The notes under the pieces: generated by a model
What the model saw: only the letters and a program-made list of their open reading frames with translations
The model's database searches: none
Told to the model about the DNA's origin: nothing
Position numbers and translations under genes: made by a program
Source: Mycobacterium pseudokansasii
Lineage (GTDB): Bacteria > Actinomycetota > Actinomycetes > Mycobacteriales > Mycobacteriaceae
Direction: 5' to 3'
Length of the DNA: 64,000 nt
Assembly: GCF_900566075.1 (NCBI RefSeq)
Contig: NZ_UPHU01000001.1
Location: 2,790,001 to 2,854,000, forward strand
In this document: piece by piece, positions 1 to 64,000 of the stretch
Position numbering within the stretch: the first letter of the stretch is position 1
How the letters are laid out: each line of letters starts with the position of its first letter

Positions 1-746
1 AGGTTCGGCTGCCCGAGGCGCCGCCACCGCTGGAAAACACACCCGTCGATATCGAAGGCATGACGATTTTGTATTCCGACGACGACATCGTCGCCGTCGA
101 CAAACCGGCGGCTGTCGCCGCACACGCATCGGTGGGTTGGACCGGCCCCACGGTGCTCGGCGGTCTTGCCGCGGCGGGTTACCACATCACCACATCCGGC
201 GTGCACGAGCGGCAAGGCATCGTGCATCGCCTCGACGTCGGCACCTCCGGGGTGATGGTGGTGGCACTGTCGGAGCGGGCATACACCGTGCTGAAGCGGG
301 CATTCAAGCACCGCACCGTCGAGAAGCGTTATCACGCTCTGGTGCAGGGACACCCCGATCCATCCAGCGGGACGATCGACGCACCGATCGGTCGCCACCC
401 CGGCCCCGAATGGAAGTTCGCGGTCACCACGAACGGCCGCCACAGCGTGACCCACTACGACACCATCGAGGCTTTCGTCGCCGCCAGCCTGCTCGACGTC
501 GAGCTGGAGACCGGACGCACTCACCAGATACGGGTGCATTTCGCCGCGCTGCGCCATCCGTGCTGCGGCGACTTGGTGTACGGAGCCGACCCCAAGCTGG
601 CGAAAAGACTCGGCCTGGAACGGCAATGGTTGCACGCCCGGTCGCTGGCCTTCGCTCATCCGGCCGACGGCCGCCGGATGGAGATCGTCAGCCCGTACCC
701 GCCGGATCTTCAGCACGCGCTGGATGTGTTGCGAGCCGAGGGGTGA
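1..746 (+). CDS. RluA-family rRNA/tRNA pseudouridine synthase (5'-truncated by window)
   Basis: The reading frame is already open at base 3, upstream of the first in-window ATG at 60, so the N-terminus (usually a short S4 RNA-binding domain) lies off the left edge. The visible part is the catalytic domain of an RluA/RluD-type enzyme, which isomerises uridines in structured RNA. The signature segment [12 protein letters not shown] carries the catalytic aspartate (HRLD), and the later [11 protein letters not shown] block is the second conserved family motif. The C-terminus ends normally with a short tail after the 'HPADGRR' segment. By gene order it matches M. tuberculosis Rv1540, the last gene of the lspA-adjacent group. 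Family assignment is firm; the exact modified position in rRNA is not known from sequence. Confidence 0.93.
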
Positions 747-850
747 CGGCCGGCTCAGTCGACCGGCTTCCGGGCCTCCGTCCCGCGTCGATCTGGTGCC
801 ACCCCGATCGTCATAGCGGTGACACCATCGAGTCGGAAGAGGAGATCATC

Positions 851-1263
851 ATGCAGTACTGCCTACTCATGCCCTATCAGGAGGGCGGCGAGATCGGGCT
901 CAGCGCGTTCTCGCTTCCGGCCGCAACCATGGCGCAGCGACTGGTCCGAGCCAAGCGCCGGATCCGCGACGCGCGCATTCCCTTCGTAGCGCCGGCCCGC
1001 GCCGACCTCGACGAGCGGCTGCCCGCGGTTCTGGAGGCGGTCTACGGCGCGGTTGCCATCGACTGGCAGGTGGAATCATGCGGTGAACCGATTGAATGCC
1101 TGTCCGCCGAGGCGCTGCCTGGGCGGCCCGAGCCCATCTGCTGGTCACAGCCGGTCGTCCCGCAGCGGCGGCCAGGGCCTATCGCGCAGCCATCGACCTG
1201 AGCACCGACGCCGGCGTCGTCACATACCTGCAGCGACGACTTGCGGCGGTGGTGCGGCGCTGA
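851..1263 (+). pseudogene. Decayed YCII (DGPF) / ECF sigma factor locus, internally deleted
   Basis: A good ribosome site (GGAAGAGGAG) precedes the ATG at 851. The first about 18 residues (MQYCLLMPYQEGG...) look like the start of a YCII/DGPF protein. The frame then runs directly into sigma-70 region 4 sequence (ATMAQRLVRAKRRIRDA) typical of ECF sigma factors that carry a C-terminal extension. After about 1120 the homology jumps to another frame: bases 1129-1263 read RAHLLVTAGRPAAAARAYRAA and on to YLQRRLAAVVRR-stop, which is the C-terminal helical end of the same sigma family. Most of regions 2 and 4 and the middle of the extension are missing. DGPF genes usually precede ECF42-type sigma genes, so one deletion fusing the two, followed by further loss and a frameshift, explains the remnant. 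No function is expected. The family call rests on recalled motifs. Confidence 0.72.
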
Positions 1264-1300
1264 CCCCTCATCGGTGGGTTGCCAAACGTTCCGGTCCGGC

Positions 1301-1711
1301 TCAGACGTTGACGGTGGTGCTGTCGTCCGACGCGACGTCGGCGGCCAGTGGCGAGATCGTTTTCAGGATTTCGGTGATCGTCTCAGCGGGCACGCCGGCC
1401 GCGGCCAACGCGTCGCCCAAATGCCCGGCCACCAGGGTGAAGTGGTGCATGGTGATGCCACGGCCCTGATGCACCTGCTTCATCGGCGCACCGGTATACG
1501 GCTCCGGCCCGCCCAAAGCCGCGGCAAAGAATTCCGTCTGTTTGCCTTTGAGACGGCTCATATTCGTTCCGGTGAAGAAGCCGGCGAGCTGGTCATCGGC
1601 GAGCACCCTGGCGTAGAAATCCTCGACGACGACCTCGATCGCCTGGTACCCGCCGATCTGGTCGTAGATAGTGATCGGCGCGCGCTTGCGGAATTGTGAC
1701 AGTAGTCCCAT
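1301..1711 (-). CDS. glbN: Truncated haemoglobin N (group I 2-on-2 globin)
   Basis: A haem protein that oxidises nitric oxide to nitrate using bound O2, protecting respiration from NO. At 136 aa it has the expected length, and the key residues fall at the same numbers as in M. tuberculosis trHbN: Tyr33 (B10), Gln58 (E11), Phe62 (E15, the tunnel gate) and proximal His81 (F8). The short polar N-terminal segment [10 protein letters not shown], reported in M. tuberculosis to be needed for fast NO dioxygenation, is present. In M. tuberculosis the gene is followed by the lipoprotein gene lprI; here the next thing downstream is the decayed sigma locus on the other strand, so lprI is missing. The start at 1711 is supported by this conserved N-terminus. 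Confidence 0.96.
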
Positions 1712-1938
1712 CCGGTCAGGGGAACACGTCGGCGTTGCCTGGCCGTTAGGGACCGATCACGCCCGGATTATCAGCTGTAACAGGTCGATTGCTGTAGAAC
1801 GCTGACGCGTCCCGCGGTCCGGCCAGGCACCTGGCGGACTCGCGTGCCGACAGGTTGGTCCCGGTCATTGACCGATGCCCTAGGTTTGCTTCATGACCAG
1901 TGCCACATCCACCACACCGCCATCAGGAGCGACAACCG

Positions 1939-2955
1939 ATGAATCTTGGTGACTTAGCGAACCTCGTTGAGAAGCCGTTCGCGACGGTGTCCAACATCGT
2001 CAACACGCCGAACTCCGCCGGGCGATATCGGCCCTTCTATCTGAGGAATCTGCTCGACGCGGTGCAGGGCCGGACACTGCGCGACGCGGTTGAGGGCAAG
2101 ATCGTCCTCATCACCGGCGGGTCGTCGGGCATCGGCGAAGCGGCCGCCAAGAAGATCGCCGAAGCCGGGGGCGAGGTGGTGCTGGTCGCGCGGACGCGCG
2201 AGAACCTGGAAAAGGTTGCCGACGATATCCGCGGCAATGGCGGGGCTGCGCACGTGTACCCGTGCGATCTGTCCGACATGGACGCCATCGCCACCATGGC
2301 CGACCAGGTACTCGCCGATCTGGGACGGGTCGACATCCTGATCAATAACGCGGGGAGGTCAATTCGGCGCTCGCTGGAGCTGTCCTATGACCGGATCCAC
2401 GACTACCAGCGGACCATGCAACTGAACTATCTGGGTGCGGTCCAGCTCATTCTCAAGTTCATTCCCGGTATGCGGGAACGCAAGTTCGGGCAGATCATCA
2501 ACGTCTCCTCGGTCGGGGTGCAGACTCGAGCACCGCGTTTCGGCGCCTACATCGCCAGCAAGGCCGCTTTGGACAGCCTGTGCGACGCGCTGCAAGCCGA
2601 GACGGTAAACGACGACGTCCGGTTCACCACCGTGCACATGGCACTGGTGCGGACGCCGATGATCAGTCCGACCACGATCTACGACAAATTCCCCACGTTG
2701 ACCCCGGATCAGGCGGCCGGTGTGATCACCGATGCGATCGTGCACCGGCCGCGACGGGCAAGCTCTCCATTCGGGCAGTTCGCGGCTGTGGCCGACGCCG
2801 TCAACCCGGCCGTCATGGATCGGGTACGCAACCGGGCGTTCAGCATGTTCCGGGATTCCGCCGCTGCCAAAGGCGGCGAATCTCCAACGGACACATCAGA
2901 ACTCGACAAGAGAAGCGAAACGTTCGTCCAGGCGACCCGAGGGATACATTGGTGA
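1939..2955 (+). CDS. Short-chain dehydrogenase/reductase (fatty acyl-CoA reductase type, Rv1543 orthologue)
   Basis: 338-aa NAD(P)-dependent SDR. The Rossmann glycine motif GGSSGIG is near residue 56, the NNAG segment follows, and the catalytic triad is Ser (NVSSVG), Tyr and Lys (YIASK). The long N-terminal lead (NLGDLANLVEKPFATVSNIV) and the tail after the SDR core are features of the mycobacterial acyl-CoA/aldehyde reductase-like proteins annotated as Rv1543. The ATG at 1939 was chosen because AGGAG lies 9 bases upstream (1925-1929) and the protein then starts at the usual MNLGDL. A 19-codon frame (ATG 1893) overlaps this start and could be a leader peptide, unproven. It is followed 4 bases later by another SDR, so the two are probably co-transcribed. 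Substrate is inferred only. Confidence 0.9.
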   Translation: MNLGDLANLVEKPFATVSNIVNTPNSAGRYRPFYLRNLLDAVQGRTLRDAVEGKIVLITGGSSGIGEAAAKKIAEAGGEVVLVARTRENLEKVADDIRGNGGAAHVYPCDLSDMDAIATMADQVLADLGRVDILINNAGRSIRRSLELSYDRIHDYQRTMQLNYLGAVQLILKFIPGMRERKFGQIINVSSVGVQTRAPRFGAYIASKAALDSLCDALQAETVNDDVRFTTVHMALVRTPMISPTTIYDKFPTLTPDQAAGVITDAIVHRPRRASSPFGQFAAVADAVNPAVMDRVRNRAFSMFRDSAAAKGGESPTDTSELDKRSETFVQATRGIHW

Positions 2956-2959
2956 AATC

Positions 2960-3763
2960 ATGAGTCTTCCCAAACCGAACAAGCAGGCCACCGTGGTCAT
3001 CACCGGTGCTTCTTCCGGCATCGGAGTCGAACTGGCTCGCGGTCTGGCCCGCCGCGGCTTTCCGCTGATGCTGGTCGCGCGGCGCCGCGAGCGCCTCGAG
3101 GAGCTCGCCGATCAATTGCGCGCGGAGTTCTCGGTAGGTGTCGAGGTTTTGCCGCTCGATCTGGCCGATGCGCAAGCCAGGGCGCAGCTGGCCGATCGCC
3201 TGGGTACCGACGAGATCGCCGGCTTGTGCAATAGCGCGGGCTTCGGCACCAGCGGCCGTTTCTACGAGCTGTCCCCGGAACGCGAAAGTGAACAGGTCAC
3301 ACTCAACGCGTTGGCCCTCATGGAACTCACCCGCGCAGCACTGCCCGGCATGGTGGAGCGCGGCGCGGGAGCGGTGCTCAACATCGCATCGATCGCCGGG
3401 TTCCAGCCGATTCCTTTCATGGCGGTGTATTCGGCCTCCAAGGCATTTGTGCTGACCTTCTCCGAAGCCGTCCAAGAGGAGTTGCACGGAACCGGTGTGT
3501 CCGTCACGGCGCTGTGCCCGGGCCCGGTGCCGACCGAGTGGGCGGAGATCGCCAGTGCCGAGCGGTTCAGCATTCCCATCGCGCAGGTTTCGCCGCGGGA
3601 TGTCGCCGAAGCCGCAGTCGCCGGGATGCTTGCCGGCAAACGCACCGTGGTGCCGGGCATGGTGCCCAAGGTGGTCAGCACTGGCGGAAGATTCCTACCG
3701 CGTACCGTGTTGCTGCCCGCGATCAGGATCGGCAACCGACTGCGCGGGGGACCCGGTCGCTAA
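2960..3763 (+). CDS. Short-chain dehydrogenase/ketoacyl reductase (Rv1544 orthologue)
   Basis: 267-aa classical SDR: the nucleotide-binding motif is GASSGIG at residues 14-20, followed by the SAG variant of NNAG, the catalytic Ser in NIASIAG and YSASK for Tyr/Lys. The length equals the M. tuberculosis orthologue, annotated as a ketoacyl reductase. The start ATG at 2960 lies 4 bases after the stop of the upstream SDR, which implies translational coupling. The pair likely acts successively on a lipid carbonyl; substrate unknown. The C-terminal region (PRTVLLPAIRIGNRLRG) is hydrophobic/basic and might associate with membrane. Confidence 0.9.
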   Translation: MSLPKPNKQATVVITGASSGIGVELARGLARRGFPLMLVARRRERLEELADQLRAEFSVGVEVLPLDLADAQARAQLADRLGTDEIAGLCNSAGFGTSGRFYELSPERESEQVTLNALALMELTRAALPGMVERGAGAVLNIASIAGFQPIPFMAVYSASKAFVLTFSEAVQEELHGTGVSVTALCPGPVPTEWAEIASAERFSIPIAQVSPRDVAEAAVAGMLAGKRTVVPGMVPKVVSTGGRFLPRTVLLPAIRIGNRLRGGPGR

Positions 3764-4231
3764 AGCGTGTCACCTCACGTCGCATCTGTCTCAGTAGTGT
3801 CTGGATCGCCGTTGGGCCGGTGCCGGGAGGCCCGCGATTTGCCCACCCCAACGTGAGAATTCAAAGTGACCACGAGACTGGCCGGTGGCTTGTCCGCTGG
3901 TGCGATGGATGGGTGGGGCGACTGTTGGGTCCGCCGGAGATGGGTGGGACGCGGGCGCTGAAGCACGTGTCGGGCTAGGCGATGCCGGCGGGGGGTGGTG
4001 CTTCGAGGGCGGTTGTGGGGTGACGGTTACCGGTCCGATGTGATCGCGCCGACTGACGACGGCTTCCAGGATGCTTCCAGGATGCTGCGTCGACTTGATC
4101 AGCACGTCGACGAGCGCAGCCGTGGATCCCACGCTCGCTTTGGCGGCTGTATTCGGCGGTGATACGCGCAGCTTCGCTCAAACCTCTTGCAATGACGTGT
4201 TCGGTGAGGACGCAGAAGATTTACGCGTTCA
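3764..4231. other. Non-coding stretch with unidentified decayed minus-strand reading frame
   Basis: No intact gene is seen in 468 bp. On the minus strand, 4215-4140 reads VLTEHVIARGLSEAARITAEY. After a one-step frame change near 4148 the reading continues as KASVGSTAALVDVLIKSTQHP and further to about 4000. Both pieces have coherent, protein-like composition, and a stop codon (minus strand, near 4223) sits upstream. This looks like the tail of a gene broken by a frameshift, but the family was not recognised. The M. tuberculosis map has the small hypothetical Rv1545 in this position; no relation could be established. Confidence 0.3.
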
Positions 4232-4242
4232 TCAGGTGTCAA

Positions 4243-4285
4243 TGGCCAGGTTGAAGTATCCGCTGGTGGCCAGATAGAAGTATCC
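4243..4285. repeat. Left-end terminal repeats L1 and L2 of the IS21 element
   Basis: Two 19-bp copies, 4243-4261 (TGGCCAGGTTGAAGTATCC) and 4267-4285 (TGGCCAGATAGAAGTATCC), start 24 bp apart. They are presumed transposase binding sites and match the inverted copies at the right end. Confidence 0.9.
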
Positions 4286-4302
4286 ACCCCGTGCGGTAGT
4301 TC

Positions 4303-5115
4303 CTAGGTTGGTGTGGGCGTCTCCTTCCGGTGTTTGGCGTCTTTCATGCGGTAGGAGTCACCGTCGGTGATGACGACGGTGGCGTGGTGCAGGAGGCGGT
4401 CGAGGATGCTGACCGCGGTGGTCTGTTCGGGCAGGAAGCGGCCCCACTGCTCGAAGGGCCAGTGCGATCCGATGGCCAGCGAGCGGCGTTCGTAGGCGCC
4501 GGCGACGAGCCGGAACAGCAACTGGGTGCCGGTGTCGTCGAGGGGGGCGAACCCGAGTTCGTCGAGGATGATCAGGTCGACCCGCAGCAGCGATTCGATG
4601 ATCTTGCCGACGGTGTTGTCGGCCAGGCCGCGGTAGAGGGTTTCGACGAGGTCGGCGGCGGTGAAATAGCGGACCTTGTGTCCGGCGTGGATCGCGGCGG
4701 TTCCCAACCCGATCAGGGTGTGGGACTTGCCGGTGCCGGCGGGGCCGATGATCGCCAGATTCTGTTGCGCGCGAATCCATTCCAGACTCGACAGGTAGTC
4801 GAAGGTCTTCGGCGGGATGGAGGAGGCGGCCACGTCGAAGCTCTCCAACGTCTTGGGCACGGGGAACGCCGCGGCTTTGAGGCGGTTGACGACGTTCGAG
4901 GCGTCGCGGGCCGCCAGTTCGGTCTCGACCAGCGTGCGCAGAACCTCCTCGGGAGTCCAGCGTTGGGTCTTGGCGGTGATCAGGACTTCGGGTGCGGTGC
5001 GCCGCACCGCGGCCAGTTTCAACCGTCGCAACCCGGCATCCAGATCGGCGGCGAGGGGTGGAATCGATTTCGGTGCAACGGGTTCAGCGTCGGTGATGGG
5101 TGGCGTCCTGCTCAT
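4303..5115 (-). CDS. istB: IstB-type AAA+ ATPase helper of IS21 transposition
   Basis: 270-aa ATPase related to DnaC/DnaA that forms oligomers on target DNA and stimulates the IstA transposase. The Walker A motif GPAGTGKSH is at residues 124-132, Walker B is LIILDELGF around 185, and the IstB-typical segment SHWPFEQWGRFLPEQ follows. The start overlaps the istA stop by 4 bases (5112-5115), so translation is coupled. No frameshift or internal stop. Confidence 0.95.
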   Translation of the reverse strand: MSRTPPITDAEPVAPKSIPPLAADLDAGLRRLKLAAVRRTAPEVLITAKTQRWTPEEVLRTLVETELAARDASNVVNRLKAAAFPVPKTLESFDVAASSIPPKTFDYLSSLEWIRAQQNLAIIGPAGTGKSHTLIGLGTAAIHAGHKVRYFTAADLVETLYRGLADNTVGKIIESLLRVDLIILDELGFAPLDDTGTQLLFRLVAGAYERRSLAIGSHWPFEQWGRFLPEQTTAVSILDRLLHHATVVITDGDSYRMKDAKHRKETPTPT

Positions 5116-6683
5116 GGGATCACCTCGCCATCGGCCACGGCGGGGGTGATCCTGTAGGCGTCCAGGGAGCGGGTCGGGGCCACGGGCAGGTCGAGGATGA
5201 GCACGTCGCCAGCGGGTCGGGGCTGCGGCGCCCCGGTGCCCGCGGCCAGGATGGAACGCACGTCGGCGGCTCGGAACCGGCGGAACGCCACCGCCCGGTG
5301 CAGCGCGGAGACCAGGGCGTCGGTGCCGTGGGCCGCGCCGAGGGCGAGCAGGATCTCCAACTCCGAGGCCAGCCGGGTGTTGCCGATCGCCGCGGCGCCG
5401 ACCAGGAACGCCTGCGCATCGGCGCCGAGGTCGCAGAACTGCTTCTCGACCATGGTCTTCGGGCGCGGGCCGCGACTGGGTGCTAGCCGGGGTCCGTCGT
5501 AGTGCTCATCGAGGATCGAGGTGCCGCCGGGTGCGACGAGTTCGTGTTCGGCCACGATCACCCCGGTGCCGGGCTCCAGCAGACAGATGGCGCCGTGGTC
5601 GACGACCACGGCCACCGTGGTGCCGATCAACCGCATCGGCACCGAGTAGCGCGCCGACCCGTACCGGATGCAGGACAGGCGGTCGACCTTGCGCAGCACC
5701 GATGGTGCCCCGATCTGCAGTCGCAGGGATGGGAGTGGTTGCAGCAGTTCATGTTCGACGATCAACCGTTCATCGGGAACCGCGCAGATCTCCGAATGGG
5801 TCGCGGCGTTCACTTCCGCGCACCACACCTCCGCCGCGGCATTGGCGATACGCAGATCGACCGGTGTTCCGGTGACGGCGGCCTCGGTCAACAGCGGGAC
5901 GGCAAGATCGTCCTGGGCGTAGCCGCACAGGTTCTCCACGATGCCCTTGGACTGCGGGTCACTCGCATGACAGAAATCGGGAGCGAAGCCGTAGTGACCG
6001 GCCAGCCGGACGTAGTCCGGAGTCGGGACGACGACGTTGGCCACGACCCCGCCCTTGAGGCAGGCCATCCGGTCGGCCAGCACCCGCGCCGGGACCCCAC
6101 CCGCGGCGGCCAGGGCTTCGGCGATCAATGCCAACGTGGTCGAGGCACGCTCGTTGGTGGCGAAGCGCACGAAGCGCCACCTCGAGAACGCCAGCACCGC
6201 ACAGAACAGGAACAACCCCGGTCCGACTTGAGCCCAGTCGATGACCAGGTACTCACCGGGTTCCCACACGGCTGGACGACGGCCTCGGTGATTGGTGCTG
6301 CGCCACAACGCTTTCGCCTCCGCGACGAGGCGGCGGAAGTTACGATCAGAACCCGTGTAGCCCGCCGCACGGGCCTTCGGGAGCAGCCGCTTGGCCGAGA
6401 TCCGACCCTTCGATTTCTCCACGCGTTCGGCGACCAGATCGGCGACCGCGTCGTAGTTGTGGGCCCGTTCGGCCCGCGGTGGTGGCGGGACGCCGGCCTG
6501 GTCGGCCTCGAACTTGTCCACGATCTTCTTGACGGTGCGGTGGGTGGTGCCGCAGTGCTCGGCGGCAGCCCTATACGACCCGAGCTGTTGGTAGGCGGAA
6601 ATGATGTCCATTCGGTCCTTCGCAGATTTCAATGGAACTCCCCGGTGGTGGCGCTGAGTGGTTGGCGCCTTCACCGTCACCAT
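5112..6683 (-). CDS. istA: IstA-type DDE transposase of the IS21 element
   Basis: 523-aa transposase. The N-terminus holds a helix-turn-helix (about residues 25-60, YQQLGSYRAAAEHCGTTHRTV). The central RNase H-like catalytic domain shows the DDE residues D149 (YLVIDWAQ), D204 (VLADRMACLKG) and E250 (SKGIVENLCGY). A C-terminal domain follows, as in other IstA proteins. The start at 6683 gives a 24-residue basic lead before the next Met (MDIISAYQQ), so the true start could be slightly later. The gene is read leftwards and couples to istB. All catalytic residues are intact, so it should be functional. Confidence 0.93.
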   Translation of the reverse strand: MVTVKAPTTQRHHRGVPLKSAKDRMDIISAYQQLGSYRAAAEHCGTTHRTVKKIVDKFEADQAGVPPPPRAERAHNYDAVADLVAERVEKSKGRISAKRLLPKARAAGYTGSDRNFRRLVAEAKALWRSTNHRGRRPAVWEPGEYLVIDWAQVGPGLFLFCAVLAFSRWRFVRFATNERASTTLALIAEALAAAGGVPARVLADRMACLKGGVVANVVVPTPDYVRLAGHYGFAPDFCHASDPQSKGIVENLCGYAQDDLAVPLLTEAAVTGTPVDLRIANAAAEVWCAEVNAATHSEICAVPDERLIVEHELLQPLPSLRLQIGAPSVLRKVDRLSCIRYGSARYSVPMRLIGTTVAVVVDHGAICLLEPGTGVIVAEHELVAPGGTSILDEHYDGPRLAPSRGPRPKTMVEKQFCDLGADAQAFLVGAAAIGNTRLASELEILLALGAAHGTDALVSALHRAVAFRRFRAADVRSILAAGTGAPQPRPAGDVLILDLPVAPTRSLDAYRITPAVADGEVIP

Positions 6684-6723
6684 CGGGGCCCGCAGTTCCT
6701 GATCGACACGACGAACACGGGGT

Positions 6724-6790
6724 GGATACTTTTATCTGGCCAAAAACGGATACCTCGACTTGGCCACCAGTGGGTACTTTTTCATGGCCA
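6724..6790. repeat. Right-end terminal repeats R1-R3 of the IS21 element
   Basis: Three 19-bp units at 6724-6742, 6748-6766 and 6772-6790 (for example GGATACTTTTATCTGGCCA), each start 24 bp from the last and inverted relative to the left-end copies. The copy number is unequal: three on the right, two on the left. Confidence 0.88.
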
Positions 6791-6820
6791 CGGACATCAG
6801 GTCGGCTGGCATTCCGCGTA

Positions 6821-7023
6821 TCGAGTGTGCGATGACGCCTTTGAGTGTGCGGTGGCGGCTTCGAGCGTCAACGTAGGGTGGTACATCCGCGAACGGGCCA
6901 CCCTGACGGCACGCTCGACGCCATCAGTGCACACTCGGCGCCCTCAACGCACATCGGCGCCCTCAGTGCACACTCCGCGCCATGAGCGCACGCTCGGCGC
7001 CATCAGCGCACACCCGAGGCAGC
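6821..7023. repeat. Head-to-head arrays of a degenerate 20-bp repeat
   Basis: Five and a half tandem units run 6906-7023 (6906-6925, 6926-6945, 6946-6964, 6965-6984, 6985-7004, partial 7005-7023), close to AGTGCACACTCGGCGCCATC. Three units in the opposite orientation lie at 6821-6880 (core CGAGTGTGCG). The two arrays face each other across about 25 bp and could form a long imperfect cruciform. There is no spacer/repeat distinction, so this is not CRISPR. Similar intergenic GAGTGTGCG-type repeats occur in other mycobacteria as far as I recall; function unknown. Confidence 0.85.
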
Positions 7024-7058
7024 ACGGCCCGCATCGGCGCCACGGTTAGGCTCATCCG

Positions 7059-7490
7059 ATGGCTTCCGTTGAGATGACCGCCGACGTTCCGATAACCCCT
7101 CACGACACCTGGGAGCACGTCTCCAATCTTTCAGAGTTGGGCGATTGGCTGGTGATCCACGAGGGATGGCGCAGCGAGCTGCCGGACGAACTGAGCGAGG
7201 GCGTCGAAATCGTGGGGGTGGCTCGGGCCAAGGGCATGCGCAACCGGGTCACGTGGACGGTGACCAAATGGGACCCGCCGCACGAGGTCGCGCTGTCCGG
7301 CTCCGGCAAGGGTGGCGCCAAGTACGGCGTTACCCTCACGGTCACGCCGACCAAGGACGGGTCCAGCCTCGGCCTGCGCCTCGAGCTGGGCGGTCGCGCG
7401 TTGTTCGGGCCGGTGGGTTCGGCGGCTGCCCGAGCCGTCAAGGGCGACGTGGAAAAGTCGTTGCAGCAGTTCGTGGAGCTGTATGCATAG
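7059..7490 (+). CDS. SRPBCC-fold (START-like) protein, Rv1546 orthologue
   Basis: 143-aa protein with the expected single-domain length of mycobacterial polyketide-cyclase/START-like proteins. The N-terminal strand [24 protein letters not shown] and the C-terminal helix ([20 protein letters not shown]) frame a helix-grip fold that binds a hydrophobic ligand. No catalytic residues can be assigned. It lies 67 bp upstream of dnaE1 on the same strand, as in M. tuberculosis, but no functional link is known. Ligand unknown. Confidence 0.88.
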
Positions 7491-7557
7491 CGACCACAAG
7501 ACACACTCCGCGACACGCCCGAAAGCCGTCGGTGCTCGGTCATAGACTGGCGTCCCT

Positions 7558-10500
7558 ATGAGCGGTTCGTCTTCGCGGTCCTTCGTGCACCTGCATAACC
7601 ACACCGAGTACTCGATGCTGGACGGTGCCGCGAAGATCAACCCCATGCTGGCCGAGGTCGAGCGGCTGCAGATGCCGGCGATCGGCATGACCGATCACGG
7701 AAACATGTTCGGCGCCAGCGAGTTCTACAACTCGGCGACACAGGCCGGGATCAAACCGATCATCGGCGTCGAGGCGTATATCGCGCCGGCTTCTCGTTTT
7801 GATACCCGGCGCATCTTCTGGGGCGACCCGAGCCAGAAGGCCGACGACATCTCGGGAAGCGGCTCCTACACCCACTTGACGATGATGGCCGAGAACGCCA
7901 CCGGCCTGCGCAACCTGTTCAAGCTGTCGTCGCTGGCATCCTTCGAGGGCCAGCTGAGCAAGTGGTCGCGCATGGATGCCGAGCTCATCGCCGAGCACGC
8001 CGAGGGAATCATCATCACCACCGGCTGTCCCTCGGGTGAGGTGCAGACCCGCCTTCGCCTCGGCCAGGAGCGTGAGGCGCTGGAAGCAGCGGCCCGATGG
8101 CGCGAGATCGTCGGGCCGGACAACTACTTCCTCGAGCTGATGGATCACGGGCTGACCATCGAACGGCGGGTCCGCGAGGGACTGCTCCACATCGGCCGCA
8201 CCCTCAACATTCCACCGCTGGCCACCAACGACTGCCACTACGTGACCCGCGACGCGGCCCACAACCACGAGGCGCTGCTGTGCGTCCAAACCGGCAAGAC
8301 CCTGTCGGACCCCAATCGCTTCAAGTTCGACGGCGACGGCTACTACCTCAAGTCCGCCGCCGAAATGCGCCAGATCTGGGACGACGAGGTCCCCGGCGCC
8401 TGCGACTCCACTCTGCTGATCGCCGAGCGCGTGCAGTCCTACGCCGACGTGTGGACGCCGCGTGACCGGATGCCGGTCTTCCCGGTTCCCGACGGCCACG
8501 ACCCGGCGTCCTGGCTGCGCCACGAGGTGGCCGCGGGGCTGGGCCGGCGGTTCCCCGACGGACCGCCCGACAGCTACGTCACCCGCGCGGACTATGAGAT
8601 CGATGTGATCTGCGCCAAGGGTTTTCCGTCCTACTTCTTGATCGTCGCCGACTTGATCGGCTACGCGAAGTCGGTGGGCATCCGCGTCGGACCGGGCCGC
8701 GGCTCCGCCGCCGGCTCCCTGGTCGCCTACGCCCTGGGTATCACCGATATCGATCCGATACCTCATGGTCTGCTGTTCGAGCGGTTCCTCAACCCCGAAC
8801 GCACGTCGATGCCCGACATCGATATCGACTTCGACGACCGCCGACGCGGTGAGATGGTGCGCTACGCCGCCGACAAGTGGGGCCACGATCGGGTAGCCCA
8901 GGTCATCACCTTCGGCACCATCAAAACCAAAGCGGCACTGAAGGACTCGGCCAGAATCCACTACGGCCAACCCGGCTTCGCGATTGCCGACCGGATCACC
9001 AAGGCGCTGCCGCCGGCCATCATGGCCAAGGACATTCCGCTGTCGGGCATCACCGATCCCGCTCACGAGCGATACAAGGAAGCCGCCGAGGTTCGCGGCC
9101 TGATCGAAACCGATCCGGACGTGCGCACCATCTACCAGACCGCACTCGGCCTGGAAGGCCTGATCCGCAACGCCGGCGTGCACGCCTGTGCGGTCATCAT
9201 GAGCAGCGAGCCGCTCACCGAGGCCATCCCGCTGTGGAAGCGGCCGCAGGACGGGGCCATCATCACCGGCTGGGACTACCCGTCGTGTGAGGCGATCGGC
9301 CTGCTGAAGATGGACTTCCTGGGCCTGCGCAACCTGACGATCATCGGCGACGCGATCGACAACATCAAAGCCAACAGGGGAATTGACCTCGATCTGGAAT
9401 CGGTGCCGCTGGACGACAACCCCACCTATGAACTGCTGGGCCGCGGCGACACCCTGGGGGTGTTCCAGCTCGACGGCGGGCCGATGCGCGACCTGCTGCG
9501 CCGCATGCAGCCCACCGGGTTCGAAGACATCGTCGCGGTGCTCGCCCTGTACCGGCCCGGCCCGATGGGCCAGAACGCCCACAACGACTACGCCGACCGC
9601 AAGAATGGGCGCCAGGCGATCAAGCCGATCCACCCCGAGCTGGCCGAACCCCTCGAGGAGATCCTGGCCGAGACCTACGGCCTGATCGTCTACCAAGAGC
9701 AGATCATGCGCATCGCGCAGAAAGTGGCCGGCTATTCGCTGGCCCGAGCCGACATTCTGCGCAAGGCCATGGGCAAGAAGAAGCGCGAAGTGCTCGACAA
9801 GGAGTACGAAGGCTTCTCGCAGGGGATGCAGGCCAACGGATTCCCCCCGGGCGCGATCAAGGCGCTGTGGGACACCATCCTGCCGTTCGCCGACTACGCG
9901 TTCAACAAGTCGCACGCCGCCGGCTACGGGCTGGTCTCGTACTGGACGGCCTACCTCAAGGCCAACTATCCCGCCGAGTACATGGCCGGCCTGCTGACGT
10001 CGGTGGGCGACGACAAGGACAAGGCCGCCGTCTACCTGGCCGACTGCCGCAAACTGGGCATCACCGTCTTGCCGCCGGACGTCAACGAGTCCGGGCTGAA
10101 CTTCGCGTCGGTGGGCGAGGACATCCGCTACGGCCTGGGCGCAGTACGCAACGTCGGCGCCAACGTCGTTGGCTCGCTGATCCAAACCCGCAACGACAAA
10201 GGCAAATTCACCGACTTCTCGGACTATCTGAACAAGATCGACATCTCGGCATGCAACAAGAAGGTCACCGAGTCGTTGATCAAAGCGGGCGCGTTCGACT
10301 CGCTGGGCCATGCTCGTAAAGGCCTCTTCCTGGTCCACACCGACGCGGTGGACTCGGTGCTGGGCACCAAGAAGGCCGAGGCGATGGGGCAGTTCGACCT
10401 GTTCGGCGGCAATGATGACGGGACCGGCGCCGCGGACCCCGTGTTCACCATCAAGGTCCCCGACGACGAGTGGGACGACAAGCACAAGCTGGCCCTGGAA

Positions 10501-11109
10501 CGGGAGATGCTGGGCCTGTACGTATCCGGGCATCCGCTCAACGGGGTGGCACACCTGCTGGCCGGCCAGGTCGATACCGCGATTCCGGCGATCCTGGACG
10601 GTGATGTCCCCAACGACGCCCAGGTGCGGGTGGGCGGCATTCTGGCGTCGGTCAACCGACGGGTCAATAAGAACGGAATGCCTTGGGCCTCAGCCCAATT
10701 GGAAGACCTCACCGGTGGAATCGAGGTGATGTTCTTCCCGCACACCTATTCCAGCTACGGCGCCGACATCGCCGACGACGCCGTGGTGCTGGTCAACGCA
10801 AAAGTCGCGATTCGTGACGACCGCACTACCCTAATCGCCAATGAGCTTGTGGTGCCGGACTTTTCCAACGCACAGGCGCAGCGGCCGCTGGCCGTCAGCC
10901 TGCCTACCCGGCAGTGCACCTTCGACAAGGTGAGTGCGCTCAAGCAGGTGCTGGCGCGCCATCCCGGCACCTCACAGGTGCACTTGCGGCTCATTAGCGG
11001 GGACCGGATCACCACGCTGGAACTCGATCAATCGCTGCGGGTGACGCCCTCGCCGGCATTGATGGGGGACCTCAAGGAGCTGCTCGGTCCGGGGTGCCTG
11101 GGCGGCTAG
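7558..11109 (+). CDS. dnaE1: DNA polymerase III alpha subunit, replicative
   Basis: 1183-aa replicative polymerase and catalytic core of the chromosome replisome. Domain order: the PHP domain (residues 8-290; metal ligands begin with H13/H15 in [13 protein letters not shown], plus TDHGNM), then the palm with the catalytic aspartates in [10 protein letters not shown], then fingers, a helix-hairpin-helix and beta-binding region, the OB fold ([11 protein letters not shown]) and the C-terminal tau-binding region. The PHP metal residues look intact, which matters because in M. tuberculosis the DnaE1 PHP domain supplies 3'-5' proofreading. Near-identical length and sequence to Rv1547. The stop is 4 bp from the convergent gene on the other strand. 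Confidence 0.98.
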
Positions 11110-11113
11110 GCGG

Positions 11114-13543
11114 TCACCCGCCACATCGAAGCGCGAACAGTTCCGGGTGGACCATGTCCAGCGGTCCCGTCATGGCGGGCCATCCGTGCTCGTGGGCGAC
11201 GTCGTCGGTGGCGTAGACGAGCACGTTCTGCCGGTACCACCACTCGCATCGAGTGTCGTACCACAACTTGCCGCGCAGAAGGTCGTAGGGCCGGTAGCCG
11301 TGGGTGGCAAACAGCGCCGCCCAGAAGCTCGGCCACCTCTCGTTGACATGCCCGGTCCCTCCCTGGCCGGGGATTGCCGCCGAGAAGACGATCACGCGGC
11401 CGTGCCGACAGAGGCTCTCGACGAGCGTCTCGGCAGCCTCCGGCGGCAGGTGCTCAGCCACTTCAAGGCACGTGACCAGGTCGAATCGACGACCCAGGTC
11501 CAGTGAGGCGGTCAGGTCGTGGTCGATGAAGCGGCTATCGGGAATGCGCAGCTGGTCGCGCGGGACGTGATCGCCGTCCACGCCGACGGCGTCGACGCCG
11601 CTGTCGAGCCAGGTCGCGACCCAGCCGCCGACCCCACAGCCAACGTCGAGCACAGAATCGGGCCGGGTCAGCGCAGCGAACATCGGCACCATCACCGCCG
11701 CCGACGCGGCTGATCCCGCCGCCTGCCCGTCGTAGAACGCCGGTGTGTAGAGGGTGGTTTCGTTGCCTCCGCCGGCGATGCAGAGCACCTCGTCGAGGGT
11801 GGCAGTGTGCAGCCTGGCCGCGCTCGCCCGCCGCCCAAGTTCGGCGATCGGATCCGGGTCCATGCCGTCCACTCCGCCCGCTCGATCCAGTCGTGTGGTG
11901 TCGAACATCGCCGGGCCGCGCGCAATCTCCTGGGTGCGCAGGTATCGGCCGGCTTCGGGTGTTCGGCGCACCGCCTGCTCGGGCGCGCTGACGCCGGTCA
12001 GCTTGACCGCATCGGCGAGGTTGACGCCCACCTGATACACCCGCGGTTCGGCTTCGAGCACGGCCGTGAGGCGGGTGATCAGGTTTTCGGGTGCGAAGAA
12101 TCGCCAGCCCTGGCCCAGGTGAAGCCAGAACCGTGCGTCGATCTGGGCGCGGATTTGCCCGAGCTGAGCGCCGATGCGAACAACTTCGAGGAATTCGTAT
12201 CGCTGACATAGTGTTTCGCGATCCGGGCCGGCCAGGCCGGCGTCGACGATCAGGAAGCGTCCGATCCGCCAGACGTCGGTGCAGCAGCGCAGGAACGAGT
12301 TCAGCGTTTGCTCGGCGGCACCACGATCCGGCCCGGCGATCAGGCTGACGACCACCTCGGCGTCGTGTCGGCCCTGGCGCGGCAGGGACGCCAGCAGCTC
12401 CGGCTCGGGGTATGTGGACGCTGCTTCGATCATCGTCGGCGCGCAGATGTCGCGGTTTTCCGCGATCCGTTGGCGCTCGTTCTCCGGGAGGTCGGATCGG
12501 GCCAGCAGACGCCGCCACAGCGTGACCGCCTCGGCGTGCTTGCCGATCCAGGACGCGCAAACCGCCAGCTCATCGGTGATGCGCCAGCTGTAGATTTCCG
12601 CGCGGACAAACAACATGTCCTGGTCGGGGAACGGGATCTCGGCGGCACGATTGGCGAACTCGTAGCCGAGCGGGTAAGAGCCATCGGTGCGGTACCGGGC
12701 GGCGATGGCAAACAACGGCTCGGCTCGGGTCGGCCGAAACTCCCAGGCCCGCAGGTAGGCGTCGCGCACGTCAGGCCACGGTTCGTTGAGCTCGCCCATC
12801 GACACCGCGACCCGCCACAAGGCGTAGTAGGTCTCCTCCTCCCAGCCGCCCATCTCGGCTCGGCGCGCATACCACGTGCGCGCGTTGGCGAAATCACCAA
12901 GGTCGTAGTAGCTCTGGGCCAGATAGAAGACCGACCGCGCGTCCCCAGGATTGCGTTCTACCTCGGCCAGCAGTAGGTCACGGTCGCGCTCATACTTCTG
13001 CCCGGACAGGTTGCGCGCACCGCGTTGACGATCTTCGACGTGGTAGTCGCCCTCCAGGCGTGCCTCCACGCAGGAGTCGAAATCCCACATCGGGGCCTCG
13101 TGAGTGACGCCCACCCACCGCACCCGCACCCCGTCGCGGAACAACTGCGAGCGATAGTAGCCGTGGGAATTGCACAGGTAGCGCACCCAGTAGACGTCGG
13201 CACCCAGGGCCGCGAAATCGGGTGTGCCCACCAGCACGTCGTCGGCGTCGACCACCCAGACGTAGTCGCCATGACCCTGGGCGAGGGTCAGCGCCTCGGT
13301 GCGGTTGTCGCCGAAGTTGCGCCACGGGCGTTCGTATAGCTGTCCGCCGATACCCAGACGGGCCATCTGGCCGCGAATGAGGTTCTGAGTCCCGTCGTCG
13401 GAGCCGGTGTCCACGATCACCCACGAGCTGATGTAGGGCGCCACCGAGTCGAGCGCCCCGGCGACGATGTGTGCCTCGTTTCGCACGATCATGTTGAGGC
13501 AGATCGCTGGCGGCTTCGAGCGCTCTGCCCCTGGGTCGGACAC
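11114..13543 (-). CDS. Fusion protein: family-2 glycosyltransferase + TPR-like repeats + SAM methyltransferase
   Basis: 809 aa, soluble, no signal peptide seen. Residues about 14-170 form a GT2 (GT-A fold) domain: LNMIVRNEAHIV, the VDTGSDDGT nucleotide-sugar segment and a DADD metal-binding motif near 100. Residues about 180-350 are helical repeats (YLAQSYYDLGDFANARTWY is TPR-like). Residues about 395-470 form a second, divergent glycosyltransferase-like block. Residues 630-775 are a class I SAM methyltransferase (VLDVGCGVGGW, then CLEVAEHL). The combination suggests modification of a cell-envelope glycan or glycolipid, by inference. It stands where M. tuberculosis has PPE21, between dnaE1 (convergent) and fadD11 (divergent), so it is a lineage-specific replacement. 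Acceptor unknown. Confidence 0.82.
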   Translation of the reverse strand: MSDPGAERSKPPAICLNMIVRNEAHIVAGALDSVAPYISSWVIVDTGSDDGTQNLIRGQMARLGIGGQLYERPWRNFGDNRTEALTLAQGHGDYVWVVDADDVLVGTPDFAALGADVYWVRYLCNSHGYYRSQLFRDGVRVRWVGVTHEAPMWDFDSCVEARLEGDYHVEDRQRGARNLSGQKYERDRDLLLAEVERNPGDARSVFYLAQSYYDLGDFANARTWYARRAEMGGWEEETYYALWRVAVSMGELNEPWPDVRDAYLRAWEFRPTRAEPLFAIAARYRTDGSYPLGYEFANRAAEIPFPDQDMLFVRAEIYSWRITDELAVCASWIGKHAEAVTLWRRLLARSDLPENERQRIAENRDICAPTMIEAASTYPEPELLASLPRQGRHDAEVVVSLIAGPDRGAAEQTLNSFLRCCTDVWRIGRFLIVDAGLAGPDRETLCQRYEFLEVVRIGAQLGQIRAQIDARFWLHLGQGWRFFAPENLITRLTAVLEAEPRVYQVGVNLADAVKLTGVSAPEQAVRRTPEAGRYLRTQEIARGPAMFDTTRLDRAGGVDGMDPDPIAELGRRASAARLHTATLDEVLCIAGGGNETTLYTPAFYDGQAAGSAASAAVMVPMFAALTRPDSVLDVGCGVGGWVATWLDSGVDAVGVDGDHVPRDQLRIPDSRFIDHDLTASLDLGRRFDLVTCLEVAEHLPPEAAETLVESLCRHGRVIVFSAAIPGQGGTGHVNERWPSFWAALFATHGYRPYDLLRGKLWYDTRCEWWYRQNVLVYATDDVAHEHGWPAMTGPLDMVHPELFALRCGG

Positions 13544-13839
13544 GGCAAAATCGTACCCAGCGATCGCGCGTCGGGTTGCGGATATGTGCGGCCGGGGCAG
13601 GCCTCACGCAGCAGCTGCATCCGCGGCGCTGGGGCGCTCGATCCGGGGACGGCCAGTCACACCCACTTTGGGACTACCAGATGCCTTGGTGGCCAACCGA
13701 ATCCGATCTGCGCACAGCTCAACCTCGGGTGCGCGCGCCAGGCGCGGGCTTCCATGCCCGGCGATCGCCGACGTACGCTCACCGATGTGAGCGGGCAGCG
13801 CTGATTCGCACACGACGAGGCCGCGAAGGAGAGGGACAG

Positions 13840-15684
13840 ATGACCACGAACGAGCGTCCGGCCACCATGTGCCAGGCATTTCAGCGAACCGCGGCCGTCG
13901 ACCCAGATGCGGTGGCACTGCGGACCCCGGGTGGCGCCCAGACGCTGACCTGGCGCGAATACGCGGTCCAGGTGCGTCACGTTGCTGCCGGCCTTGCGGG
14001 GCTGGGGGTGGGGCGCGGCGACACGGTTTCGCTGATGATGGCCAACCGCATCGAGTTCTATCCGCTGGAAGTGGGCTCCCAACATGTTGGCGCCACGTCG
14101 TTTTCGGTCTACAACACGTTGCCCGCCGAGCAGCTGACCTACGTATTCGACAACGCCGGCACCAAGGTGGTGCTCTGCGAGGAGCAATACGTCGACCGTA
14201 TCCGCGCCAGCGGTGTCCCCATCGACCACATTGTCTGCATTGACGGCGCGCCAGAGGGCACCATCTCGGTCGCCGAACTCTATGCGGCCGCGCCCGTCGA
14301 CTTCGACTTCGAGGCGGCGTGGCGCGCGGTCCGCCCCGACGACGTCGTCACCCTCATCTACACCTCCGGAACCACCGGAAACCCCAAGGGCGTGGAGATG
14401 ACTCACACCAACCTGCTGTTCGAGGGCTATGCGATCGACGAGGTGCTCGGAATCGAGTTCGGTGACCGGGTGACGTCGTTTCTGCCGTCGGCGCATATCG
14501 CCGACCGGATGACCGGTCTGTACCTTCAGGAGATGTTCGGCACCCAGGTCACGGTGGTTTCCGACGGTCGCGCTATCGCGGCGGCGTTGCCCGACGTGCG
14601 GCCGACCGTGTGGGGCGCGGTGCCCCGGGTATGGGAAAAGCTCAAGGCCGGAATCGAATTCACGGTCAGCCACGAGAGCGACGAGACGAAGCGGCAGGCA
14701 TTGCAGTGGGCGATGTCGGTGGCCGCCAGACGCGCCGAAGCGGTGCTCGCCGGTATGCCGATCCCCGATGAGTTGGCCGCCGAATGGGCCAGGGCCGACG
14801 AGCTGGTGTTGTCGAAGCTTCGCGAGCGGCTCGGCTTCGGTGAGCTTCGGTGGGCGATCTCCGGAGCCGCGCCCATCCCCAAGGAGACGCTGGGTTTCTT
14901 TGCCGGCATCGGCATCCCGATCGCCGAGATTTGGGGAATGTCCGAGCTGAGCTGCGCGGCTACCGCGTGCCACCCCCGCGGCGCGAGGCTGGGCACCGTC
15001 GGCAAGCTGCTGCCCGGACTGGAGGGCAAGATCGCCGAGGACGGTGAATATCTGGTCCGCGGCCCGCTGGTGATGAAGGGTTATCGCAAAGAACCGGAGA
15101 TGACCGCGGCCGCGATTGATCCCGACGGTTGGCTACACACCGGCGACATTGTCGACGTCGACGAGCAGGGTTATCTGCGGGTGGTCGACCGGAAGAAGGA
15201 GTTGATCATCAATGCTGCCGGAAAGAACATGTCGCCGGCCAACATTGAGAACACCATCCTGGCCGCCTGCCCGATGATCGGCGTGATGATGGCCGTCGGC
15301 GACGGGCGCCCGTACAACACCGCGCTGATGGTCTTCGACGCCGACTCGGTCGGTCCGTACGCCGCCCAGCACGGGCTGTCCGACGCCTCGCCCGCGGCCC
15401 TGGCCGCCGACCCCGAGGTGATCGCCCGGATCGCAGCCGGCGTGGCCGAGGGAAACGCCAAACTCTCCCGCGTCGAGCAGATCAAGCGCTTCCGGGTGCT
15501 GCCCACCTTGTGGGAGCCCGGCGGTGACGAGATCACGCTGACCATGAAGCTCAAGCGCCGCCCGATTCTCGCCAAGTACGCCGCCGAGATCGAGGAACTC
15601 TACGCGGCCGAGCCCGGACCCGACGTCCACGAACCCGCCGCCGCGGCGACCGCACAACCGGCATCACTGGGGGAGCGGCGATGA
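13840..15684 (+). CDS. fadD11: Long-chain fatty-acid-CoA ligase / fatty acyl-AMP ligase-type enzyme, intact
   Basis: 614-aa adenylate-forming enzyme that activates fatty acids through an acyl-AMP. The P-loop LIYTSGTTGNPKG is at 172-184, the A5 motif is EIWGMSE, GDIVDVDEQGYLRVVDRKKELI carries the hinge aspartate/arginine, and the A10-region lysine lies in the C-terminal domain. Start at ATG 13840 is supported by AAGGAGAGG 5 bases upstream. In M. tuberculosis H37Rv the locus is annotated as two pieces (fadD11.1 and fadD11); here it is one uninterrupted frame. The stop overlaps plsB1 by 4 bases, so activated acyl groups and their transfer to glycerol-3-phosphate are encoded together. Confidence 0.93.
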   Translation: MTTNERPATMCQAFQRTAAVDPDAVALRTPGGAQTLTWREYAVQVRHVAAGLAGLGVGRGDTVSLMMANRIEFYPLEVGSQHVGATSFSVYNTLPAEQLTYVFDNAGTKVVLCEEQYVDRIRASGVPIDHIVCIDGAPEGTISVAELYAAAPVDFDFEAAWRAVRPDDVVTLIYTSGTTGNPKGVEMTHTNLLFEGYAIDEVLGIEFGDRVTSFLPSAHIADRMTGLYLQEMFGTQVTVVSDGRAIAAALPDVRPTVWGAVPRVWEKLKAGIEFTVSHESDETKRQALQWAMSVAARRAEAVLAGMPIPDELAAEWARADELVLSKLRERLGFGELRWAISGAAPIPKETLGFFAGIGIPIAEIWGMSELSCAATACHPRGARLGTVGKLLPGLEGKIAEDGEYLVRGPLVMKGYRKEPEMTAAAIDPDGWLHTGDIVDVDEQGYLRVVDRKKELIINAAGKNMSPANIENTILAACPMIGVMMAVGDGRPYNTALMVFDADSVGPYAAQHGLSDASPAALAADPEVIARIAAGVAEGNAKLSRVEQIKRFRVLPTLWEPGGDEITLTMKLKRRPILAKYAAEIEELYAAEPGPDVHEPAAAATAQPASLGERR

Positions 15685-17564
15685 CGGCGCGCGAAGCGGG
15701 ACGGGTTGCGTTGCGAAAGCTGCTGCAGCGCACCGGAATTATCGACGAATCGATCACGCCGTTGTCCACCGACCCGGCCGAGGTTGTCCAGCTGCTGGGC
15801 ACCCCGTGGTATGACGACCGGTTGGTCAGGCTGGCCAACGAGCTCGGGCGTGATCCGGACAGCGTGCGCGCCGAGGCCGCGGGCTACCTGCGGGAAATGG
15901 CGGCCTCGCTCGACGAGCGGGCCGTGGAGGCGTGGCGGGGTTTCAGCCGCTGGCTCATGCGGGCCTACGACGTGCTGGTCGACGAGGACCAGATCGCCGC
16001 GCTGCGCAAGCTGGACCGCAGAGCCACCCTGGCGTTCGCCTTCTCGCATCGCTCGTACTTGGACGGCTTACTGCTGCCCGAGGTGATCCTGGCCAATCGG
16101 CTGTCGCCGGCGCTGACCTTCGGTGGCGCAAACTTGAACTTCTTCCCGATGGGCGCCTGGGCCAAGCGCACCGGGGCCATCTTCATCCGCCGCCAGACCA
16201 AAGACATTCCCATTTACCGGTTCGTGCTGCGGGCCTACGCCGCGCAGCTGGTGCAAAACCATGCCAACCTAACCTGGTCGATCGAGGGAGGCCGGACCCG
16301 GACCGGCAAACTACGCCCTCCGGTGTTCGGGATCTTGCGCTACATCGCCGACGCCGTCGACGAAATCGACGGTCCGGAGGTGTATTTGGTGCCGACATCC
16401 ATCGTGTACGACCAGCTGCACGAGGTGGAGGCCATGACCACCGAGGCCTATGGTGCGGTAAAACCACCGGAAGACTTGCGCTTCCTGATCCGGCTCGCGC
16501 GCCAGCAGGGTGAACGGCTCGGCCGCGCCTACCTGGACTTCGGCGAGCCGCTGCCGCTGCGCAAACGTCTCGAGGAGTTGCGGGCCGACGAATCGGGCAG
16601 CGGAACCGAGATCGAACGCATTGCCCTGGACGTGGAGCACCGCATCAACCGCGCCACGCCGGTGACGCCCACCGCGGTGGTCAGTCTGGCGCTGCTGGGT
16701 GCCGACCGCTCGCTGTCCATCAGCGAGGTGCTGGCCACAGTGCAACCGCTGGCCAGCTACATCGCGGCGCGCCACTGGTCGGTGGCCGGCGCGGCGGATC
16801 TGACGAACCGCTCCACCATCCGATGGGCCCTGCACCAAATGGCGGCCTCGGGGGTGGTTCTTGTCTACGAGGCCGGCACCGAAGCGGTCTGGGGCATCGG
16901 CGAGGACCAGCACCTCGTCGCCGCGTTCTATCGCAACACTGCAATCCACATCTTTGTCGATCGTGCCATCGCGGAGATGGCGTTGCTGGCGGCCGCGGAG
17001 ATCTCCGAACGTTCCGCGAATGGTTCCGTGTTACCGGCCACCGTGCGCGACGAGGCGCTGCGGCTTCGCGAGCTGCTGAAGTTCGAGTTCCTGTTCTCGG
17101 CGCGTGCACAGTTCGAGAAGGATCTCGCCGACGAAGTACGGCTGATCGGGCCGGTGGAAGACACCACCAAGGCCGCCACCGCCGAGCAGGTGCGGCACCT
17201 GCTGGAGTCGGCCGATCTGCTGCTCGCGCACCTGGTATTGCGGCCGTTCCTAGACGCCTACCACATCGTTGCCGACCGGCTGGCCGCCTGCGAAGATGAC
17301 GCGTTCGACGAGCAGGCGTTTCTTGCCGAGTGTCTGCAGGTGGGCAAGCAGTGGGAATTACAGCGCAGAATTGCCAACGCCGAGTCGCGGTCGATGGAGC
17401 TTTTCAAGACCGCACTTCGACTGGCTCGTCATCGTGAGCTCGTGGACGAGGCCGGCGACTCCGACTCCCGGGACATCGCCGAACGGCGGCGTGAATTCGC
17501 CGACGAGATCGCCACGGCCATACGGCGGGTCAACGCGATCGCCGAGCTGGCCAGAACGCGGTGA
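15681..17564 (+). CDS. plsB1: Glycerol-3-phosphate acyltransferase (PlsB type)
   Basis: 627-aa membrane-associated enzyme that adds the first acyl chain to glycerol-3-phosphate for phospholipid/triacylglycerol synthesis. The acyltransferase blocks are present in order: block I HRSYLD (H123, D128), block II region GAIFIRRQ, block III SIEGGRTRTGK and block IV YLVPTSIVYD. No clear transmembrane helix is evident, as in many mycobacterial PlsB proteins. It overlaps fadD11 by ATGA, so the two are translationally coupled. The downstream frdABCD genes of M. tuberculosis are absent; the next gene is convergent. Confidence 0.94.
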   Translation: MTAREAGRVALRKLLQRTGIIDESITPLSTDPAEVVQLLGTPWYDDRLVRLANELGRDPDSVRAEAAGYLREMAASLDERAVEAWRGFSRWLMRAYDVLVDEDQIAALRKLDRRATLAFAFSHRSYLDGLLLPEVILANRLSPALTFGGANLNFFPMGAWAKRTGAIFIRRQTKDIPIYRFVLRAYAAQLVQNHANLTWSIEGGRTRTGKLRPPVFGILRYIADAVDEIDGPEVYLVPTSIVYDQLHEVEAMTTEAYGAVKPPEDLRFLIRLARQQGERLGRAYLDFGEPLPLRKRLEELRADESGSGTEIERIALDVEHRINRATPVTPTAVVSLALLGADRSLSISEVLATVQPLASYIAARHWSVAGAADLTNRSTIRWALHQMAASGVVLVYEAGTEAVWGIGEDQHLVAAFYRNTAIHIFVDRAIAEMALLAAAEISERSANGSVLPATVRDEALRLRELLKFEFLFSARAQFEKDLADEVRLIGPVEDTTKAATAEQVRHLLESADLLLAHLVLRPFLDAYHIVADRLAACEDDAFDEQAFLAECLQVGKQWELQRRIANAESRSMELFKTALRLARHRELVDEAGDSDSRDIAERRREFADEIATAIRRVNAIAELARTR

Positions 17565-17570
17565 CGGCCC

Positions 17571-17801
17571 TCAGCGCTGCGCCGGTGTCAGGATCTTCAC
17601 TACGACACCGACCACGATTCCGACCCCGGTGGCGCCTAGCACAGACGCGGCTGCACTCATCGTCACCACCCCGAGCAGGGCCAGCGCGGCGAACCCGGCG
17701 ATCACCGCGAACAACTTGTGCCGCGGCCAGGGGACTCCCGCGACCAGCACCTCCGCGTTATTCGGGGGAGCGAACGAGCGCAATCGTTCGGCTGTGGTCA
17801 T
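17571..17801 (-). CDS. Small two-helix membrane protein, unknown function
   Basis: 76 aa reading MTTAERLRSFAPPNN... with two hydrophobic segments (about 30-47 and 52-69, small-residue rich: GFAALALLGVVTM, GATGVGIVVGVVV) and a short charged tail. The ATG at 17801 gives a sensible polar N-terminus; the frame stays open further upstream but without protein-like content. It occupies, with its neighbour, the interval that in M. tuberculosis holds frdABCD and mmpL6. I do not recognise the family. Coding potential is supported by the two helices and by the stop lying 6 bp from plsB1 in convergent arrangement. Confidence 0.6.
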   Translation of the reverse strand: MTTAERLRSFAPPNNAEVLVAGVPWPRHKLFAVIAGFAALALLGVVTMSAAASVLGATGVGIVVGVVVKILTPAQR

Positions 17802-17934
17802 GAATTCAGCATACCGGTCACTTTGGTTTCGGATCACCGAAGTTTGGGGTCCGCGGCGGCAGCAGCGGACGGGTCCCCTCGCGAGCCCCGGACGCCGCAC
17901 GGCGGCTTGAGCATGCCTCTCTAGAGTGGTGGTT

Positions 17935-18372
17935 ATGCCGCTAGAAGGTGAATACGCGCCCAGCCCCCTCGACTGGTCGCGTGAACAGGCCGACAAGTAC
18001 TCGGAATCCGGTGGAACCGAAGGCACAGAATTGAAGGGCAAACCCGTCGTTCTGCTGACCACCGTCGGGGCCAAAACCGGCAAACTGCGCAAGACGCCGC
18101 TGATGCGAGTGGAGCATGACGGCGAGTACGCAATCGTCGCCTCGCTGGGCGGGGCTCCGCAGCACCCGGTGTGGTACCACAACGTCAAGAAGAACCCGCG
18201 GGTCGAACTTCAGGACGGCACCGTCACGCGCGACTACGAGGCCCGCGAGGTATTCGGCGACGAGAAAGCCACGTGGTGGGACAGGGCCGTGCAAGCCTGG
18301 CCGGACTACGCCGAATACCAGAACAAGACCGACCGCCAGATACCGGTGTTCGTGCTGACGCCGGTGAGCTGA
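17935..18372 (+). CDS. F420-dependent nitroreductase (Ddn-type) family protein, Rv1558 orthologue
   Basis: 145-aa split-barrel protein of the deazaflavin-dependent nitroreductase family, which uses reduced F420 to reduce quinones or nitro compounds. The conserved run [25 protein letters not shown] (residues about 38-62) and [16 protein letters not shown] are the family hallmarks for F420 phosphate and ring binding. Start ATG 17935 ([11 protein letters not shown]) was chosen over an in-frame GTG 9 bases upstream because family members begin MPL. It sits 33 bp before ilvA. The physiological substrate cannot be read from the sequence. Confidence 0.9.
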
Positions 18373-18405
18373 GTCGCCCGGCGGGTGGCATGGCACCATT
18401 GATCG

Positions 18406-19698
18406 GTGTCCGCTGAACTGAGCCCGAGCCCGAGCGGCTTACCGCTGCTGTCCGCGGCTGACATCGATAGTGCGGCGAAGCGGATCGCCCCGGTCATCAC
18501 ACCGACGCCGTTGCAGCTGAGTGACAGGTTGTCGGCGATCACCGGTGCGACGGTCTATCTGAAACGCGAAGACCTGCAGGTGGTGCGCTCTTACAAGCTG
18601 CGGGGGGCCTACAACCTGCTGGTGCAACTGACCGATGAGGAGCTGGCCGCCGGTGTCGTGTGCTGCTCGGCGGGTAACCACGCGCAGGGCTTCGCTTTCG
18701 CCTGCCGGGCACTGCGGGTGCACGGCCGCGTCTATGTCCCGGCCAAAACTCCCAAACAAAAGCGAGACCGAATCCGCTACCACGGCGGGGAGTTCATCGA
18801 GTTGATCGTGGGCGGGGCGACCTATGACCTGGCTGCCGCGGCGGCGCTGGAAGACGTTCGCCGCACCGGCGCCACGTTGGTACATCCCTACGACGACCTG
18901 CGCACCATTGCCGGCCAGGGCACCATCGCCGTCGAAATCCTTGCCGAGCTCGGCCCGATAGTCCAAGAGCCCGACCTGGTGGTGGTGCCGGTCGGCGGCG
19001 GCGGCTGCATCGCCGGCATTACGACGTACCTGGCGGAGCGAACGACCACCACCGCGGTGCTGGGTATCGAGCCGGCCGGGGCCGCCGCGATGATGGCCGC
19101 GCTGGCCGCGGGCGAGCCGGTGACGTTGGACCACGTGGACCAGTTCGTCGACGGCGCTGCGGTCAGCCGGGCCGGGACGCTGACGTATTCGGCGCTGGCA
19201 GCCGCCGGGGACATGGTGTCGATCACCACTGTCGACGAGGGCGCGGTGTGTACCGCGATGCTCGATCTCTATCAGAACGAGGGCATCATCGCCGAACCGG
19301 CGGGCGCCCTCTCGGTGGCCGGCTTGCTGGAAGCCGACATCGAGCCCGGGTCCACCGTGGTCTGTCTGATCTCGGGTGGCAACAACGACGTGTCGCGCTA
19401 TGGCGAGGTTCTGGAGCGCTCGCTGGTTCACCTGGGCCTCAAGCACTATTTCCTGGTGGACTTCCCGCAGGAGCCTGGTGCGCTGCGCCGGTTCCTCGAC
19501 GGGGTGCTCGGCCCCACCGACGACATCACGTTGTTCGAATACGTCAAGCGCAACAACCGGGAGACCGGCGAAGCCCTGGTAGGTATCGAGCTCGGGTCGG
19601 CCGCGGACTTGGACGGACTGTTAGCCCGGATGCGGGCTACCGACCTTCACATCGAAGCCCTCGAGCCCGGGTCGCCGGCCTACCGCTACTTGCTGTAA
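18406..19698 (+). CDS. ilvA: Threonine dehydratase (biosynthetic)
   Basis: 430-aa PLP enzyme converting threonine to 2-oxobutanoate, first step of isoleucine synthesis. The PLP lysine is in RSYKLRGAYN, the glycine-rich phosphate loop is VPVGGGGCIAG, and the C-terminal about 80 residues form an ACT-like regulatory domain (HYFLVDFPQEPGALRRFLDG), so feedback control by isoleucine is likely. GTG start. The length matches Rv1559. The toxin-antitoxin pair that follows it in M. tuberculosis (vapBC11) is missing here and a PAP2 gene follows instead. Confidence 0.95.
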   Translation: MSAELSPSPSGLPLLSAADIDSAAKRIAPVITPTPLQLSDRLSAITGATVYLKREDLQVVRSYKLRGAYNLLVQLTDEELAAGVVCCSAGNHAQGFAFACRALRVHGRVYVPAKTPKQKRDRIRYHGGEFIELIVGGATYDLAAAAALEDVRRTGATLVHPYDDLRTIAGQGTIAVEILAELGPIVQEPDLVVVPVGGGGCIAGITTYLAERTTTTAVLGIEPAGAAAMMAALAAGEPVTLDHVDQFVDGAAVSRAGTLTYSALAAAGDMVSITTVDEGAVCTAMLDLYQNEGIIAEPAGALSVAGLLEADIEPGSTVVCLISGGNNDVSRYGEVLERSLVHLGLKHYFLVDFPQEPGALRRFLDGVLGPTDDITLFEYVKRNNRETGEALVGIELGSAADLDGLLARMRATDLHIEALEPGSPAYRYLL

Positions 19699-19796
19699 CC
19701 AGGATCCTTACGGCTCACATCGGCCGGGGCCGATGGCTTGATAACGTGGTCGACGCCCGGACCGCCGCTGCGTTTCCTTGCACGTTGGGTGAGAAC

Positions 19797-20717
19797 ATGA
19801 GCCAGCCATCTGGACCCGGTACGCCCGGTTTCGGTCTGGTCAGCGCAGCGACCGTGGCGTGTCTGGCGGCACTGGTGGCCGTGGCGGCGTGGATCGCTCG
19901 GAACGAGACGCCGATCTGCAGACTCTGGGCGCGGGCGTGCAACGTCGCCGTGATCGGCCGCGCGGTGGCGTGGCTACGCGAGCGGGCCGGTGCCGGGGGA
20001 GGCGCGCTGACTCGCCGACTGGCGGTGTCCGAGGTCGCCGGTGTCGCGCTGCTCGTCGGCGCTGCGGTGGTCACGGCATTGGCGGTCTGTTTCACCGAAG
20101 TGCTCGATGACGTCCTCGAGTGTGACGGTATAGCAGGGATCGACCAACCGGCTGCCGAATGGCTGGCAGCCCACCGTGACCTGTGGTTGACCACGACGCT
20201 GCGGGTGGTCACCGCTGCGGGCGGTCCGGTTGGGATGGCGGCGCTCACCGCGCTGACCTGCGCTGCCGTCGTTTGTCGATGCAGGTCGTGGCTGCCGGTG
20301 GTACTTGTTCTGATCGGTGGTGGTGGTATTGCACTGGTGGTTCTCGTTGCGAAAGCGCTGGTAGTCCGGGATCGGCCCGCCCTGCCTTTCGCAACGATCG
20401 CCGAAGGCGGATACTCCTTTCCCTCCGGGCACGCGGCGGGCACCGCCGCGGTCACATTGCTCTCTGGGTGGCTGGTGACCCGCTGGCTGATCATTTCGTG
20501 GACCGCGCGAATCATCGTGTGGACATTGGCGATGGGCTGGTCCGCCGTGGTCGGGTTCTCACGGATCTATCTGGGAGTGCACTACATCAGCGATGTGCTG
20601 GCCGGCTGGCTCTTGGGCACGGCCTGGGGCGCCGTCGTCGTGCTGGTCGGGACCTGGTGGGACAGCACTTGGCGTGCGAGCGCCGCCAAGCCGAGTTCGA
20701 GTGGCCGCATGCAGTGA
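19797..20717 (+). CDS. PAP2-superfamily membrane phosphatase
   Basis: 306-aa integral membrane protein with about six hydrophobic segments. The three-part phosphatidic acid phosphatase motif is complete: KALVVRDRP (KX6RP), PSGH in SFPSGHAAG, and SRIYLGVHYISDV (SRX5HX3D). Such enzymes dephosphorylate lipid phosphates such as phosphatidate, undecaprenyl pyrophosphate or prenyl phosphates. ATG 19797 is preceded by a GGGTGAGA site. The gene stops 13 bp before the convergent flavoprotein gene, and an 8-bp stem (20716-20723 with 20738-20745) covers the junction. Not present at this place in M. tuberculosis. Substrate unknown. Confidence 0.88.
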   Translation: MSQPSGPGTPGFGLVSAATVACLAALVAVAAWIARNETPICRLWARACNVAVIGRAVAWLRERAGAGGGALTRRLAVSEVAGVALLVGAAVVTALAVCFTEVLDDVLECDGIAGIDQPAAEWLAAHRDLWLTTTLRVVTAAGGPVGMAALTALTCAAVVCRCRSWLPVVLVLIGGGGIALVVLVAKALVVRDRPALPFATIAEGGYSFPSGHAAGTAAVTLLSGWLVTRWLIISWTARIIVWTLAMGWSAVVGFSRIYLGVHYISDVLAGWLLGTAWGAVVVLVGTWWDSTWRASAAKPSSSGRMQ

Positions 20718-20730
20718 GCGCAGCGGTATC

Positions 20731-21390
20731 TCAGCGTCTGCGCTCGGCGGTCAGGTAGTCCGGCAGCGGGGTAGCAGGGTCGAGATCGTCAGCCGGTTGC
20801 GGTGTCCCCGCGGTCACGGTCAGCGGGATGACCCCGGCCCAATGTGGCAGCGCACGATCTTCCGGGTCGTCGACCGGCCCGCCATGGCGCACCTTGGCCG
20901 AAACCTCGACGAGTTGGAGTGCGAGCACCGCCGTGGCGGCCAGCTCACGGATGTCGGGGGCCCGGCAGTCGGCGGCGCGGCCCGGCCGGATGTGATCGAG
21001 CAGCGCGTGCAAGGCAGGCAACTTCTCGGCGTCGTCGTCAACCACACGCGCGGTGCCCATCACGATCACCGAGCGATAGTTCAGGGAATGGTGCATCGCC
21101 GAGCGAGCCAGCACCAGCCCGTCGACGACGGTGGCGGTGATGCAGACCGGCAGGCCGGCTGGCTTGGCGCCAAGCATTGGTCCGCTGCCGGTGGAGCCGT
21201 GAAAGTACAGCGTCTCGCCGCGGCGAACATGCATCGTCGGCAAGACCACCGGCCTGCCGTCGCGGACATAGCCGAGATGGCAGAACAACGCCTCGTCCAG
21301 GATGCGGTGGACGGTCTCGCTGTCGTAACGTGCACGCTCGCGGTAGCGAGAGGGGGTAGTGCCAGGAGTTGGTTGGTATCCACGGGCCAT
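20731..21390 (-). CDS. Pyridoxamine-5'-phosphate oxidase-like flavoprotein (split-barrel)
   Basis: 219-aa protein of the FMN-binding split-barrel superfamily. The N-terminal stretch HRILDEALFCHLGYVRDGRPVVLPTMHVRRG, followed by LYFHGSTGSG, is typical of PNPOx-related proteins that bind flavin (or F420/haem). Start ATG 21390 (MARGYQPTPG) is the first Met before the domain; the frame is open far upstream by chance. It is divergent from a MocR-type regulator with only 42 bp between, an arrangement that usually means the regulator controls this gene. The exact reaction is not known. Confidence 0.87.
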   Translation of the reverse strand: MARGYQPTPGTTPSRYRERARYDSETVHRILDEALFCHLGYVRDGRPVVLPTMHVRRGETLYFHGSTGSGPMLGAKPAGLPVCITATVVDGLVLARSAMHHSLNYRSVIVMGTARVVDDDAEKLPALHALLDHIRPGRAADCRAPDIRELAATAVLALQLVEVSAKVRHGGPVDDPEDRALPHWAGVIPLTVTAGTPQPADDLDPATPLPDYLTAERRR

Positions 21391-21412
21391 ATGATCCACC
21401 GCTTCCCTACTT

Positions 21413-21429
21413 GTACATACTAGTACATA
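21413..21429. promoter_or_regulatory. Direct-repeat operator candidate between flavoprotein and MocR gene
   Basis: GTACATA occurs at 21413-21419 and again at 21423-21429, start-to-start 10 bp, in the 42-bp divergent intergenic region. MocR regulators commonly bind direct repeats, so this is a candidate autoregulatory/shared operator. The second copy ends 3 bases before the MocR start codon. Confidence 0.55.
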
Positions 21430-21432
21430 ATT

Positions 21433-22764
21433 ATGACTGTGCCAGCACAATATAGGATAACGGGGACGGGTGCCGAATCCATAGCCACCAGTGTCGAACA
21501 AGCCATCTCCCAGGGCAGTCTCACGCCCGGCGACACCCTGCCGCCGATCCGCGATGTCGCGGGCCAACTCGGCGTGAATCCCAATACGGTGGCCGCCGCC
21601 TACCGCATCCTTCGTGATCGCGGGGCCGTCGAGACCGCGGGGCGGCGCGGTACCCGGGTGCGGAACCGCCCGGCCACGACACCCCGCTCCGCACTCGGCC
21701 TCGATGTCCCCGAAGGCGCCCGAGACTTGTCTACCGGAAACCCGGACCCCGCTTTGCTGCCCATCGCCGCCGCACGACTGCGGACCCGTCCCGGACCGCC
21801 CGTCCTCTACGGACAGCCGGCGATGTCGGACGAGTTGGTCCACCACGCTCGCAGCGCGCTGGCCACGGATGGCGTACCGGCCCATCACCTCGCGGTGACC
21901 AGCGGCGCGCTCGACGGGATTGAGCGGGCGCTGACCGCACATCTGCGACCTGGTGACCGGGTGGCTGTCGAGGACCCGGGCTGGGCCAATCTGCTCGATT
22001 TGCTTGCGGCACTGAGGCTTAACGCGGAGCCGGTAGGAGTCGACGACGACGGGCCGCTGGTTGCCGACCTTGCCCGGGCACTGGGCCGCGGTGTGCGGGC
22101 CCTGGTAGTCACCACCCGTGCGCAGAACCCGACCGGGGCGGCGTTGTCCGCCGATCGTGCGGCCGCGCTGAGCAATCTGTTGGCGGGCCGATCCGACGAC
22201 GTGTTGCTCGTCGAGGACGACCACTGCGCCGGCATCGCGGGGGTGCCGTTGCACACCCTGGCCGGCTCTACCGGCCACTGGGCTTTCGTGCGTTCTGCAT
22301 CGAAGGCCTATGGCCCCGACCTGCGCTTGGCGATCGTTGCCGGAGACCGGCGGACGGTCGAACGGGTGCAGGGGCGGCTGCGGCTCGGGCCGGGCTGGGT
22401 GAGTCACCTGTTGCAGGATCTGACCGTCACGCTGTGGTCGGACGACTCGGCCACACGCCTGGTCCGCAAGGCCGAACGGCGTTACGGCGATACCCGCATG
22501 CGGTTGTGCGCTGCTCTGGCCGACCGCGGTGTCGTTGCACACGGCCGATCCGGGCTGAACGTGTGGATTCCGGTGCCCGATGAGACGGTGGTGATCACCC
22601 GGCTGCTCAACACCGGCTGGGCGGCGGCGCCGGGATCGCGCTTCCGGATTGCGACCCCACCCGGAATGCGCATCACCATTGCCGATCTGACCGTGGCCGA
22701 GATCGACCCCCTTGCCGACTCGATTGCCGAGGCGATGCACGTCACCGGCCATCGCAGTGTGTGA
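21433..22764 (+). CDS. GntR/MocR-family regulator with aminotransferase-like domain
   Basis: 443 aa. Residues about 15-75 form a GntR winged helix (GDTLPPIRDVAGQLGVNPNTV, AAYRILRDRGAVETAGRRG). From about 95 to the end is a fold-type I aminotransferase domain with the PLP lysine in SASKAYGP. Such proteins sense PLP or amino compounds and regulate vitamin B6 or amino-acid related genes. The divergent flavoprotein of the PNPOx superfamily fits a B6-linked role, but that is inference. Either a leaderless transcript or a very short leader is implied, since no ribosome site precedes the ATG and the operator candidate lies directly against it. Confidence 0.88.
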   Translation: MTVPAQYRITGTGAESIATSVEQAISQGSLTPGDTLPPIRDVAGQLGVNPNTVAAAYRILRDRGAVETAGRRGTRVRNRPATTPRSALGLDVPEGARDLSTGNPDPALLPIAAARLRTRPGPPVLYGQPAMSDELVHHARSALATDGVPAHHLAVTSGALDGIERALTAHLRPGDRVAVEDPGWANLLDLLAALRLNAEPVGVDDDGPLVADLARALGRGVRALVVTTRAQNPTGAALSADRAAALSNLLAGRSDDVLLVEDDHCAGIAGVPLHTLAGSTGHWAFVRSASKAYGPDLRLAIVAGDRRTVERVQGRLRLGPGWVSHLLQDLTVTLWSDDSATRLVRKAERRYGDTRMRLCAALADRGVVAHGRSGLNVWIPVPDETVVITRLLNTGWAAAPGSRFRIATPPGMRITIADLTVAEIDPLADSIAEAMHVTGHRSV

Positions 22765-22775
22765 GCTACCGGGTG

Positions 22776-22835
22776 GCGAGCAGTCGCAGAATCGCACTGT
22801 TGTGGCCACAACAGTGCGATTCTGCGACTGCTCGC
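22776..22835. terminator. Perfect 60-bp palindrome, bidirectional terminator candidate
   Basis: Two 30-base arms (22776-22805 and 22806-22835) are exactly complementary with no loop bases. The arm begins GCGAGCAGTCGCAGAATCGC. It lies between the convergent MocR gene (stop 22764) and treZ (stop 22840). The motif resembles the recurrent mycobacterial hairpin described as TRIT by the RNIE terminator study (from memory). It has no U-tract, as usual for this class. Confidence 0.85.
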
Positions 22836-22839
22836 GCCC

Positions 22840-24564
22840 TTATCCGCAGCGGAGAATGGCGACCGAATGACCTTCCAGCGCAGTGTGATCGGCATCGACC
22901 GCCGGCTCACCCCAAGCCAGCACCACTTGGCCGGTGACGGGCACCGGCACCGGTTCGGCGCCCAGGTTGCAGGCGACGCGCAACCGGCCGCGACGCACGA
23001 TGATCCAACGCCCGTCTTCGTCGTAGTCGACGATCAGGTGCTCCAGCCAGGGATCGGCCATATCGGGGTCGTTTCGCCGCAACGCGATCAGATCGCGATA
23101 AAAGCGATGCACGAGCGCGTGTTCGCCGGCATGGACCTCATCCCACTTCAGCTTGGAGCGCCGAAACGTCTGCGGGTCTTGGGGGTCGGGGATGTCCTCG
23201 GCGTCCCAGCCGTGCTCGGCGAATTCGGCCTTGCGTCCCTCGGCGGTGGCCCGGGCCAGCTCCGGTTCGGGATGCGAGCTGAAAAATTGAAACGGCGTCG
23301 AAGCCGCCCACTCCTCGCCCATGAAAAGCAATGCTGTATAAGGCGATCCGAGGGCCAGTGCGGCCTTGATCGCAAGCTGGCCACCCGTCAGGTTTTGCGA
23401 CGGGCGGTCTCCGAGGGCACGGTTGCCGACCTGGTCATGGGTACATGTATAGGCGAGCAACCTGGTAGCCGGGATGGTCGCGGTATCCAGCGGCCAGCCG
23501 TGGCGGCGGCGCCGGAACGACGAATAGGTGGCCGCGTGAAAGTAACCGTGCCGCAGGGTGTGTGCCAGCGTGGCCAGCGAGCCGAAATCCGCATAATACC
23601 CTTGACGCTCGCCGGACACCGCGGTGTGGATGGCGTGATGGATGTCGTCGGACCATTGCGCGGTCAACCCGTAGCCGCCACGGTCGCGCGGAGTGATCAC
23701 CCGCGGATCATTGCGGTCGCTTTCGGCGATCAGCGACAGCGGACGCCCCAGCTGCGTTGACAGCCAATCGGTTTCGCTGGCCAGCTCTTCGAGGATATCC
23801 ATGGCGGTGGTGTCCACCAGCGCGTGCACCGCGTCCAGCCGCAGCCCGTCGGCGTGAAAGTCGCGCATCCAGCGCAGCGCACACCCGATGATGTAGCGGC
23901 GCACCTCGTCGGAGTCGGCGTCGGCGATGTTGATGCCCTCCCCCCATGGGTTGCTCGCCGACGAGAGGTAGGGCCCGAACCGCGGCAGGTAATTCCCCGA
24001 CGGGCCGAGGTGGTTGAACACCGCGTCGATCAAGACTCCCAGACCGCGTGCGTGACAGGCGTCGACGAATCGGACCAGCCCGTCGGGTCCGCCGTAGGGT
24101 TCGTGCACGCTGTACCACAGCACGCCGTCGTATCCCCAGCCGTGGGTGCCGGCAAAGGAGTTGACCGGCATCAGCTCGACGAAATCGATCCCGAGATCGA
24201 CCAGATAGTTCAGCTTTTCGATGGCGGAGTCGAACGTGCCGGCGCCAGTGAAGGTGCCCAGGTGCAGTTCATAGATCACCGCGCCTTCGATTGAACGGCC
24301 CGGCCAAGCGCCGTCGGTCCAGGTTGCATCGGCTGGGCTCCATAATTGCGAGCGCGCGTGCACCCCGTCGGGTTGCCGCGGTGATCGGGGATCGGGCAGC
24401 ACCGTGAGGTCCTCGTCGAGCAGATATCCGTAGCGCGCGTGCGGTGCCGTGTCCACGTCCGCGTGCCACCACCCGTCATCCGAACGAGTCATCGCGTGCA
24501 CCCGGCCGTCGACGTCAAGGCGTACCAGCTCAGGTTTGGGTGCCCAGACGCGAAATTCAGTCAC
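22840..24564 (-). CDS. treZ: Maltooligosyltrehalose trehalohydrolase
   Basis: 574-aa GH13 enzyme that hydrolyses maltooligosyltrehalose to free trehalose, last step of the TreXYZ route from glycogen. The N-terminal beta domain (VTEFRVWAPKPELVRLDVDG) is followed by the TIM barrel with the catalytic Asp in GLRLDAVHALVD, the Glu in SLIAESDRND and later the Asp in SDDIHH. GTG start at 24564 matches the family N-terminus (xTEFRVWAPKP) and overlaps the treY stop by 8 bases. It ends 4 bp from the 60-bp palindrome, the probable terminator of this operon. Confidence 0.95.
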   Translation of the reverse strand: MTEFRVWAPKPELVRLDVDGRVHAMTRSDDGWWHADVDTAPHARYGYLLDEDLTVLPDPRSPRQPDGVHARSQLWSPADATWTDGAWPGRSIEGAVIYELHLGTFTGAGTFDSAIEKLNYLVDLGIDFVELMPVNSFAGTHGWGYDGVLWYSVHEPYGGPDGLVRFVDACHARGLGVLIDAVFNHLGPSGNYLPRFGPYLSSASNPWGEGINIADADSDEVRRYIIGCALRWMRDFHADGLRLDAVHALVDTTAMDILEELASETDWLSTQLGRPLSLIAESDRNDPRVITPRDRGGYGLTAQWSDDIHHAIHTAVSGERQGYYADFGSLATLAHTLRHGYFHAATYSSFRRRRHGWPLDTATIPATRLLAYTCTHDQVGNRALGDRPSQNLTGGQLAIKAALALGSPYTALLFMGEEWAASTPFQFFSSHPEPELARATAEGRKAEFAEHGWDAEDIPDPQDPQTFRRSKLKWDEVHAGEHALVHRFYRDLIALRRNDPDMADPWLEHLIVDYDEDGRWIIVRRGRLRVACNLGAEPVPVPVTGQVVLAWGEPAVDADHTALEGHSVAILRCG

Positions 24565-26866
24565 GGTTGCGCTCCAGCAGGACCACGGGCAGGTCCGCGA
24601 ACAGTTCGGCGGCCGACGTCGGCCCGCTTGCTGTGGCACCGGAAAGCGTGTCGGTCCAGGACCCGTCGGGCAGCGGCACCACGGTGTTACCCCAGCCGGT
24701 TTCCTCCAGCCGCACGGTCCAGCGGGTCACCGCGACAATGATGTCCTGGCCTTCCCGGCCCCGGCGAAACGCCACTACATGGTCACTGGCGTCGCCGTTG
24801 GCCAGCACCGGAACGTAGCCGCCATACAGGAAGCTGTCCGGACGGGAGCGCCGTAGCCGAAGTGCGGTGGTGATGACCCGGATTTTAGGGTGCGCCAACG
24901 CTTTCAATGCGCTACGGCGGACGGCGTAATCGACGGGCCGGCGGTTGTCGGGGTCGACCAGGCTGTCGTCCCACAGCTCGGTGCCCTGGTAGATATCGGG
25001 TATCCCGGGTACGGTCAGCGCGAGCAGCTTCTGACCCAGCGCGTCGCTTGCGGCATGCGGGTGCAGCCGAGCCACCAGCCCGGTCAGCTGCTCGGCCACC
25101 GGACCATCGAGCACGGTATTTAGCCAGCGGTGTATCGCGTCCTCGAAATCGATGTCCGGATCGTTCCACGAGCTGTGCCAGGCCGCTTCCCGGATGGCCT
25201 TCTCGGCGTAGTTGTGCAGCCGGTCGCGTAGCTCGCCGGTCACCTCACCACTGACGGGCCACACCCCGAAGATGTTCTGCCACAGGAATTGTCCGGTGGC
25301 CGGATCGGGGGAGGGGGCCTGGATCTCCCAACGGGCAACGAACTCGGCCCACAGCGACGGAACCTGTGAGAGCACCCCGATCCGGGCGCGCACGTCCTCA
25401 CCGCGTTTGGTGTCGTGGGTGGTCAGTGTCGTCATCGCGCGCGGCCACATCCGGGCCCGGGTGGCGGCGCTGTGGTGAAACTCCGCTGCCCCCACTCCGA
25501 AACGGTGCGGTTCGCCGCCCACCTCGTTGAGTGAAACCAGCCGGGAGTCGCGGTAGAAGTAGCAGTCCTCGACCGACTTGGCGGTCACCGCGCCGCAGAG
25601 CTGCTGCAGCCGGGTGGCCGGTTCGCCGCCACCGGCCAGTGCTGCGGCGACGACCTGCAGTGCGGGCCCCAATTCCGGTGCCGCCTCCTGGGTTTCGGCC
25701 AAGGCGGTGGGCATTACCGCGGCCAGGCCCGGGTAGTCGCAGCGGTAGACGCCGATATGGGTGAGCAGCGCGGCCACCGCCTCGGACAGCAACGGATCAT
25801 CGGCGCCGGCGGCGGACACGATGGCGCGGCGCAGCCTGCGCAACTCGCTTGCCAGGGTGTCGGTGGCCGAACGGATCTTCAGCGCGGCCAACATCTCCGG
25901 CATCGCCGAATAATTCACTCCCGCGGACTCGACCAGGGCGGTGAGCTCCTGGGCTCCGCTGGGATCGACGAAGACTCCGCCGAGGTCCCGCAATACGTCG
26001 TAGCCAGTGGTGCCGGCCACCGGCAGTGTCGGCTCCAGCGCCTCGTCGACGGCCAGGATCTTTTCGATCACGATCCATGCGTCGGGGCCGAGCAGTTCGC
26101 GTAACCACGAGAGGTATCCACACGGATCCGATAGGCCGTCGGGATGGTCGATGCGCACGCCGTCGACGAGGCCCTCGGCACACCATCGGGCGACTTCGGC
26201 GTGGGTGGCGTCGAACACCGCCCGGTCTTCCTGCCGCAGCCCGGCCAGCGAGGTGATCGAGAAGAACCGGCGATAGCCGCACCGCCCGGTGCGCCAGCCC
26301 ACCAGCCGGTAGTGCTGGCGGTCATGTACCTCCGGGCCGGTGCCCGCCGCGGTGCCGGGCGCGATGGGCAGCGCCAGGCCGCCCAACCGCAACAGGTCCC
26401 CGTCGACTTTCAAGTCGGCGACGTCGTCGTCGGAACCCAGAATCGGCAGCACAATTCGGCCGTCCCCGTCGAGGTCCCAGTCGATGTCGAAGTAGCTGGC
26501 GTAGGCCGACGAACGGCCGTGCCGCAAGACGTCCCACCACCAGGCGTTCTGCTCGGGCTTGTCGATGCCCACATGGTTGGGCACGATGTCGACGACCAGA
26601 CCGATGCCGCGGGCTCGGGCCGCCTCGGATAACCTGGCCAGTCCTTCTGCGCCGCCAAGCTCGGGAGACACCGCGGTCGGGTCGGTGACGTCGTAGCCGT
26701 GGCTCGACCCCGCGGCCGCTGTCATGATCGGGGACAGGTACAGATGCGACACCCCGAGGTCGTCGAAGTAGTCCAGCAGGTTTTCGGCGTCGGCGAAGGT
26801 GAACCCGAATCCGCTGGAGACACCACGCAGTTGCAGCCGGTAGCTGGACAGGATAGGCAAAGCCAT
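24557..26866 (-). CDS. treY: Maltooligosyltrehalose synthase
   Basis: 769-aa GH13 enzyme that isomerises the reducing-end alpha-1,4 bond of maltooligosaccharides to alpha,alpha-1,1, giving maltooligosyltrehalose. The GH13 regions are visible: DIVPNHVG (region I), GVRIDHPDGL with the nucleophile Asp (region II) and WIVIEKIL with the acid/base Glu (region III). The long insert after residue 300 is characteristic of TreY. It starts 3 bp after the treX stop and overlaps treZ, so all three are one operon. Confidence 0.95.
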   Translation of the reverse strand: MALPILSSYRLQLRGVSSGFGFTFADAENLLDYFDDLGVSHLYLSPIMTAAAGSSHGYDVTDPTAVSPELGGAEGLARLSEAARARGIGLVVDIVPNHVGIDKPEQNAWWWDVLRHGRSSAYASYFDIDWDLDGDGRIVLPILGSDDDVADLKVDGDLLRLGGLALPIAPGTAAGTGPEVHDRQHYRLVGWRTGRCGYRRFFSITSLAGLRQEDRAVFDATHAEVARWCAEGLVDGVRIDHPDGLSDPCGYLSWLRELLGPDAWIVIEKILAVDEALEPTLPVAGTTGYDVLRDLGGVFVDPSGAQELTALVESAGVNYSAMPEMLAALKIRSATDTLASELRRLRRAIVSAAGADDPLLSEAVAALLTHIGVYRCDYPGLAAVMPTALAETQEAAPELGPALQVVAAALAGGGEPATRLQQLCGAVTAKSVEDCYFYRDSRLVSLNEVGGEPHRFGVGAAEFHHSAATRARMWPRAMTTLTTHDTKRGEDVRARIGVLSQVPSLWAEFVARWEIQAPSPDPATGQFLWQNIFGVWPVSGEVTGELRDRLHNYAEKAIREAAWHSSWNDPDIDFEDAIHRWLNTVLDGPVAEQLTGLVARLHPHAASDALGQKLLALTVPGIPDIYQGTELWDDSLVDPDNRRPVDYAVRRSALKALAHPKIRVITTALRLRRSRPDSFLYGGYVPVLANGDASDHVVAFRRGREGQDIIVAVTRWTVRLEETGWGNTVVPLPDGSWTDTLSGATASGPTSAAELFADLPVVLLERNRD

Positions 26867-26869
26867 GTG

Positions 26870-29053
26870 TCACAACGTCTTACGCAGTACGAGCAGTGAA
26901 CGGGCGGGCAGTGAGAACTGCTCTCCGGCGTTGAGGACCTGATCGGTGTCACCGGTCGGGTCGTTGGTGTCGAGTTCGACGGTCCACTCCTGCGCGTAGC
27001 TGCCATGGGGCATCACGAAGTCCTCCGGTTCGCCGTGAGCGTTGAAGCACAACAGGAATGAATTGTCGACGACGCGCTCACCTCGGGCATTGGGTGCAGT
27101 GATCGCGTCGCCGTTGAGAAACACCGCCACGCACTGGTGAAAGCTCTTGCCCCAGTCCTCGTGTGTCATTTCCCGGCCGTCCGGCGTCAACCAGGCGATA
27201 TCGCGCACTTCGTCGCCGCTTCGGATCGGTTCGCCTTCGAAGAACCGGCGCCGACGAAACACCGGATGGTTCTTGCGCAACGTGGTCACCTTGCGCGCGA
27301 AGGTCAGCAGATCCGAGTTCTTGTCCACCAAAGTCCAGTCCATCCACGACAATTCGGAGTCCTGGCAGTAGACGTTGTTGTTTCCGTCCTGGGTGCGCCC
27401 GATCTCGTCGCCGTGCAAGATCATCGGTGTGCCTTGGCTGAGCATCAGGGTGGCCCAGAAGTTGCGCATCTGGCGGCGGCGCAGCGCCGTGATGTCGGGG
27501 TCGTCGGTGGGTCCTTCGACGCCGCAGTTCCACGACCGGTTGTGGCTTTCGCCGTCGCGGTTGGCCTCGCCGTTGGCCTGGTTGTGCTTCTCGTTGTAAG
27601 ACACCAGGTCGTTGAGGGTGAAGCCGTCGTGGGCGGTGACGAAGTTGATGCTGGCGCTGGGGCGGCGGCCGGTCGCCTCGTAGAGGTCCGACGACCCGGT
27701 CAGCCGGGAGGCGAACTCGCCCAGGGTTGCGGGTTCGCCCCGCCAATAGTCACGCACAGTATCCCGATACTTCCCGTTCCACTCCGTCCACAAACCGGGA
27801 AAATTGCCGACCTGGTAGCCGCCCTCACCGACGTCCCAGGGCTCGGCGATCAACTTGACCTGGCTGACCACCGGATCCTGCTGTACCAGATCGAAGAATG
27901 CGCTCAACCGGTCCACGTCGTGCAGCTCTCGGGCCAGGGTCGCGGCCAGGTCGAAGCGGAATCCGTCGACGTGCATCTCGAGCACCCAGTAGCGCAGCGA
28001 GTCCATGATCAGTTGCAGCACGTGTGGGTGGCGGGCGTTGAGGCTGTTACCGGTACCGGTGTAGTCCTTGTACAGCCGCAGGTCCGTGTCGACGAGCCGG
28101 TAGTATGCGGCGTTGTCGATGCCGCGGAAGTTGATCGTGGGACCCAGGTGGTTGCCTTCGGCAGTGTGGTTGTACACCACGTCCAGGATCACCTCGATGT
28201 CGGCTTCATGCAGGCTGCGCACCATCGATTTGAACTCGGCCACCGCGCCGCCGGGTTGCCGGTTGGACGCATATTGGTTGTGTGGGGCGAAAAAGCCAAA
28301 CGTGTTGTAGCCCCAGTAGTTTCGTAAGCCCAAGTCGAGTAGCCGGGAGTCGTGCAGGAACTGGTGTACCGGCATCAGTTCGATCGCGGTGACGTTCAGC
28401 GACTTGAGGTGGTCGATGATCACCGGGTGCGCCAGGCCGGCGTAGCTGCCGCGTAGTTGCTCGGGGATGCCGGGGTGAGTTTGCGTCATCCCCTTGACAT
28501 GAGCCTCGTAGATGACCGTCTCGTTATACGGGGTGACCGGTGCCCGGTCGTAGCCCCAGTCGAAAAACGGGTTGATCACGACGCTGGTCATGGTGGAGCC
28601 CAGGGAATCAACCATGGGCGGGATGCCTGGGTCGGCCGAATCGGCTTCTGGATCCACTGCGCTCATGTCGTAGGAGAACAGCGCCTGCCCGAAGGTGAAA
28701 TCGCCGTCGAAGGCTTTCCCGTACGGGTCGAGCAGCAATTTGCTGGAATCACAGCGATGGCCGGCCGAGGGATCGAATGGCCCGTGGACCCGAAACCCAT
28801 AGCGCTGGCCCGGGATGATGTTCGGCAGATAGGCGTGCCAGACGTATCCGTCGACCTCGTCCAGGGAGATCCGCGTCTCGCTGCCGTCGTCGGCGATCAG
28901 GCACAGTTGGACTTCTTCGGCGATTTCGGAAAACACCGAAAAGTTGGTGCCGGCGCCGTCATAGGTGGCTCCCAGCGGATACGGGGTGCCCGGCCACACC
29001 GTGGGCAGTGTGGGCCGAATTTCGCCTGAGCGTTCGGTGTTGTTCGGCGACAT
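26870..29053 (-). CDS. treX: Glycogen debranching enzyme (isoamylase type)
   Basis: 727-aa GH13 debranching enzyme that frees linear maltooligosaccharides from glycogen for TreY. The N-terminal carbohydrate-binding early-set domain (PLGATYDGAGTNFSVFSE) is followed by the barrel: DVVYNHTAEGN (region I), GFRFDLAATLARE with nucleophile Asp (II), LIAEPWDVG with Glu (III) and FVTAHDGFT (IV). Closely matches Rv1564c. First trehalose gene of the leftward operon, 89 bp after the acyltransferase gene. Confidence 0.95.
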   Translation of the reverse strand: MSPNNTERSGEIRPTLPTVWPGTPYPLGATYDGAGTNFSVFSEIAEEVQLCLIADDGSETRISLDEVDGYVWHAYLPNIIPGQRYGFRVHGPFDPSAGHRCDSSKLLLDPYGKAFDGDFTFGQALFSYDMSAVDPEADSADPGIPPMVDSLGSTMTSVVINPFFDWGYDRAPVTPYNETVIYEAHVKGMTQTHPGIPEQLRGSYAGLAHPVIIDHLKSLNVTAIELMPVHQFLHDSRLLDLGLRNYWGYNTFGFFAPHNQYASNRQPGGAVAEFKSMVRSLHEADIEVILDVVYNHTAEGNHLGPTINFRGIDNAAYYRLVDTDLRLYKDYTGTGNSLNARHPHVLQLIMDSLRYWVLEMHVDGFRFDLAATLARELHDVDRLSAFFDLVQQDPVVSQVKLIAEPWDVGEGGYQVGNFPGLWTEWNGKYRDTVRDYWRGEPATLGEFASRLTGSSDLYEATGRRPSASINFVTAHDGFTLNDLVSYNEKHNQANGEANRDGESHNRSWNCGVEGPTDDPDITALRRRQMRNFWATLMLSQGTPMILHGDEIGRTQDGNNNVYCQDSELSWMDWTLVDKNSDLLTFARKVTTLRKNHPVFRRRRFFEGEPIRSGDEVRDIAWLTPDGREMTHEDWGKSFHQCVAVFLNGDAITAPNARGERVVDNSFLLCFNAHGEPEDFVMPHGSYAQEWTVELDTNDPTGDTDQVLNAGEQFSLPARSLLVLRKTL

Positions 29054-29142
29054 GGCTTGACCTTATCCGCGTTCGGTATGGCGCCGTTTGGTGATTCGAG
29101 CTCGTGTCCGGCTGTTTCGCGCCGCATCGGGACGGCGCCCCA

Positions 29143-31299
29143 TCACCACCAGCCGGTGATCGCCGCGATCTGTCGCCCCAGCTCGGGTGCCATGGTTCGC
29201 ATATACGTCGGGGTCAGGTGGTGAGAGTCGCGGTAGATCAGCACATTCCCCTCGACCGCGCGGCAGAAATCCTGGCGGCATATCGCATCCGACATGTCGA
29301 TGGGCTTCAGCAGCGGAAACTGCGCCACGAAATCCAGGGTGGAGTTGTAGTCGGAGAGCAGGTCGGACCGCTTGATCCCGCAGGATTGCCCATTGCCGCC
29401 CTTGGCCAGGCAGTCCGCCGGCTTGAATGGTTGGCCGTCCTTGACCATCCACGGGGTGTCTCGAATGGCGAGGATAGGAATGTTGTTGTCCGACAACGTT
29501 TGCCAGATCCCGATGTAGGTGGCCGGCATCACGTCGCCGGGCCTGATGTTCCACGGCCGGGTAGACGTGGTGAACACGTAATCGGGACGATCGGCGACAA
29601 GTTTTTCCATGGTCGCCTGCACCCACTCGCGACACTGTGGGTACGCGGCGTTGTTGCCCATGATCAACGGGACTTCCTCGGTGGACAGCGGACAGCCCAT
29701 CTTGAGGTACGTCACCACTTTGAAGTGGTGCAAACGCCCGAGCAGGTCCAGCGCCGGCAGCCAGTGTTCGGCATGTGACCCGCCGGCCAGCGCTAAGGTA
29801 CGGGGCGCGTCCCCGTCGCCGTAGGTGCAGTTGACCAGCGCAGGATTGACGAAGTCGCTGATGCAGCCATCGCGGGTGGACGCCGGCAGGTCCTCTTTGA
29901 CTTCCAGGACGGTGGGACGCATCCGCAGGGTGGGCACCCGGGCATGGTTGGTCAGGGCTCGGGCACCGGGATAGTCGTTGGCGCTGAGTCCGCTGAGTTC
30001 CTTGCCGGAGGCGCGGGCGACGATGACATGCTCACGCCAGCTGAACGACGTCGCGGTCAAAGTCACGCCCAGCAGCACCACTATCGAGCCCAGCGCGATG
30101 GTCGGCCGGCGCAATCGCAGCTGCCAGCGCACCGCGGCGGGAGTTGCTTTCGCGGCGGCGACGGCGGTGGTGGTGGACGCCCGGTACCGCAGGGGGTCCT
30201 CGACGTGGCGAAGCGTCAGGTAGGCCAGCAAGCCCGACACCAGGAGCACCGCTGCGCCCTCGACGAAGTTCGCCTGCCGGTGGCCGGTGTAGGAGAGCCA
30301 GAAGATGAGCAGCGGCCAATGCCATAGATATAGCGAGTAGGCCATCGCCCCCAAGGTCACCAGCGGCCCGATCGCCAGCACCCGGTTCGGCAGCGGCAGT
30401 CGATGGCTGGTACCGGGATGGGCTTGCCGGTTGGCTCCGGCCATGATCATCAGCATCGCTGCCCCGACGGGCACCAGCGCCCAGGGTCCGGGGAACTCCT
30501 TGACGCCGTCGATCAGGGCGCCGCACGACAAGATCGCCGCCAGCGCCGCGGCGGCGGCGATGGTCCGCAGCCACATCGGCCACCGGATGTAGGGCACCGA
30601 CGCGCCGACGAGCACCCCTAGGAGCAGCTCCCACGCCCGCGCGAAGCTGTCGTAATACGCGTTGGCCTGGTTGGCCTGGTGCGCGGCGATCGCGTAGCCG
30701 AACGACGCGATCGTGAGCGCGCTGAGCAGCACGACGAACAGCGTTCGCAGGCGGGGGCCCAGCGGACGCCTGAATACATATGCACACGCGGCAACCAGGA
30801 ACAGGAATGCCACATAGAACTGGCCCTGCACTGACATGGACCAGATGTGCTGCAGCGGGCTGACGGCTTCGCCGGCGCGCAGGTAGTCCGACTGCGAGTT
30901 GGCCAATTCCCAGTTCTGGTAATAGCCCAGGCTGGCCAGGCTCTGGTCGGCGAACGTCTCCCAGCGGGTCTGTGGCTGCACCAGCACGGTGAGCAACGCG
31001 CAGCCGGCGAGAACGACGACCAGCGCCGGAAGCAGGCGGCGGATCAGCCGGACCACCTCGGTGACCGGCGAGAGCTTCGCGCCTGGATCAAGGGCCGCCC
31101 GCAGTACTTTGCCGCCAAAGAAGAAGCCGGACAGCGCCAGGAACACGTCCACTCCGCCGGAAACGCGGCCGAACCACACGTGGAACGCGGCGACCAGCGC
31201 TATCGCGACACCCCGCAAGCCGTCGAGGTCATGCCGATAAAAGCCCGCCGCCCGCGACCCCATCGCGGTCGGTGTAGGAGGCGGTGCCAGGGTCTGCAT
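29143..31299 (-). CDS. OafA/Acyltransferase-3 membrane protein with SGNH domain (Rv1565c orthologue)
   Basis: 718 aa. The N-terminal about 400 residues hold roughly ten membrane helices of the acyltransferase-3 family; RHDLDGLRGVAIALVAAFH contains the conserved His. The C-terminal periplasmic SGNH-hydrolase-like domain begins with ALAGGSHAEHW (GxS block) and ends with YRDSHHLT (Asp-His block). Such two-part proteins move acetyl or other acyl groups across the membrane onto extracellular sugars. The gene sits just upstream of treX, so the acceptor might be a trehalose- or glycan-containing envelope molecule, by inference from position only. Start at ATG 31299. Confidence 0.9.
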   Translation of the reverse strand: MQTLAPPPTPTAMGSRAAGFYRHDLDGLRGVAIALVAAFHVWFGRVSGGVDVFLALSGFFFGGKVLRAALDPGAKLSPVTEVVRLIRRLLPALVVVLAGCALLTVLVQPQTRWETFADQSLASLGYYQNWELANSQSDYLRAGEAVSPLQHIWSMSVQGQFYVAFLFLVAACAYVFRRPLGPRLRTLFVVLLSALTIASFGYAIAAHQANQANAYYDSFARAWELLLGVLVGASVPYIRWPMWLRTIAAAAALAAILSCGALIDGVKEFPGPWALVPVGAAMLMIMAGANRQAHPGTSHRLPLPNRVLAIGPLVTLGAMAYSLYLWHWPLLIFWLSYTGHRQANFVEGAAVLLVSGLLAYLTLRHVEDPLRYRASTTTAVAAAKATPAAVRWQLRLRRPTIALGSIVVLLGVTLTATSFSWREHVIVARASGKELSGLSANDYPGARALTNHARVPTLRMRPTVLEVKEDLPASTRDGCISDFVNPALVNCTYGDGDAPRTLALAGGSHAEHWLPALDLLGRLHHFKVVTYLKMGCPLSTEEVPLIMGNNAAYPQCREWVQATMEKLVADRPDYVFTTSTRPWNIRPGDVMPATYIGIWQTLSDNNIPILAIRDTPWMVKDGQPFKPADCLAKGGNGQSCGIKRSDLLSDYNSTLDFVAQFPLLKPIDMSDAICRQDFCRAVEGNVLIYRDSHHLTPTYMRTMAPELGRQIAAITGWW

Positions 31300-31320
31300 G
31301 ATCGACCGCTAATTTACCGA

Positions 31321-31367
31321 AACCCGCCACCGGCCCCGCGCTGAGCAGCGGGGACCGGTGGCGGGTT
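31321..31367 (-). terminator. Strong GC hairpin downstream of ripD
   Basis: The arms AACCCGCCACCGG-CCCCGC and GCGGGG-A-CCGGTGGCGGGTT pair over about 19 bp with one bulged A and an 8-base loop. It lies 19 bp after the ripD stop and before the acyltransferase start, so it probably ends ripD transcription and separates it from the trehalose operon. No U-tract follows. Confidence 0.75.
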
Positions 31368-31385
31368 GCTGGGAGGTCGAGACGC

Positions 31386-32210
31386 TTACCGGGGGGTGCC
31401 GGCCGGCGCAGGCTGCGCCGGGGCCGGCTGCACGGGCGCTTGCTGCGCCGGCATGTGCTGCAGTGGTGCCTGCTGTGCCGGCAGCTGCTGCAGCGGTGCC
31501 TGGGTTGCGGGCGCCTGCTGCAACGGCGCCTGCTGTAGTGGTGCCTGTTGGGCCGGCAGCTGTTGCAGTGGTGCCTGTTGCGCGGGCAACTGCTGCAGTG
31601 GTGCCTGGGTCGCGGGCGCCTGCTGCAACGGTGTCTGCGGCAGCGGTGTCTGCTGTACCGGTGCCTGCGGCAGTGGTGTCTGCGCCGGCAGCTGCTGCCC
31701 GGGCGCGGTCTGGATACCGAGGATCCGGACCAGGTAGGGGGTCATGCCGCTGCTTCGTACCGGCGACACCTGAACGACGTCGCCGACCTCCAGCATCTGG
31801 CCGTTGCCGAGATACATGGCGACACTTTGGGTGCCTTCGGGACCGTAGAAGATCAGGTCGCCCTTGCGTGCCTGCTGCGGTAGGACCTTCTGGCCCACTT
31901 TGTACATCTCGCCGGAGGAACGCGGGAGCTTGATCCCGGCGCCGGCGTAGGCGTATTGGATCAGACCCGACGCGTCGAATCCGACGGTGTAGATGCCGGA
32001 ACCTTTGCCGCGGGTGGGGCCGGTGACACCGCCGCCGGCCCAGGAGAATGGCACCCCGCGTTGCGAAAGACCGCGGGCGATGACGGCGTCGGTGGCCTGC
32101 TGGTAATCCGTCGACCTCAGGCCTGGGTCGGCGGCCGCGAGGCTCGGGACGGCCGCCATCGGGCTGACCATCATCGCCAGACCAATGGCGAAGGCGTAGA
32201 TGCGTTTCAT
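31386..32210 (-). CDS. ripD: RipD, non-catalytic NlpC/P60 peptidoglycan-binding protein
   Basis: 274 aa. Signal peptide MKRIYAFAIG through about residue 27 (AAA-DP cleavage). NlpC/P60 domain residues about 35-165. The usual catalytic Cys (DCSG) is Ala80 here (FDASG), and the usual His is Ser129 (GTQSVAMYLG), so the domain should bind but not cut peptidoglycan, as described for M. tuberculosis RipD. The C-terminal 100 residues are Pro/Gln/Ala pentapeptide repeats (APLQQ, LPAQQ, APATQ), a likely extended cell-wall tether. ATG 32210 was chosen over TTG 32219 because AGGAGG lies 9 bases before the ATG and directly abuts the TTG. Confidence 0.94.
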   Translation of the reverse strand: MKRIYAFAIGLAMMVSPMAAVPSLAAADPGLRSTDYQQATDAVIARGLSQRGVPFSWAGGGVTGPTRGKGSGIYTVGFDASGLIQYAYAGAGIKLPRSSGEMYKVGQKVLPQQARKGDLIFYGPEGTQSVAMYLGNGQMLEVGDVVQVSPVRSSGMTPYLVRILGIQTAPGQQLPAQTPLPQAPVQQTPLPQTPLQQAPATQAPLQQLPAQQAPLQQLPAQQAPLQQAPLQQAPATQAPLQQLPAQQAPLQHMPAQQAPVQPAPAQPAPAGTPR

Positions 32211-32544
32211 GGGGATCAACCTCCTGGACCCTGCCGGGCCCTTCTTGCGTCAGCGCGGTGACTTCGCGCGTCCGCCGCCGTTGCATGACCGCCGCGGTGG
32301 CCGCTACGTCGAGACCTCACGGCGCTGCATGCACTCGGAAGTGTGAATCATTCGGCCGAAACCACTTAATTCACACCAGTCACTACAGTCACTTTGACAA
32401 CCGAAACCGACGATCGCCAGGGTTTACCGGAATTTTTTGTCTTAACGTGACCGGACAGTGACTGCACTGGTCCCAATCTTCTGCGGGCAGTTGTGATTTC
32501 GGTCTCAAAGAGGCTGCGGCCAGGTGTTCAATCAGATGCGGCGA
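32211..32544. other. 334-bp ripD upstream region, no gene
   Basis: No coding frame is supported. The region is AT-richer than its surroundings around 32340-32450 and should hold the ripD promoter (minus strand). CAGTCACT-type repeats recur (for example ACCAGTCACTACAGTCAC near 32375 and CAGTGACTGCACTGGT near 32458 in inverted sense), a possible regulator site. I looked for the c-di-AMP (ydaO) riboswitch found before some mycobacterial rpf genes and did not see its conserved G-rich core. Confidence 0.5.
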
Positions 32545-32961
32545 TCAGTGCCAAAAACGTTCGCTGAAGCCGGCCAGCGCGTACCCGAGTACGGACGTGA
32601 TGGTGATGACGCCGACCGCGATGATCGGCCAGAAGGACATGTACCAGCCCTTGACCATCGACACGAACGGGCCGATGACGGCGGCGGCAATGGCGGCGCC
32701 GATACCGCCCCACATCACCGGATAGATGTAGTAGTTGGCGCCGTACGGCACGGGCGGGCAATCCTCGGTTAGACACACGTTGTCGGTGAAAGCGAACAGC
32801 CGCGACGGCCAACTGGTTGCGGTGACCAGGTACAGCAGCAGCGCCGACACCGCGACGGTACTGACCACATCCCACGGGACTATCCGCAGCTTGAGCACGC
32901 GCGGAGCCTGAGGGTCGGCGGTAGCGGAGCTCGGACGGTCTTCGGGATCGGGCGCGGCCAT
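32545..32961 (-). CDS. Small membrane protein, Rv1567c orthologue
   Basis: 138 aa with three hydrophobic segments (about residues 30-48, 77-95, 108-128; sequences such as VVSTVAVSALLLYLV and GGIGAAIAAAVIGPFV). A pair of cysteines (NVCLTEDCPP) lies in the first outside loop and could form a disulfide. The N-terminus is polar. ATG 32961 gives a GGGAG site at 10 bases; an in-frame ATG at 32970 is too close to it. Divergent from bioA. Function unknown; it is conserved next to ripD in mycobacteria. Confidence 0.82.
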   Translation of the reverse strand: MAAPDPEDRPSSATADPQAPRVLKLRIVPWDVVSTVAVSALLLYLVTATSWPSRLFAFTDNVCLTEDCPPVPYGANYYIYPVMWGGIGAAIAAAVIGPFVSMVKGWYMSFWPIIAVGVITITSVLGYALAGFSERFWH

Positions 32962-32979
32962 GCCATGCATGCTCCCGGA

Positions 32980-32993
32980 TGACCGGTGTTTGC
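32980..32993 (+). promoter_or_regulatory. BioQ-like operator candidate upstream of bioA
   Basis: TGACCGGTGTTTGC fits TGAnC-N3-GTTTGC and shares 10 of 14 positions with the element before bioB (40653-40666). It lies between the divergent Rv1567c and bioA starts, 52 bp before the bioA ATG. The actinobacterial TetR regulator BioQ is known to bind TGAAC-N3-GTTAC-like sites. Confidence 0.5.
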
Positions 32994-33045
32994 GCGACCC
33001 GCGACCGCGATGGGCCGTGCGGCGTCTGCATTACTCTCGGTCTCC

Positions 33046-34353
33046 ATGGCTGCCGCGGTAACGCCCGGGTTGACGCCCGAGCAGATCAGCGCGATCGACG
33101 CCGCCCACCTCTGGCACCCGTACAGCACCATCGGCGCCGAGGCGGTCCCGCCCGTAGTGGCGGTCGCCGCACATGGCGCCTGGCTCACGTTGATCCGCGA
33201 CGGTCGCCCGATCCGGGCACTCGACGCGATGAGCTCCTGGTGGACCGCGATTCACGGGCACGGCCATCGCGTTCTGGACGCGGCATTAACCACTCAGCTG
33301 GCCACGATGAACCACGTGATGTTCGGCGGCCTGACGCATGAGCCGGCGGCCCGGCTGGGCCGGCTGCTGGTCGAGCTGACTCCGCCCGGCCTGGACACCG
33401 TCTTCTTCAGCGACTCGGGCTCCGTGGCGGTAGAGGTGGCGGTGAAGATGGCGCTGCAGTATTGGCGCAGCCGCGGCCGGCCCGCCAAGCACCGGCTGAT
33501 GACCTGGCGAGGCGGCTATCACGGCGACACGTTCACGCCGATGAGCATTTGCGATCCCGACGGCGGCATGCATTCGCTGTGGACCGACATCTTGGCCCGG
33601 CAGGTGTTCGCTCCGCAGGTGCCGCGGGACTACGACCCCGGCTACAGCTCGGCGTTCGAGGCGCAGCTGGCCGAGCATGCCGCCGAGTTGGCCGCGGTGA
33701 TCGTGGAGCCGGTCGTGCAGGGCGCGGGCGGAATGCGCTTCCACGACCCGCGTTACTTGTGTGACGTGCGCGACATCTGCCGTCGCCACGAGGTGTTGTT
33801 GATCTTCGACGAGATCGCCACCGGATTCGGCCGCACTGGCGAACTGTTCGCCGCCGACCATGCCGGGGTGAGCCCGGACATCATGTGTGTCGGAAAGGCG
33901 CTCACCGGCGGATATCTCAGCCTGGCCGCCACATTGTGTACCACCGGCATTGCGCACACCATCAGCACCGGTGCGGCCGGTGCGCTGATGCACGGACCCA
34001 CTTTCATGGCAAATCCGCTCGCCTGCGCGGTGTCGGTGGCCAGCATCGAAGTGCTGCTCGAACAGGACTGGCGTTCGCGGATCTCCGAAATATCGGGCGG
34101 GCTGACCGCTGGGCTCAAACCGGCCCGAGCCCTGCCCGCGGTGGCCGATGTGCGGGTGTGCGGCGCTATCGGCGTCATCGAATGCGACCGCCCGGTCGAC
34201 CTGGCTGTCGCCACCCCGGCGGCTCTGGATCAGGGTGTCTGGCTGCGCCCGTTTCGCAACCTGATTTACGCGATGCCGCCCTACATCTGCCCGCCCGCCG
34301 AGATCGCGCAGATCACCTCCGCGATGGTGGAAGTCGCGCGACTCGTAGTCTGA
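33046..34353 (+). CDS. bioA: Adenosylmethionine-8-amino-7-oxononanoate aminotransferase
   Basis: 435-aa PLP aminotransferase that makes 7,8-diaminopelargonic acid (DAPA) from 7-keto-8-aminopelargonate (KAPA), using SAM as amino donor, in biotin synthesis. Visible features: HLWHPYS near the N-terminus, DAMSSWWTAIHGHGH for substrate binding, WRGGYHGDT, the PLP aspartate in FDEIATGFGRTG and the PLP lysine in CVGKALTGGY. Start ATG 33046 (MAAAVTPGLTPEQ) corresponds to the M. tuberculosis start; no clear ribosome site is present, so a short or absent leader is possible. First gene of bioA-bioF-bioD-ligT-like, spaced 6 bp from bioF. Confidence 0.96.
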   Translation: MAAAVTPGLTPEQISAIDAAHLWHPYSTIGAEAVPPVVAVAAHGAWLTLIRDGRPIRALDAMSSWWTAIHGHGHRVLDAALTTQLATMNHVMFGGLTHEPAARLGRLLVELTPPGLDTVFFSDSGSVAVEVAVKMALQYWRSRGRPAKHRLMTWRGGYHGDTFTPMSICDPDGGMHSLWTDILARQVFAPQVPRDYDPGYSSAFEAQLAEHAAELAAVIVEPVVQGAGGMRFHDPRYLCDVRDICRRHEVLLIFDEIATGFGRTGELFAADHAGVSPDIMCVGKALTGGYLSLAATLCTTGIAHTISTGAAGALMHGPTFMANPLACAVSVASIEVLLEQDWRSRISEISGGLTAGLKPARALPAVADVRVCGAIGVIECDRPVDLAVATPAALDQGVWLRPFRNLIYAMPPYICPPAEIAQITSAMVEVARLVV

Positions 34354-34359
34354 ACGCCT

Positions 34360-35520
34360 ATGAACGCCTCTGCGAAGGCACCGACCGAGACGTCGCCGTT
34401 GGCGTGGCTGGACGATGTCGAACGGCAACGGCACGCGGCCGGGTTGCGCCGCTCGCTGCGGCCACGTCCCGCCGTAGCCACCGAATTGGATTTGGCCTCC
34501 AACGACTACCTCGGTCTGTCCCAGCATCCCGATGTCATCGAGGGTGGTGTCCAGGCGCTGCGTGTGTGGGGTGCCGGCGCAACCGGTTCGCGACTCGTCA
34601 CCGGCGACACCGAACTGCACCAGGAGTTCGAAGCCGAGATCGCCGAGTATGTCGGCGCCTCCTCAGCGTTGCTGTTTTCCTCCGGGTACACCGCCAACCT
34701 CGGAGCTGTCGTGGGCTTGTCCGGTCCCGGCTCGCTGCTGGTGTCCGACGCCTATTCGCACGCGTCCCTGGTTGATGCTTGCCGTCTTTCGCGGGCCCGT
34801 GTGGTCGTCGCCCCCCACCGCGACCTCGATGCGGTGGCGGCGGTGTTGGGATCGCGCGACGAGGAACGCGCCGTCGTCGTCACCGACTCGGTGTTCAGCG
34901 CCGACGGCACCCTGGCCCCCATACGCGAGTTGGCCGGGGTGTGCCGCCGGCACCGGGCGTTGCTCATCGTCGACGAGGCGCACGGCCTGGGGGTACGCGG
35001 CGGCGGGCGGGGACTGTTGCACGAAGTCGGGCTGGCGGGTGCGCCCGATGTGGTGATGACGACGACGTTGTCCAAGGCGCTGGGCAGTCAGGGCGGTGTG
35101 GTCTTAGGACCAGCGGCGGTGCGTGCGCATCTGATCGACGCGGCCCGGCCGTTCATCTTCGACACGGGTCTGGCACCTGCGGCGGTGGGCGCGGCTGGTG
35201 CCGCGCTGCGAGTGCTGAAGGCCGAGCCGTGGCGACCCGACGCGGTGCTTGCGCATGCCCGCCACTTGGCCGGGACCTGCGGGGTGCCGACGGCGCCGGA
35301 ATCCGCGGTGGTGTCGGTGGTGCTGGGTGATCCGGAGGTGGCGGTGGCCGCCGCGGTGGCCTGCCTGGACGCCGGGGTCAGGGTCGGCTGTTTTCGTCCT
35401 CCGACGGTGCCCGCCGGGACGTCGCGGTTGCGGCTGACGGCGCGCGCCTCGCTGAGTCCCGACGAGCTGGAGTTGGCTCGACGAGTCCTGACCGGCGTCC
35501 TGGCTGTGGCGCGCGGTTGA
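34360..35520 (+). CDS. bioF: 8-amino-7-oxononanoate synthase
   Basis: 386-aa alpha-oxoamine synthase condensing pimeloyl-thioester with alanine to give KAPA. Conserved parts: [35 protein letters not shown] and the PLP lysine in [12 protein letters not shown]. The length equals M. tuberculosis BioF1. The stop overlaps the bioD start by 4 bases. Confidence 0.96.
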
Positions 35521-36191
35521 CCGTACTGCTCGTCACCGGGACCGGCACCGGCGTCGGTAAGACCATCGCCAGTGCGGCGCTGGCGTCACACGCGCGCCAG
35601 GCCGGCATCGACGTAGCGGTGTGTAAACCGGTGCAGACCGGCACCGGCGCCGGCGACGACGACCTGGCCGAGGTGGGCCGGCTGTCTGGGGTGACCGAGC
35701 TTGCCGGGTTGGCCCGCTACCCGCTGCCCATGGCGCCGGCCGCGGCGGCGGAGCAGGCCGGGATGGCGTTGCCCACACGCGATCAGGTGGTGCAGCTCGT
35801 CCGGGGCGTCGACCGGCCCGGCCGGTTGACCTTGGTCGAGGGCGCTGGCGGGTTACTGGTCGAGCTCGCCGACGGCGGGGTTACGCTGCGCGATCTGGCC
35901 GCCGCGCTGCGGGCCGCGGTGCTGGTCGTGGTCGGCGCCGGACTGGGCACCCTTAACCACACTGCGCTGACTCTGGAAGCACTTGCCGTTCAAGGGATTT
36001 CCTGTGCCGGTCTGGTGATCGGCAGTTGGCCGGCCCGCCCCGGCTTGGTGGAGACGTCGAATCGGTCAGCGCTGGCCCGGATGGCTCCGGTGCGGGCGGT
36101 ACTTCCAGCGGGCGCCGGGGTGGCCGAAGACTTCGCGGCCATCGGCGCGGCCGCGTTCCAGCCCGAGTGGGTAAGAACGCTGGTCGGCTGA
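35517..36191 (+). CDS. bioD: ATP-dependent dethiobiotin synthetase
   Basis: 224-aa P-loop enzyme that closes the ureido ring of dethiobiotin from DAPA, CO2 and ATP. The P-loop is GTGTGVGKT at residues 8-16, with CKPVQTGTG and VEGAGGLLV following. The start is an unusual TTG at 35517 overlapping the bioF stop (TTGA). This is the only start that gives the complete N-terminal strand before the P-loop. The stop overlaps the next gene by one base. Confidence 0.95.
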
Positions 36192-36700
36192 TGGTTCACT
36201 CGATCGAGCTGGTTTTCGACCCCGATACCGAGGCGGCAATTCGTCGCATCTGGGACGAGCTGGCGGCCGCCGGCATACCCAGCCAGGCGCCGGCCAGCCG
36301 TCCGCACGTGACGCTGGCCGTTGCTGACCACATCGACTCCGAGGTCGACGAGTTGCTCCGTCCGGTCGCCGCAACGCTGCCGCTGAGTTGTGAGGTCGGC
36401 GCTGCGGTGTTATTCGGCCGGGCCAACGTCGTGTTCGCGCGGCTCGTGGTGCCGACGACCGAGTTGTTGACGCTGCAGGCACAGGTGCACCGACTTTGCC
36501 TCCCGCACCTGACGCCCGCACCGATGTCCAACAGCCTGCCCGGCCACTGGACCGCCCATGTCACGCTGGCTCGTCGGGTGGGTGGCAGCCAGCTGGGACG
36601 GGCACTGCGGATCGCGGGACGGCCGGCGCAGCTCGCCGGCGGCTTCACGGGTTTGCGTCGCTGGGAGGGCAACAAGCGGCTCGAGCACCCAATCGGCTGA
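36191..36700 (+). CDS. 2'-5' RNA ligase/phosphoesterase-fold (LigT-like) protein, Rv1571 orthologue
   Basis: 169 aa with the two HxT motifs of the 2H phosphoesterase superfamily: RPHVTLAV (residues about 36-43) and AHVTLAR (about 122-128). Members hydrolyse or ligate cyclic phosphodiesters on RNA or nucleotides. It is coupled to bioD (TGATG overlap), so it is expressed with the biotin genes although no role in biotin synthesis is known. The end of this gene touches the stop of the convergent broken membrane gene. Confidence 0.85.
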   Translation: MVHSIELVFDPDTEAAIRRIWDELAAAGIPSQAPASRPHVTLAVADHIDSEVDELLRPVAATLPLSCEVGAAVLFGRANVVFARLVVPTTELLTLQAQVHRLCLPHLTPAPMSNSLPGHWTAHVTLARRVGGSQLGRALRIAGRPAQLAGGFTGLRRWEGNKRLEHPIG

Positions 36701-38066
36701 CTATCCGCCGAAGAGCAGATACAAGCCGGTGAACGTGTAGCCGACCATGACCAGCATCATGGTGAGCTGCCCGGTGAGCTGATAGCCCGCCGGGAGCAGC
36801 CGCAGCGCCTTGTCGTGTGCCGCGATCACCGCAACAACGTGCCCCGTGACCACGCACGCGACCTTGATCGTGGCTGCACGGGCGGGTGCGTGGACAACAC
36901 GTAGGCGACATGCAGGTGCGCCAGCCCCAGCAGGTTCCACCCCCGCGCGAATGGATCGGCAAGAGAAATGACCGTCTGCTGCCCACGCTCGACCAGGTAA
37001 GTCAAGTAGTGCGCGAAGATGTAACCCACCACGATCGGGATCAGCGAGTGCGCCATCTGCCCGGGCAAGGCGTGACGCCGCGGGCGGTCGACGTCGCCGG
37101 TGGCCCGCGCCGCTAGCGAAAACGACACTGCGACAACCGAAATGAAGACGAGCAGGCCGACGGTTCGCAACGCCGACGACGCCAGCGTTTCCGGCACACC
37201 GTGGACCGAGCCCGTCAGCCGGTCGGAGAAGTTGCGCCAGGTCGGTGACGACGAATAACTGTCGAACGCCGTCGAACCGAGCAGCACCGCCAGCATCATG
37301 ACCACCCCCGGGCGCACCGGCAGCGACGGCAGATGGTTGAACGGGTTGCCCACCACTACTTGCCCTGAGGACCGATTCCGCCAAAAAGGTGAAAGCCGCG
37401 AAACCGCCATGCTGTAGACGCCGAACGGGTCCGCTCGCGCCGGCCAGCGCTGGCCGCACAACCAGGCTCCGCCCAGCAGCACCACGGCGTAGACCAGTAA
37501 CCAGGTCCGCACCCCGGTCAGCGATGCCGGGTCCGGACTGGCCAATTCCATCCAGACGAAACCGAAGAGGCCCACCGCGGCCGGCCGGTACCCCCAGGCG
37601 TCGGGGCAGGCCGACCGCGGCCGACTCATGCGCTCCGGGATGCAACGTTGCAGCAGCAGATACACCGTCCGTACCGGCGAGATCACCCGCCACACCGGGC
37701 CGAACACCAGCGACACCGCCACCAACCCGACTCACAGCAGCACATAGAAGGCTCCCAGCAGGCCGTTGGCCTGCGTTTGCGGACCCCATATTCCGGCCAG
37801 CACCACCCACAGCGCGAATGCCAACGCCAGCCCGGCAGCTGTCCAGCGGGTGACGCGGGAATCAACCAGGGTGGTCACCGACCGGGGCAGCGGGTGTCCG
37901 GGCTTGGCCGGATCGAACCGTGGCTGCCGCCATGCAACTGCGACGAGGGCGAACGTGAACGTCAATGCCCAGGCCGCCCCGATCATCGCATAGGCGTACG
38001 GCACCGGCAGATCGCTCGACCCGCCAGGCCATGCGCCAACACCGCCATGCCGTCGGCGCCGGTCAC
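36701..38066 (-). pseudogene. Broken multi-pass membrane protein, last gene of cupredoxin-lipoprotein module
   Basis: A membrane protein of about 450 aa can be rebuilt from three frames. GTG 38066 overlaps the lipoprotein stop by 4 bases and reads VTGADGMAVLAHGLAG. At about 38020-38024 one G appears lost from a G-run, and the frame continues SSDLPVPYAYAMIG. At 37732-37734 an in-frame TGA interrupts GAFYVLL*VGLVAVSLVFGP, consistent with Trp TGG to TGA. Near 36890 another single-base change separates LAHLHVAYVLSTH from APARAATIKVACVV, after which the last helices run to the stop at 36701. The rebuilt protein has about ten hydrophobic segments. Three independent lesions argue for a true pseudogene rather than sequencing error. 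Family not recognised. Confidence 0.82.
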
Positions 38067-38425
38067 GGCTGAACGTGAGTCGTGGCGATGGTGCGTTTGA
38101 GGTGATGCAACTCGACGTCGACGTTGCCGGGCACATCCACGCTGAACTGAAACGTCTGGTTCGGCGCGGTTGCGACCTGGAACTTGTGATCGGGCACCGA
38201 GTGCACGTGCAGTTCATCAGCGGCGTCGCTGGTGACCCGCAGGGTGATCGGCTCCTCGACCCTGGCCTGCAGGGTGGCGTTGGCCGGCGTTACGTGGCCA
38301 TTGGCGATGGTGACATCGACGGCAAGGCTCGGGGTCGCGGCGGTGGGCTGGCTCGGCGCGCCGCCGCAGGCGGCCATACCCCACATCAGCACCGGCACCC
38401 AGGTGCTGGCAAGGCGGCGAATCAT
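38063..38425 (-). CDS. Lipoprotein with cupredoxin-like fold
   Basis: 120 aa. A signal peptide with lipobox MAAC is processed at Cys20, so the protein is membrane-anchored outside the cell. The mature part (VDVTIANGHVTPANATLQARV, then PITLRVTSDAADELHVHSVP) has the beta-sandwich pattern of EfeO/cupredoxin-like domains. It is rich in histidines at positions expected near a metal site (HVH, PDH, HH), though the classical blue-copper Cys is lacking. Start ATG 38425 lies 5 bases after the upstream stop, and the stop overlaps the next, broken gene. Metal binding is inference. Confidence 0.75.
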   Translation of the reverse strand: MIRRLASTWVPVLMWGMAACGGAPSQPTAATPSLAVDVTIANGHVTPANATLQARVEEPITLRVTSDAADELHVHSVPDHKFQVATAPNQTFQFSVDVPGNVDVELHHLKRTIATTHVQP

Positions 38426-38429
38426 GGCG

Positions 38430-40265
38430 CTACGCCGCTCGGGGAAGAGGTTGTTTCTCCTCTTCGGACTCCCTGGGGGCAGTCTCGGCGGCATTAATCC
38501 GGCCCGCGCCCCACGTCAGCGCCGCAATCACCAGCAGCGTGAAGATCAGCACCACCACCGATCCCGTGGTGAACAACCACAACGGCGTGCTCTGATCGCG
38601 TTCGCGCTGAAGAATCGTGATTTCCTGGACAAACGGCCTGGTGCTGGAAGCCAAGGCCGGCACCTCAGCCGCCGGAATGGCCTCATCGGCCGGCTCGTAA
38701 ATCGGCACGGCGGTCGTGGTGTAACCATCTTGAACCCGCAGCAGGGTCTTCCACGAACCCCAGACGGGAACCTGCTGCGTGGACCGATAGTGGCCGGGGC
38801 CGACTCGATCGAGTCGGTCGATCACCAGGCCGCGGCGGTTCTGCATGCCGCCCTGCCAAGACAGGATCGTGACCCATTCCGGATTGCCCTTGACCAGGTC
38901 GGGCGGGTTGATCTGCACGTCGGCCGACACCATGCGCTGGCCCGGGTCGCTAGGAAGGTCGGTCAGCGTGATGGTCGCGTTCGCCCGCTCCGGAACGACG
39001 ATGTGCAGGCCGTTGGCCACTGCGCCGCCGATCGCCAACACCGTTACCATTACGACCGCGATTCCGATACCGCGACGCGGCAACCGCTGGCCGGTGAGCA
39101 CCATGCCGGTCATCGCCCCGCATAGCCCGGCCAGCACCGCCACGGGCACCGCCATCGCCAGCGCCTCGTCCCACATGCTGACCGGCCACGGATAGTGATA
39201 GACCGCCCCGATCCACAGTGATTCCAGCCACAGCCCGACAGTGCCGACACCCAGGCCGGCGACGGCGCCAAAAGCGATCGGACGCTTGAACACTGGGGTG
39301 AACGCCAGCAATTCGACCACGACCGCGGGACCCAGATACAACGGGAACCAGTTCGTCGGAGCCCCCAAGATCGGTCCCACCAGCAAGGCAACCGCCCCGC
39401 GCAGCGCAATGGCGAACAACGCCGCCACGATCGCGGCGCCACGGCCCATCGTCATGCGAGCCACGACCAGACCCAGCGCAGCGGCGCCGGCGATCATCAT
39501 CGGCTGCAGTACCAGCCGGAACTGCTCCACACCGAAGTCATATTCGATCTGGTAGACCGACAAGCCGATCAGCAATCCGCCGCAGGACAGATAACGCAGG
39601 AATTTCACGAACCGACGTTCGGTATCCCCTTCTGACTGGGCCCGCCCGCCTTCGTACTCCAGCATGAGCACCGCGAACAGGGAAAACCCCGCGCCGCCGA
39701 TCATCATCAAGTGGGTCGGGCCCCAGAGGGTGACGTCCTGGCCGAAGATGCGGTGCCAGATGTCGTCCAGCGGAAAGCCGATCATCGCGTAAAGCCCACA
39801 GCCGGCCATCAACACACCGCCGACCGGGGCGTGCCAGTTGCTGGTGATGCGCACCGGGGCGGGTCCCGGCTTGTCGAAAGGCAGCACCACCGCGATCATG
39901 CCGGCCAGGAATACGCCGAACAGGCCGATGATGATGAAGTAATGAGCCGGGTTGGCCAGCGGGCCGGAATCGCGGCCGCTGCCGATGTGCCAGCTGACAT
40001 CCCAGATGAAGCCGAACAGCGCGCAGATGATCGACGTGGTGAAGACCAGCACCGGCAGCGCCACCCAAGAGGGGCGTTTGAACTTGACGGCCATCCAGTC
40101 GGCGAATCTGCCGAGCCAGCTGATCCGGTGACTGCGGTGCGCATGACCGATCCACAGCATCACCACCGTGATCACCACGGCGGCTATCGAAAGGCCGATC
40201 ACTTGATGCAACCCGGCACCACGCGCGGGAGCGGCCTCCGCGACAACCGTCAAACCCATCGCCAT
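38430..40265 (-). CDS. 611-aa polytopic membrane protein with C-terminal extracytoplasmic beta domain
   Basis: About twelve hydrophobic segments fill residues 20-430. A conserved-looking aromatic/charged element WDVSWHIGSGRD follows the third helix, and further acidic/His residues (DDIWHRIFGQD, THLMM) lie in or near the membrane. Residues about 435-560 form a soluble beta-rich domain (DVQINPPDLVKGNPEW, PGHYRSTQQVPVWGSW) reminiscent of YtkA/FixH-like domains from copper and haem-copper oxidase loci. One last helix and an acidic tail follow. It is flanked by a His-containing micro-protein and a cupredoxin-like lipoprotein, so a copper- or redox-related membrane complex is a reasonable guess only. 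CTGGAGGCG precedes the ATG. Confidence 0.8.
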   Translation of the reverse strand: MAMGLTVVAEAAPARGAGLHQVIGLSIAAVVITVVMLWIGHAHRSHRISWLGRFADWMAVKFKRPSWVALPVLVFTTSIICALFGFIWDVSWHIGSGRDSGPLANPAHYFIIIGLFGVFLAGMIAVVLPFDKPGPAPVRITSNWHAPVGGVLMAGCGLYAMIGFPLDDIWHRIFGQDVTLWGPTHLMMIGGAGFSLFAVLMLEYEGGRAQSEGDTERRFVKFLRYLSCGGLLIGLSVYQIEYDFGVEQFRLVLQPMMIAGAAALGLVVARMTMGRGAAIVAALFAIALRGAVALLVGPILGAPTNWFPLYLGPAVVVELLAFTPVFKRPIAFGAVAGLGVGTVGLWLESLWIGAVYHYPWPVSMWDEALAMAVPVAVLAGLCGAMTGMVLTGQRLPRRGIGIAVVMVTVLAIGGAVANGLHIVVPERANATITLTDLPSDPGQRMVSADVQINPPDLVKGNPEWVTILSWQGGMQNRRGLVIDRLDRVGPGHYRSTQQVPVWGSWKTLLRVQDGYTTTAVPIYEPADEAIPAAEVPALASSTRPFVQEITILQRERDQSTPLWLFTTGSVVVLIFTLLVIAALTWGAGRINAAETAPRESEEEKQPLPRAA

Positions 40266-40360
40266 CGCCTCCAGGTCCAGGCCCGTGGAATCTATCGGCG
40301 GGCCGCTGACTCGTTCCGCATGTCGGATGCCCAGACGAAGCGCTCGTCAATCCTGTTTCG

Positions 40361-40489
40361 TCAGCTGCGCCGGTCGCGCATGGCGACATAAAGCACCACA
40401 GCGACGGCGATGACAGCGGGCAAGAACGCCGGTATCGCCAGCAAAAGCGCATGGTGAGCCGCGTACTCGACGTGCAGGTGAGTCGTCAT
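40361..40489 (-). CDS. 42-aa single-helix membrane micro-protein with N-terminal histidines
   Basis: The reading MTTHLHVEYAAHHALLLAIP then AFLPAVIAVAVVLYVAMRDRRS has four His (H4, H6, H12, H13) ahead of one clear transmembrane helix and a basic cytoplasmic end. It is the likely first gene of the leftward module (next gene 95 bp away). The size and one-helix pattern recall small oxidase-type subunits, but no family is assigned. The start at 40489 faces the bioB promoter region. Confidence 0.6.
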   Translation of the reverse strand: MTTHLHVEYAAHHALLLAIPAFLPAVIAVAVVLYVAMRDRRS

Positions 40490-40652
40490 GGTGGTTACGG
40501 TCCGGGCTCTTAGGCGGGCCATCGAAATCGGCCCATACGATCACCGTACCCACGGCAACCGGTGACCACGCCCATGCCCACGCCCATGCCCAGCACCGGG
40601 CGCGGCAGTATGCCCATAAGCTGGCGGGCCTACGCAGACCGTTACCCTAGCC

Positions 40653-40666
40653 TGAACACCGTTTGC
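40653..40666 (+). promoter_or_regulatory. BioQ-like operator candidate upstream of bioB
   Basis: TGAACACCGTTTGC has the TGAAC-N3-GTT core of actinobacterial BioQ sites. A TACCCT -10-like hexamer lies just upstream at 40643-40648, so the site would cover the transcription start. The related element 32980-32993 precedes bioA. The bioB start codon is 96 bp downstream. Just upstream (40566-40589) a 12-bp sequence CCACGCCCATGC is duplicated in tandem. Confidence 0.6.
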
Positions 40667-40762
40667 TTCCGGCCGCGCGTGCCCGTGCGGCCGGAAGTGG
40701 GCCAGAAACTAGCTGCGGGTCCGCACACCCGGACACGACAAGATGATGCAGGGGAGCACCTG

Positions 40763-41824
40763 GTGACTCACGCGCCGATTCGACCGACGACCGATGCCGG
40801 CCAGCATGGCGTGCCCGACGCGGACATTCCGGCCGACATTTTGGCCGAGGCTCGGCAGCAGGTGCTCGAGCGTGGTGAGGGTCTGACCCAGGCCCAGGTG
40901 CTGCAGGTGCTGCAGCTGCCCGACGACCGGCTCGAGGAGCTGTTGGGGCTGGCGCACGAGGTGCGGATGCGGTGGTGCGGCCCCGACGTCGAGGTGGAAG
41001 GCATCATCAGCCTGAAGACCGGCGGCTGCCCGGAGGACTGTCATTTCTGCTCCCAGTCGGGCCTCTTCACGTCGCCGGTGCGCAGCGCCTGGCTCGACAT
41101 TCCCAGCCTGGTCGAAGCGGCCAAGCAGACCGCCAAGACCGGTGCCACCGAGTTCTGCATCGTGGCCGCGGTCCGCGGGCCCGACGACAGGCTGCTGGCC
41201 CAGGTCGCGGCGGGCATCGAGGCGATTCGCAACGAAGTCGAGATCAACATTGCCTGCTCGCTGGGCATGTTGACCGCCGAGCAGGTTGAGCAGCTGTCGG
41301 CGATGGGCGTGCACCGTTACAACCACAATCTGGAGACCGCTCGCTCCTACTTCACCCACGTCGTCACCACGCACACCTGGGAGGAGCGGTGGCAGACGCT
41401 CACGATGGTGCGTGACGCCGGCATGGAGGTGTGCTGCGGAGGCATCCTCGGCATGGGCGAGACGTTGGAGCAGCGGGCCGAATTCGCGGCCAACCTGGCC
41501 GAGCTGAACCCCGACGAGGTGCCGTTGAACTTCCTCAACCCGCGGCCGGGAACCCCCTTCGGTGACTTGGAGGTGCTGCCGGTCAGCGAAGCGCTCAAGG
41601 CCGTGGGTGCCTTCCGGCTGGCGCTGCCGCGCACGATGCTGCGTTTCGCCGGTGGCCGCGAGATCACCCTGGGCGACCTTGGTGCCAGACGGGGGATTCT
41701 GGGCGGCATCAACGCGGTGATCGTCGGCAACTACCTGACCACCCTCGGCCGCCCTGCCGAGGCCGACCTGCAACTGCTGGACGACCTGCAGATGCCGATC
41801 AAGGCCCTCAACGCGACCCTGTGA
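40763..41824 (+). CDS. bioB: Biotin synthase (radical SAM)
   Basis: 353-aa radical-SAM enzyme inserting sulfur into dethiobiotin. The 4Fe-4S cluster motif CPEDCHFC gives Cys89, Cys93 and Cys96; [20 protein letters not shown] and [10 protein letters not shown] are all present. GTG 40763 was chosen because GGGGAG lies 6 bases upstream and the resulting N-terminus ([14 protein letters not shown]) resembles M. tuberculosis BioB; the open frame further upstream is low-complexity. In M. tuberculosis phiRv1 lies between this gene and bioD; here the cupredoxin module does. Confidence 0.96.
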
Positions 41825-41837
41825 GCAGGCAGCACGC

Positions 41838-42065
41838 ATGGTCGAAAAGCTGGGCGATCCGGTCGGTGGTGGCGTCTACAACGTCTACACCGGGCAACCG
41901 GCGGGCACGGCCACCCCAACCGCTGCCCAGTTGGGCCTCGAGCCGCCGCGGTTCTGCGCGGAGTGCGGCCGGCGAATGATCGTGCAAGTTCGTCCCGATG
42001 GCTGGCGGGCACAGTGTTCCCGCCACGGACAGGTGGATTCGTCCGACCTGGAGACGCAGCGGTGA
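41838..42065 (+). CDS. bsaP: Biotin synthase auxiliary protein, Rv1590 orthologue
   Basis: 75-aa protein with the cluster-type motif FCAECGRRM (Cys40, Cys43) and QCSRHGQVD (Cys60, His63). The family has been described as BsaP, an iron-sulfur partner needed by mycobacterial BioB for turnover (from memory of recent literature). The gene starts 13 bp after bioB and overlaps the next gene by GTGA. The Gly-rich N-terminal third ([10 protein letters not shown]) is also conserved. Confidence 0.85.
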
Positions 42066-42745
42066 CCGGCGAATCTGTACCTCAGGATTCTGCAGCGCCG
42101 CAGGCTGTCACCGTGCCGGGGGCACCGCCAGCCGCTCGAACATCCCGTAGAACTGCAGCCGTCACGGTAGTGCTCGGCTTGTCGCTGACCGGTGTGGTGG
42201 TCGGTGCGCTGTGGGCCTGGATAGCGCCACCGATTCATGCGGTTGTGGCGCTCACCCGCACGGGCGAACGGGTGCACGACTATTTGGGCGAAGAATCGCA
42301 AAACTTCTTCATCGCCCCGTTCTTGATGCTCGGATTGTCGGGTGTGGTGGCGGTGGTGGCGGCAGTGTTGGTGTGGCAGTGGCGCGAATACCGGGGACCG
42401 GGGATGGTCGTCGCGCTTTCGGTCGGCTTGGTCGGCGCTGCGGCCGCAGCGGCGGCGGTGGGGGCGTTGCTGGTTCGGTTGCGCTACGGCGCGCTGGATT
42501 TCGACACCGTGCCGCTGGCAAGCGGCGATCATTCGTTGACGTACGTCACGCAGGCGCCGCCGGTGTTCTTTGCCTGGCGGCCGTCGCTGGTAGCGGCCAC
42601 GCTACTGTCGCCGGCGGCCACCGCGTCACTGGTGTACGCGCTGATCGCGGCCGGGACCGCACGTGATGACTTGGGCCGCTGTCCGGTTGCTGAGCAGGCG
42701 TCGAACGCGCCGACCGAGCCGGTGTCAGAAGCCGGAGTGGCTTAA
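42062..42745 (+). CDS. DUF2567 membrane protein, Rv1591 orthologue
   Basis: 227 aa with four predicted membrane helices (about residues 33-53, 83-103, 112-135, 172-192). A polar N-terminus and a loop containing [16 protein letters not shown] follow the first helix. GTG 42062 overlaps the bsaP stop by 4 bases, so it is co-translated with the biotin genes. Function unknown. Convergent with the lipase-like gene, 6 bp between stops, with a small ACCGCC/GGCGGT stem at the junction. Confidence 0.85.
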
Positions 42746-42751
42746 CCGCCG

Positions 42752-44092
42752 TCAGAGCGGTCGGCGGTGGACTTTACGTCCGGTGATGACCTTGGCGGCA
42801 ATGACGGCCAGTCGGGCCATGCCGGCGTAGGTCATCGGGTTGAACATGGTAGGCCAAGTTGTCCGGATGACATGTTCGCTCAGCGGGCGCCCGGCGAATC
42901 GGTCGGTGAGCCAGCGCAGCGTCATCGGAGCCGACAGCGGGTGCAGCACCATGTGTTCGTTGAAGGCATCCCGATGGTAGGTGACTCTGGCGCCGCCGGC
43001 CGAATACGCCTCGGCCAGCGCGTCGATGTCGTCGACGTCGATGAGATAGTCGTGGACCGCCTGCACGATCAGGACCGGGGGTGCCGGTACCGCCGCACCC
43101 AGCTTGATGTCCTGGAAGACGTGCACGATCTCGGGGGTGGACAGGATATCCTCGAGCGGCTCGTCCAAATAGTCGCCCAAGTTCTTGTTCGCCGTGCGGA
43201 CGACCGCCTCGATGGTCGTCATCCCCTCCAGCCGCTTGAGCAGGTCGATCCCGGCGTCGTTGGCGTGTTGCTTGATCACCCGGTCCAGCCCGGGGTAAGT
43301 GTGTGCGAGCGCAGCCACCACCAGCGAGGGCAGACCAGCGAGCAGGGTGCCGTTGAGCCGGCGGAAAGTGTTACCCAGGTCGCCGACCGGTGATCCCAGC
43401 ACCGCCCCGACGATGTCCAGCTCCGGCGCGTAGTCCCCGGACATTTCAGCGGCCCAGGCGCTGGCGAGACCGCCGCCCGAGTAGCCCCACAGCCCGATCG
43501 GCGCCGACGGGGACAACCGGAGACGTTCCGAATTCAGGGCCGCGCGGATGCCGTCCAGGACGCGGTAGCCGGGCTCGTACGGAGCCCCCCACAGTCCCCG
43601 CGTGCCCTCGTGGTCGGGTACCGAGACCGCCCAACCCTCTGCGACGGCGGCGGTGATCAGCAACAGCTCCAGCTGAGTCAATGAGCCGAGGCCCTTGGCC
43701 CGGCGCCGCAGCGCATAGGACGGAAAGCAGCGGGAGGTTATGGCGTCGATCGCACACTGGTACGACAACAGCGGACAGGTCTTCCCCGGTGCGGCTTCGG
43801 CGGGCAGGATCACCGTGGTCACCGTCGCCTCGGGGTTGCCGTTCATATCGGTCGTCCGGTACAGCAGCTGGGTCGCAGTGATCGATTGCGGTATCAAACC
43901 CAGAAACGCCAGCTCGACGTCGCGTGATCGCAGTACCGTTCCGGGCTCGGCATGCTGGTAGCCCGCCGGCGGCTGATAAAAGGGATCGTCGCACGGCAGC
44001 AGTGGGCGCACCTTGCGCTGCAACTCCTCATGCGTTGGCCGGCCGATCCATTCCGCGGCGCGCGCATCCGCCAGATTGCCGACGCTAACCAT
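42752..44092 (-). CDS. Secretory-lipase-type alpha/beta hydrolase, Rv1592c orthologue
   Basis: 446-aa lipase of the LIP (fungal-secretory-lipase) family. The nucleophile elbow is GYSGGG with Ser around residue 212, the VPDHEGTRG segment lies upstream, an Asp candidate is in [13 protein letters not shown], and the His is in NEHMVLHP. There is no obvious signal peptide. The M. tuberculosis orthologue is a lipase annotated as such and reported to hydrolyse lipid esters. A 308-bp upstream region with an unusual CTTA array precedes the start. Confidence 0.9.
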
Positions 44093-44205
44093 CAGGCTCC
44101 CTTCTCGGCCTTGGCGTCTCGCGCATCAATCCGTCCCGGACCAGGAGACAGCGCAATTAGCCCAGTCATAGTCAGGCACCGGCACCTCAACGGCGGCCAG
44201 CGCCT

Positions 44206-44250
44206 CTTAGCTACCTCTTATATAGCCTTACTCAGTTCTTATGCAACTTA
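44206..44250 (-). promoter_or_regulatory. Helically phased CTTA/TAAG direct-repeat array upstream of the lipase gene
   Basis: CTTA occurs at 44206, 44217, 44227, 44238 and 44247 on the plus strand (TAAG read in the direction of the lipase gene), start-to-start distances 11, 10, 11 and 9 bp. The units read CTCTTA, CTCTTA, GCCTTA, TTCTTA, AACTTA. A TATATA stretch lies inside. The array is 114-158 bp before the gene start, in an AT-rich patch of the otherwise GC-rich 308-bp gap 44093-44400, which holds no gene. Likely a multi-site regulator binding region. Confidence 0.55.
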
Positions 44251-44400
44251 CGGCATCGTCGGTTGCTGGAGCGATAAGGGGGCGGCGTGCCGCTCGTCAC
44301 AATCGATGACCTGGGCAATCAGATCCGGTGAGACCGCGATCCTTGCCGACACGCCGGCCCGGAAATGCTCCGGAAGCCGAAGCTGTCGTGCCCGGAATCT

Positions 44401-45123
44401 TCAGGCTTGGCCGGGAGGCCGCAATGCGGCGAATTCGTCGGTGACCCTCAGCTGCGAATCGGTGAACCGGTAGAGCGCCGCCGGGCGGCCGCCGCTGCGC
44501 CCGGATTGGGCCACGGTACCGGTCTGCGTGATCACCTTGCGACGCGCCAGGACCCGCTGCAGGTTCGTGGCATCGACTTGATAGCCCAACGCGGCACCGT
44601 AGATACCGCGCAGCGTGGACAGCGCGAATTCTTTGGGAGCCAAGGCGAACCCGATATTGGTGTACGACATTTTGGCGACCAGCCTGGCGCGGGCATGGGC
44701 CACCATCGGGCCATGGTCGAAAGCCATCGGCGGCAGTGAATTCACCGGATGCCAGCGGGTATCGTCGGGCAACTCCGGGGTCGCGGGGGAGGGAACCAGC
44801 CCGAGGAAGGTCGACGCGATCACCCGAGTGCCCGGCACCCGATGCGGATCGGAGAACACGGCCAGCTGTTCGAGATGGGACAGCTCACGCAGATCGACTT
44901 TCTCGGCCAACTGGCGGCGAACCGAGGTTGTCAAATCCTCGTCGTTGCGCAGCCGTCCCCCCGGCAGCGACCACGCGCCCTTCTGCGGGTCCTGGGCGCG
45001 TTCCCATAACAGCACGTTGAGCTGCGGCTTCTCGGCACTCGACCGTTGCTCCCGGCCGACGGTGACCATGCGAACCTGGAATACGACGGCCAGCACTTCA
45101 TGCGCGGTGTTACCATGGGGCAT
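44401..45123 (-). CDS. nrtR: NrtR-type Nudix transcriptional repressor of NAD synthesis (Rv1593c orthologue)
   Basis: 240 aa. The N-terminal Nudix-fold domain (residues about 8-150) has a degenerate Nudix box ([21 protein letters not shown]) lacking the full REUXEE signature, as expected for a sensor rather than a hydrolase. A C-terminal winged helix (about 160-240) follows. NrtR proteins bind ADP-ribose-type ligands and repress NAD genes; a mycobacterial NrtR controlling nadABC has been reported in M. smegmatis. Divergent from nadA with the palindrome 45124-45146 directly touching its start codon. Start ATG 45123 implies a leaderless message. Confidence 0.88.
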
Positions 45124-45146
45124 GTTTTCGATTGTAAGTCGAAAAC
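45124..45146. promoter_or_regulatory. NrtR operator: 8-7-8 inverted repeat before nrtR and nadA
   Basis: GTTTTCGA (45124-45131), 7-base spacer TTGTAAG, TCGAAAAC (45139-45146): a perfect inverted repeat. It abuts the nrtR ATG and lies 23 bp before the nadA GTG, so one bound dimer could repress both. Confidence 0.8.
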
Positions 45147-45169
45147 CTGCTGGCGTGAAAGGAGCCGCA

Positions 45170-46228
45170 GTGACGGTCTTGAGTCGCATGGACACGCTCG
45201 GCACGGGCATTACCGACATGACCGCCCGGATCACTGATACGCCAACCGGCTATACCGGGGTCGAGGGCGACGCGCGGTGGGCCGCGGAAGTGCGCCGGGT
45301 GGCACGATTACGCGGAGCCACGATACTGGCCCACAACTATCAGCTCCCCGCCATTCAAGACGTCGCCGACCATATTGGGGATTCACTGGCACTGTCGCGC
45401 ATCGCCGCCGATGCGCCCGAAGACACCATCGTTTTCTGCGGCGTGCACTTCATGGCTGAGACCGCCAAGATCCTTAGCCCGCACAAGACGGTGCTGATTC
45501 CCGACCAACGGGCCGGCTGCTCACTGGCCGAGTCCATCACTGCTGACGAATTGCGTGCCTGGAAGGCTGAGCACCCCGGCGCGGTCGTCGTCTCCTACGT
45601 CAACACCACAGCCGAGGTGAAGGCGCTCACCGATATCTGCTGCACGTCGTCGAACGCAGTCGACGTGGTCGCGTCCATCGACCCTGATCGCGAGGTGCTG
45701 TTCTGCCCGGACCAATTTCTCGGCGCACACGTGCGCCGCGTCACCGGCCGCCAGAATTTGCACGTATGGGCCGGCGAATGCCATGTGCACGCCGGGATCA
45801 ACGGTGACGAGCTCACCGACCAGGCGCGCGCCAATCCCGACGCGGAGCTGTTCGTACACCCGGAATGTGGCTGCGCTACCTCGGCGCTCTACCTGGCCGG
45901 CGAAGGCGCCTTCCCGCAAGAGCGGGTGAAGATCCTGTCCACCGGTGGCATGCTCGACGCTGCCCGCCGAACGCGTGCCCGCAAGGTGCTGGTGGCCACC
46001 GAGGTCGGAATGCTGCATCAACTGCGGCGCGCGGCGCCGGACGTGAACTTTCAGGCGGTCAACGACCGTGCGTCCTGCAAGTACATGAAGATGATCACGC
46101 CCGCGGCTTTGTTGCGTTGTCTGGTGGAGGGGGCCGACGAAGTCCACGTCGACCCCGACGTGGCGGCTGCGGGCCGACGCAGTGTCCAGCGGATGATCGA
46201 AATCGGACAGCCCGGCGGTGGCGAATGA
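45170..46228 (+). CDS. nadA: Quinolinate synthase A
   Basis: 352-aa [4Fe-4S] enzyme condensing iminoaspartate with dihydroxyacetone phosphate to quinolinate. Conserved: [35 protein letters not shown], the cluster cysteines in CTSSNA, HPECGC and [14 protein letters not shown] 45170 was chosen because AAAGGAG lies 5 bases upstream; the frame is open further left only inside the divergent nrtR. Overlaps nadB by 4 bases. Confidence 0.96.
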
Positions 46229-47799
46229 GGACCGCTCCCGCCTGGCGCGATGCCGTCGACGTCGTTGTGGTCGGTACCGGCGTGGCCGGCCTGGCCGCCG
46301 GGCTGGCGGCCCATCGCGCGGGACGCAGCGTCGTGGTGCTCAACAAGGCGGCCCGGCTGGTCGGGGTGACCGCGACACACTACGCGCAGGGCGGCATAGC
46401 GGTGGTGCTGCCGGACACCGACGATTCCGTCGAGGCGCACGTCGCCGACACGCTGGCCGCGGGGGCCGGCTTGTGCGACGCCGAGGCGGTGTACTCGATC
46501 GTCGCCGACGGCTACCGTGCGGTTACCGAACTCGTCGGCGACGGAGCGCGATTCGACGAATCATCGCCCGGCCGTTGGGCACTCACGCGTGAAGGCGGGC
46601 ACTCGCAGCGCCGTATCGTGCATGCCGGTGGCGATGCCACCGGCGCCGAGGTCCAGCGGGCGCTCGATCGCGCGGCCGGGGCGCTGGACATTCGCAGCAG
46701 CCATGTGGTCGTGCGGGTGCTTCACGACGACGCCGCGGTGACCGGCGTGTTGGTGCTCAGCTCGCACGGTCTCGGCATCATCAGTGCTCCGTCGGTGATC
46801 CTGGCCACCGGCGGGCTCGGGCAGTTGTACAGCGCGACCACCAACCCCGACGGCTCCACCGCCGACGGCATCGCGCTGGCGTTGTGGGCCGGTGTGGCGG
46901 TCAGCGACCTCGAGTTCGTCCAATTCCATCCGACGATGCTCTACGCGGTGGGCAGCGGCGGCCGGTGCCCGCTGGTCAGCGAGGCGCTGCGCGGCGAGGG
47001 AGCGAAATTGCTTGACCGCCAAGGCCGTTCCATTACGGCAGGCGTACACCCGATGGGTGACCTGGCGCCTCGCGATGTCGTCGCGGCGGCAATCGACGCA
47101 CGGATGAGGGCCACCGGCGAGCCGTGCGTTTACCTCGACGCGCGTGGTATTGACGGTTTCGAATCGCGGTTCCCGACCGTCACCGGCTCGTGCCGGGCCG
47201 TCGGCATCGACCCGGTCCGCCGACCCATCCCGGTGGTCCCGGGCGCGCATTACAGCTGCGGCGGCGTCGTCACCGACGTATCCGGCCAGACCGAACTGCC
47301 CGGGTTGTTCGCCGCCGGTGAGGTTGCCCGCACCGGGATGCACGGCGCCAATCGGCTGGCCTCCAACAGTTTGCTCGAAGGCCTTGTGGTCGGCGGCCGG
47401 GCCGGAAGGGCTGCGGCCGCACATGCGGCGGTGGTCGGGCCGCGCCACGCGAACTTGCCTGAGCCGACCCTGCACACTGCCCCAGAGCGTGCCGAGCTGC
47501 AACGGGCGATGAGTCGGGAAGCATCGGTGGTGCGCACCGCCGACGGGCTGCAGCAGCTGTCCGGATCGCTGGCCGGGCCGGTGCGCAGGGTCGCGGGCCG
47601 TCGCGATTTCGAAGACGTGTCGCTGGCGGTTGCGGCCCGCGTCGTGGCTGCCGCCGCCTTGGCGCGCACCGAAAGCCGCGGCTGTCACCATCGTGCCGAG
47701 TACCAGGACGCCGCCCCGGAGCAGGCGCGCAGCATCGTGGTTCGGTTGGCCGATGACGACCACACGGTGGGTGTGCCGGCGTTGGCTGCGGTGGGCTGA
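46225..47799 (+). CDS. nadB: L-aspartate oxidase
   Basis: 524-aa flavoprotein oxidising aspartate to iminoaspartate for NadA. FAD-binding [13 protein letters not shown] near residue 17, [31 protein letters not shown] and the C-terminal FAD/substrate region [16 protein letters not shown] are all present. ATG 46225 overlaps nadA (ATGA), and the stop overlaps nadC by one base. The C-terminal helical domain ends in ALAAVG. Confidence 0.96.
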
Positions 47800-48656
47800 T
47801 GACGCTGTCTGACCGGGAACGGGATGCTGCTCGGGAGACCATTCGGCGCGGACTCGATGAGGATTTGAGCTTCGGGCCGGACGTCACCACGTCCGCGACG
47901 GTACCCGACGGCGCGGTGGCCACAGCGTCGATGGTTCCCCGGGAAGTCGGTGTGATCGCCGGAGTGGACGTCGCCCTGATGGTGCTGGACGAGGTGATCG
48001 GCAAGGGCGGATACCGGGTGCTCGACCGCGTCGATGACGGCGTGCGGCTGCAGCCGGGCGAGCCGTTGCTGACCCTCCGGGCCGACGTGCGCGGACTGCT
48101 GACCGCTGAGCGCACCATGCTCAACCTGATCTGCCACATGTCGGGAATCGCCACGGTGACTGCGGCTTGGGTCGACGCGGTGCACGGCACCAAGGCCAAG
48201 ATCCGCGACACCCGCAAGACGTTGCCGGGTCTGCGTGCGTTGCAGAAATATGCGGTGCGCGTCGGCGGTGGCGTCAATCACCGGATGGGCCTTGGGGATG
48301 CGGCGTTGATCAAGGACAACCACGTCGCCGCCGCGGGATCGGTGGTCGAGGCGTTGCGAGCGGTGCGCACTGCCGCACCCGAGCTGCCGTGCGAGGTGGA
48401 GGTCGACTCGCTCGAGCAACTCGATGCGGTGTTGCCCGAAAAGCCCGAATTGATCCTGTTGGACAACTTCCCCGTGTGGCAGACCCAGACGGCGGTCCAG
48501 CGACGCGATGCACGCGCACCCACCGTGCTGCTCGAGTCGTCCGGCGGGCTCAGCCTCGAGACCGCGGCGACCTACGCCCGAACCGGGGTGGACTACTTGG
48601 CGGTGGGGGCGCTGACGCACTCGGTGCGCGTCCTCGATATCGGTTTGGATATGTAG
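47799..48656 (+). CDS. nadC: Nicotinate-nucleotide (quinolinate) phosphoribosyltransferase
   Basis: 285-aa enzyme converting quinolinate and PRPP to nicotinate mononucleotide. RDTRKTLPGLRALQKYAVRVGGGVNHR contains the basic quinolinate/PRPP binding residues, LIKDNH and EVEVDSLEQ carry acidic residues, and LESSGG is the phosphate loop. Length identical to Rv1596. Last gene of nadABC; the stop is 2 bp from the convergent TetR gene. Confidence 0.96.
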   Translation: MTLSDRERDAARETIRRGLDEDLSFGPDVTTSATVPDGAVATASMVPREVGVIAGVDVALMVLDEVIGKGGYRVLDRVDDGVRLQPGEPLLTLRADVRGLLTAERTMLNLICHMSGIATVTAAWVDAVHGTKAKIRDTRKTLPGLRALQKYAVRVGGGVNHRMGLGDAALIKDNHVAAAGSVVEALRAVRTAAPELPCEVEVDSLEQLDAVLPEKPELILLDNFPVWQTQTAVQRRDARAPTVLLESSGGLSLETAATYARTGVDYLAVGALTHSVRVLDIGLDM

Positions 48657-48658
48657 GT

Positions 48659-49225
48659 CTAGCCGCACAGGAGGGTGCGCGCTGCCGGTTTGACGGCGTG
48701 CAGCGCGGCCGCATCGCCGGCGACGCGGGACAGGACCAGGGCTCCCTCGATCAACGAAACCACGGCGAGCGCAACCGATTCCGCATCGGTGGCCGCCCAA
48801 GCTTCGGCGTGAAGCCGCTCCGCGATCGCCGCACACCATCCTTTGAATGCGTGTGCGGAGGCCTCGCGGACCAGCGGGCTGGCGTGCACGGCTTCGGTGG
48901 CGATCGGCTCGATCGGGCAGCCGTCGCGATGGTCGCCGGCCAGTCCCGCGACCAACAGGTCGACCCATTGGTCGACGACGTCAGCCACCGGCCGGTCGGT
49001 GGCCAGGAACCTGCGCAGGAGTTGCTCGATGGCGGCCCCCGCCGTGCCGACGACCGCAGCGGCCAACTCTTGCTTGCCGTCGGGGAAGTGGTGGTAGAGC
49101 GACCCGGCTTTGACGCCCGCGTCGTCGAGGATCTGCTTCAGCCCGGTCGCTGCGTACCCCTGACGACGGAACAGCGTGGCGGCTGTATCGATCAACGCCG
49201 CACGGCTGTGATCTGGTCTGGGCAT
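48659..49225 (-). CDS. TetR-family repressor of the adjacent dehydrogenase
   Basis: 188 aa. The N-terminal helix-turn-helix (residues about 8-55) includes LFRRQGYAATGLKQIL and the turn AGVKAGSLYHHFPDGKQEL. The all-helical ligand domain follows, with WCAAIAERL as part of the C-terminal TetR_C-type region. Start ATG 49225 is the first Met before the HTH; the frame extends upstream through the operator and is not protein-like. TTGACA (minus strand 49246-49241) next to TATTTTTT lies in front. Divergent from an alcohol dehydrogenase around a perfect palindrome, so autoregulation and control of that gene are likely. Not found here in M. tuberculosis. Confidence 0.88.
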   Translation of the reverse strand: MPRPDHSRAALIDTAATLFRRQGYAATGLKQILDDAGVKAGSLYHHFPDGKQELAAAVVGTAGAAIEQLLRRFLATDRPVADVVDQWVDLLVAGLAGDHRDGCPIEPIATEAVHASPLVREASAHAFKGWCAAIAERLHAEAWAATDAESVALAVVSLIEGALVLSRVAGDAAALHAVKPAARTLLCG

Positions 49226-49244
49226 GGGTAAAAAATACTTGTCA

Positions 49245-49268
49245 ATTCTTGAGTGATCACTCAAGAAT
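49245..49268. promoter_or_regulatory. Perfect 24-bp palindromic operator between TetR and dehydrogenase genes
   Basis: Half-site ATTCTTGAGTGA (49245-49256), exactly mirrored at 49257-49268. It ends 6 bp before the dehydrogenase ATG and lies 19 bp before the TetR start, covering both promoters. Strong candidate for the TetR binding site. Confidence 0.85.
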
Positions 49269-49274
49269 ATCGGA

Positions 49275-50312
49275 ATGAGACAATTGGTTTTCGAAGAGAC
49301 CGGGCGATACGGATGGCGCGAGGCGCCGGACCCGGTGCTCACCACCCCGGACCAAGCGCTGGTGAGGCCCCTGGTCGTGGCCTGCTGTGACCTCGATGTC
49401 GCGGTGGTCGATGGCCGGGCGCCGCTGCCACCCGGGTATCCGGTCGGTCACGAGGGGGTCGGCGAAGTCGTGGCGGTCGGCGACGCCGTCACCACCATCC
49501 GCGTGGGCGACCGGGTGGTGGTGCCCTTCCAGATCAGCTGCGGCACGTGCCGTGAATGTCGTCGCGGCATGACGGGCTCGTGCAACTCGGTGCCGCTGAT
49601 GGCGATGTACGGGATGCGTCCGCTCGCCGGTCTGGATGGCGGTGGATTCATGGCCGACCTGGTGTCGGTGCCCTACGCCGACGCGATGCTGGTTGCGGTT
49701 CCTGCCGGCATCAATCCCAGCGACCTGATCGCCATTGCGTCGCTGTCGGACAACATTCCCGACGCCTGGCGCACCGTGGGGCCCTTCAAGGACGACTTGT
49801 CCGGGCTCGAGCCCGCCGACCGCCGGGTCTTGGTGGTCGGGCGGTTGTCGATCGGGCTGTACGCCGCGGCCTTCGCGGCGGCGCTGGGAGCTCACGTCGA
49901 CTACGTCGACACTGACGCGCAGCGCCTCGCGGTCGCCGAAAAGCTCGGGGCAACCGTGCATGACCGGCCGAAGCCAGCCAAGGAGTGGGACCCGTATCCG
50001 GTCACGGTGCACACCTCGGCCGACCCGTCGGTGCTGGCCGCCACGCTACGGGCCACCTGGCCGGACGGAGTATGCACCGACACCGGGATCTACTACCAAC
50101 CCACGGTCGAGATGCCGTTGCTGTCGATGTACACCCGTGGAGTGCGGTTTGTGACCGGCCGCGTCAACGCGCGTGCCGTCATCCCGGAAATCCTGGGCGT
50201 GATCGCCGGCGGCTGCGACCTATCGCCCGCCGTCGATCGCGTGGTGGCGTGGGACGACGCGCCGTCGGCCTGGCCGGCGATGACTGGAAAGACTGTGTTC
50301 GCCAGCGCCTGA
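49275..50312 (+). CDS. Zinc-dependent medium-chain alcohol dehydrogenase-like protein
   Basis: 345 aa. N-terminal GroES-like domain with catalytic zinc ligands Cys38 and His59/Glu60 (VGHEGVGEV), and the structural zinc site complete: Cys89, Cys92, Cys95, Cys103 (CGTCRECRRGMTGSC). The Rossmann domain lacks the canonical GxGxxG; VLVVGRLSIGLYAAAFAAALGA has SIG where GPIG is usual. No ribosome site lies between the operator and the ATG, so the message may be leaderless. The substrate, perhaps an aldehyde or alcohol sensed by the divergent TetR, is not known. Confidence 0.85.
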   Translation: MRQLVFEETGRYGWREAPDPVLTTPDQALVRPLVVACCDLDVAVVDGRAPLPPGYPVGHEGVGEVVAVGDAVTTIRVGDRVVVPFQISCGTCRECRRGMTGSCNSVPLMAMYGMRPLAGLDGGGFMADLVSVPYADAMLVAVPAGINPSDLIAIASLSDNIPDAWRTVGPFKDDLSGLEPADRRVLVVGRLSIGLYAAAFAAALGAHVDYVDTDAQRLAVAEKLGATVHDRPKPAKEWDPYPVTVHTSADPSVLAATLRATWPDGVCTDTGIYYQPTVEMPLLSMYTRGVRFVTGRVNARAVIPEILGVIAGGCDLSPAVDRVVAWDDAPSAWPAMTGKTVFASA

Positions 50313-50322
50313 TCGCGCCTTG

Positions 50323-50371
50323 CCCCGACCCTGCTCCGAGGGTGTCGGGCGTGACGCGGGATACATCCCGC
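50323..50371. terminator. Two hairpins between convergent dehydrogenase and nitroreductase genes
   Basis: CCGACCCT with AGGGTGTCGG forms one imperfect stem (50323-50347), and GCGGGA-TACA-TCCCGC forms a second (50356-50371). They lie between the stops at 50312 and 50404 and probably act as terminators in both directions. No U-tracts. Confidence 0.5.
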
Positions 50372-50403
50372 ATCCGCAAGCCCGGAAGCACACGGAGCTG
50401 AGC

Positions 50404-50814
50404 TCAGGCGATGTCGGCGACGAATATTCCCATCCGACCCGCCTGCATGCGCGCCATAAACGGCAACCCCGCGCCGTCGGAACCGGCGGGCAGGATCCGC
50501 GGGTTGGTGATATGCACCTGACGGCGGGTGAACGTCACGTCGGCTTCGCCGGCGGCCAGCACGTTCTTGACCCAGTCGGTCTTGCCGTGGCCCAGCGCGA
50601 TCGCCAGCACGTTTCCTTTACGGTAGGCGGTCACGATGGTGCGGTACGGCTTGCCGGATTTGCGGCCGCGGTGGGTGATGGTCGCTGCTCCGGGCAGGTA
50701 GCGGGCGATCGGTTTGAGCGCGGGATTGATGTATTTGATCTGGAAGTTCTCGAACCAGGGCGGGAACACCATCGGCACGCCGGGGGCGTTGTTTGGGTGA
50801 TCCTTTGCCGACAT
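50404..50814 (-). CDS. Deazaflavin-dependent nitroreductase family protein, Rv1598c orthologue
   Basis: 136-aa split-barrel protein. The core [20 protein letters not shown] followed by [20 protein letters not shown] is the F420/lipid nitroreductase-family signature. [11 protein letters not shown] start at 50814; length equals the M. tuberculosis orthologue. Divergent from hisD (85 bp apart). Cofactor F420 is assumed from family; substrate unknown. Confidence 0.88.
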
Positions 50815-50899
50815 GTGGCTACCTTTCCGGGATGGAGCCGTTCTACCGGCACTGTACCGGCCGGATATCGAGTTGAGCTGCTCTGGGACAATGGTCCAC

Positions 50900-53992
<3,093 letters not shown>

Positions 53993-53996
<4 letters not shown>

Positions 53997-54613
53997 CAAC
54001 GAAATCAGTTGTTGTCCTGGACTACGGCTCCGGCAACCTGCGGTCGGCCCAACGCGCGCTGCAGCGGGTCGGCGCGACGGTGGAAGTGACCGCCGACGCC
54101 AAGACTGCCGCCGCTGCCGACGGGCTGCTGGTGCCTGGCGTCGGAGCTTTTGAAGCGTGCATGACGGGTCTGCGCAAGATCGGGGGAGAGCGGATCATCG
54201 CCGAGCGGGTCGCGGCCGGGCACCCGGTGCTCGGCGTTTGTGTCGGCATGCAGATCATGTTCGCGCGCGGGGTCGAGTTCGGTGTGGAGACGCGAGGCTG
54301 CGGGCAGTGGCCCGGCGCGGTCACCCGGCTGGAGGCCCCGGTGATTCCGCACATGGGATGGAACGTGGTGAATGCCGCCGCGGGCAGCACGTTGTTCCGG
54401 GGCCTGGACGCCGGCGCCCGGTTCTATTTCGTGCATTCCTATGCCGCGCAGCGCTGGGAAGGGCGATCGGGGGCGCTGCTGACGTGGGCCACCCACCAGG
54501 TACCGTTCCTGGCCGCCGTGGAGGATGGACCGTTGGCCGCCACCCAGTTTCACCCCGAGAAGAGCGGGGACGCCGGAGCGGCCGTATTGAGCAACTGGGT
54601 TGAGGGACTTTGA
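53993..54613 (+). CDS. hisH: Imidazole glycerol phosphate synthase, glutaminase subunit
   Basis: 206-aa class I glutamine amidotransferase supplying ammonia to HisF. The nucleophile Cys is in [10 protein letters not shown] and the His/Glu pair in [18 protein letters not shown] marks the N-terminus. GTG start overlaps hisB by 4 bases; hisA starts 1 base after the stop. HisF, its partner, is three genes downstream. Confidence 0.95.
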
Positions 54614-54614
54614 C

Positions 54615-55349
54615 ATGGCGCTGATTTTGTTGCCCGCGGTGGACGTGGTCGACGGTCGTGCCGTTCGCCTGGTACAGGGCAAGGCCGGCAGTGAAACCGA
54701 GTACGGCTCGGCGCTGGACGCCGCGCTGGGCTGGCAGCGCGACGGCGCCGAGTGGATTCACCTGGTCGACCTCGACGCGGCGTTCGGGCGCGGCTCCAAC
54801 CGCGAACTGCTGGCCGAGGTGGTGGGCAAGCTCGACGTCCAGGTCGAATTGTCGGGCGGCATTCGTGACGACGACTCCTTGGCCGCCGCGCTGGCCACCG
54901 GGTGCGCCCGGGTCAACCTGGGCACGGCCGCGCTGGAAAACCCGCAATGGTGCGCCCGGGTGATCGCCGAGCATGGCGACAAGGTCGCCGTCGGCTTGGA
55001 TGTCCACATCGTCGATGGGCGGCACCGGTTGCGTGGACGCGGCTGGGAGACCGACGGCGGAGACCTGTGGGAAGTACTGGAACGCCTTGATAATGAAGGG
55101 TGTTCGCGGTTCGTCGTCACCGATGTCAGCAAGGACGGCACGCTGCGCGGTCCAAACCTCGACCTACTGCGCCAGGTCGCCGACCGCACCGAGGCGCCGG
55201 TGATCGCCTCGGGCGGGGTATCCAGCCTGGACGATTTGCGGGTCATCGCCACCCTTGCCGGCCGCGGGGTTGAGGGCGCCATCGTCGGTAAGGCCCTCTA
55301 CGCCGGGCGGTTCACCTTGCCACAGGCGTTGGCCGCGGTACGGGAGTAG
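54615..55349 (+). CDS. hisA: Bifunctional HisA/TrpF isomerase (PriA)
   Basis: 244-aa (beta-alpha)8 barrel. The catalytic aspartates are in [15 protein letters not shown] (Asp near residue 9-11) and [15 protein letters not shown]. Phosphate loops are ASGGVSS and GAIVGKALY, and SGGIRDDDS is also present. In actinobacteria this enzyme also performs the phosphoribosylanthranilate isomerase step of tryptophan synthesis because they lack trpF; the trp genes in this window (trpE, trpC, no trpF visible) fit that. Bifunctionality is inferred from family. Confidence 0.93.
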
Positions 55350-55356
55350 CCCTGCC

Positions 55357-56169
55357 ATGGATCTGGCTGCGCAGCTGACACCGCTGGTCGAGCAGGCATC
55401 GGCGATTCTGGATGCCGCGGTGCCGCGGTTTCTGGACGGTCACCGTGCCGATTCCGCGGTCCGCAAGAAGGGCAACGACTTCGCCACCGAGGTCGACCTG
55501 GCGATCGAGCGCCAAGTGGTTGACGCGCTGGTGGCGGCCACGGGAATCGGCGTGCACGGCGAGGAATTCGGTGGCACTCCCGTCGACTCGCCCTGGGTAT
55601 GGGTATTGGATCCGGTGGACGGCACGTTCAACTACGCCGCCGGGTCGCCGATGGCCGCGATCTTGTTGGGTCTGCTGCACCACGGCGATCCGGTGGCCGG
55701 CCTGACCTGGTTGCCGTTCATCGATGAGCGCTACACCGCAGTCACCGGCGGCCCGCTGATGAAAAACGGTGTTCCACGGCCGCGGTTGGCGCCCGCCAAG
55801 CTGGCCGACAGTCTCGTCGGCGTCGGCACGTTCAGCGCGGATTCCCGGGGCCGATTCCCCGGGCGCTATCGGTTGGCGGTGCTGGAGAACCTCAGCCGGA
55901 TCTCGTCGCGGTTGCGCATGCACGGGTCGACCGGTATCGACCTTGTCTACGTTGCCGACGGAATCCTCGGTGGTGCAATAAGTTTCGGTGGCCACGTATG
56001 GGATCATGCGGCGGGCGTGGCTCAGGTGCGCGCCGCCGGCGGCGTCGTGACCAACTTGGCCGGCGACCCGTGGACTCCGGCAGCGCGTTCGGTGCTGGCC
56101 GCGGCGCCCGGCGTGCACGACGAGATCCTCGACATGCTGCGCGATACCGGGCAACCGGAGGACTACTGA
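55357..56169 (+). CDS. impA: Inositol monophosphatase-like protein (ImpA) in his operon
   Basis: 270-aa lithium-sensitive phosphatase superfamily member. Metal motif residues: Glu in [18 protein letters not shown] (the DPxDGT loop) and [15 protein letters not shown] (WDxAAG). Such enzymes release phosphate from inositol-1-phosphate or histidinol-phosphate. Mycobacteria use a related protein (HisN) for the missing histidinol-phosphatase step, so its place between hisA and hisF is suggestive, but M. tuberculosis HisN is a different gene. Starts 7 bp after hisA. Confidence 0.9.
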
Positions 56170-56170
56170 C

Positions 56171-56956
56171 ATGTACGCCGATACCGGCCTTGCAGTGCGG
56201 GTGATCCCGTGTCTGGACGTCGACGGCGGGCGGGTGGTCAAGGGAGTCAACTTCGAGAACCTGCGGGATGCGGGCGATCCGGTGGAACTCGCCGCCGCCT
56301 ATGACGCCGAAGGCGCCGACGAGCTGACGTTTCTCGACGTGACCGCGTCGTCGTCGGGTCGGGCCACCATGTTGGAGGTGGTGCGGCACACCGCCGAGCA
56401 GGTGTTCATTCCCCTCACTGTCGGCGGCGGGGTGCGCACCGTGGCCGACGTGGATGCGTTGCTGCGCGCGGGAGCCGACAAGGTTTCGGTCAACACCGCC
56501 GCGATCGCCCGCCCCGATCTGCTAGCTGATATGGCACGGCAATTCGGCTCCCAGTGCATCGTGTTATCGGTCGACGCGCGCACCGTGCCCGTCGGCTCAC
56601 CTCCGACGCCGTCGGGCTGGGAGGTCACCACCCACGGCGGCCGTCGTGGCACCGGCATCGACGCCGTGGAGTGGGCGGCCCGCGGGGCCGACCTGGGAGT
56701 GGGGGAGATTCTGCTGAACTCGATGGACGCCGACGGCACCAAGGCCGGCTTCGATCTCGCGATGCTGCGCGCGGTTCGGGCCGCGGTCACCGTGCCGGTC
56801 ATCGCCAGCGGCGGCGCCGGCGCGGTGGAACACTTCGCGCCTGCGGTCGCCGCGGGAGCCGATGCGGTGTTGGCCGCCAGCGTCTTTCATTTCCGAGAAT
56901 TGACCATCGGGCAGGTGAAGGCCGCCATGGCCGCGGCGGGGATCACGGTGCGATGA
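56171..56956 (+). CDS. hisF: Imidazole glycerol phosphate synthase, cyclase subunit
   Basis: 261-aa barrel that joins ammonia from HisH to the PRFAR intermediate. The catalytic aspartates are in [14 protein letters not shown] and [24 protein letters not shown] and [12 protein letters not shown] form the phosphate sites. It starts 1 base after the impA stop and overlaps hisI by ATGA. Confidence 0.96.
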
Positions 56957-57300
56957 GCCTCGACCCCGCGATCGCCGCTCGCCTCAAGCGCAACGCCGAC
57001 GGCTTGTTCACCGCGGTCGTGCAGGAGCGCGGCAGCGGCGCTGTACTGATGGTCGCCTGGATGGACGACGACGCATTGGCCCGCACCCTGGAAACCCGTG
57101 AGGCCACCTATTTTTCGCGATCCCGCGGCCAGCAATGGGTCAAGGGCGCGACCTCGGGGCACACCCAGCGCGTACATTCGGTGCGCCTGGACTGTGACGG
57201 GGACGCCGTCCTGCTGACGGTCGACCAGGTCGGCGCAGCCTGCCACACCGGCGACCACAGCTGCTTTGACGCCGACGTGCTGCTGGAACCCGAGGGCTAG
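56953..57300 (+). CDS. hisI: Phosphoribosyl-AMP cyclohydrolase
   Basis: 115-aa monofunctional HisI (no HisE domain). [34 protein letters not shown], the metal-binding [16 protein letters not shown] and the cysteine in CHTGDHSCF are conserved. Last gene of the his operon. Its stop overlaps by 4 bases the end of a kinase fragment on the other strand. Confidence 0.95.
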
Positions 57301-57545
57301 CGGGCGGCCACATCCAGGCCGTCGGCGGCGGCCAGATCGGCCTCGCGGTTGAAGTGCTGACGAAACTCGAAGTCGCCGGTCAGTTCGCGGGGCAGGATCG
57401 TGAGGGCATCGCGCCGCGGCAGCCGGGGGTGCTGCGCCGGGTACGCCTTTCCCATCCCGCCTGCGCCGAGCCGGCGCACGATGGTGTGTCCGGCGAACAA
57501 CTCGCCTTCACTGAGGCCGTCACTCTGGCCGGCGTCGGTCGGCAT
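57297..57545 (-). pseudogene. N-terminal fragment of a Ser/Thr protein kinase (Pkn-like)
   Basis: 82 residues match the start of mycobacterial PknF-type kinases: [16 protein letters not shown] (glycine-rich loop at 27-32), [12 protein letters not shown] and FNREADLAA. The frame then ends, where a full kinase domain would need another 200 residues. The ATP-anchoring lysine expected in the ALKVLP motif is Thr49 here (ALTILP), and the loop continues GKAYPAQ instead of the usual GEVYLAQ. Truncation plus loss of the catalytic lysine means no kinase activity. Probably a remnant; a regulatory peptide is unlikely. Confidence 0.85.
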
Positions 57546-57760
57546 GTGAGCACGCTACTGACGCGGCGCCTGGGCCCCACCGCGCGCTTGCGGACCACCT
57601 CGGTGCCATCCCCGTTGCGGCGGACACGCAATTCGGCGCGCGGCGACCCCTTTCGGTGCGCGGCGAATATGTCCAGAAATGACAGGCACCTACTTCGGCT
57701 CCCGCCAACCGGCTTAGGGGATGACCGGCCGGCTGATGGCATCGGCAACAATGGCGGTCG

Positions 57761-58843
57761 ATGGTCAAACGCGTGCCCTGGAGCGTGGTGGCGCCGGTGC
57801 TTGCGTTCATCGCGCTGGCATTGACGTGGGGCCAGAAAATCGAGCCACTGATGGGCCTGTTTATGGCGGTGTTGCTTGCCGGTGCGGTCCTGGCTGCGGT
57901 CCATCACGCCGAGGTGGTCGCGCACCGGGTCGGTGAGCCGTTCGGGTCACTGGTGTTGGCCATCGCGGTGACCGTGATCGAGGTCGCCCTCATTGTCACG
58001 CTCATGGCCGGCGGAGGGCACGAGACGGCAACGCTTGCCCGCGATACCGTGTTCGCCGCGGTCATGATCACGACCAATGGGATCGCCGGGTTGGCGCTGC
58101 TGCTTGGTTCCCGGCGCTACGGAGTGACACTGTTCAACGACCAGGGCAGCGGTTCCGCCCTGGCCATGGTCACCACGTTGGCAACGTTGAGCCTGGTATT
58201 GCCCACGTTTACCACCAGCAAGCCGGGGCCGCAGTTTTCCCCCAGCCAGCTCGCCTTCGCCGCGGCCGCCTCGTTGGGCTTGTATCTACTTTTCGTGTTC
58301 ACGCAAACGGTCCGGCATCGGGATTTCTTCTTGCCGGTGGCCCAAAAGGGCGCCGTCGATGATAACCGCCATGCGGAACCTCCGAGTACCCGCGTGGCGT
58401 TGCGCAGCCTCGGGCTTCTGCTGGTCGCGCTGGTGACGGTGGTGGGCCTGGCCAAGGTGGAATCGCCGATCATCGAGCGCGGCGTCGCGGCGGTCGGGTT
58501 TCCGCCGTCGTTCGTCGGCGTGGTGATCGCCATGCTGGTGCTGCTCCCAGAGACGCTGGCGGCAGCGCGCGCGGCCAGGCAGGGTCGCCTGCAAATCAGC
58601 CTGAACCTGGCGTACGGCTCCGCGATGGCCAGCATCGGGTTGACCATCCCGACGATTGCCCTGGCCTCGCTCTGGTTGAGCGGCCCGCTGTTACTCGGTC
58701 TCGGTCCGACCCAATTGGTGCTGCTGATACTGACCGTCGCGGTCAGCATGCTGACGGTGGTACCGGGGCGGGCCACCCGGCTGGAAGGCGAGGTGCATTT
58801 GGCGTTGCTGGCCGCGTATCTATTTCTTTCGATTGTCCCGTGA
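57761..58843 (+). CDS. chaA: ChaA-type Ca2+(Na+)/H+ antiporter, Rv1607 orthologue
   Basis: 360-aa membrane antiporter of the CaCA family with about ten to eleven helices. The conserved repeats with acidic residues are visible: SLVLAIAVTVIEVALIVTLM (alpha-1, Glu) and VVIAMLVLLPETLAAARAA (alpha-2, PET-Glu). ATG 57761 (MVKRVPWSVV). Convergent with bcpB, 7 bp between stops. It would export calcium or sodium in exchange for protons. Confidence 0.92.
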   Translation: MVKRVPWSVVAPVLAFIALALTWGQKIEPLMGLFMAVLLAGAVLAAVHHAEVVAHRVGEPFGSLVLAIAVTVIEVALIVTLMAGGGHETATLARDTVFAAVMITTNGIAGLALLLGSRRYGVTLFNDQGSGSALAMVTTLATLSLVLPTFTTSKPGPQFSPSQLAFAAAASLGLYLLFVFTQTVRHRDFFLPVAQKGAVDDNRHAEPPSTRVALRSLGLLLVALVTVVGLAKVESPIIERGVAAVGFPPSFVGVVIAMLVLLPETLAAARAARQGRLQISLNLAYGSAMASIGLTIPTIALASLWLSGPLLLGLGPTQLVLLILTVAVSMLTVVPGRATRLEGEVHLALLAAYLFLSIVP

Positions 58844-58850
58844 AGCCGCG

Positions 58851-59309
58851 TCAAGACCGCGCGCGCAGCGTCTCCAGCGCCTTGTCGGCGTGAGTGTCCA
58901 TGCTGAATTCGCTGGAGATCACGTCGAGCACCGTGCGGTCGGTGTCGATGACGAAGGTGGTCCGCTTGACCGGCAGCAACTTGCCCAGCAGGCCCCGCTT
59001 GACGCCGAATTGGGTGGCGACGCTGCCCTCGGTGTCGGACAGCAGCGGGTAGTCGAAGTGCTGCATGTCGGCGAACTTGGCCTGCTTGTGAACGGGATCG
59101 GCGCTGATGCCGACCCGAGTGGCGCCAACGGCGGCGAATTCTGCCGCCAAGTCGCGGAAGTGGCAGGCTTCCTTGGTGCAGCCCGGCGTCATGGCCGCCG
59201 GGTAGAAGAACAGAACCACCGGTCCGTCGGACAGCAGCGTACTGAGCTTGCGAGGCGAGCCGGTCTGGTCGGGAAGCTCGAAGTCGGCCACGGTGTCACC
59301 AGTTTTCAT
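58851..59309 (-). CDS. bcpB: Peroxiredoxin (bacterioferritin comigratory protein type)
   Basis: 152-aa thioredoxin-fold peroxidase. The peroxidatic Cys44 sits in MTPGCTKEAC with a resolving candidate Cys49, the BCP/PrxQ spacing of five. The PxxxTxxC frame and the catalytic Arg region follow. It reduces hydroperoxides in the cytoplasm. Start ATG 59309; length similar to Rv1608c. Confidence 0.94.
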   Translation of the reverse strand: MKTGDTVADFELPDQTGSPRKLSTLLSDGPVVLFFYPAAMTPGCTKEACHFRDLAAEFAAVGATRVGISADPVHKQAKFADMQHFDYPLLSDTEGSVATQFGVKRGLLGKLLPVKRTTFVIDTDRTVLDVISSEFSMDTHADKALETLRARS

Positions 59310-59648
59310 GGCGGTCAGGCTACGCCGACCGGCCGACTCTGCTCGGAGAGGATCTCGACCGGGGGGTGGTCGAGCAGAGTTGTCGACGGGACCGGGGATA
59401 GCCGGGGGTCACGGGGGATCGGGGTGGCGGCGCCGGATCGGCTCGCGGTTTGCGGGTCGACGGGGCGGGGAGGCGCGGTCGGAAAACATTTCCGAAGAAA
59501 CCCGCACCAGTTTGCTGACTACCGGGATTTGGTGCCGCGATTGTCATAAAGTTCTGGTACCTAACTGCTTGCGTTAACCGGGAGCGCCACGGCCGTCACC
59601 GTGGATTTGTGGGGTCAGCCCGGGCAGGCCACCTAGGAAGGGACGGCT
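59310..59648. other. 339-bp intergenic region with inverted repeats, upstream of PPE gene
   Basis: No gene is seen. ACTCTGCTCG (59336-59345) pairs with CGAGCAGAGT (59371-59380), with an alternative inner stem CTCGACC/GGTCGAG (59354-59360, 59368-59374): a possible switchable hairpin close to the bcpB start. A small inverted repeat CGGAAA-ACA-TTTCCG lies at 59480-59494. TTGTCA at 59541 and TACCTA/TAACTG shortly after may be part of the PPE promoter, but spacing is poor. Confidence 0.4.
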
Positions 59649-61061
59649 GTGATGAATTTTTCGGTATTGCCGCCGGAGGTCAATTCGGCGCGGATGTTTG
59701 TCGGTGCAGGCCCGGGTCCGATGCTGTCGGCGGCGGCGGCCTGGGATGGGCTGGCCGCCGAGTTGCAGGCTGCGGCAACCTCGTTTTCGTCGGTGACCTC
59801 GGAGCTGGCGGGCGCTGCCTGGCAGGGGCCGGCGTCGACGGCGATGGCAGCCGCGGCCGCACCCTACATGGGGTGGCTGACCGCGGCGGCGGCGCAGGCG
59901 GGCGGGGCTGCCGGATACGCCCGGGCCATGGTGAGCGCCTTCGAGGCTGCGCAGGCGGCCACGGTGCAACCGATCATGGTGGCGCTCAACCGCAATGCGT
60001 TCGTGCGGATGGTGCTGACGAATTGGTTCGGGCAGAACTGCCCGGCGATCGCGGGCGCCGAGGCCGAGTATGAGCAGATGTGGGCCCAGGACGTGGCCGC
60101 GATGGCCGGCTATCACGGCAGCGCCTCGGCGGTGGCCGCGCGGCTGACCCCATTCCAGCGGATGCTGCAAAGCCTGCCGGGCCAGGTGAGTGCGTCCGCC
60201 CCGGCGGCCGCCCCGGCGGGTCCGGACATCGCCTTGTCGATGTTCGGGACGACGCTGTTCCAGTCGGGCACAGCGCACGCCACCTCCGGTTTCGGGGGTG
60301 TTGCGTTTGCCTTCGGCGCCAACAGCAATGCCACCGCCAACACCACCATGCTCACCCCGGGCTTAGGTTCCTTCGCCACTGCCATCGGCAACAACAACAC
60401 TGCCGTGGCCAACGGCACCCTGTGCACGGCAACCGTGTTGGGCAACTACAGCAATGCCACCGGGGGCTTCGGCGGGCTCGGCAGCACCGCCTTCGTCACC
60501 GGCGACCACTCTGGAGCTTCTGCCGGGTTCAGCAATCGCGACTTCGGCAACCTTGCCGCCGTCTCCGGTAACTACAGCTCGGCTCTTGCCGGGTCCGGCA
60601 GCGGCAACGCGGCCGTGACCTTCGGTAACGACAACACGGTGAGGGCCGGGGGCAACCCGGCTGTCGCGGGCGGCCCCACCAGCAACCTCAACCTTGGCTT
60701 CGCCCAGGGGAACAACAGCAATGTCATGGCCGGGACCCTTGCCAATAACTCCAGTAACGCCAACGTCGCCGGCGTCTTCCTCGGCAACCACAGCATTGCC
60801 AATGCTAGCGACGGCAACGCCAACATCGCAGCCGTCGTCTCCGCCACCAACGGCCACGCCCAAGCGGGCTCTGGCAACGCCAACATCGCCGGCGTCTACG
60901 CCGGCACCGGCGGTTCCGCCCAAGCCGGCTTTGGCAATCTCAACGCGGCTGCGGTCTCGGGCCTGCTCCCCGGCACCAATAACCTCACGGCGAATGCCCT
61001 AGGAAGCTTGAAGACCACCTTCAAGTTCTTGCCGCCGGCATTGGACTTCTTGGGGCCGTAA
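59649..61061 (+). CDS. PPE-family protein with Gly/Asn-rich C-terminal repeats
   Basis: 470 aa. The N-terminal about 180 residues are a PPE domain: [14 protein letters not shown] and the WxG-like AAWQGPAS, followed by the helical hairpin expected to pair with a PE protein and go through a type VII (ESX) secretion system. From about 225 the sequence is a run of imperfect repeats rich in G, N, A, S ([23 protein letters not shown], and two 20-residue copies beginning GNANIA near residue 400). These are neither clean MPTR (NxGxGNxG) nor SVP type. GTG 59649 or ATG 59652 follows AGGAAGGGA. No PE partner is adjacent. Inserted between bcpB and trpE, where M. tuberculosis has none. Confidence 0.93.
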
Positions 61062-61245
61062 GGTTCGGTCAGGCCGCGCGGGCCCCGGCAAGCCAGTCCT
61101 TGCTCACCCGCGATTCGACGGCGGACAGGCGGCGCGCCAGCGGTGCGGGTCCGATCCGGAGTTCCGCGTCGGCAGCGGTGTCTCCGGCAAAACCGGACCG
61201 CGAGGTCAGGCCGGTGCTGATCGGCGAATCTGGTTGGATGGGTCG

Positions 61246-62850
61246 GTGCACGCCAACCTTGCAACCACGACCACGCGGGCGGATTTCCGCGTGCTGGCGG
61301 CAGAGCACCGGGTGGTTCCGGTGTCTCGCAAGGTCTTGGCCGACAGCGAAACTCCGCTGTCGGCGTACCGCAAACTTGCCGCCAACCGGCCGGGCACTTT
61401 CCTGCTCGAGTCAGCCGAGAACGGCCGGTCGTGGTCGCGATGGTCCTTCATCGGCGCCGGGGCGCCAACGGCGTTGACGGTGCGTGACGGCGAAGCGGTG
61501 TGGCTGGGCACGGTCCCGAAGGATGCCCCCACCGGCGGCGACCCACTGGCCGCGCTGCAGGCGACCCTGGACCTTCTTGCCACAGCGGCGCCGAGTCAGT
61601 CCGAGCCCGGGTTTCCGCCGCTGTCGGGCGGCATGGTCGGCTTTTTCGCCTATGACATGGTGCGGCGCCTCGAAAGGTTGCCCGAACTGGCTGTCGACGA
61701 TCTGCAGCTGCCGGATATGCTGCTGATGCTGGCCACTGATGTGGCGGCGGTCGACCACCACGAGGGCACCATCACGCTGATCGCCAACGCGGTGAATTGG
61801 AACGGCACCGACGAGCGGGTCGACTGGGCCTACGACGACGCCGTTGCGCGCCTGGACGTGATGACCGCGGCACTGGGTCAGCCACTACCGTCGACGGTCG
61901 CCACCTTCAGCACGCCCGAGCCGCGATACCGTGCCCAGCGCACCGTCGAAGAGTACGGCGCGATCGTCGAATATCTGGTCGAACAAATCGCTGCCGGCGA
62001 GGCCTTCCAGGTGGTGCCCTCGCAGCGCTTCGAGATGGACACCGACGTCGATCCGATCGATGTCTACCGAATCCTGCGGGTGACCAACCCGAGTCCCTAC
62101 ATGTATCTGCTTCAGATACCGAATAGTGCTGGCGCAATCGACTTTTCGATTGTCGGATCCAGTCCCGAGGCGCTGGTCACCGTCCATGAGGGCCGAGCGA
62201 CGACCCACCCCATCGCCGGTACTAGGTGGCGCGGAAACACCGACGACGAGGATCAGCTGCTGGAAAAGGAGCTGCTGGCCGACGACAAAGAACGGGCCGA
62301 GCACCTGATGCTGGTCGACTTGGGCCGCAACGACCTCGGCCGAGTCTGTACGCCGGGCACCGTTCGGGTCGAGGATTACAGCCACATCGAACGCTATAGC
62401 CACGTCATGCACCTGGTGTCGACGGTGACCGGTCTGCTCGACCAGGGCCACACCGCCCTGGACGCGGTGACCGCCTGCTTCCCTGCGGGCACGCTTTCGG
62501 GCGCGCCCAAGGTGCGGGCGATGGAGTTGATCGAAGAGGTGGAAAAGACCCGCCGCGGTTTGTACGGCGGCGTGGTGGGCTACCTCGACTTCGCCGGCAA
62601 CGCCGACTTCGCGATCGCCATCCGCACCGCGCTGATGCGCAACGGCACCGCCTACGTCCAGGCCGGTGGCGGCGTGGTGGCCGACTCCAACGGGCCTTAC
62701 GAATACAACGAGGCCCGCAGCAAAGCGCGGGCGGTGCTCAACGCGATTGCCGCCGCCGAGACGCTGGCCAGTCCGGATTGCGGCCCGGCGTCGACGCGGG
62801 GCGTGGAGCGGCCCGATCAAGGCTCGATCTGGGTATCCGGCGGTGACTGA
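61246..62850 (+). CDS. trpE: Anthranilate synthase component I
   Basis: 534-aa chorismate-using enzyme, first step of tryptophan synthesis. The tryptophan feedback site LLESAE ([10 protein letters not shown] near residue 60) and [14 protein letters not shown] are in the N-terminal half. The chorismate-binding half has [55 protein letters not shown] and [15 protein letters not shown] 61246 was chosen from the M. tuberculosis N-terminus; an in-frame TTG lies 12 bases upstream. The stop lies inside the next gene (8-bp overlap). Confidence 0.95.
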
Positions 62851-63502
62851 CGCCGGGCCGGTCCGGTCCCGTCGGCTGACCAGTCGGCTGATGATCGGGA
62901 TGGCCCAGTTATTGCTGGTCATTGCCGCCGGGGGGCTGTGGGCGGCGTCGCGGCTGCCGTGGGTTGTCATTCGCTCGTTCGACGGGCTGGGGCCGCCCCG
63001 GCAGCTGACGTTGACTGGTGGGACGTGGTCGACTGCGTTGCTGCCGGTAGCGATGTTGCTGTTGGCCGCGGCGGTGGCGGCACTCGCAGTGCGCGGCTGG
63101 CCGCTGCGGGTGTTGGCGGCCCTGCTGGCGGCGGCGAGCTTCGCGGTCGGCTATCTCGGCATCAGCCTGTGGGTGATTCCCGACGTCGCGGCCCGTGGCG
63201 CCGAACTCGCCCATGTCCCGCTGACGGCCCTGGTTGGCAGCGGACGTTACTACTGGGGTGCAGCGGTGGCGGTGGGCGCTGCGATGTGCACCCTGATGGC
63301 CGCCGCGGTGCTGCTGCGCTCGGCGTCGATTGCCGGGTCGGCTCATCCGGGCCCTACAAGATACGCCGGACCTGCGGCGCGCCAGGCTACGGCCGGCCGC
63401 GACGACGACGGACCGATGTCGGAACGAATGATTTGGGATGCCCTTGACCACGGTGTCGACCCGACCGACCGACCGCACGGGTCTGACACCGAGGGTCGGT
63501 GA
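62843..63502 (+). CDS. Trp biosynthesis-associated membrane protein (Rv1610 orthologue)
   Basis: 219-aa protein with four hydrophobic segments (about residues 17-37, 57-80, 82-105, 132-155). The region following the first helix ([22 protein letters not shown]) is an extracytoplasmic loop typical of the actinobacterial family always found between trpE and trpC. GTG 62843 overlaps trpE by 8 bases. Function unknown. The C-terminal 45 residues are soluble and charged ([16 protein letters not shown]). Confidence 0.88.
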
Positions 63503-63622
63503 CGAAGCGCGCGCCGAGGGCCGCTACCCTTCATGAACGTCATCGCAATCGGCTGCGGGGCGTGGGTCACGGTGATGACGGTTGCAGACCGTTGGAGACC
63601 GTTGGGAAAGGAAACAGCAGGC

Positions 63623-64000
63623 ATGAGTCCGGCAACCGTGCTTGACTCCATCCTCGAGGGAGTCCGGGCCGACGTAGCCGCGCGCGAAGCACGTGTCAGC
63701 CTGCCGGAGATCAAGGCTGCCGCGGCTGCGGCGCCGCCGCCGCTTGACGTGATGGCGGCGCTGCGCGCGCCCGGCATCGGGGTGATCGCCGAGGTCAAAC
63801 GGGCCAGCCCATCGGCGGGCTCCCTGGCGACCATCGCCGATCCGGCGAAGCTGGCTCGGGCCTACGAAGGTGGCGGCGCCCGCATCATCAGCGTGTTGAC
63901 CGAGGAGCGGCGGTTCCACGGTTCCCTCGATGATCTCGACGCGGTACGTGCGGCTGTCTCGATTCCGGTGTTGCGCAAAGACTTTGTGGTGCAGCCCTAT
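63623..64000 (+). CDS. trpC: Indole-3-glycerol phosphate synthase (3'-truncated by window)
   Basis: The first 126 codons are visible. [21 protein letters not shown] is the N-terminal helical extension. The barrel begins with [16 protein letters not shown], containing the catalytic lysine, and [25 protein letters not shown] and VLRKDFVV include the next conserved acidic residue and lysine. ATG 63623 has GAAAGGAAA upstream. In the 120-bp gap before it GACCGTTGG is repeated (63586 and 63597). The frame is open to the window edge. Confidence 0.94.

Follow-up and report, generated by a model that had tools for sequence, protein, structure and literature searches.

A 611-aa polytopic membrane protein of Mycobacterium pseudokansasii, g2, is a putative single-chain relative of the copper membrane monooxygenases (pMMO/AMO/HMO). 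It is encoded at 38430..40265 of the window, the 64,000-nucleotide stretch of DNA that was analysed, within a set of four genes (g1-g2-g3-g4; 36701..40489); this set and all features described below lie on the minus strand. We consider the chances about even that g2 is a remote relative of these enzymes, likely O2-activating, with g1, g3 and g4 as its supply module.

An earlier note on this DNA had described a four-gene module in the biotin locus, consisting of a 42-aa membrane protein with four histidines, a 611-aa polytopic protein ending in an outer domain, a His-rich cupredoxin-like lipoprotein and a second polytopic protein. The first three genes were recovered intact; the gene for the second polytopic protein (g4) was broken. 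The sequence gave a gap of 98 bases between g1 and g2, a gap of 4 bases between g2 and g3, and an overlap (GTGA) between g3 and g4. The genome-neighbourhood survey that had been set beforehand as a check found the four genes together in other genomes: in 77 of the 80 named mycobacterial loci, g1, g3 and g4 were each no more than 2.5 kb from g2, and the four-gene set is thus a real unit. The location in the biotin locus was borne out, with bioB present within the fetched flank in 48/80 mycobacterial g2 loci, a pncA-like gene in its place in 22/80, and neither gene in 10/80. One clade of g2 with 50 members (branch support low, 0.34) contained 49 biotin-locus copies, including that of the window, and one contig-end copy.

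g2 was present in 135 of the 198 Mycobacterium genomes sampled (E below 1e-200), about two thirds of them. Further matches were found in scattered lineages of the phylum (45/396; E 0.001 or better), some of which were of the short or distant type. Outside genome G407 and the family to which the window copy belongs, 26 g2 loci were examined, and g1, g3 and g4 could not be recognised at any of them; an obligate four-protein complex was rejected on this basis. In this sample some contigs were short and three genomes contributed two loci each, and diverged g1 or g3 genes may have escaped the models used. None of the 18 scanned neighbours of stand-alone g2 genes was a known copper protein, and several were lipid enzymes. 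A general lipid-metabolism context was dropped as a rule, being present at some loci only; flank genes were chosen by GC3, a rough measure that leaves spurious frames listed. No paper announcing the g2 family was found in a search of mostly open-access literature.

In comparisons with four relatives, the dN/dS of the window g2 was 0.084-0.116, which indicates that g2 is more than a chance open reading frame; the value for bioB against one relative was 0.097. A Pfam search gave no match for g2 itself.

The first membrane part of g2 (residues 66-209; 39639..40070) is AmoC/PmoC-like and contains two copper-type site motifs, which correspond to the CuC and CuD ligands of PmoC as given in PMC12576850. 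Site 1, D89-V-S-W-H93-x4-R98-D99-x6-P106-A-H108 (39942..40001), is the equivalent of the CuC ligands, and its pattern is common to AmoC and HmoC. Site 2, D167-x3-H171-x5-D177-x5-P183-T-H185 (39711..39767), is the equivalent of the CuD site. D89, H93 and H108 of site 1 and D167, H171 and H185 of site 2 were invariant in all 54 aligned g2 sequences. The CuC pattern, Asp-x3-His-x12-His, was present in g2 with two extra residues preceding the last His; in the short (~485 aa) mycobacterial and actinobacterial paralogues of g2 its spacing was exactly that of AmoC, and through these paralogues the motifs stand in register with AmoC. The CuD histidines H171 and H185 (His-x13-His) had a spacing identical to that in AmoC (N-x3-H-x13-H). 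The CuD asparagine itself was absent, being replaced by Asp167 in 54/54 g2 sequences and by Asp106 in the short paralogues. These paralogues share the six ligands and the layout of g2 (profile match, E 3.3e-39); unlike it, they are shorter, and no g1, g3 or g4 was found at the loci examined.

Profile comparisons were performed with an AmoC set that was widened from plasmid records. The short paralogues matched the AmoC profile with E values of 8.1e-6 and 2.2e-4, and none of 100 shuffles of each reached the score. For g2 alone the E value was only 0.009-0.019, and 3 of 100 shuffles reached the score. The curated AmoC cut-off was missed in both cases, with no match for g2 and 13-18 bits for the short paralogues against the 26.7 required. 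Searching with the AmoC model gave no match in the M. pseudokansasii genome at E 10, while the same search matched in 24/297 genomes. Comparisons with AmoA and AmoB profiles were not significant, no AmoC relatives were found in viral contigs and phage records, and PDB sequence searches with the queries P0002, P0003 and A2 returned no relevant chain.

Foldseek gave no match below E 0.001 for the whole g2 model or its N-half. In the VIA comparison, PmoC was not among the 50 matches listed for the whole model; for the N-half, it ranked alongside other helix bundles, and cytochrome b561 was also among the fold matches. Because the structure comparisons do not single out PmoC, the claim of relatedness to PmoC was rested on sequence, by which homology of the g2 N-half to PmoC/AmoC is well supported. 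The predicted structure of the second membrane part (residues 209-419; 39009..39641) resembles PmoA. It is followed by a predicted outer beta domain (residues 425-545; 38631..38993), whose FixH/CcoH likeness agrees with the outer domain of YtkA/FixH type named in the earlier note, and by a last membrane helix (residues 562-595; 38481..38582) assigned from the secondary structure of the model. The model comparisons suggest both the PmoA and the CcoH likeness. Unlike FixH/CcoH, which function in cbb3 oxidase assembly, and YtkA-type domains, the domain of g2 follows, in the same chain, about eleven membrane helices that bear metal-site motifs.

Of the two smaller proteins, g1 (40364..40489) is a membrane peptide of 42 aa that has a single span and four His residues and shows the family pattern A.H..lLA.PAf.PA........A..dRR. 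g3 (38063..38425) encodes a putative lipoprotein of 120 aa that is cupredoxin-like and in which DelHVHs.P.h.F and ELH motifs are conserved. Its match to Cupredoxin_1 (E 0.0038) was below the Pfam cut-off, as were those of two orthologues (E 0.00054 and 0.055); a third orthologue gave no match. A g3 homologue (L140) matched the NosZ model with an E value of 8.9e-6, also below the cut-off. The Cys ligand of type-1 copper sites was not found: across the aligned g3 domain of 83 sequences no Cys or Met was conserved, and His was conserved instead.

The remains of g4 (36701..38066) contained two frame changes, a little before 38010 and again near 36870, and one in-frame TGA (37734-37732). Only two pieces with one TGA were found in its own genome, without a second copy. 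Intact g4 orthologues exist, and the gene is intact in most relatives. Since g4 is broken, the system in M. pseudokansasii is probably either in decay or functioning with the other genes only. UniRef gives several intact g4 relatives the name 'Fenitrothion hydrolase' (name only), and no paper on fenitrothion hydrolase was found to bear on g4. The view that no family name fits holds for g2 and fails for some g4 relatives. What sets g4 apart from that name is that a g3 homologue adjoins a g4 family member in 12 of 20 stand-alone (g2-less) loci, and that the window copy is broken.

The known copper membrane monooxygenases (pMMO, AMO and the actinobacterial HMO) consist of three separate subunits encoded by xmoCAB (PMC6215863). 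g2 shares with them both PmoC copper-site motifs together with the flanking W-H, R-D and P-x-H, a second membrane part that is PmoA-like by model, and an outer beta domain. It differs in being one 611-aa chain, in the change of the CuD Asn to Asp, in its partner genes and in falling below the curated AmoC cut-offs. It also differs in having no PmoB His brace: no invariant or nearly invariant His occurred within residues 420-560 of the g2 alignment.

We propose that the first membrane part of g2 is the counterpart of subunit C and would hold two copper-type sites (D-H-H and D-H-H), that the second part has a PmoA-like fold, and that the FixH/CcoH-like domain would stand where the known enzymes have the cupredoxin domains of PmoB. 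g2 would most likely bind copper at the outer membrane face and activate O2, and a lipid-like or hydrocarbon substrate may be oxidised. Copper or electrons may be supplied by the g1 peptide and by g3 and g4, a pair that is also found at loci lacking g2. The suggestion in the earlier note of copper handling or an oxidase/oxygenase-type complex pointed in the right direction. More specifically, g2 carries both PmoC/AmoC copper-site motifs and a half that is PmoA-like by model; the four proteins do not form an obligate complex, and g4 is a pseudogene here.

The main rival is copper trafficking, in which a PmoC-related but non-catalytic g2, with g1, g3 and g4, would capture outer copper and hand it on to other enzymes, for example the aa3 respiratory oxidase; the working part would then be the domain of FixH/CcoH type. 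We regard this as possible but doubtful: a chaperone needs less than a PmoA-like half and two complete copper-type sites, both invariant, in the membrane, and the scanned neighbours of stand-alone g2 included lipid enzymes and no known copper protein.

D-H-H sites can be used by many metals, and the Asp in place of Asn at site 2 gives g2 two of them. Along with cytochrome b561 among the N-half fold matches and the hydrolase name of some g4 relatives, this favours a membrane enzyme with PmoC-related fold and ligands that uses zinc, iron or manganese for hydrolysis or electron transfer. Such an enzyme seems improbable in view of the ligand spacing and flanking residues that g2 shares with AmoC, and of its cupredoxin-like partner g3. 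A chance resemblance of the D-x3-H motifs to those of AmoC, with the PmoA match reflecting common helix packing, is more improbable still, considering that no shuffle reached the profile score of the paralogues and that two different lines, from sequence for the first half and from predicted structure for the second, lead to one and the same enzyme.

With g2 read as a distant member of this group of monooxygenases, the findings suggest that a branch of copper enzymes has been overlooked. Methane and ammonia are the substrates of pMMO and AMO, and where the active site of pMMO lies is a long-standing dispute (PMC12576850). By keeping both PmoC sites without the PmoB His brace, g2 offers a natural way to test which of the sites is important. 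If the relationship is true, an undescribed copper enzyme would be present in roughly two of every three Mycobacterium genomes in the sample. More tentatively, most Mycobacterium species might possess a copper membrane monooxygenase in which C, A and an outer domain are fused into one chain. Supplied by a cupredoxin module of its own, this enzyme would hydroxylate a substrate that is lipid-like or a hydrocarbon. On this view the superfamily would be wider and include old actinobacterial members, and the three-subunit enzymes for methane and ammonia would form one of its branches.

The operon on the minus strand, flanked by a 2'-5' RNA ligase-like gene and bioB, contained g1 (a membrane peptide of 42 aa), g2 (a polytopic protein of 611 aa), g3 (a cupredoxin-like putative lipoprotein of 120 aa), and remnants of g4, a second polytopic protein. 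Of the four-gene module described in the earlier note, g1, g2, and g3 were present, but g4 was disrupted by a frame shift slightly before 38010, a TGA at 37734-37732, and another frame shift near 36870. A search for g4 in the source genome of the window (6.43 Mb, two contigs) returned only these broken pieces and no further copy. The nearest relatives of g2 among the protein matches listed were from M. gastri, M. kansasii, M. szulgai, and M. angelicum. The dN/dS values of g2 between the window and four relatives were 0.084-0.116 (0.097 for bioB, for comparison), and g2 is therefore under purifying selection. In M. ostraviense, both g3 and g4 were broken (L110:11841-13545), and the g4 frame of M. 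genavense looked short (L093:12915-13508). The operon seems to be decaying in some slow growers, with g2 still constrained.

The neighborhood of g2 was surveyed in named mycobacterial loci, using the 80 top-scoring loci of 567 retrieved by similarity search. For each of g1, g3, and g4, 77 of the 80 loci had a homologue in the same orientation as g2 and no more than 2.5 kb away, and all three were found in 76; the four genes do co-occur in other genomes. The exceptions were second copies (L105, L126) and contig ends, affecting g3 and g4 in L067 and g1 in L101. The fetched flank contained bioB in 48 loci, a pncA-like gene in 22, and neither in 10. In a FastTree phylogeny of g2, biotin-locus copies including that of the window accounted for 49 sequences in a clade of 50, completed by one contig-end copy, although branch support was low (0.34). 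The address label switched 6 times on the tree, compared with at least 26 times in 200 shuffles. Accordingly, the operon has held together at two addresses, and it probably entered the biotin locus in a single move.

Matches to g2 at an E-value of 0.001 or better were found in 138 of 198 Mycobacterium genomes, 135 of them below 1e-200 and the remaining three being weak matches or fragments. In a phylum-wide draw of 396 genomes, g2 was detected in 45, with some matches belonging to the short or distant type, and g4 in 72. They occurred together in 23 genomes versus 8.2 expected under independence, an excess inflated by shared ancestry, and were adjacent in 14 of the 23. Outside the window's own family and genome G407, 26 g2 loci were covered, and no g1, g3, or g4 could be recognized within the stretch fetched for any of them. 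At 20 loci with g4 away from g2, a g3 homologue adjoined in 12 and a g1 homologue in one; four more of them (L236, L242, L244, L250) showed, by eye, a different small histidine-containing membrane peptide. Since g2 occurs without g3-g4 and g3-g4 without g2, the latter pair is an independent module, to which g2 and g1 are attached in mycobacteria and their kin.

Among 18 neighbors of stand-alone g2 genes scanned with Pfam, a family was assigned to 16, a biased count as the nearest or most telling genes had been picked. An alpha/beta hydrolase gene overlapped g2 by four bases in L142, and an FMO-type enzyme (L143), an acyl-CoA dehydrogenase (L146), fatty-acid desaturases (L152, L153), and an epimerase with a P450 (L155) were encoded nearby, as were MerR- or TetR-type regulators. 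Other neighbors included nuoN-like (L149), cysS (L150), ParA-like (L154), aminotransferase (L158), and glnA (L160) genes and, by eye, another glnA (L161), flagellar genes (L157), and moaA-like genes (L159, L162, L164, L165, L167). A divergent MerR-family regulator of ~245 aa was common to several of these loci (L153:9750-10475, L164:3073-3837, L158, L159, L162, L165, L167), two being confirmed by Pfam and the others by eye; the usual copper MerR proteins are shorter.

g2 matched no Pfam or NCBIfam family and no relevant sequence in the PDB, its named relatives among those listed were annotated as 'hypothetical' or 'uncharacterized protein', as were its paralogues, and no description of the family was found in the literature as far as searched. 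Nine residues (D89, H93, R98, D99, H108, D167, H171, D177, H185) were invariant in 22 diverse homologues and then in 54. When 297 Mycobacterium genomes were searched with the Pfam AmoC model (subunit C of copper membrane monooxygenases), six true C subunits, of the hydrocarbon-monooxygenase type, exceeded the cut-off (L178-L183, in 6 of the 297 genomes), and the source genome of the window gave no match. Ranked next after these C subunits were six 486-aa proteins, aligned to AmoC positions 119-226 (E 0.004-0.09), which proved to be short paralogues of g2 (profile versus g2, E 3.3e-39). For one short paralogue, two NCBIfam AmoC models were the sole matches (E 0.0043 and 0.018), and in a Pfam scan of three, two matched AmoC weakly and one had no match. 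This short family (~485 aa; L184-L189 and L195-L197, at about 1400-2900, on the reverse strand in L189 and L197) often lay, by eye, beside a divergent TetR-like gene.

The true C subunits carried D-A-S-W-H-x4-R-D-T-x-F-T-P-S-H and N-E-F-G-H-x5-E-x5-P-L-H, and the short paralogues D-D-A-W-H-x4-R-D-x5-P-H and D-x3-H-x5-D-x4-S-P-P-H, with identical ligand-to-ligand distances; in motif spacing, the short family was nearer to AmoC than g2. According to one report, PmoC binds CuC through Asp156, His160, and His173 and CuD, a proposed active site, through Asn227, His231, and His245 (PMC12576850). All six positions given there have a counterpart in g2 (D89/H93/H108 and D167/H171/H185) and the short paralogues, with Asp instead of Asn. 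Within g2, the two motifs (window:39711-40001) were alike, and site 2 gave a weak second alignment with AmoC site 1 (E 0.28), hinting at an old internal duplication.

In hhalign comparisons, the N-half of the short paralogues matched a nine-sequence AmoC set at E 8.1e-6 over 91 columns with both sites in register, compared with 0.51, 0.54, and 0.35 for the reversed AmoC, AmoA, and AmoB controls; its score of 43.8 was never equalled in 100 column shuffles, which averaged 14.3 and peaked at 32.9. The full-length comparison kept the register (E 3.9e-5), and 120 paralogues scored 34.5, also in register (E 2.2e-4; shuffles up to 23.9, reversed control 19.5). Because g2 alone matched AmoC weakly (E 0.009 and 0.019; 3 of 100 shuffles equally good), its link to AmoC, as judged from sequence profiles, passes through the short paralogues. 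While g2 resembles the copper membrane monooxygenases, it departs from them in the three subunits, the Asn of CuD, the His brace, and the curated cut-offs, and owing to these several defining features it is not classed as a member here.

Copper is favored by three observations that partly speak for trafficking of the metal: in genome G011, an additional g4 that, together with a g3 homologue, lies divergent from ctaE, the gene for aa3 oxidase subunit III (L252:4531-7313); in L169, a multicopper oxidase close to the short-type gene; and the outer beta domain of g2, CcoH-like by predicted structure. The two sites of g2 and its cupredoxin-like partner g3 are suggestive of copper as the metal, and the likeness to monooxygenases of activation of O2; there is about an even chance that g2 is a monooxygenase-type copper enzyme, and copper trafficking is a less likely role.
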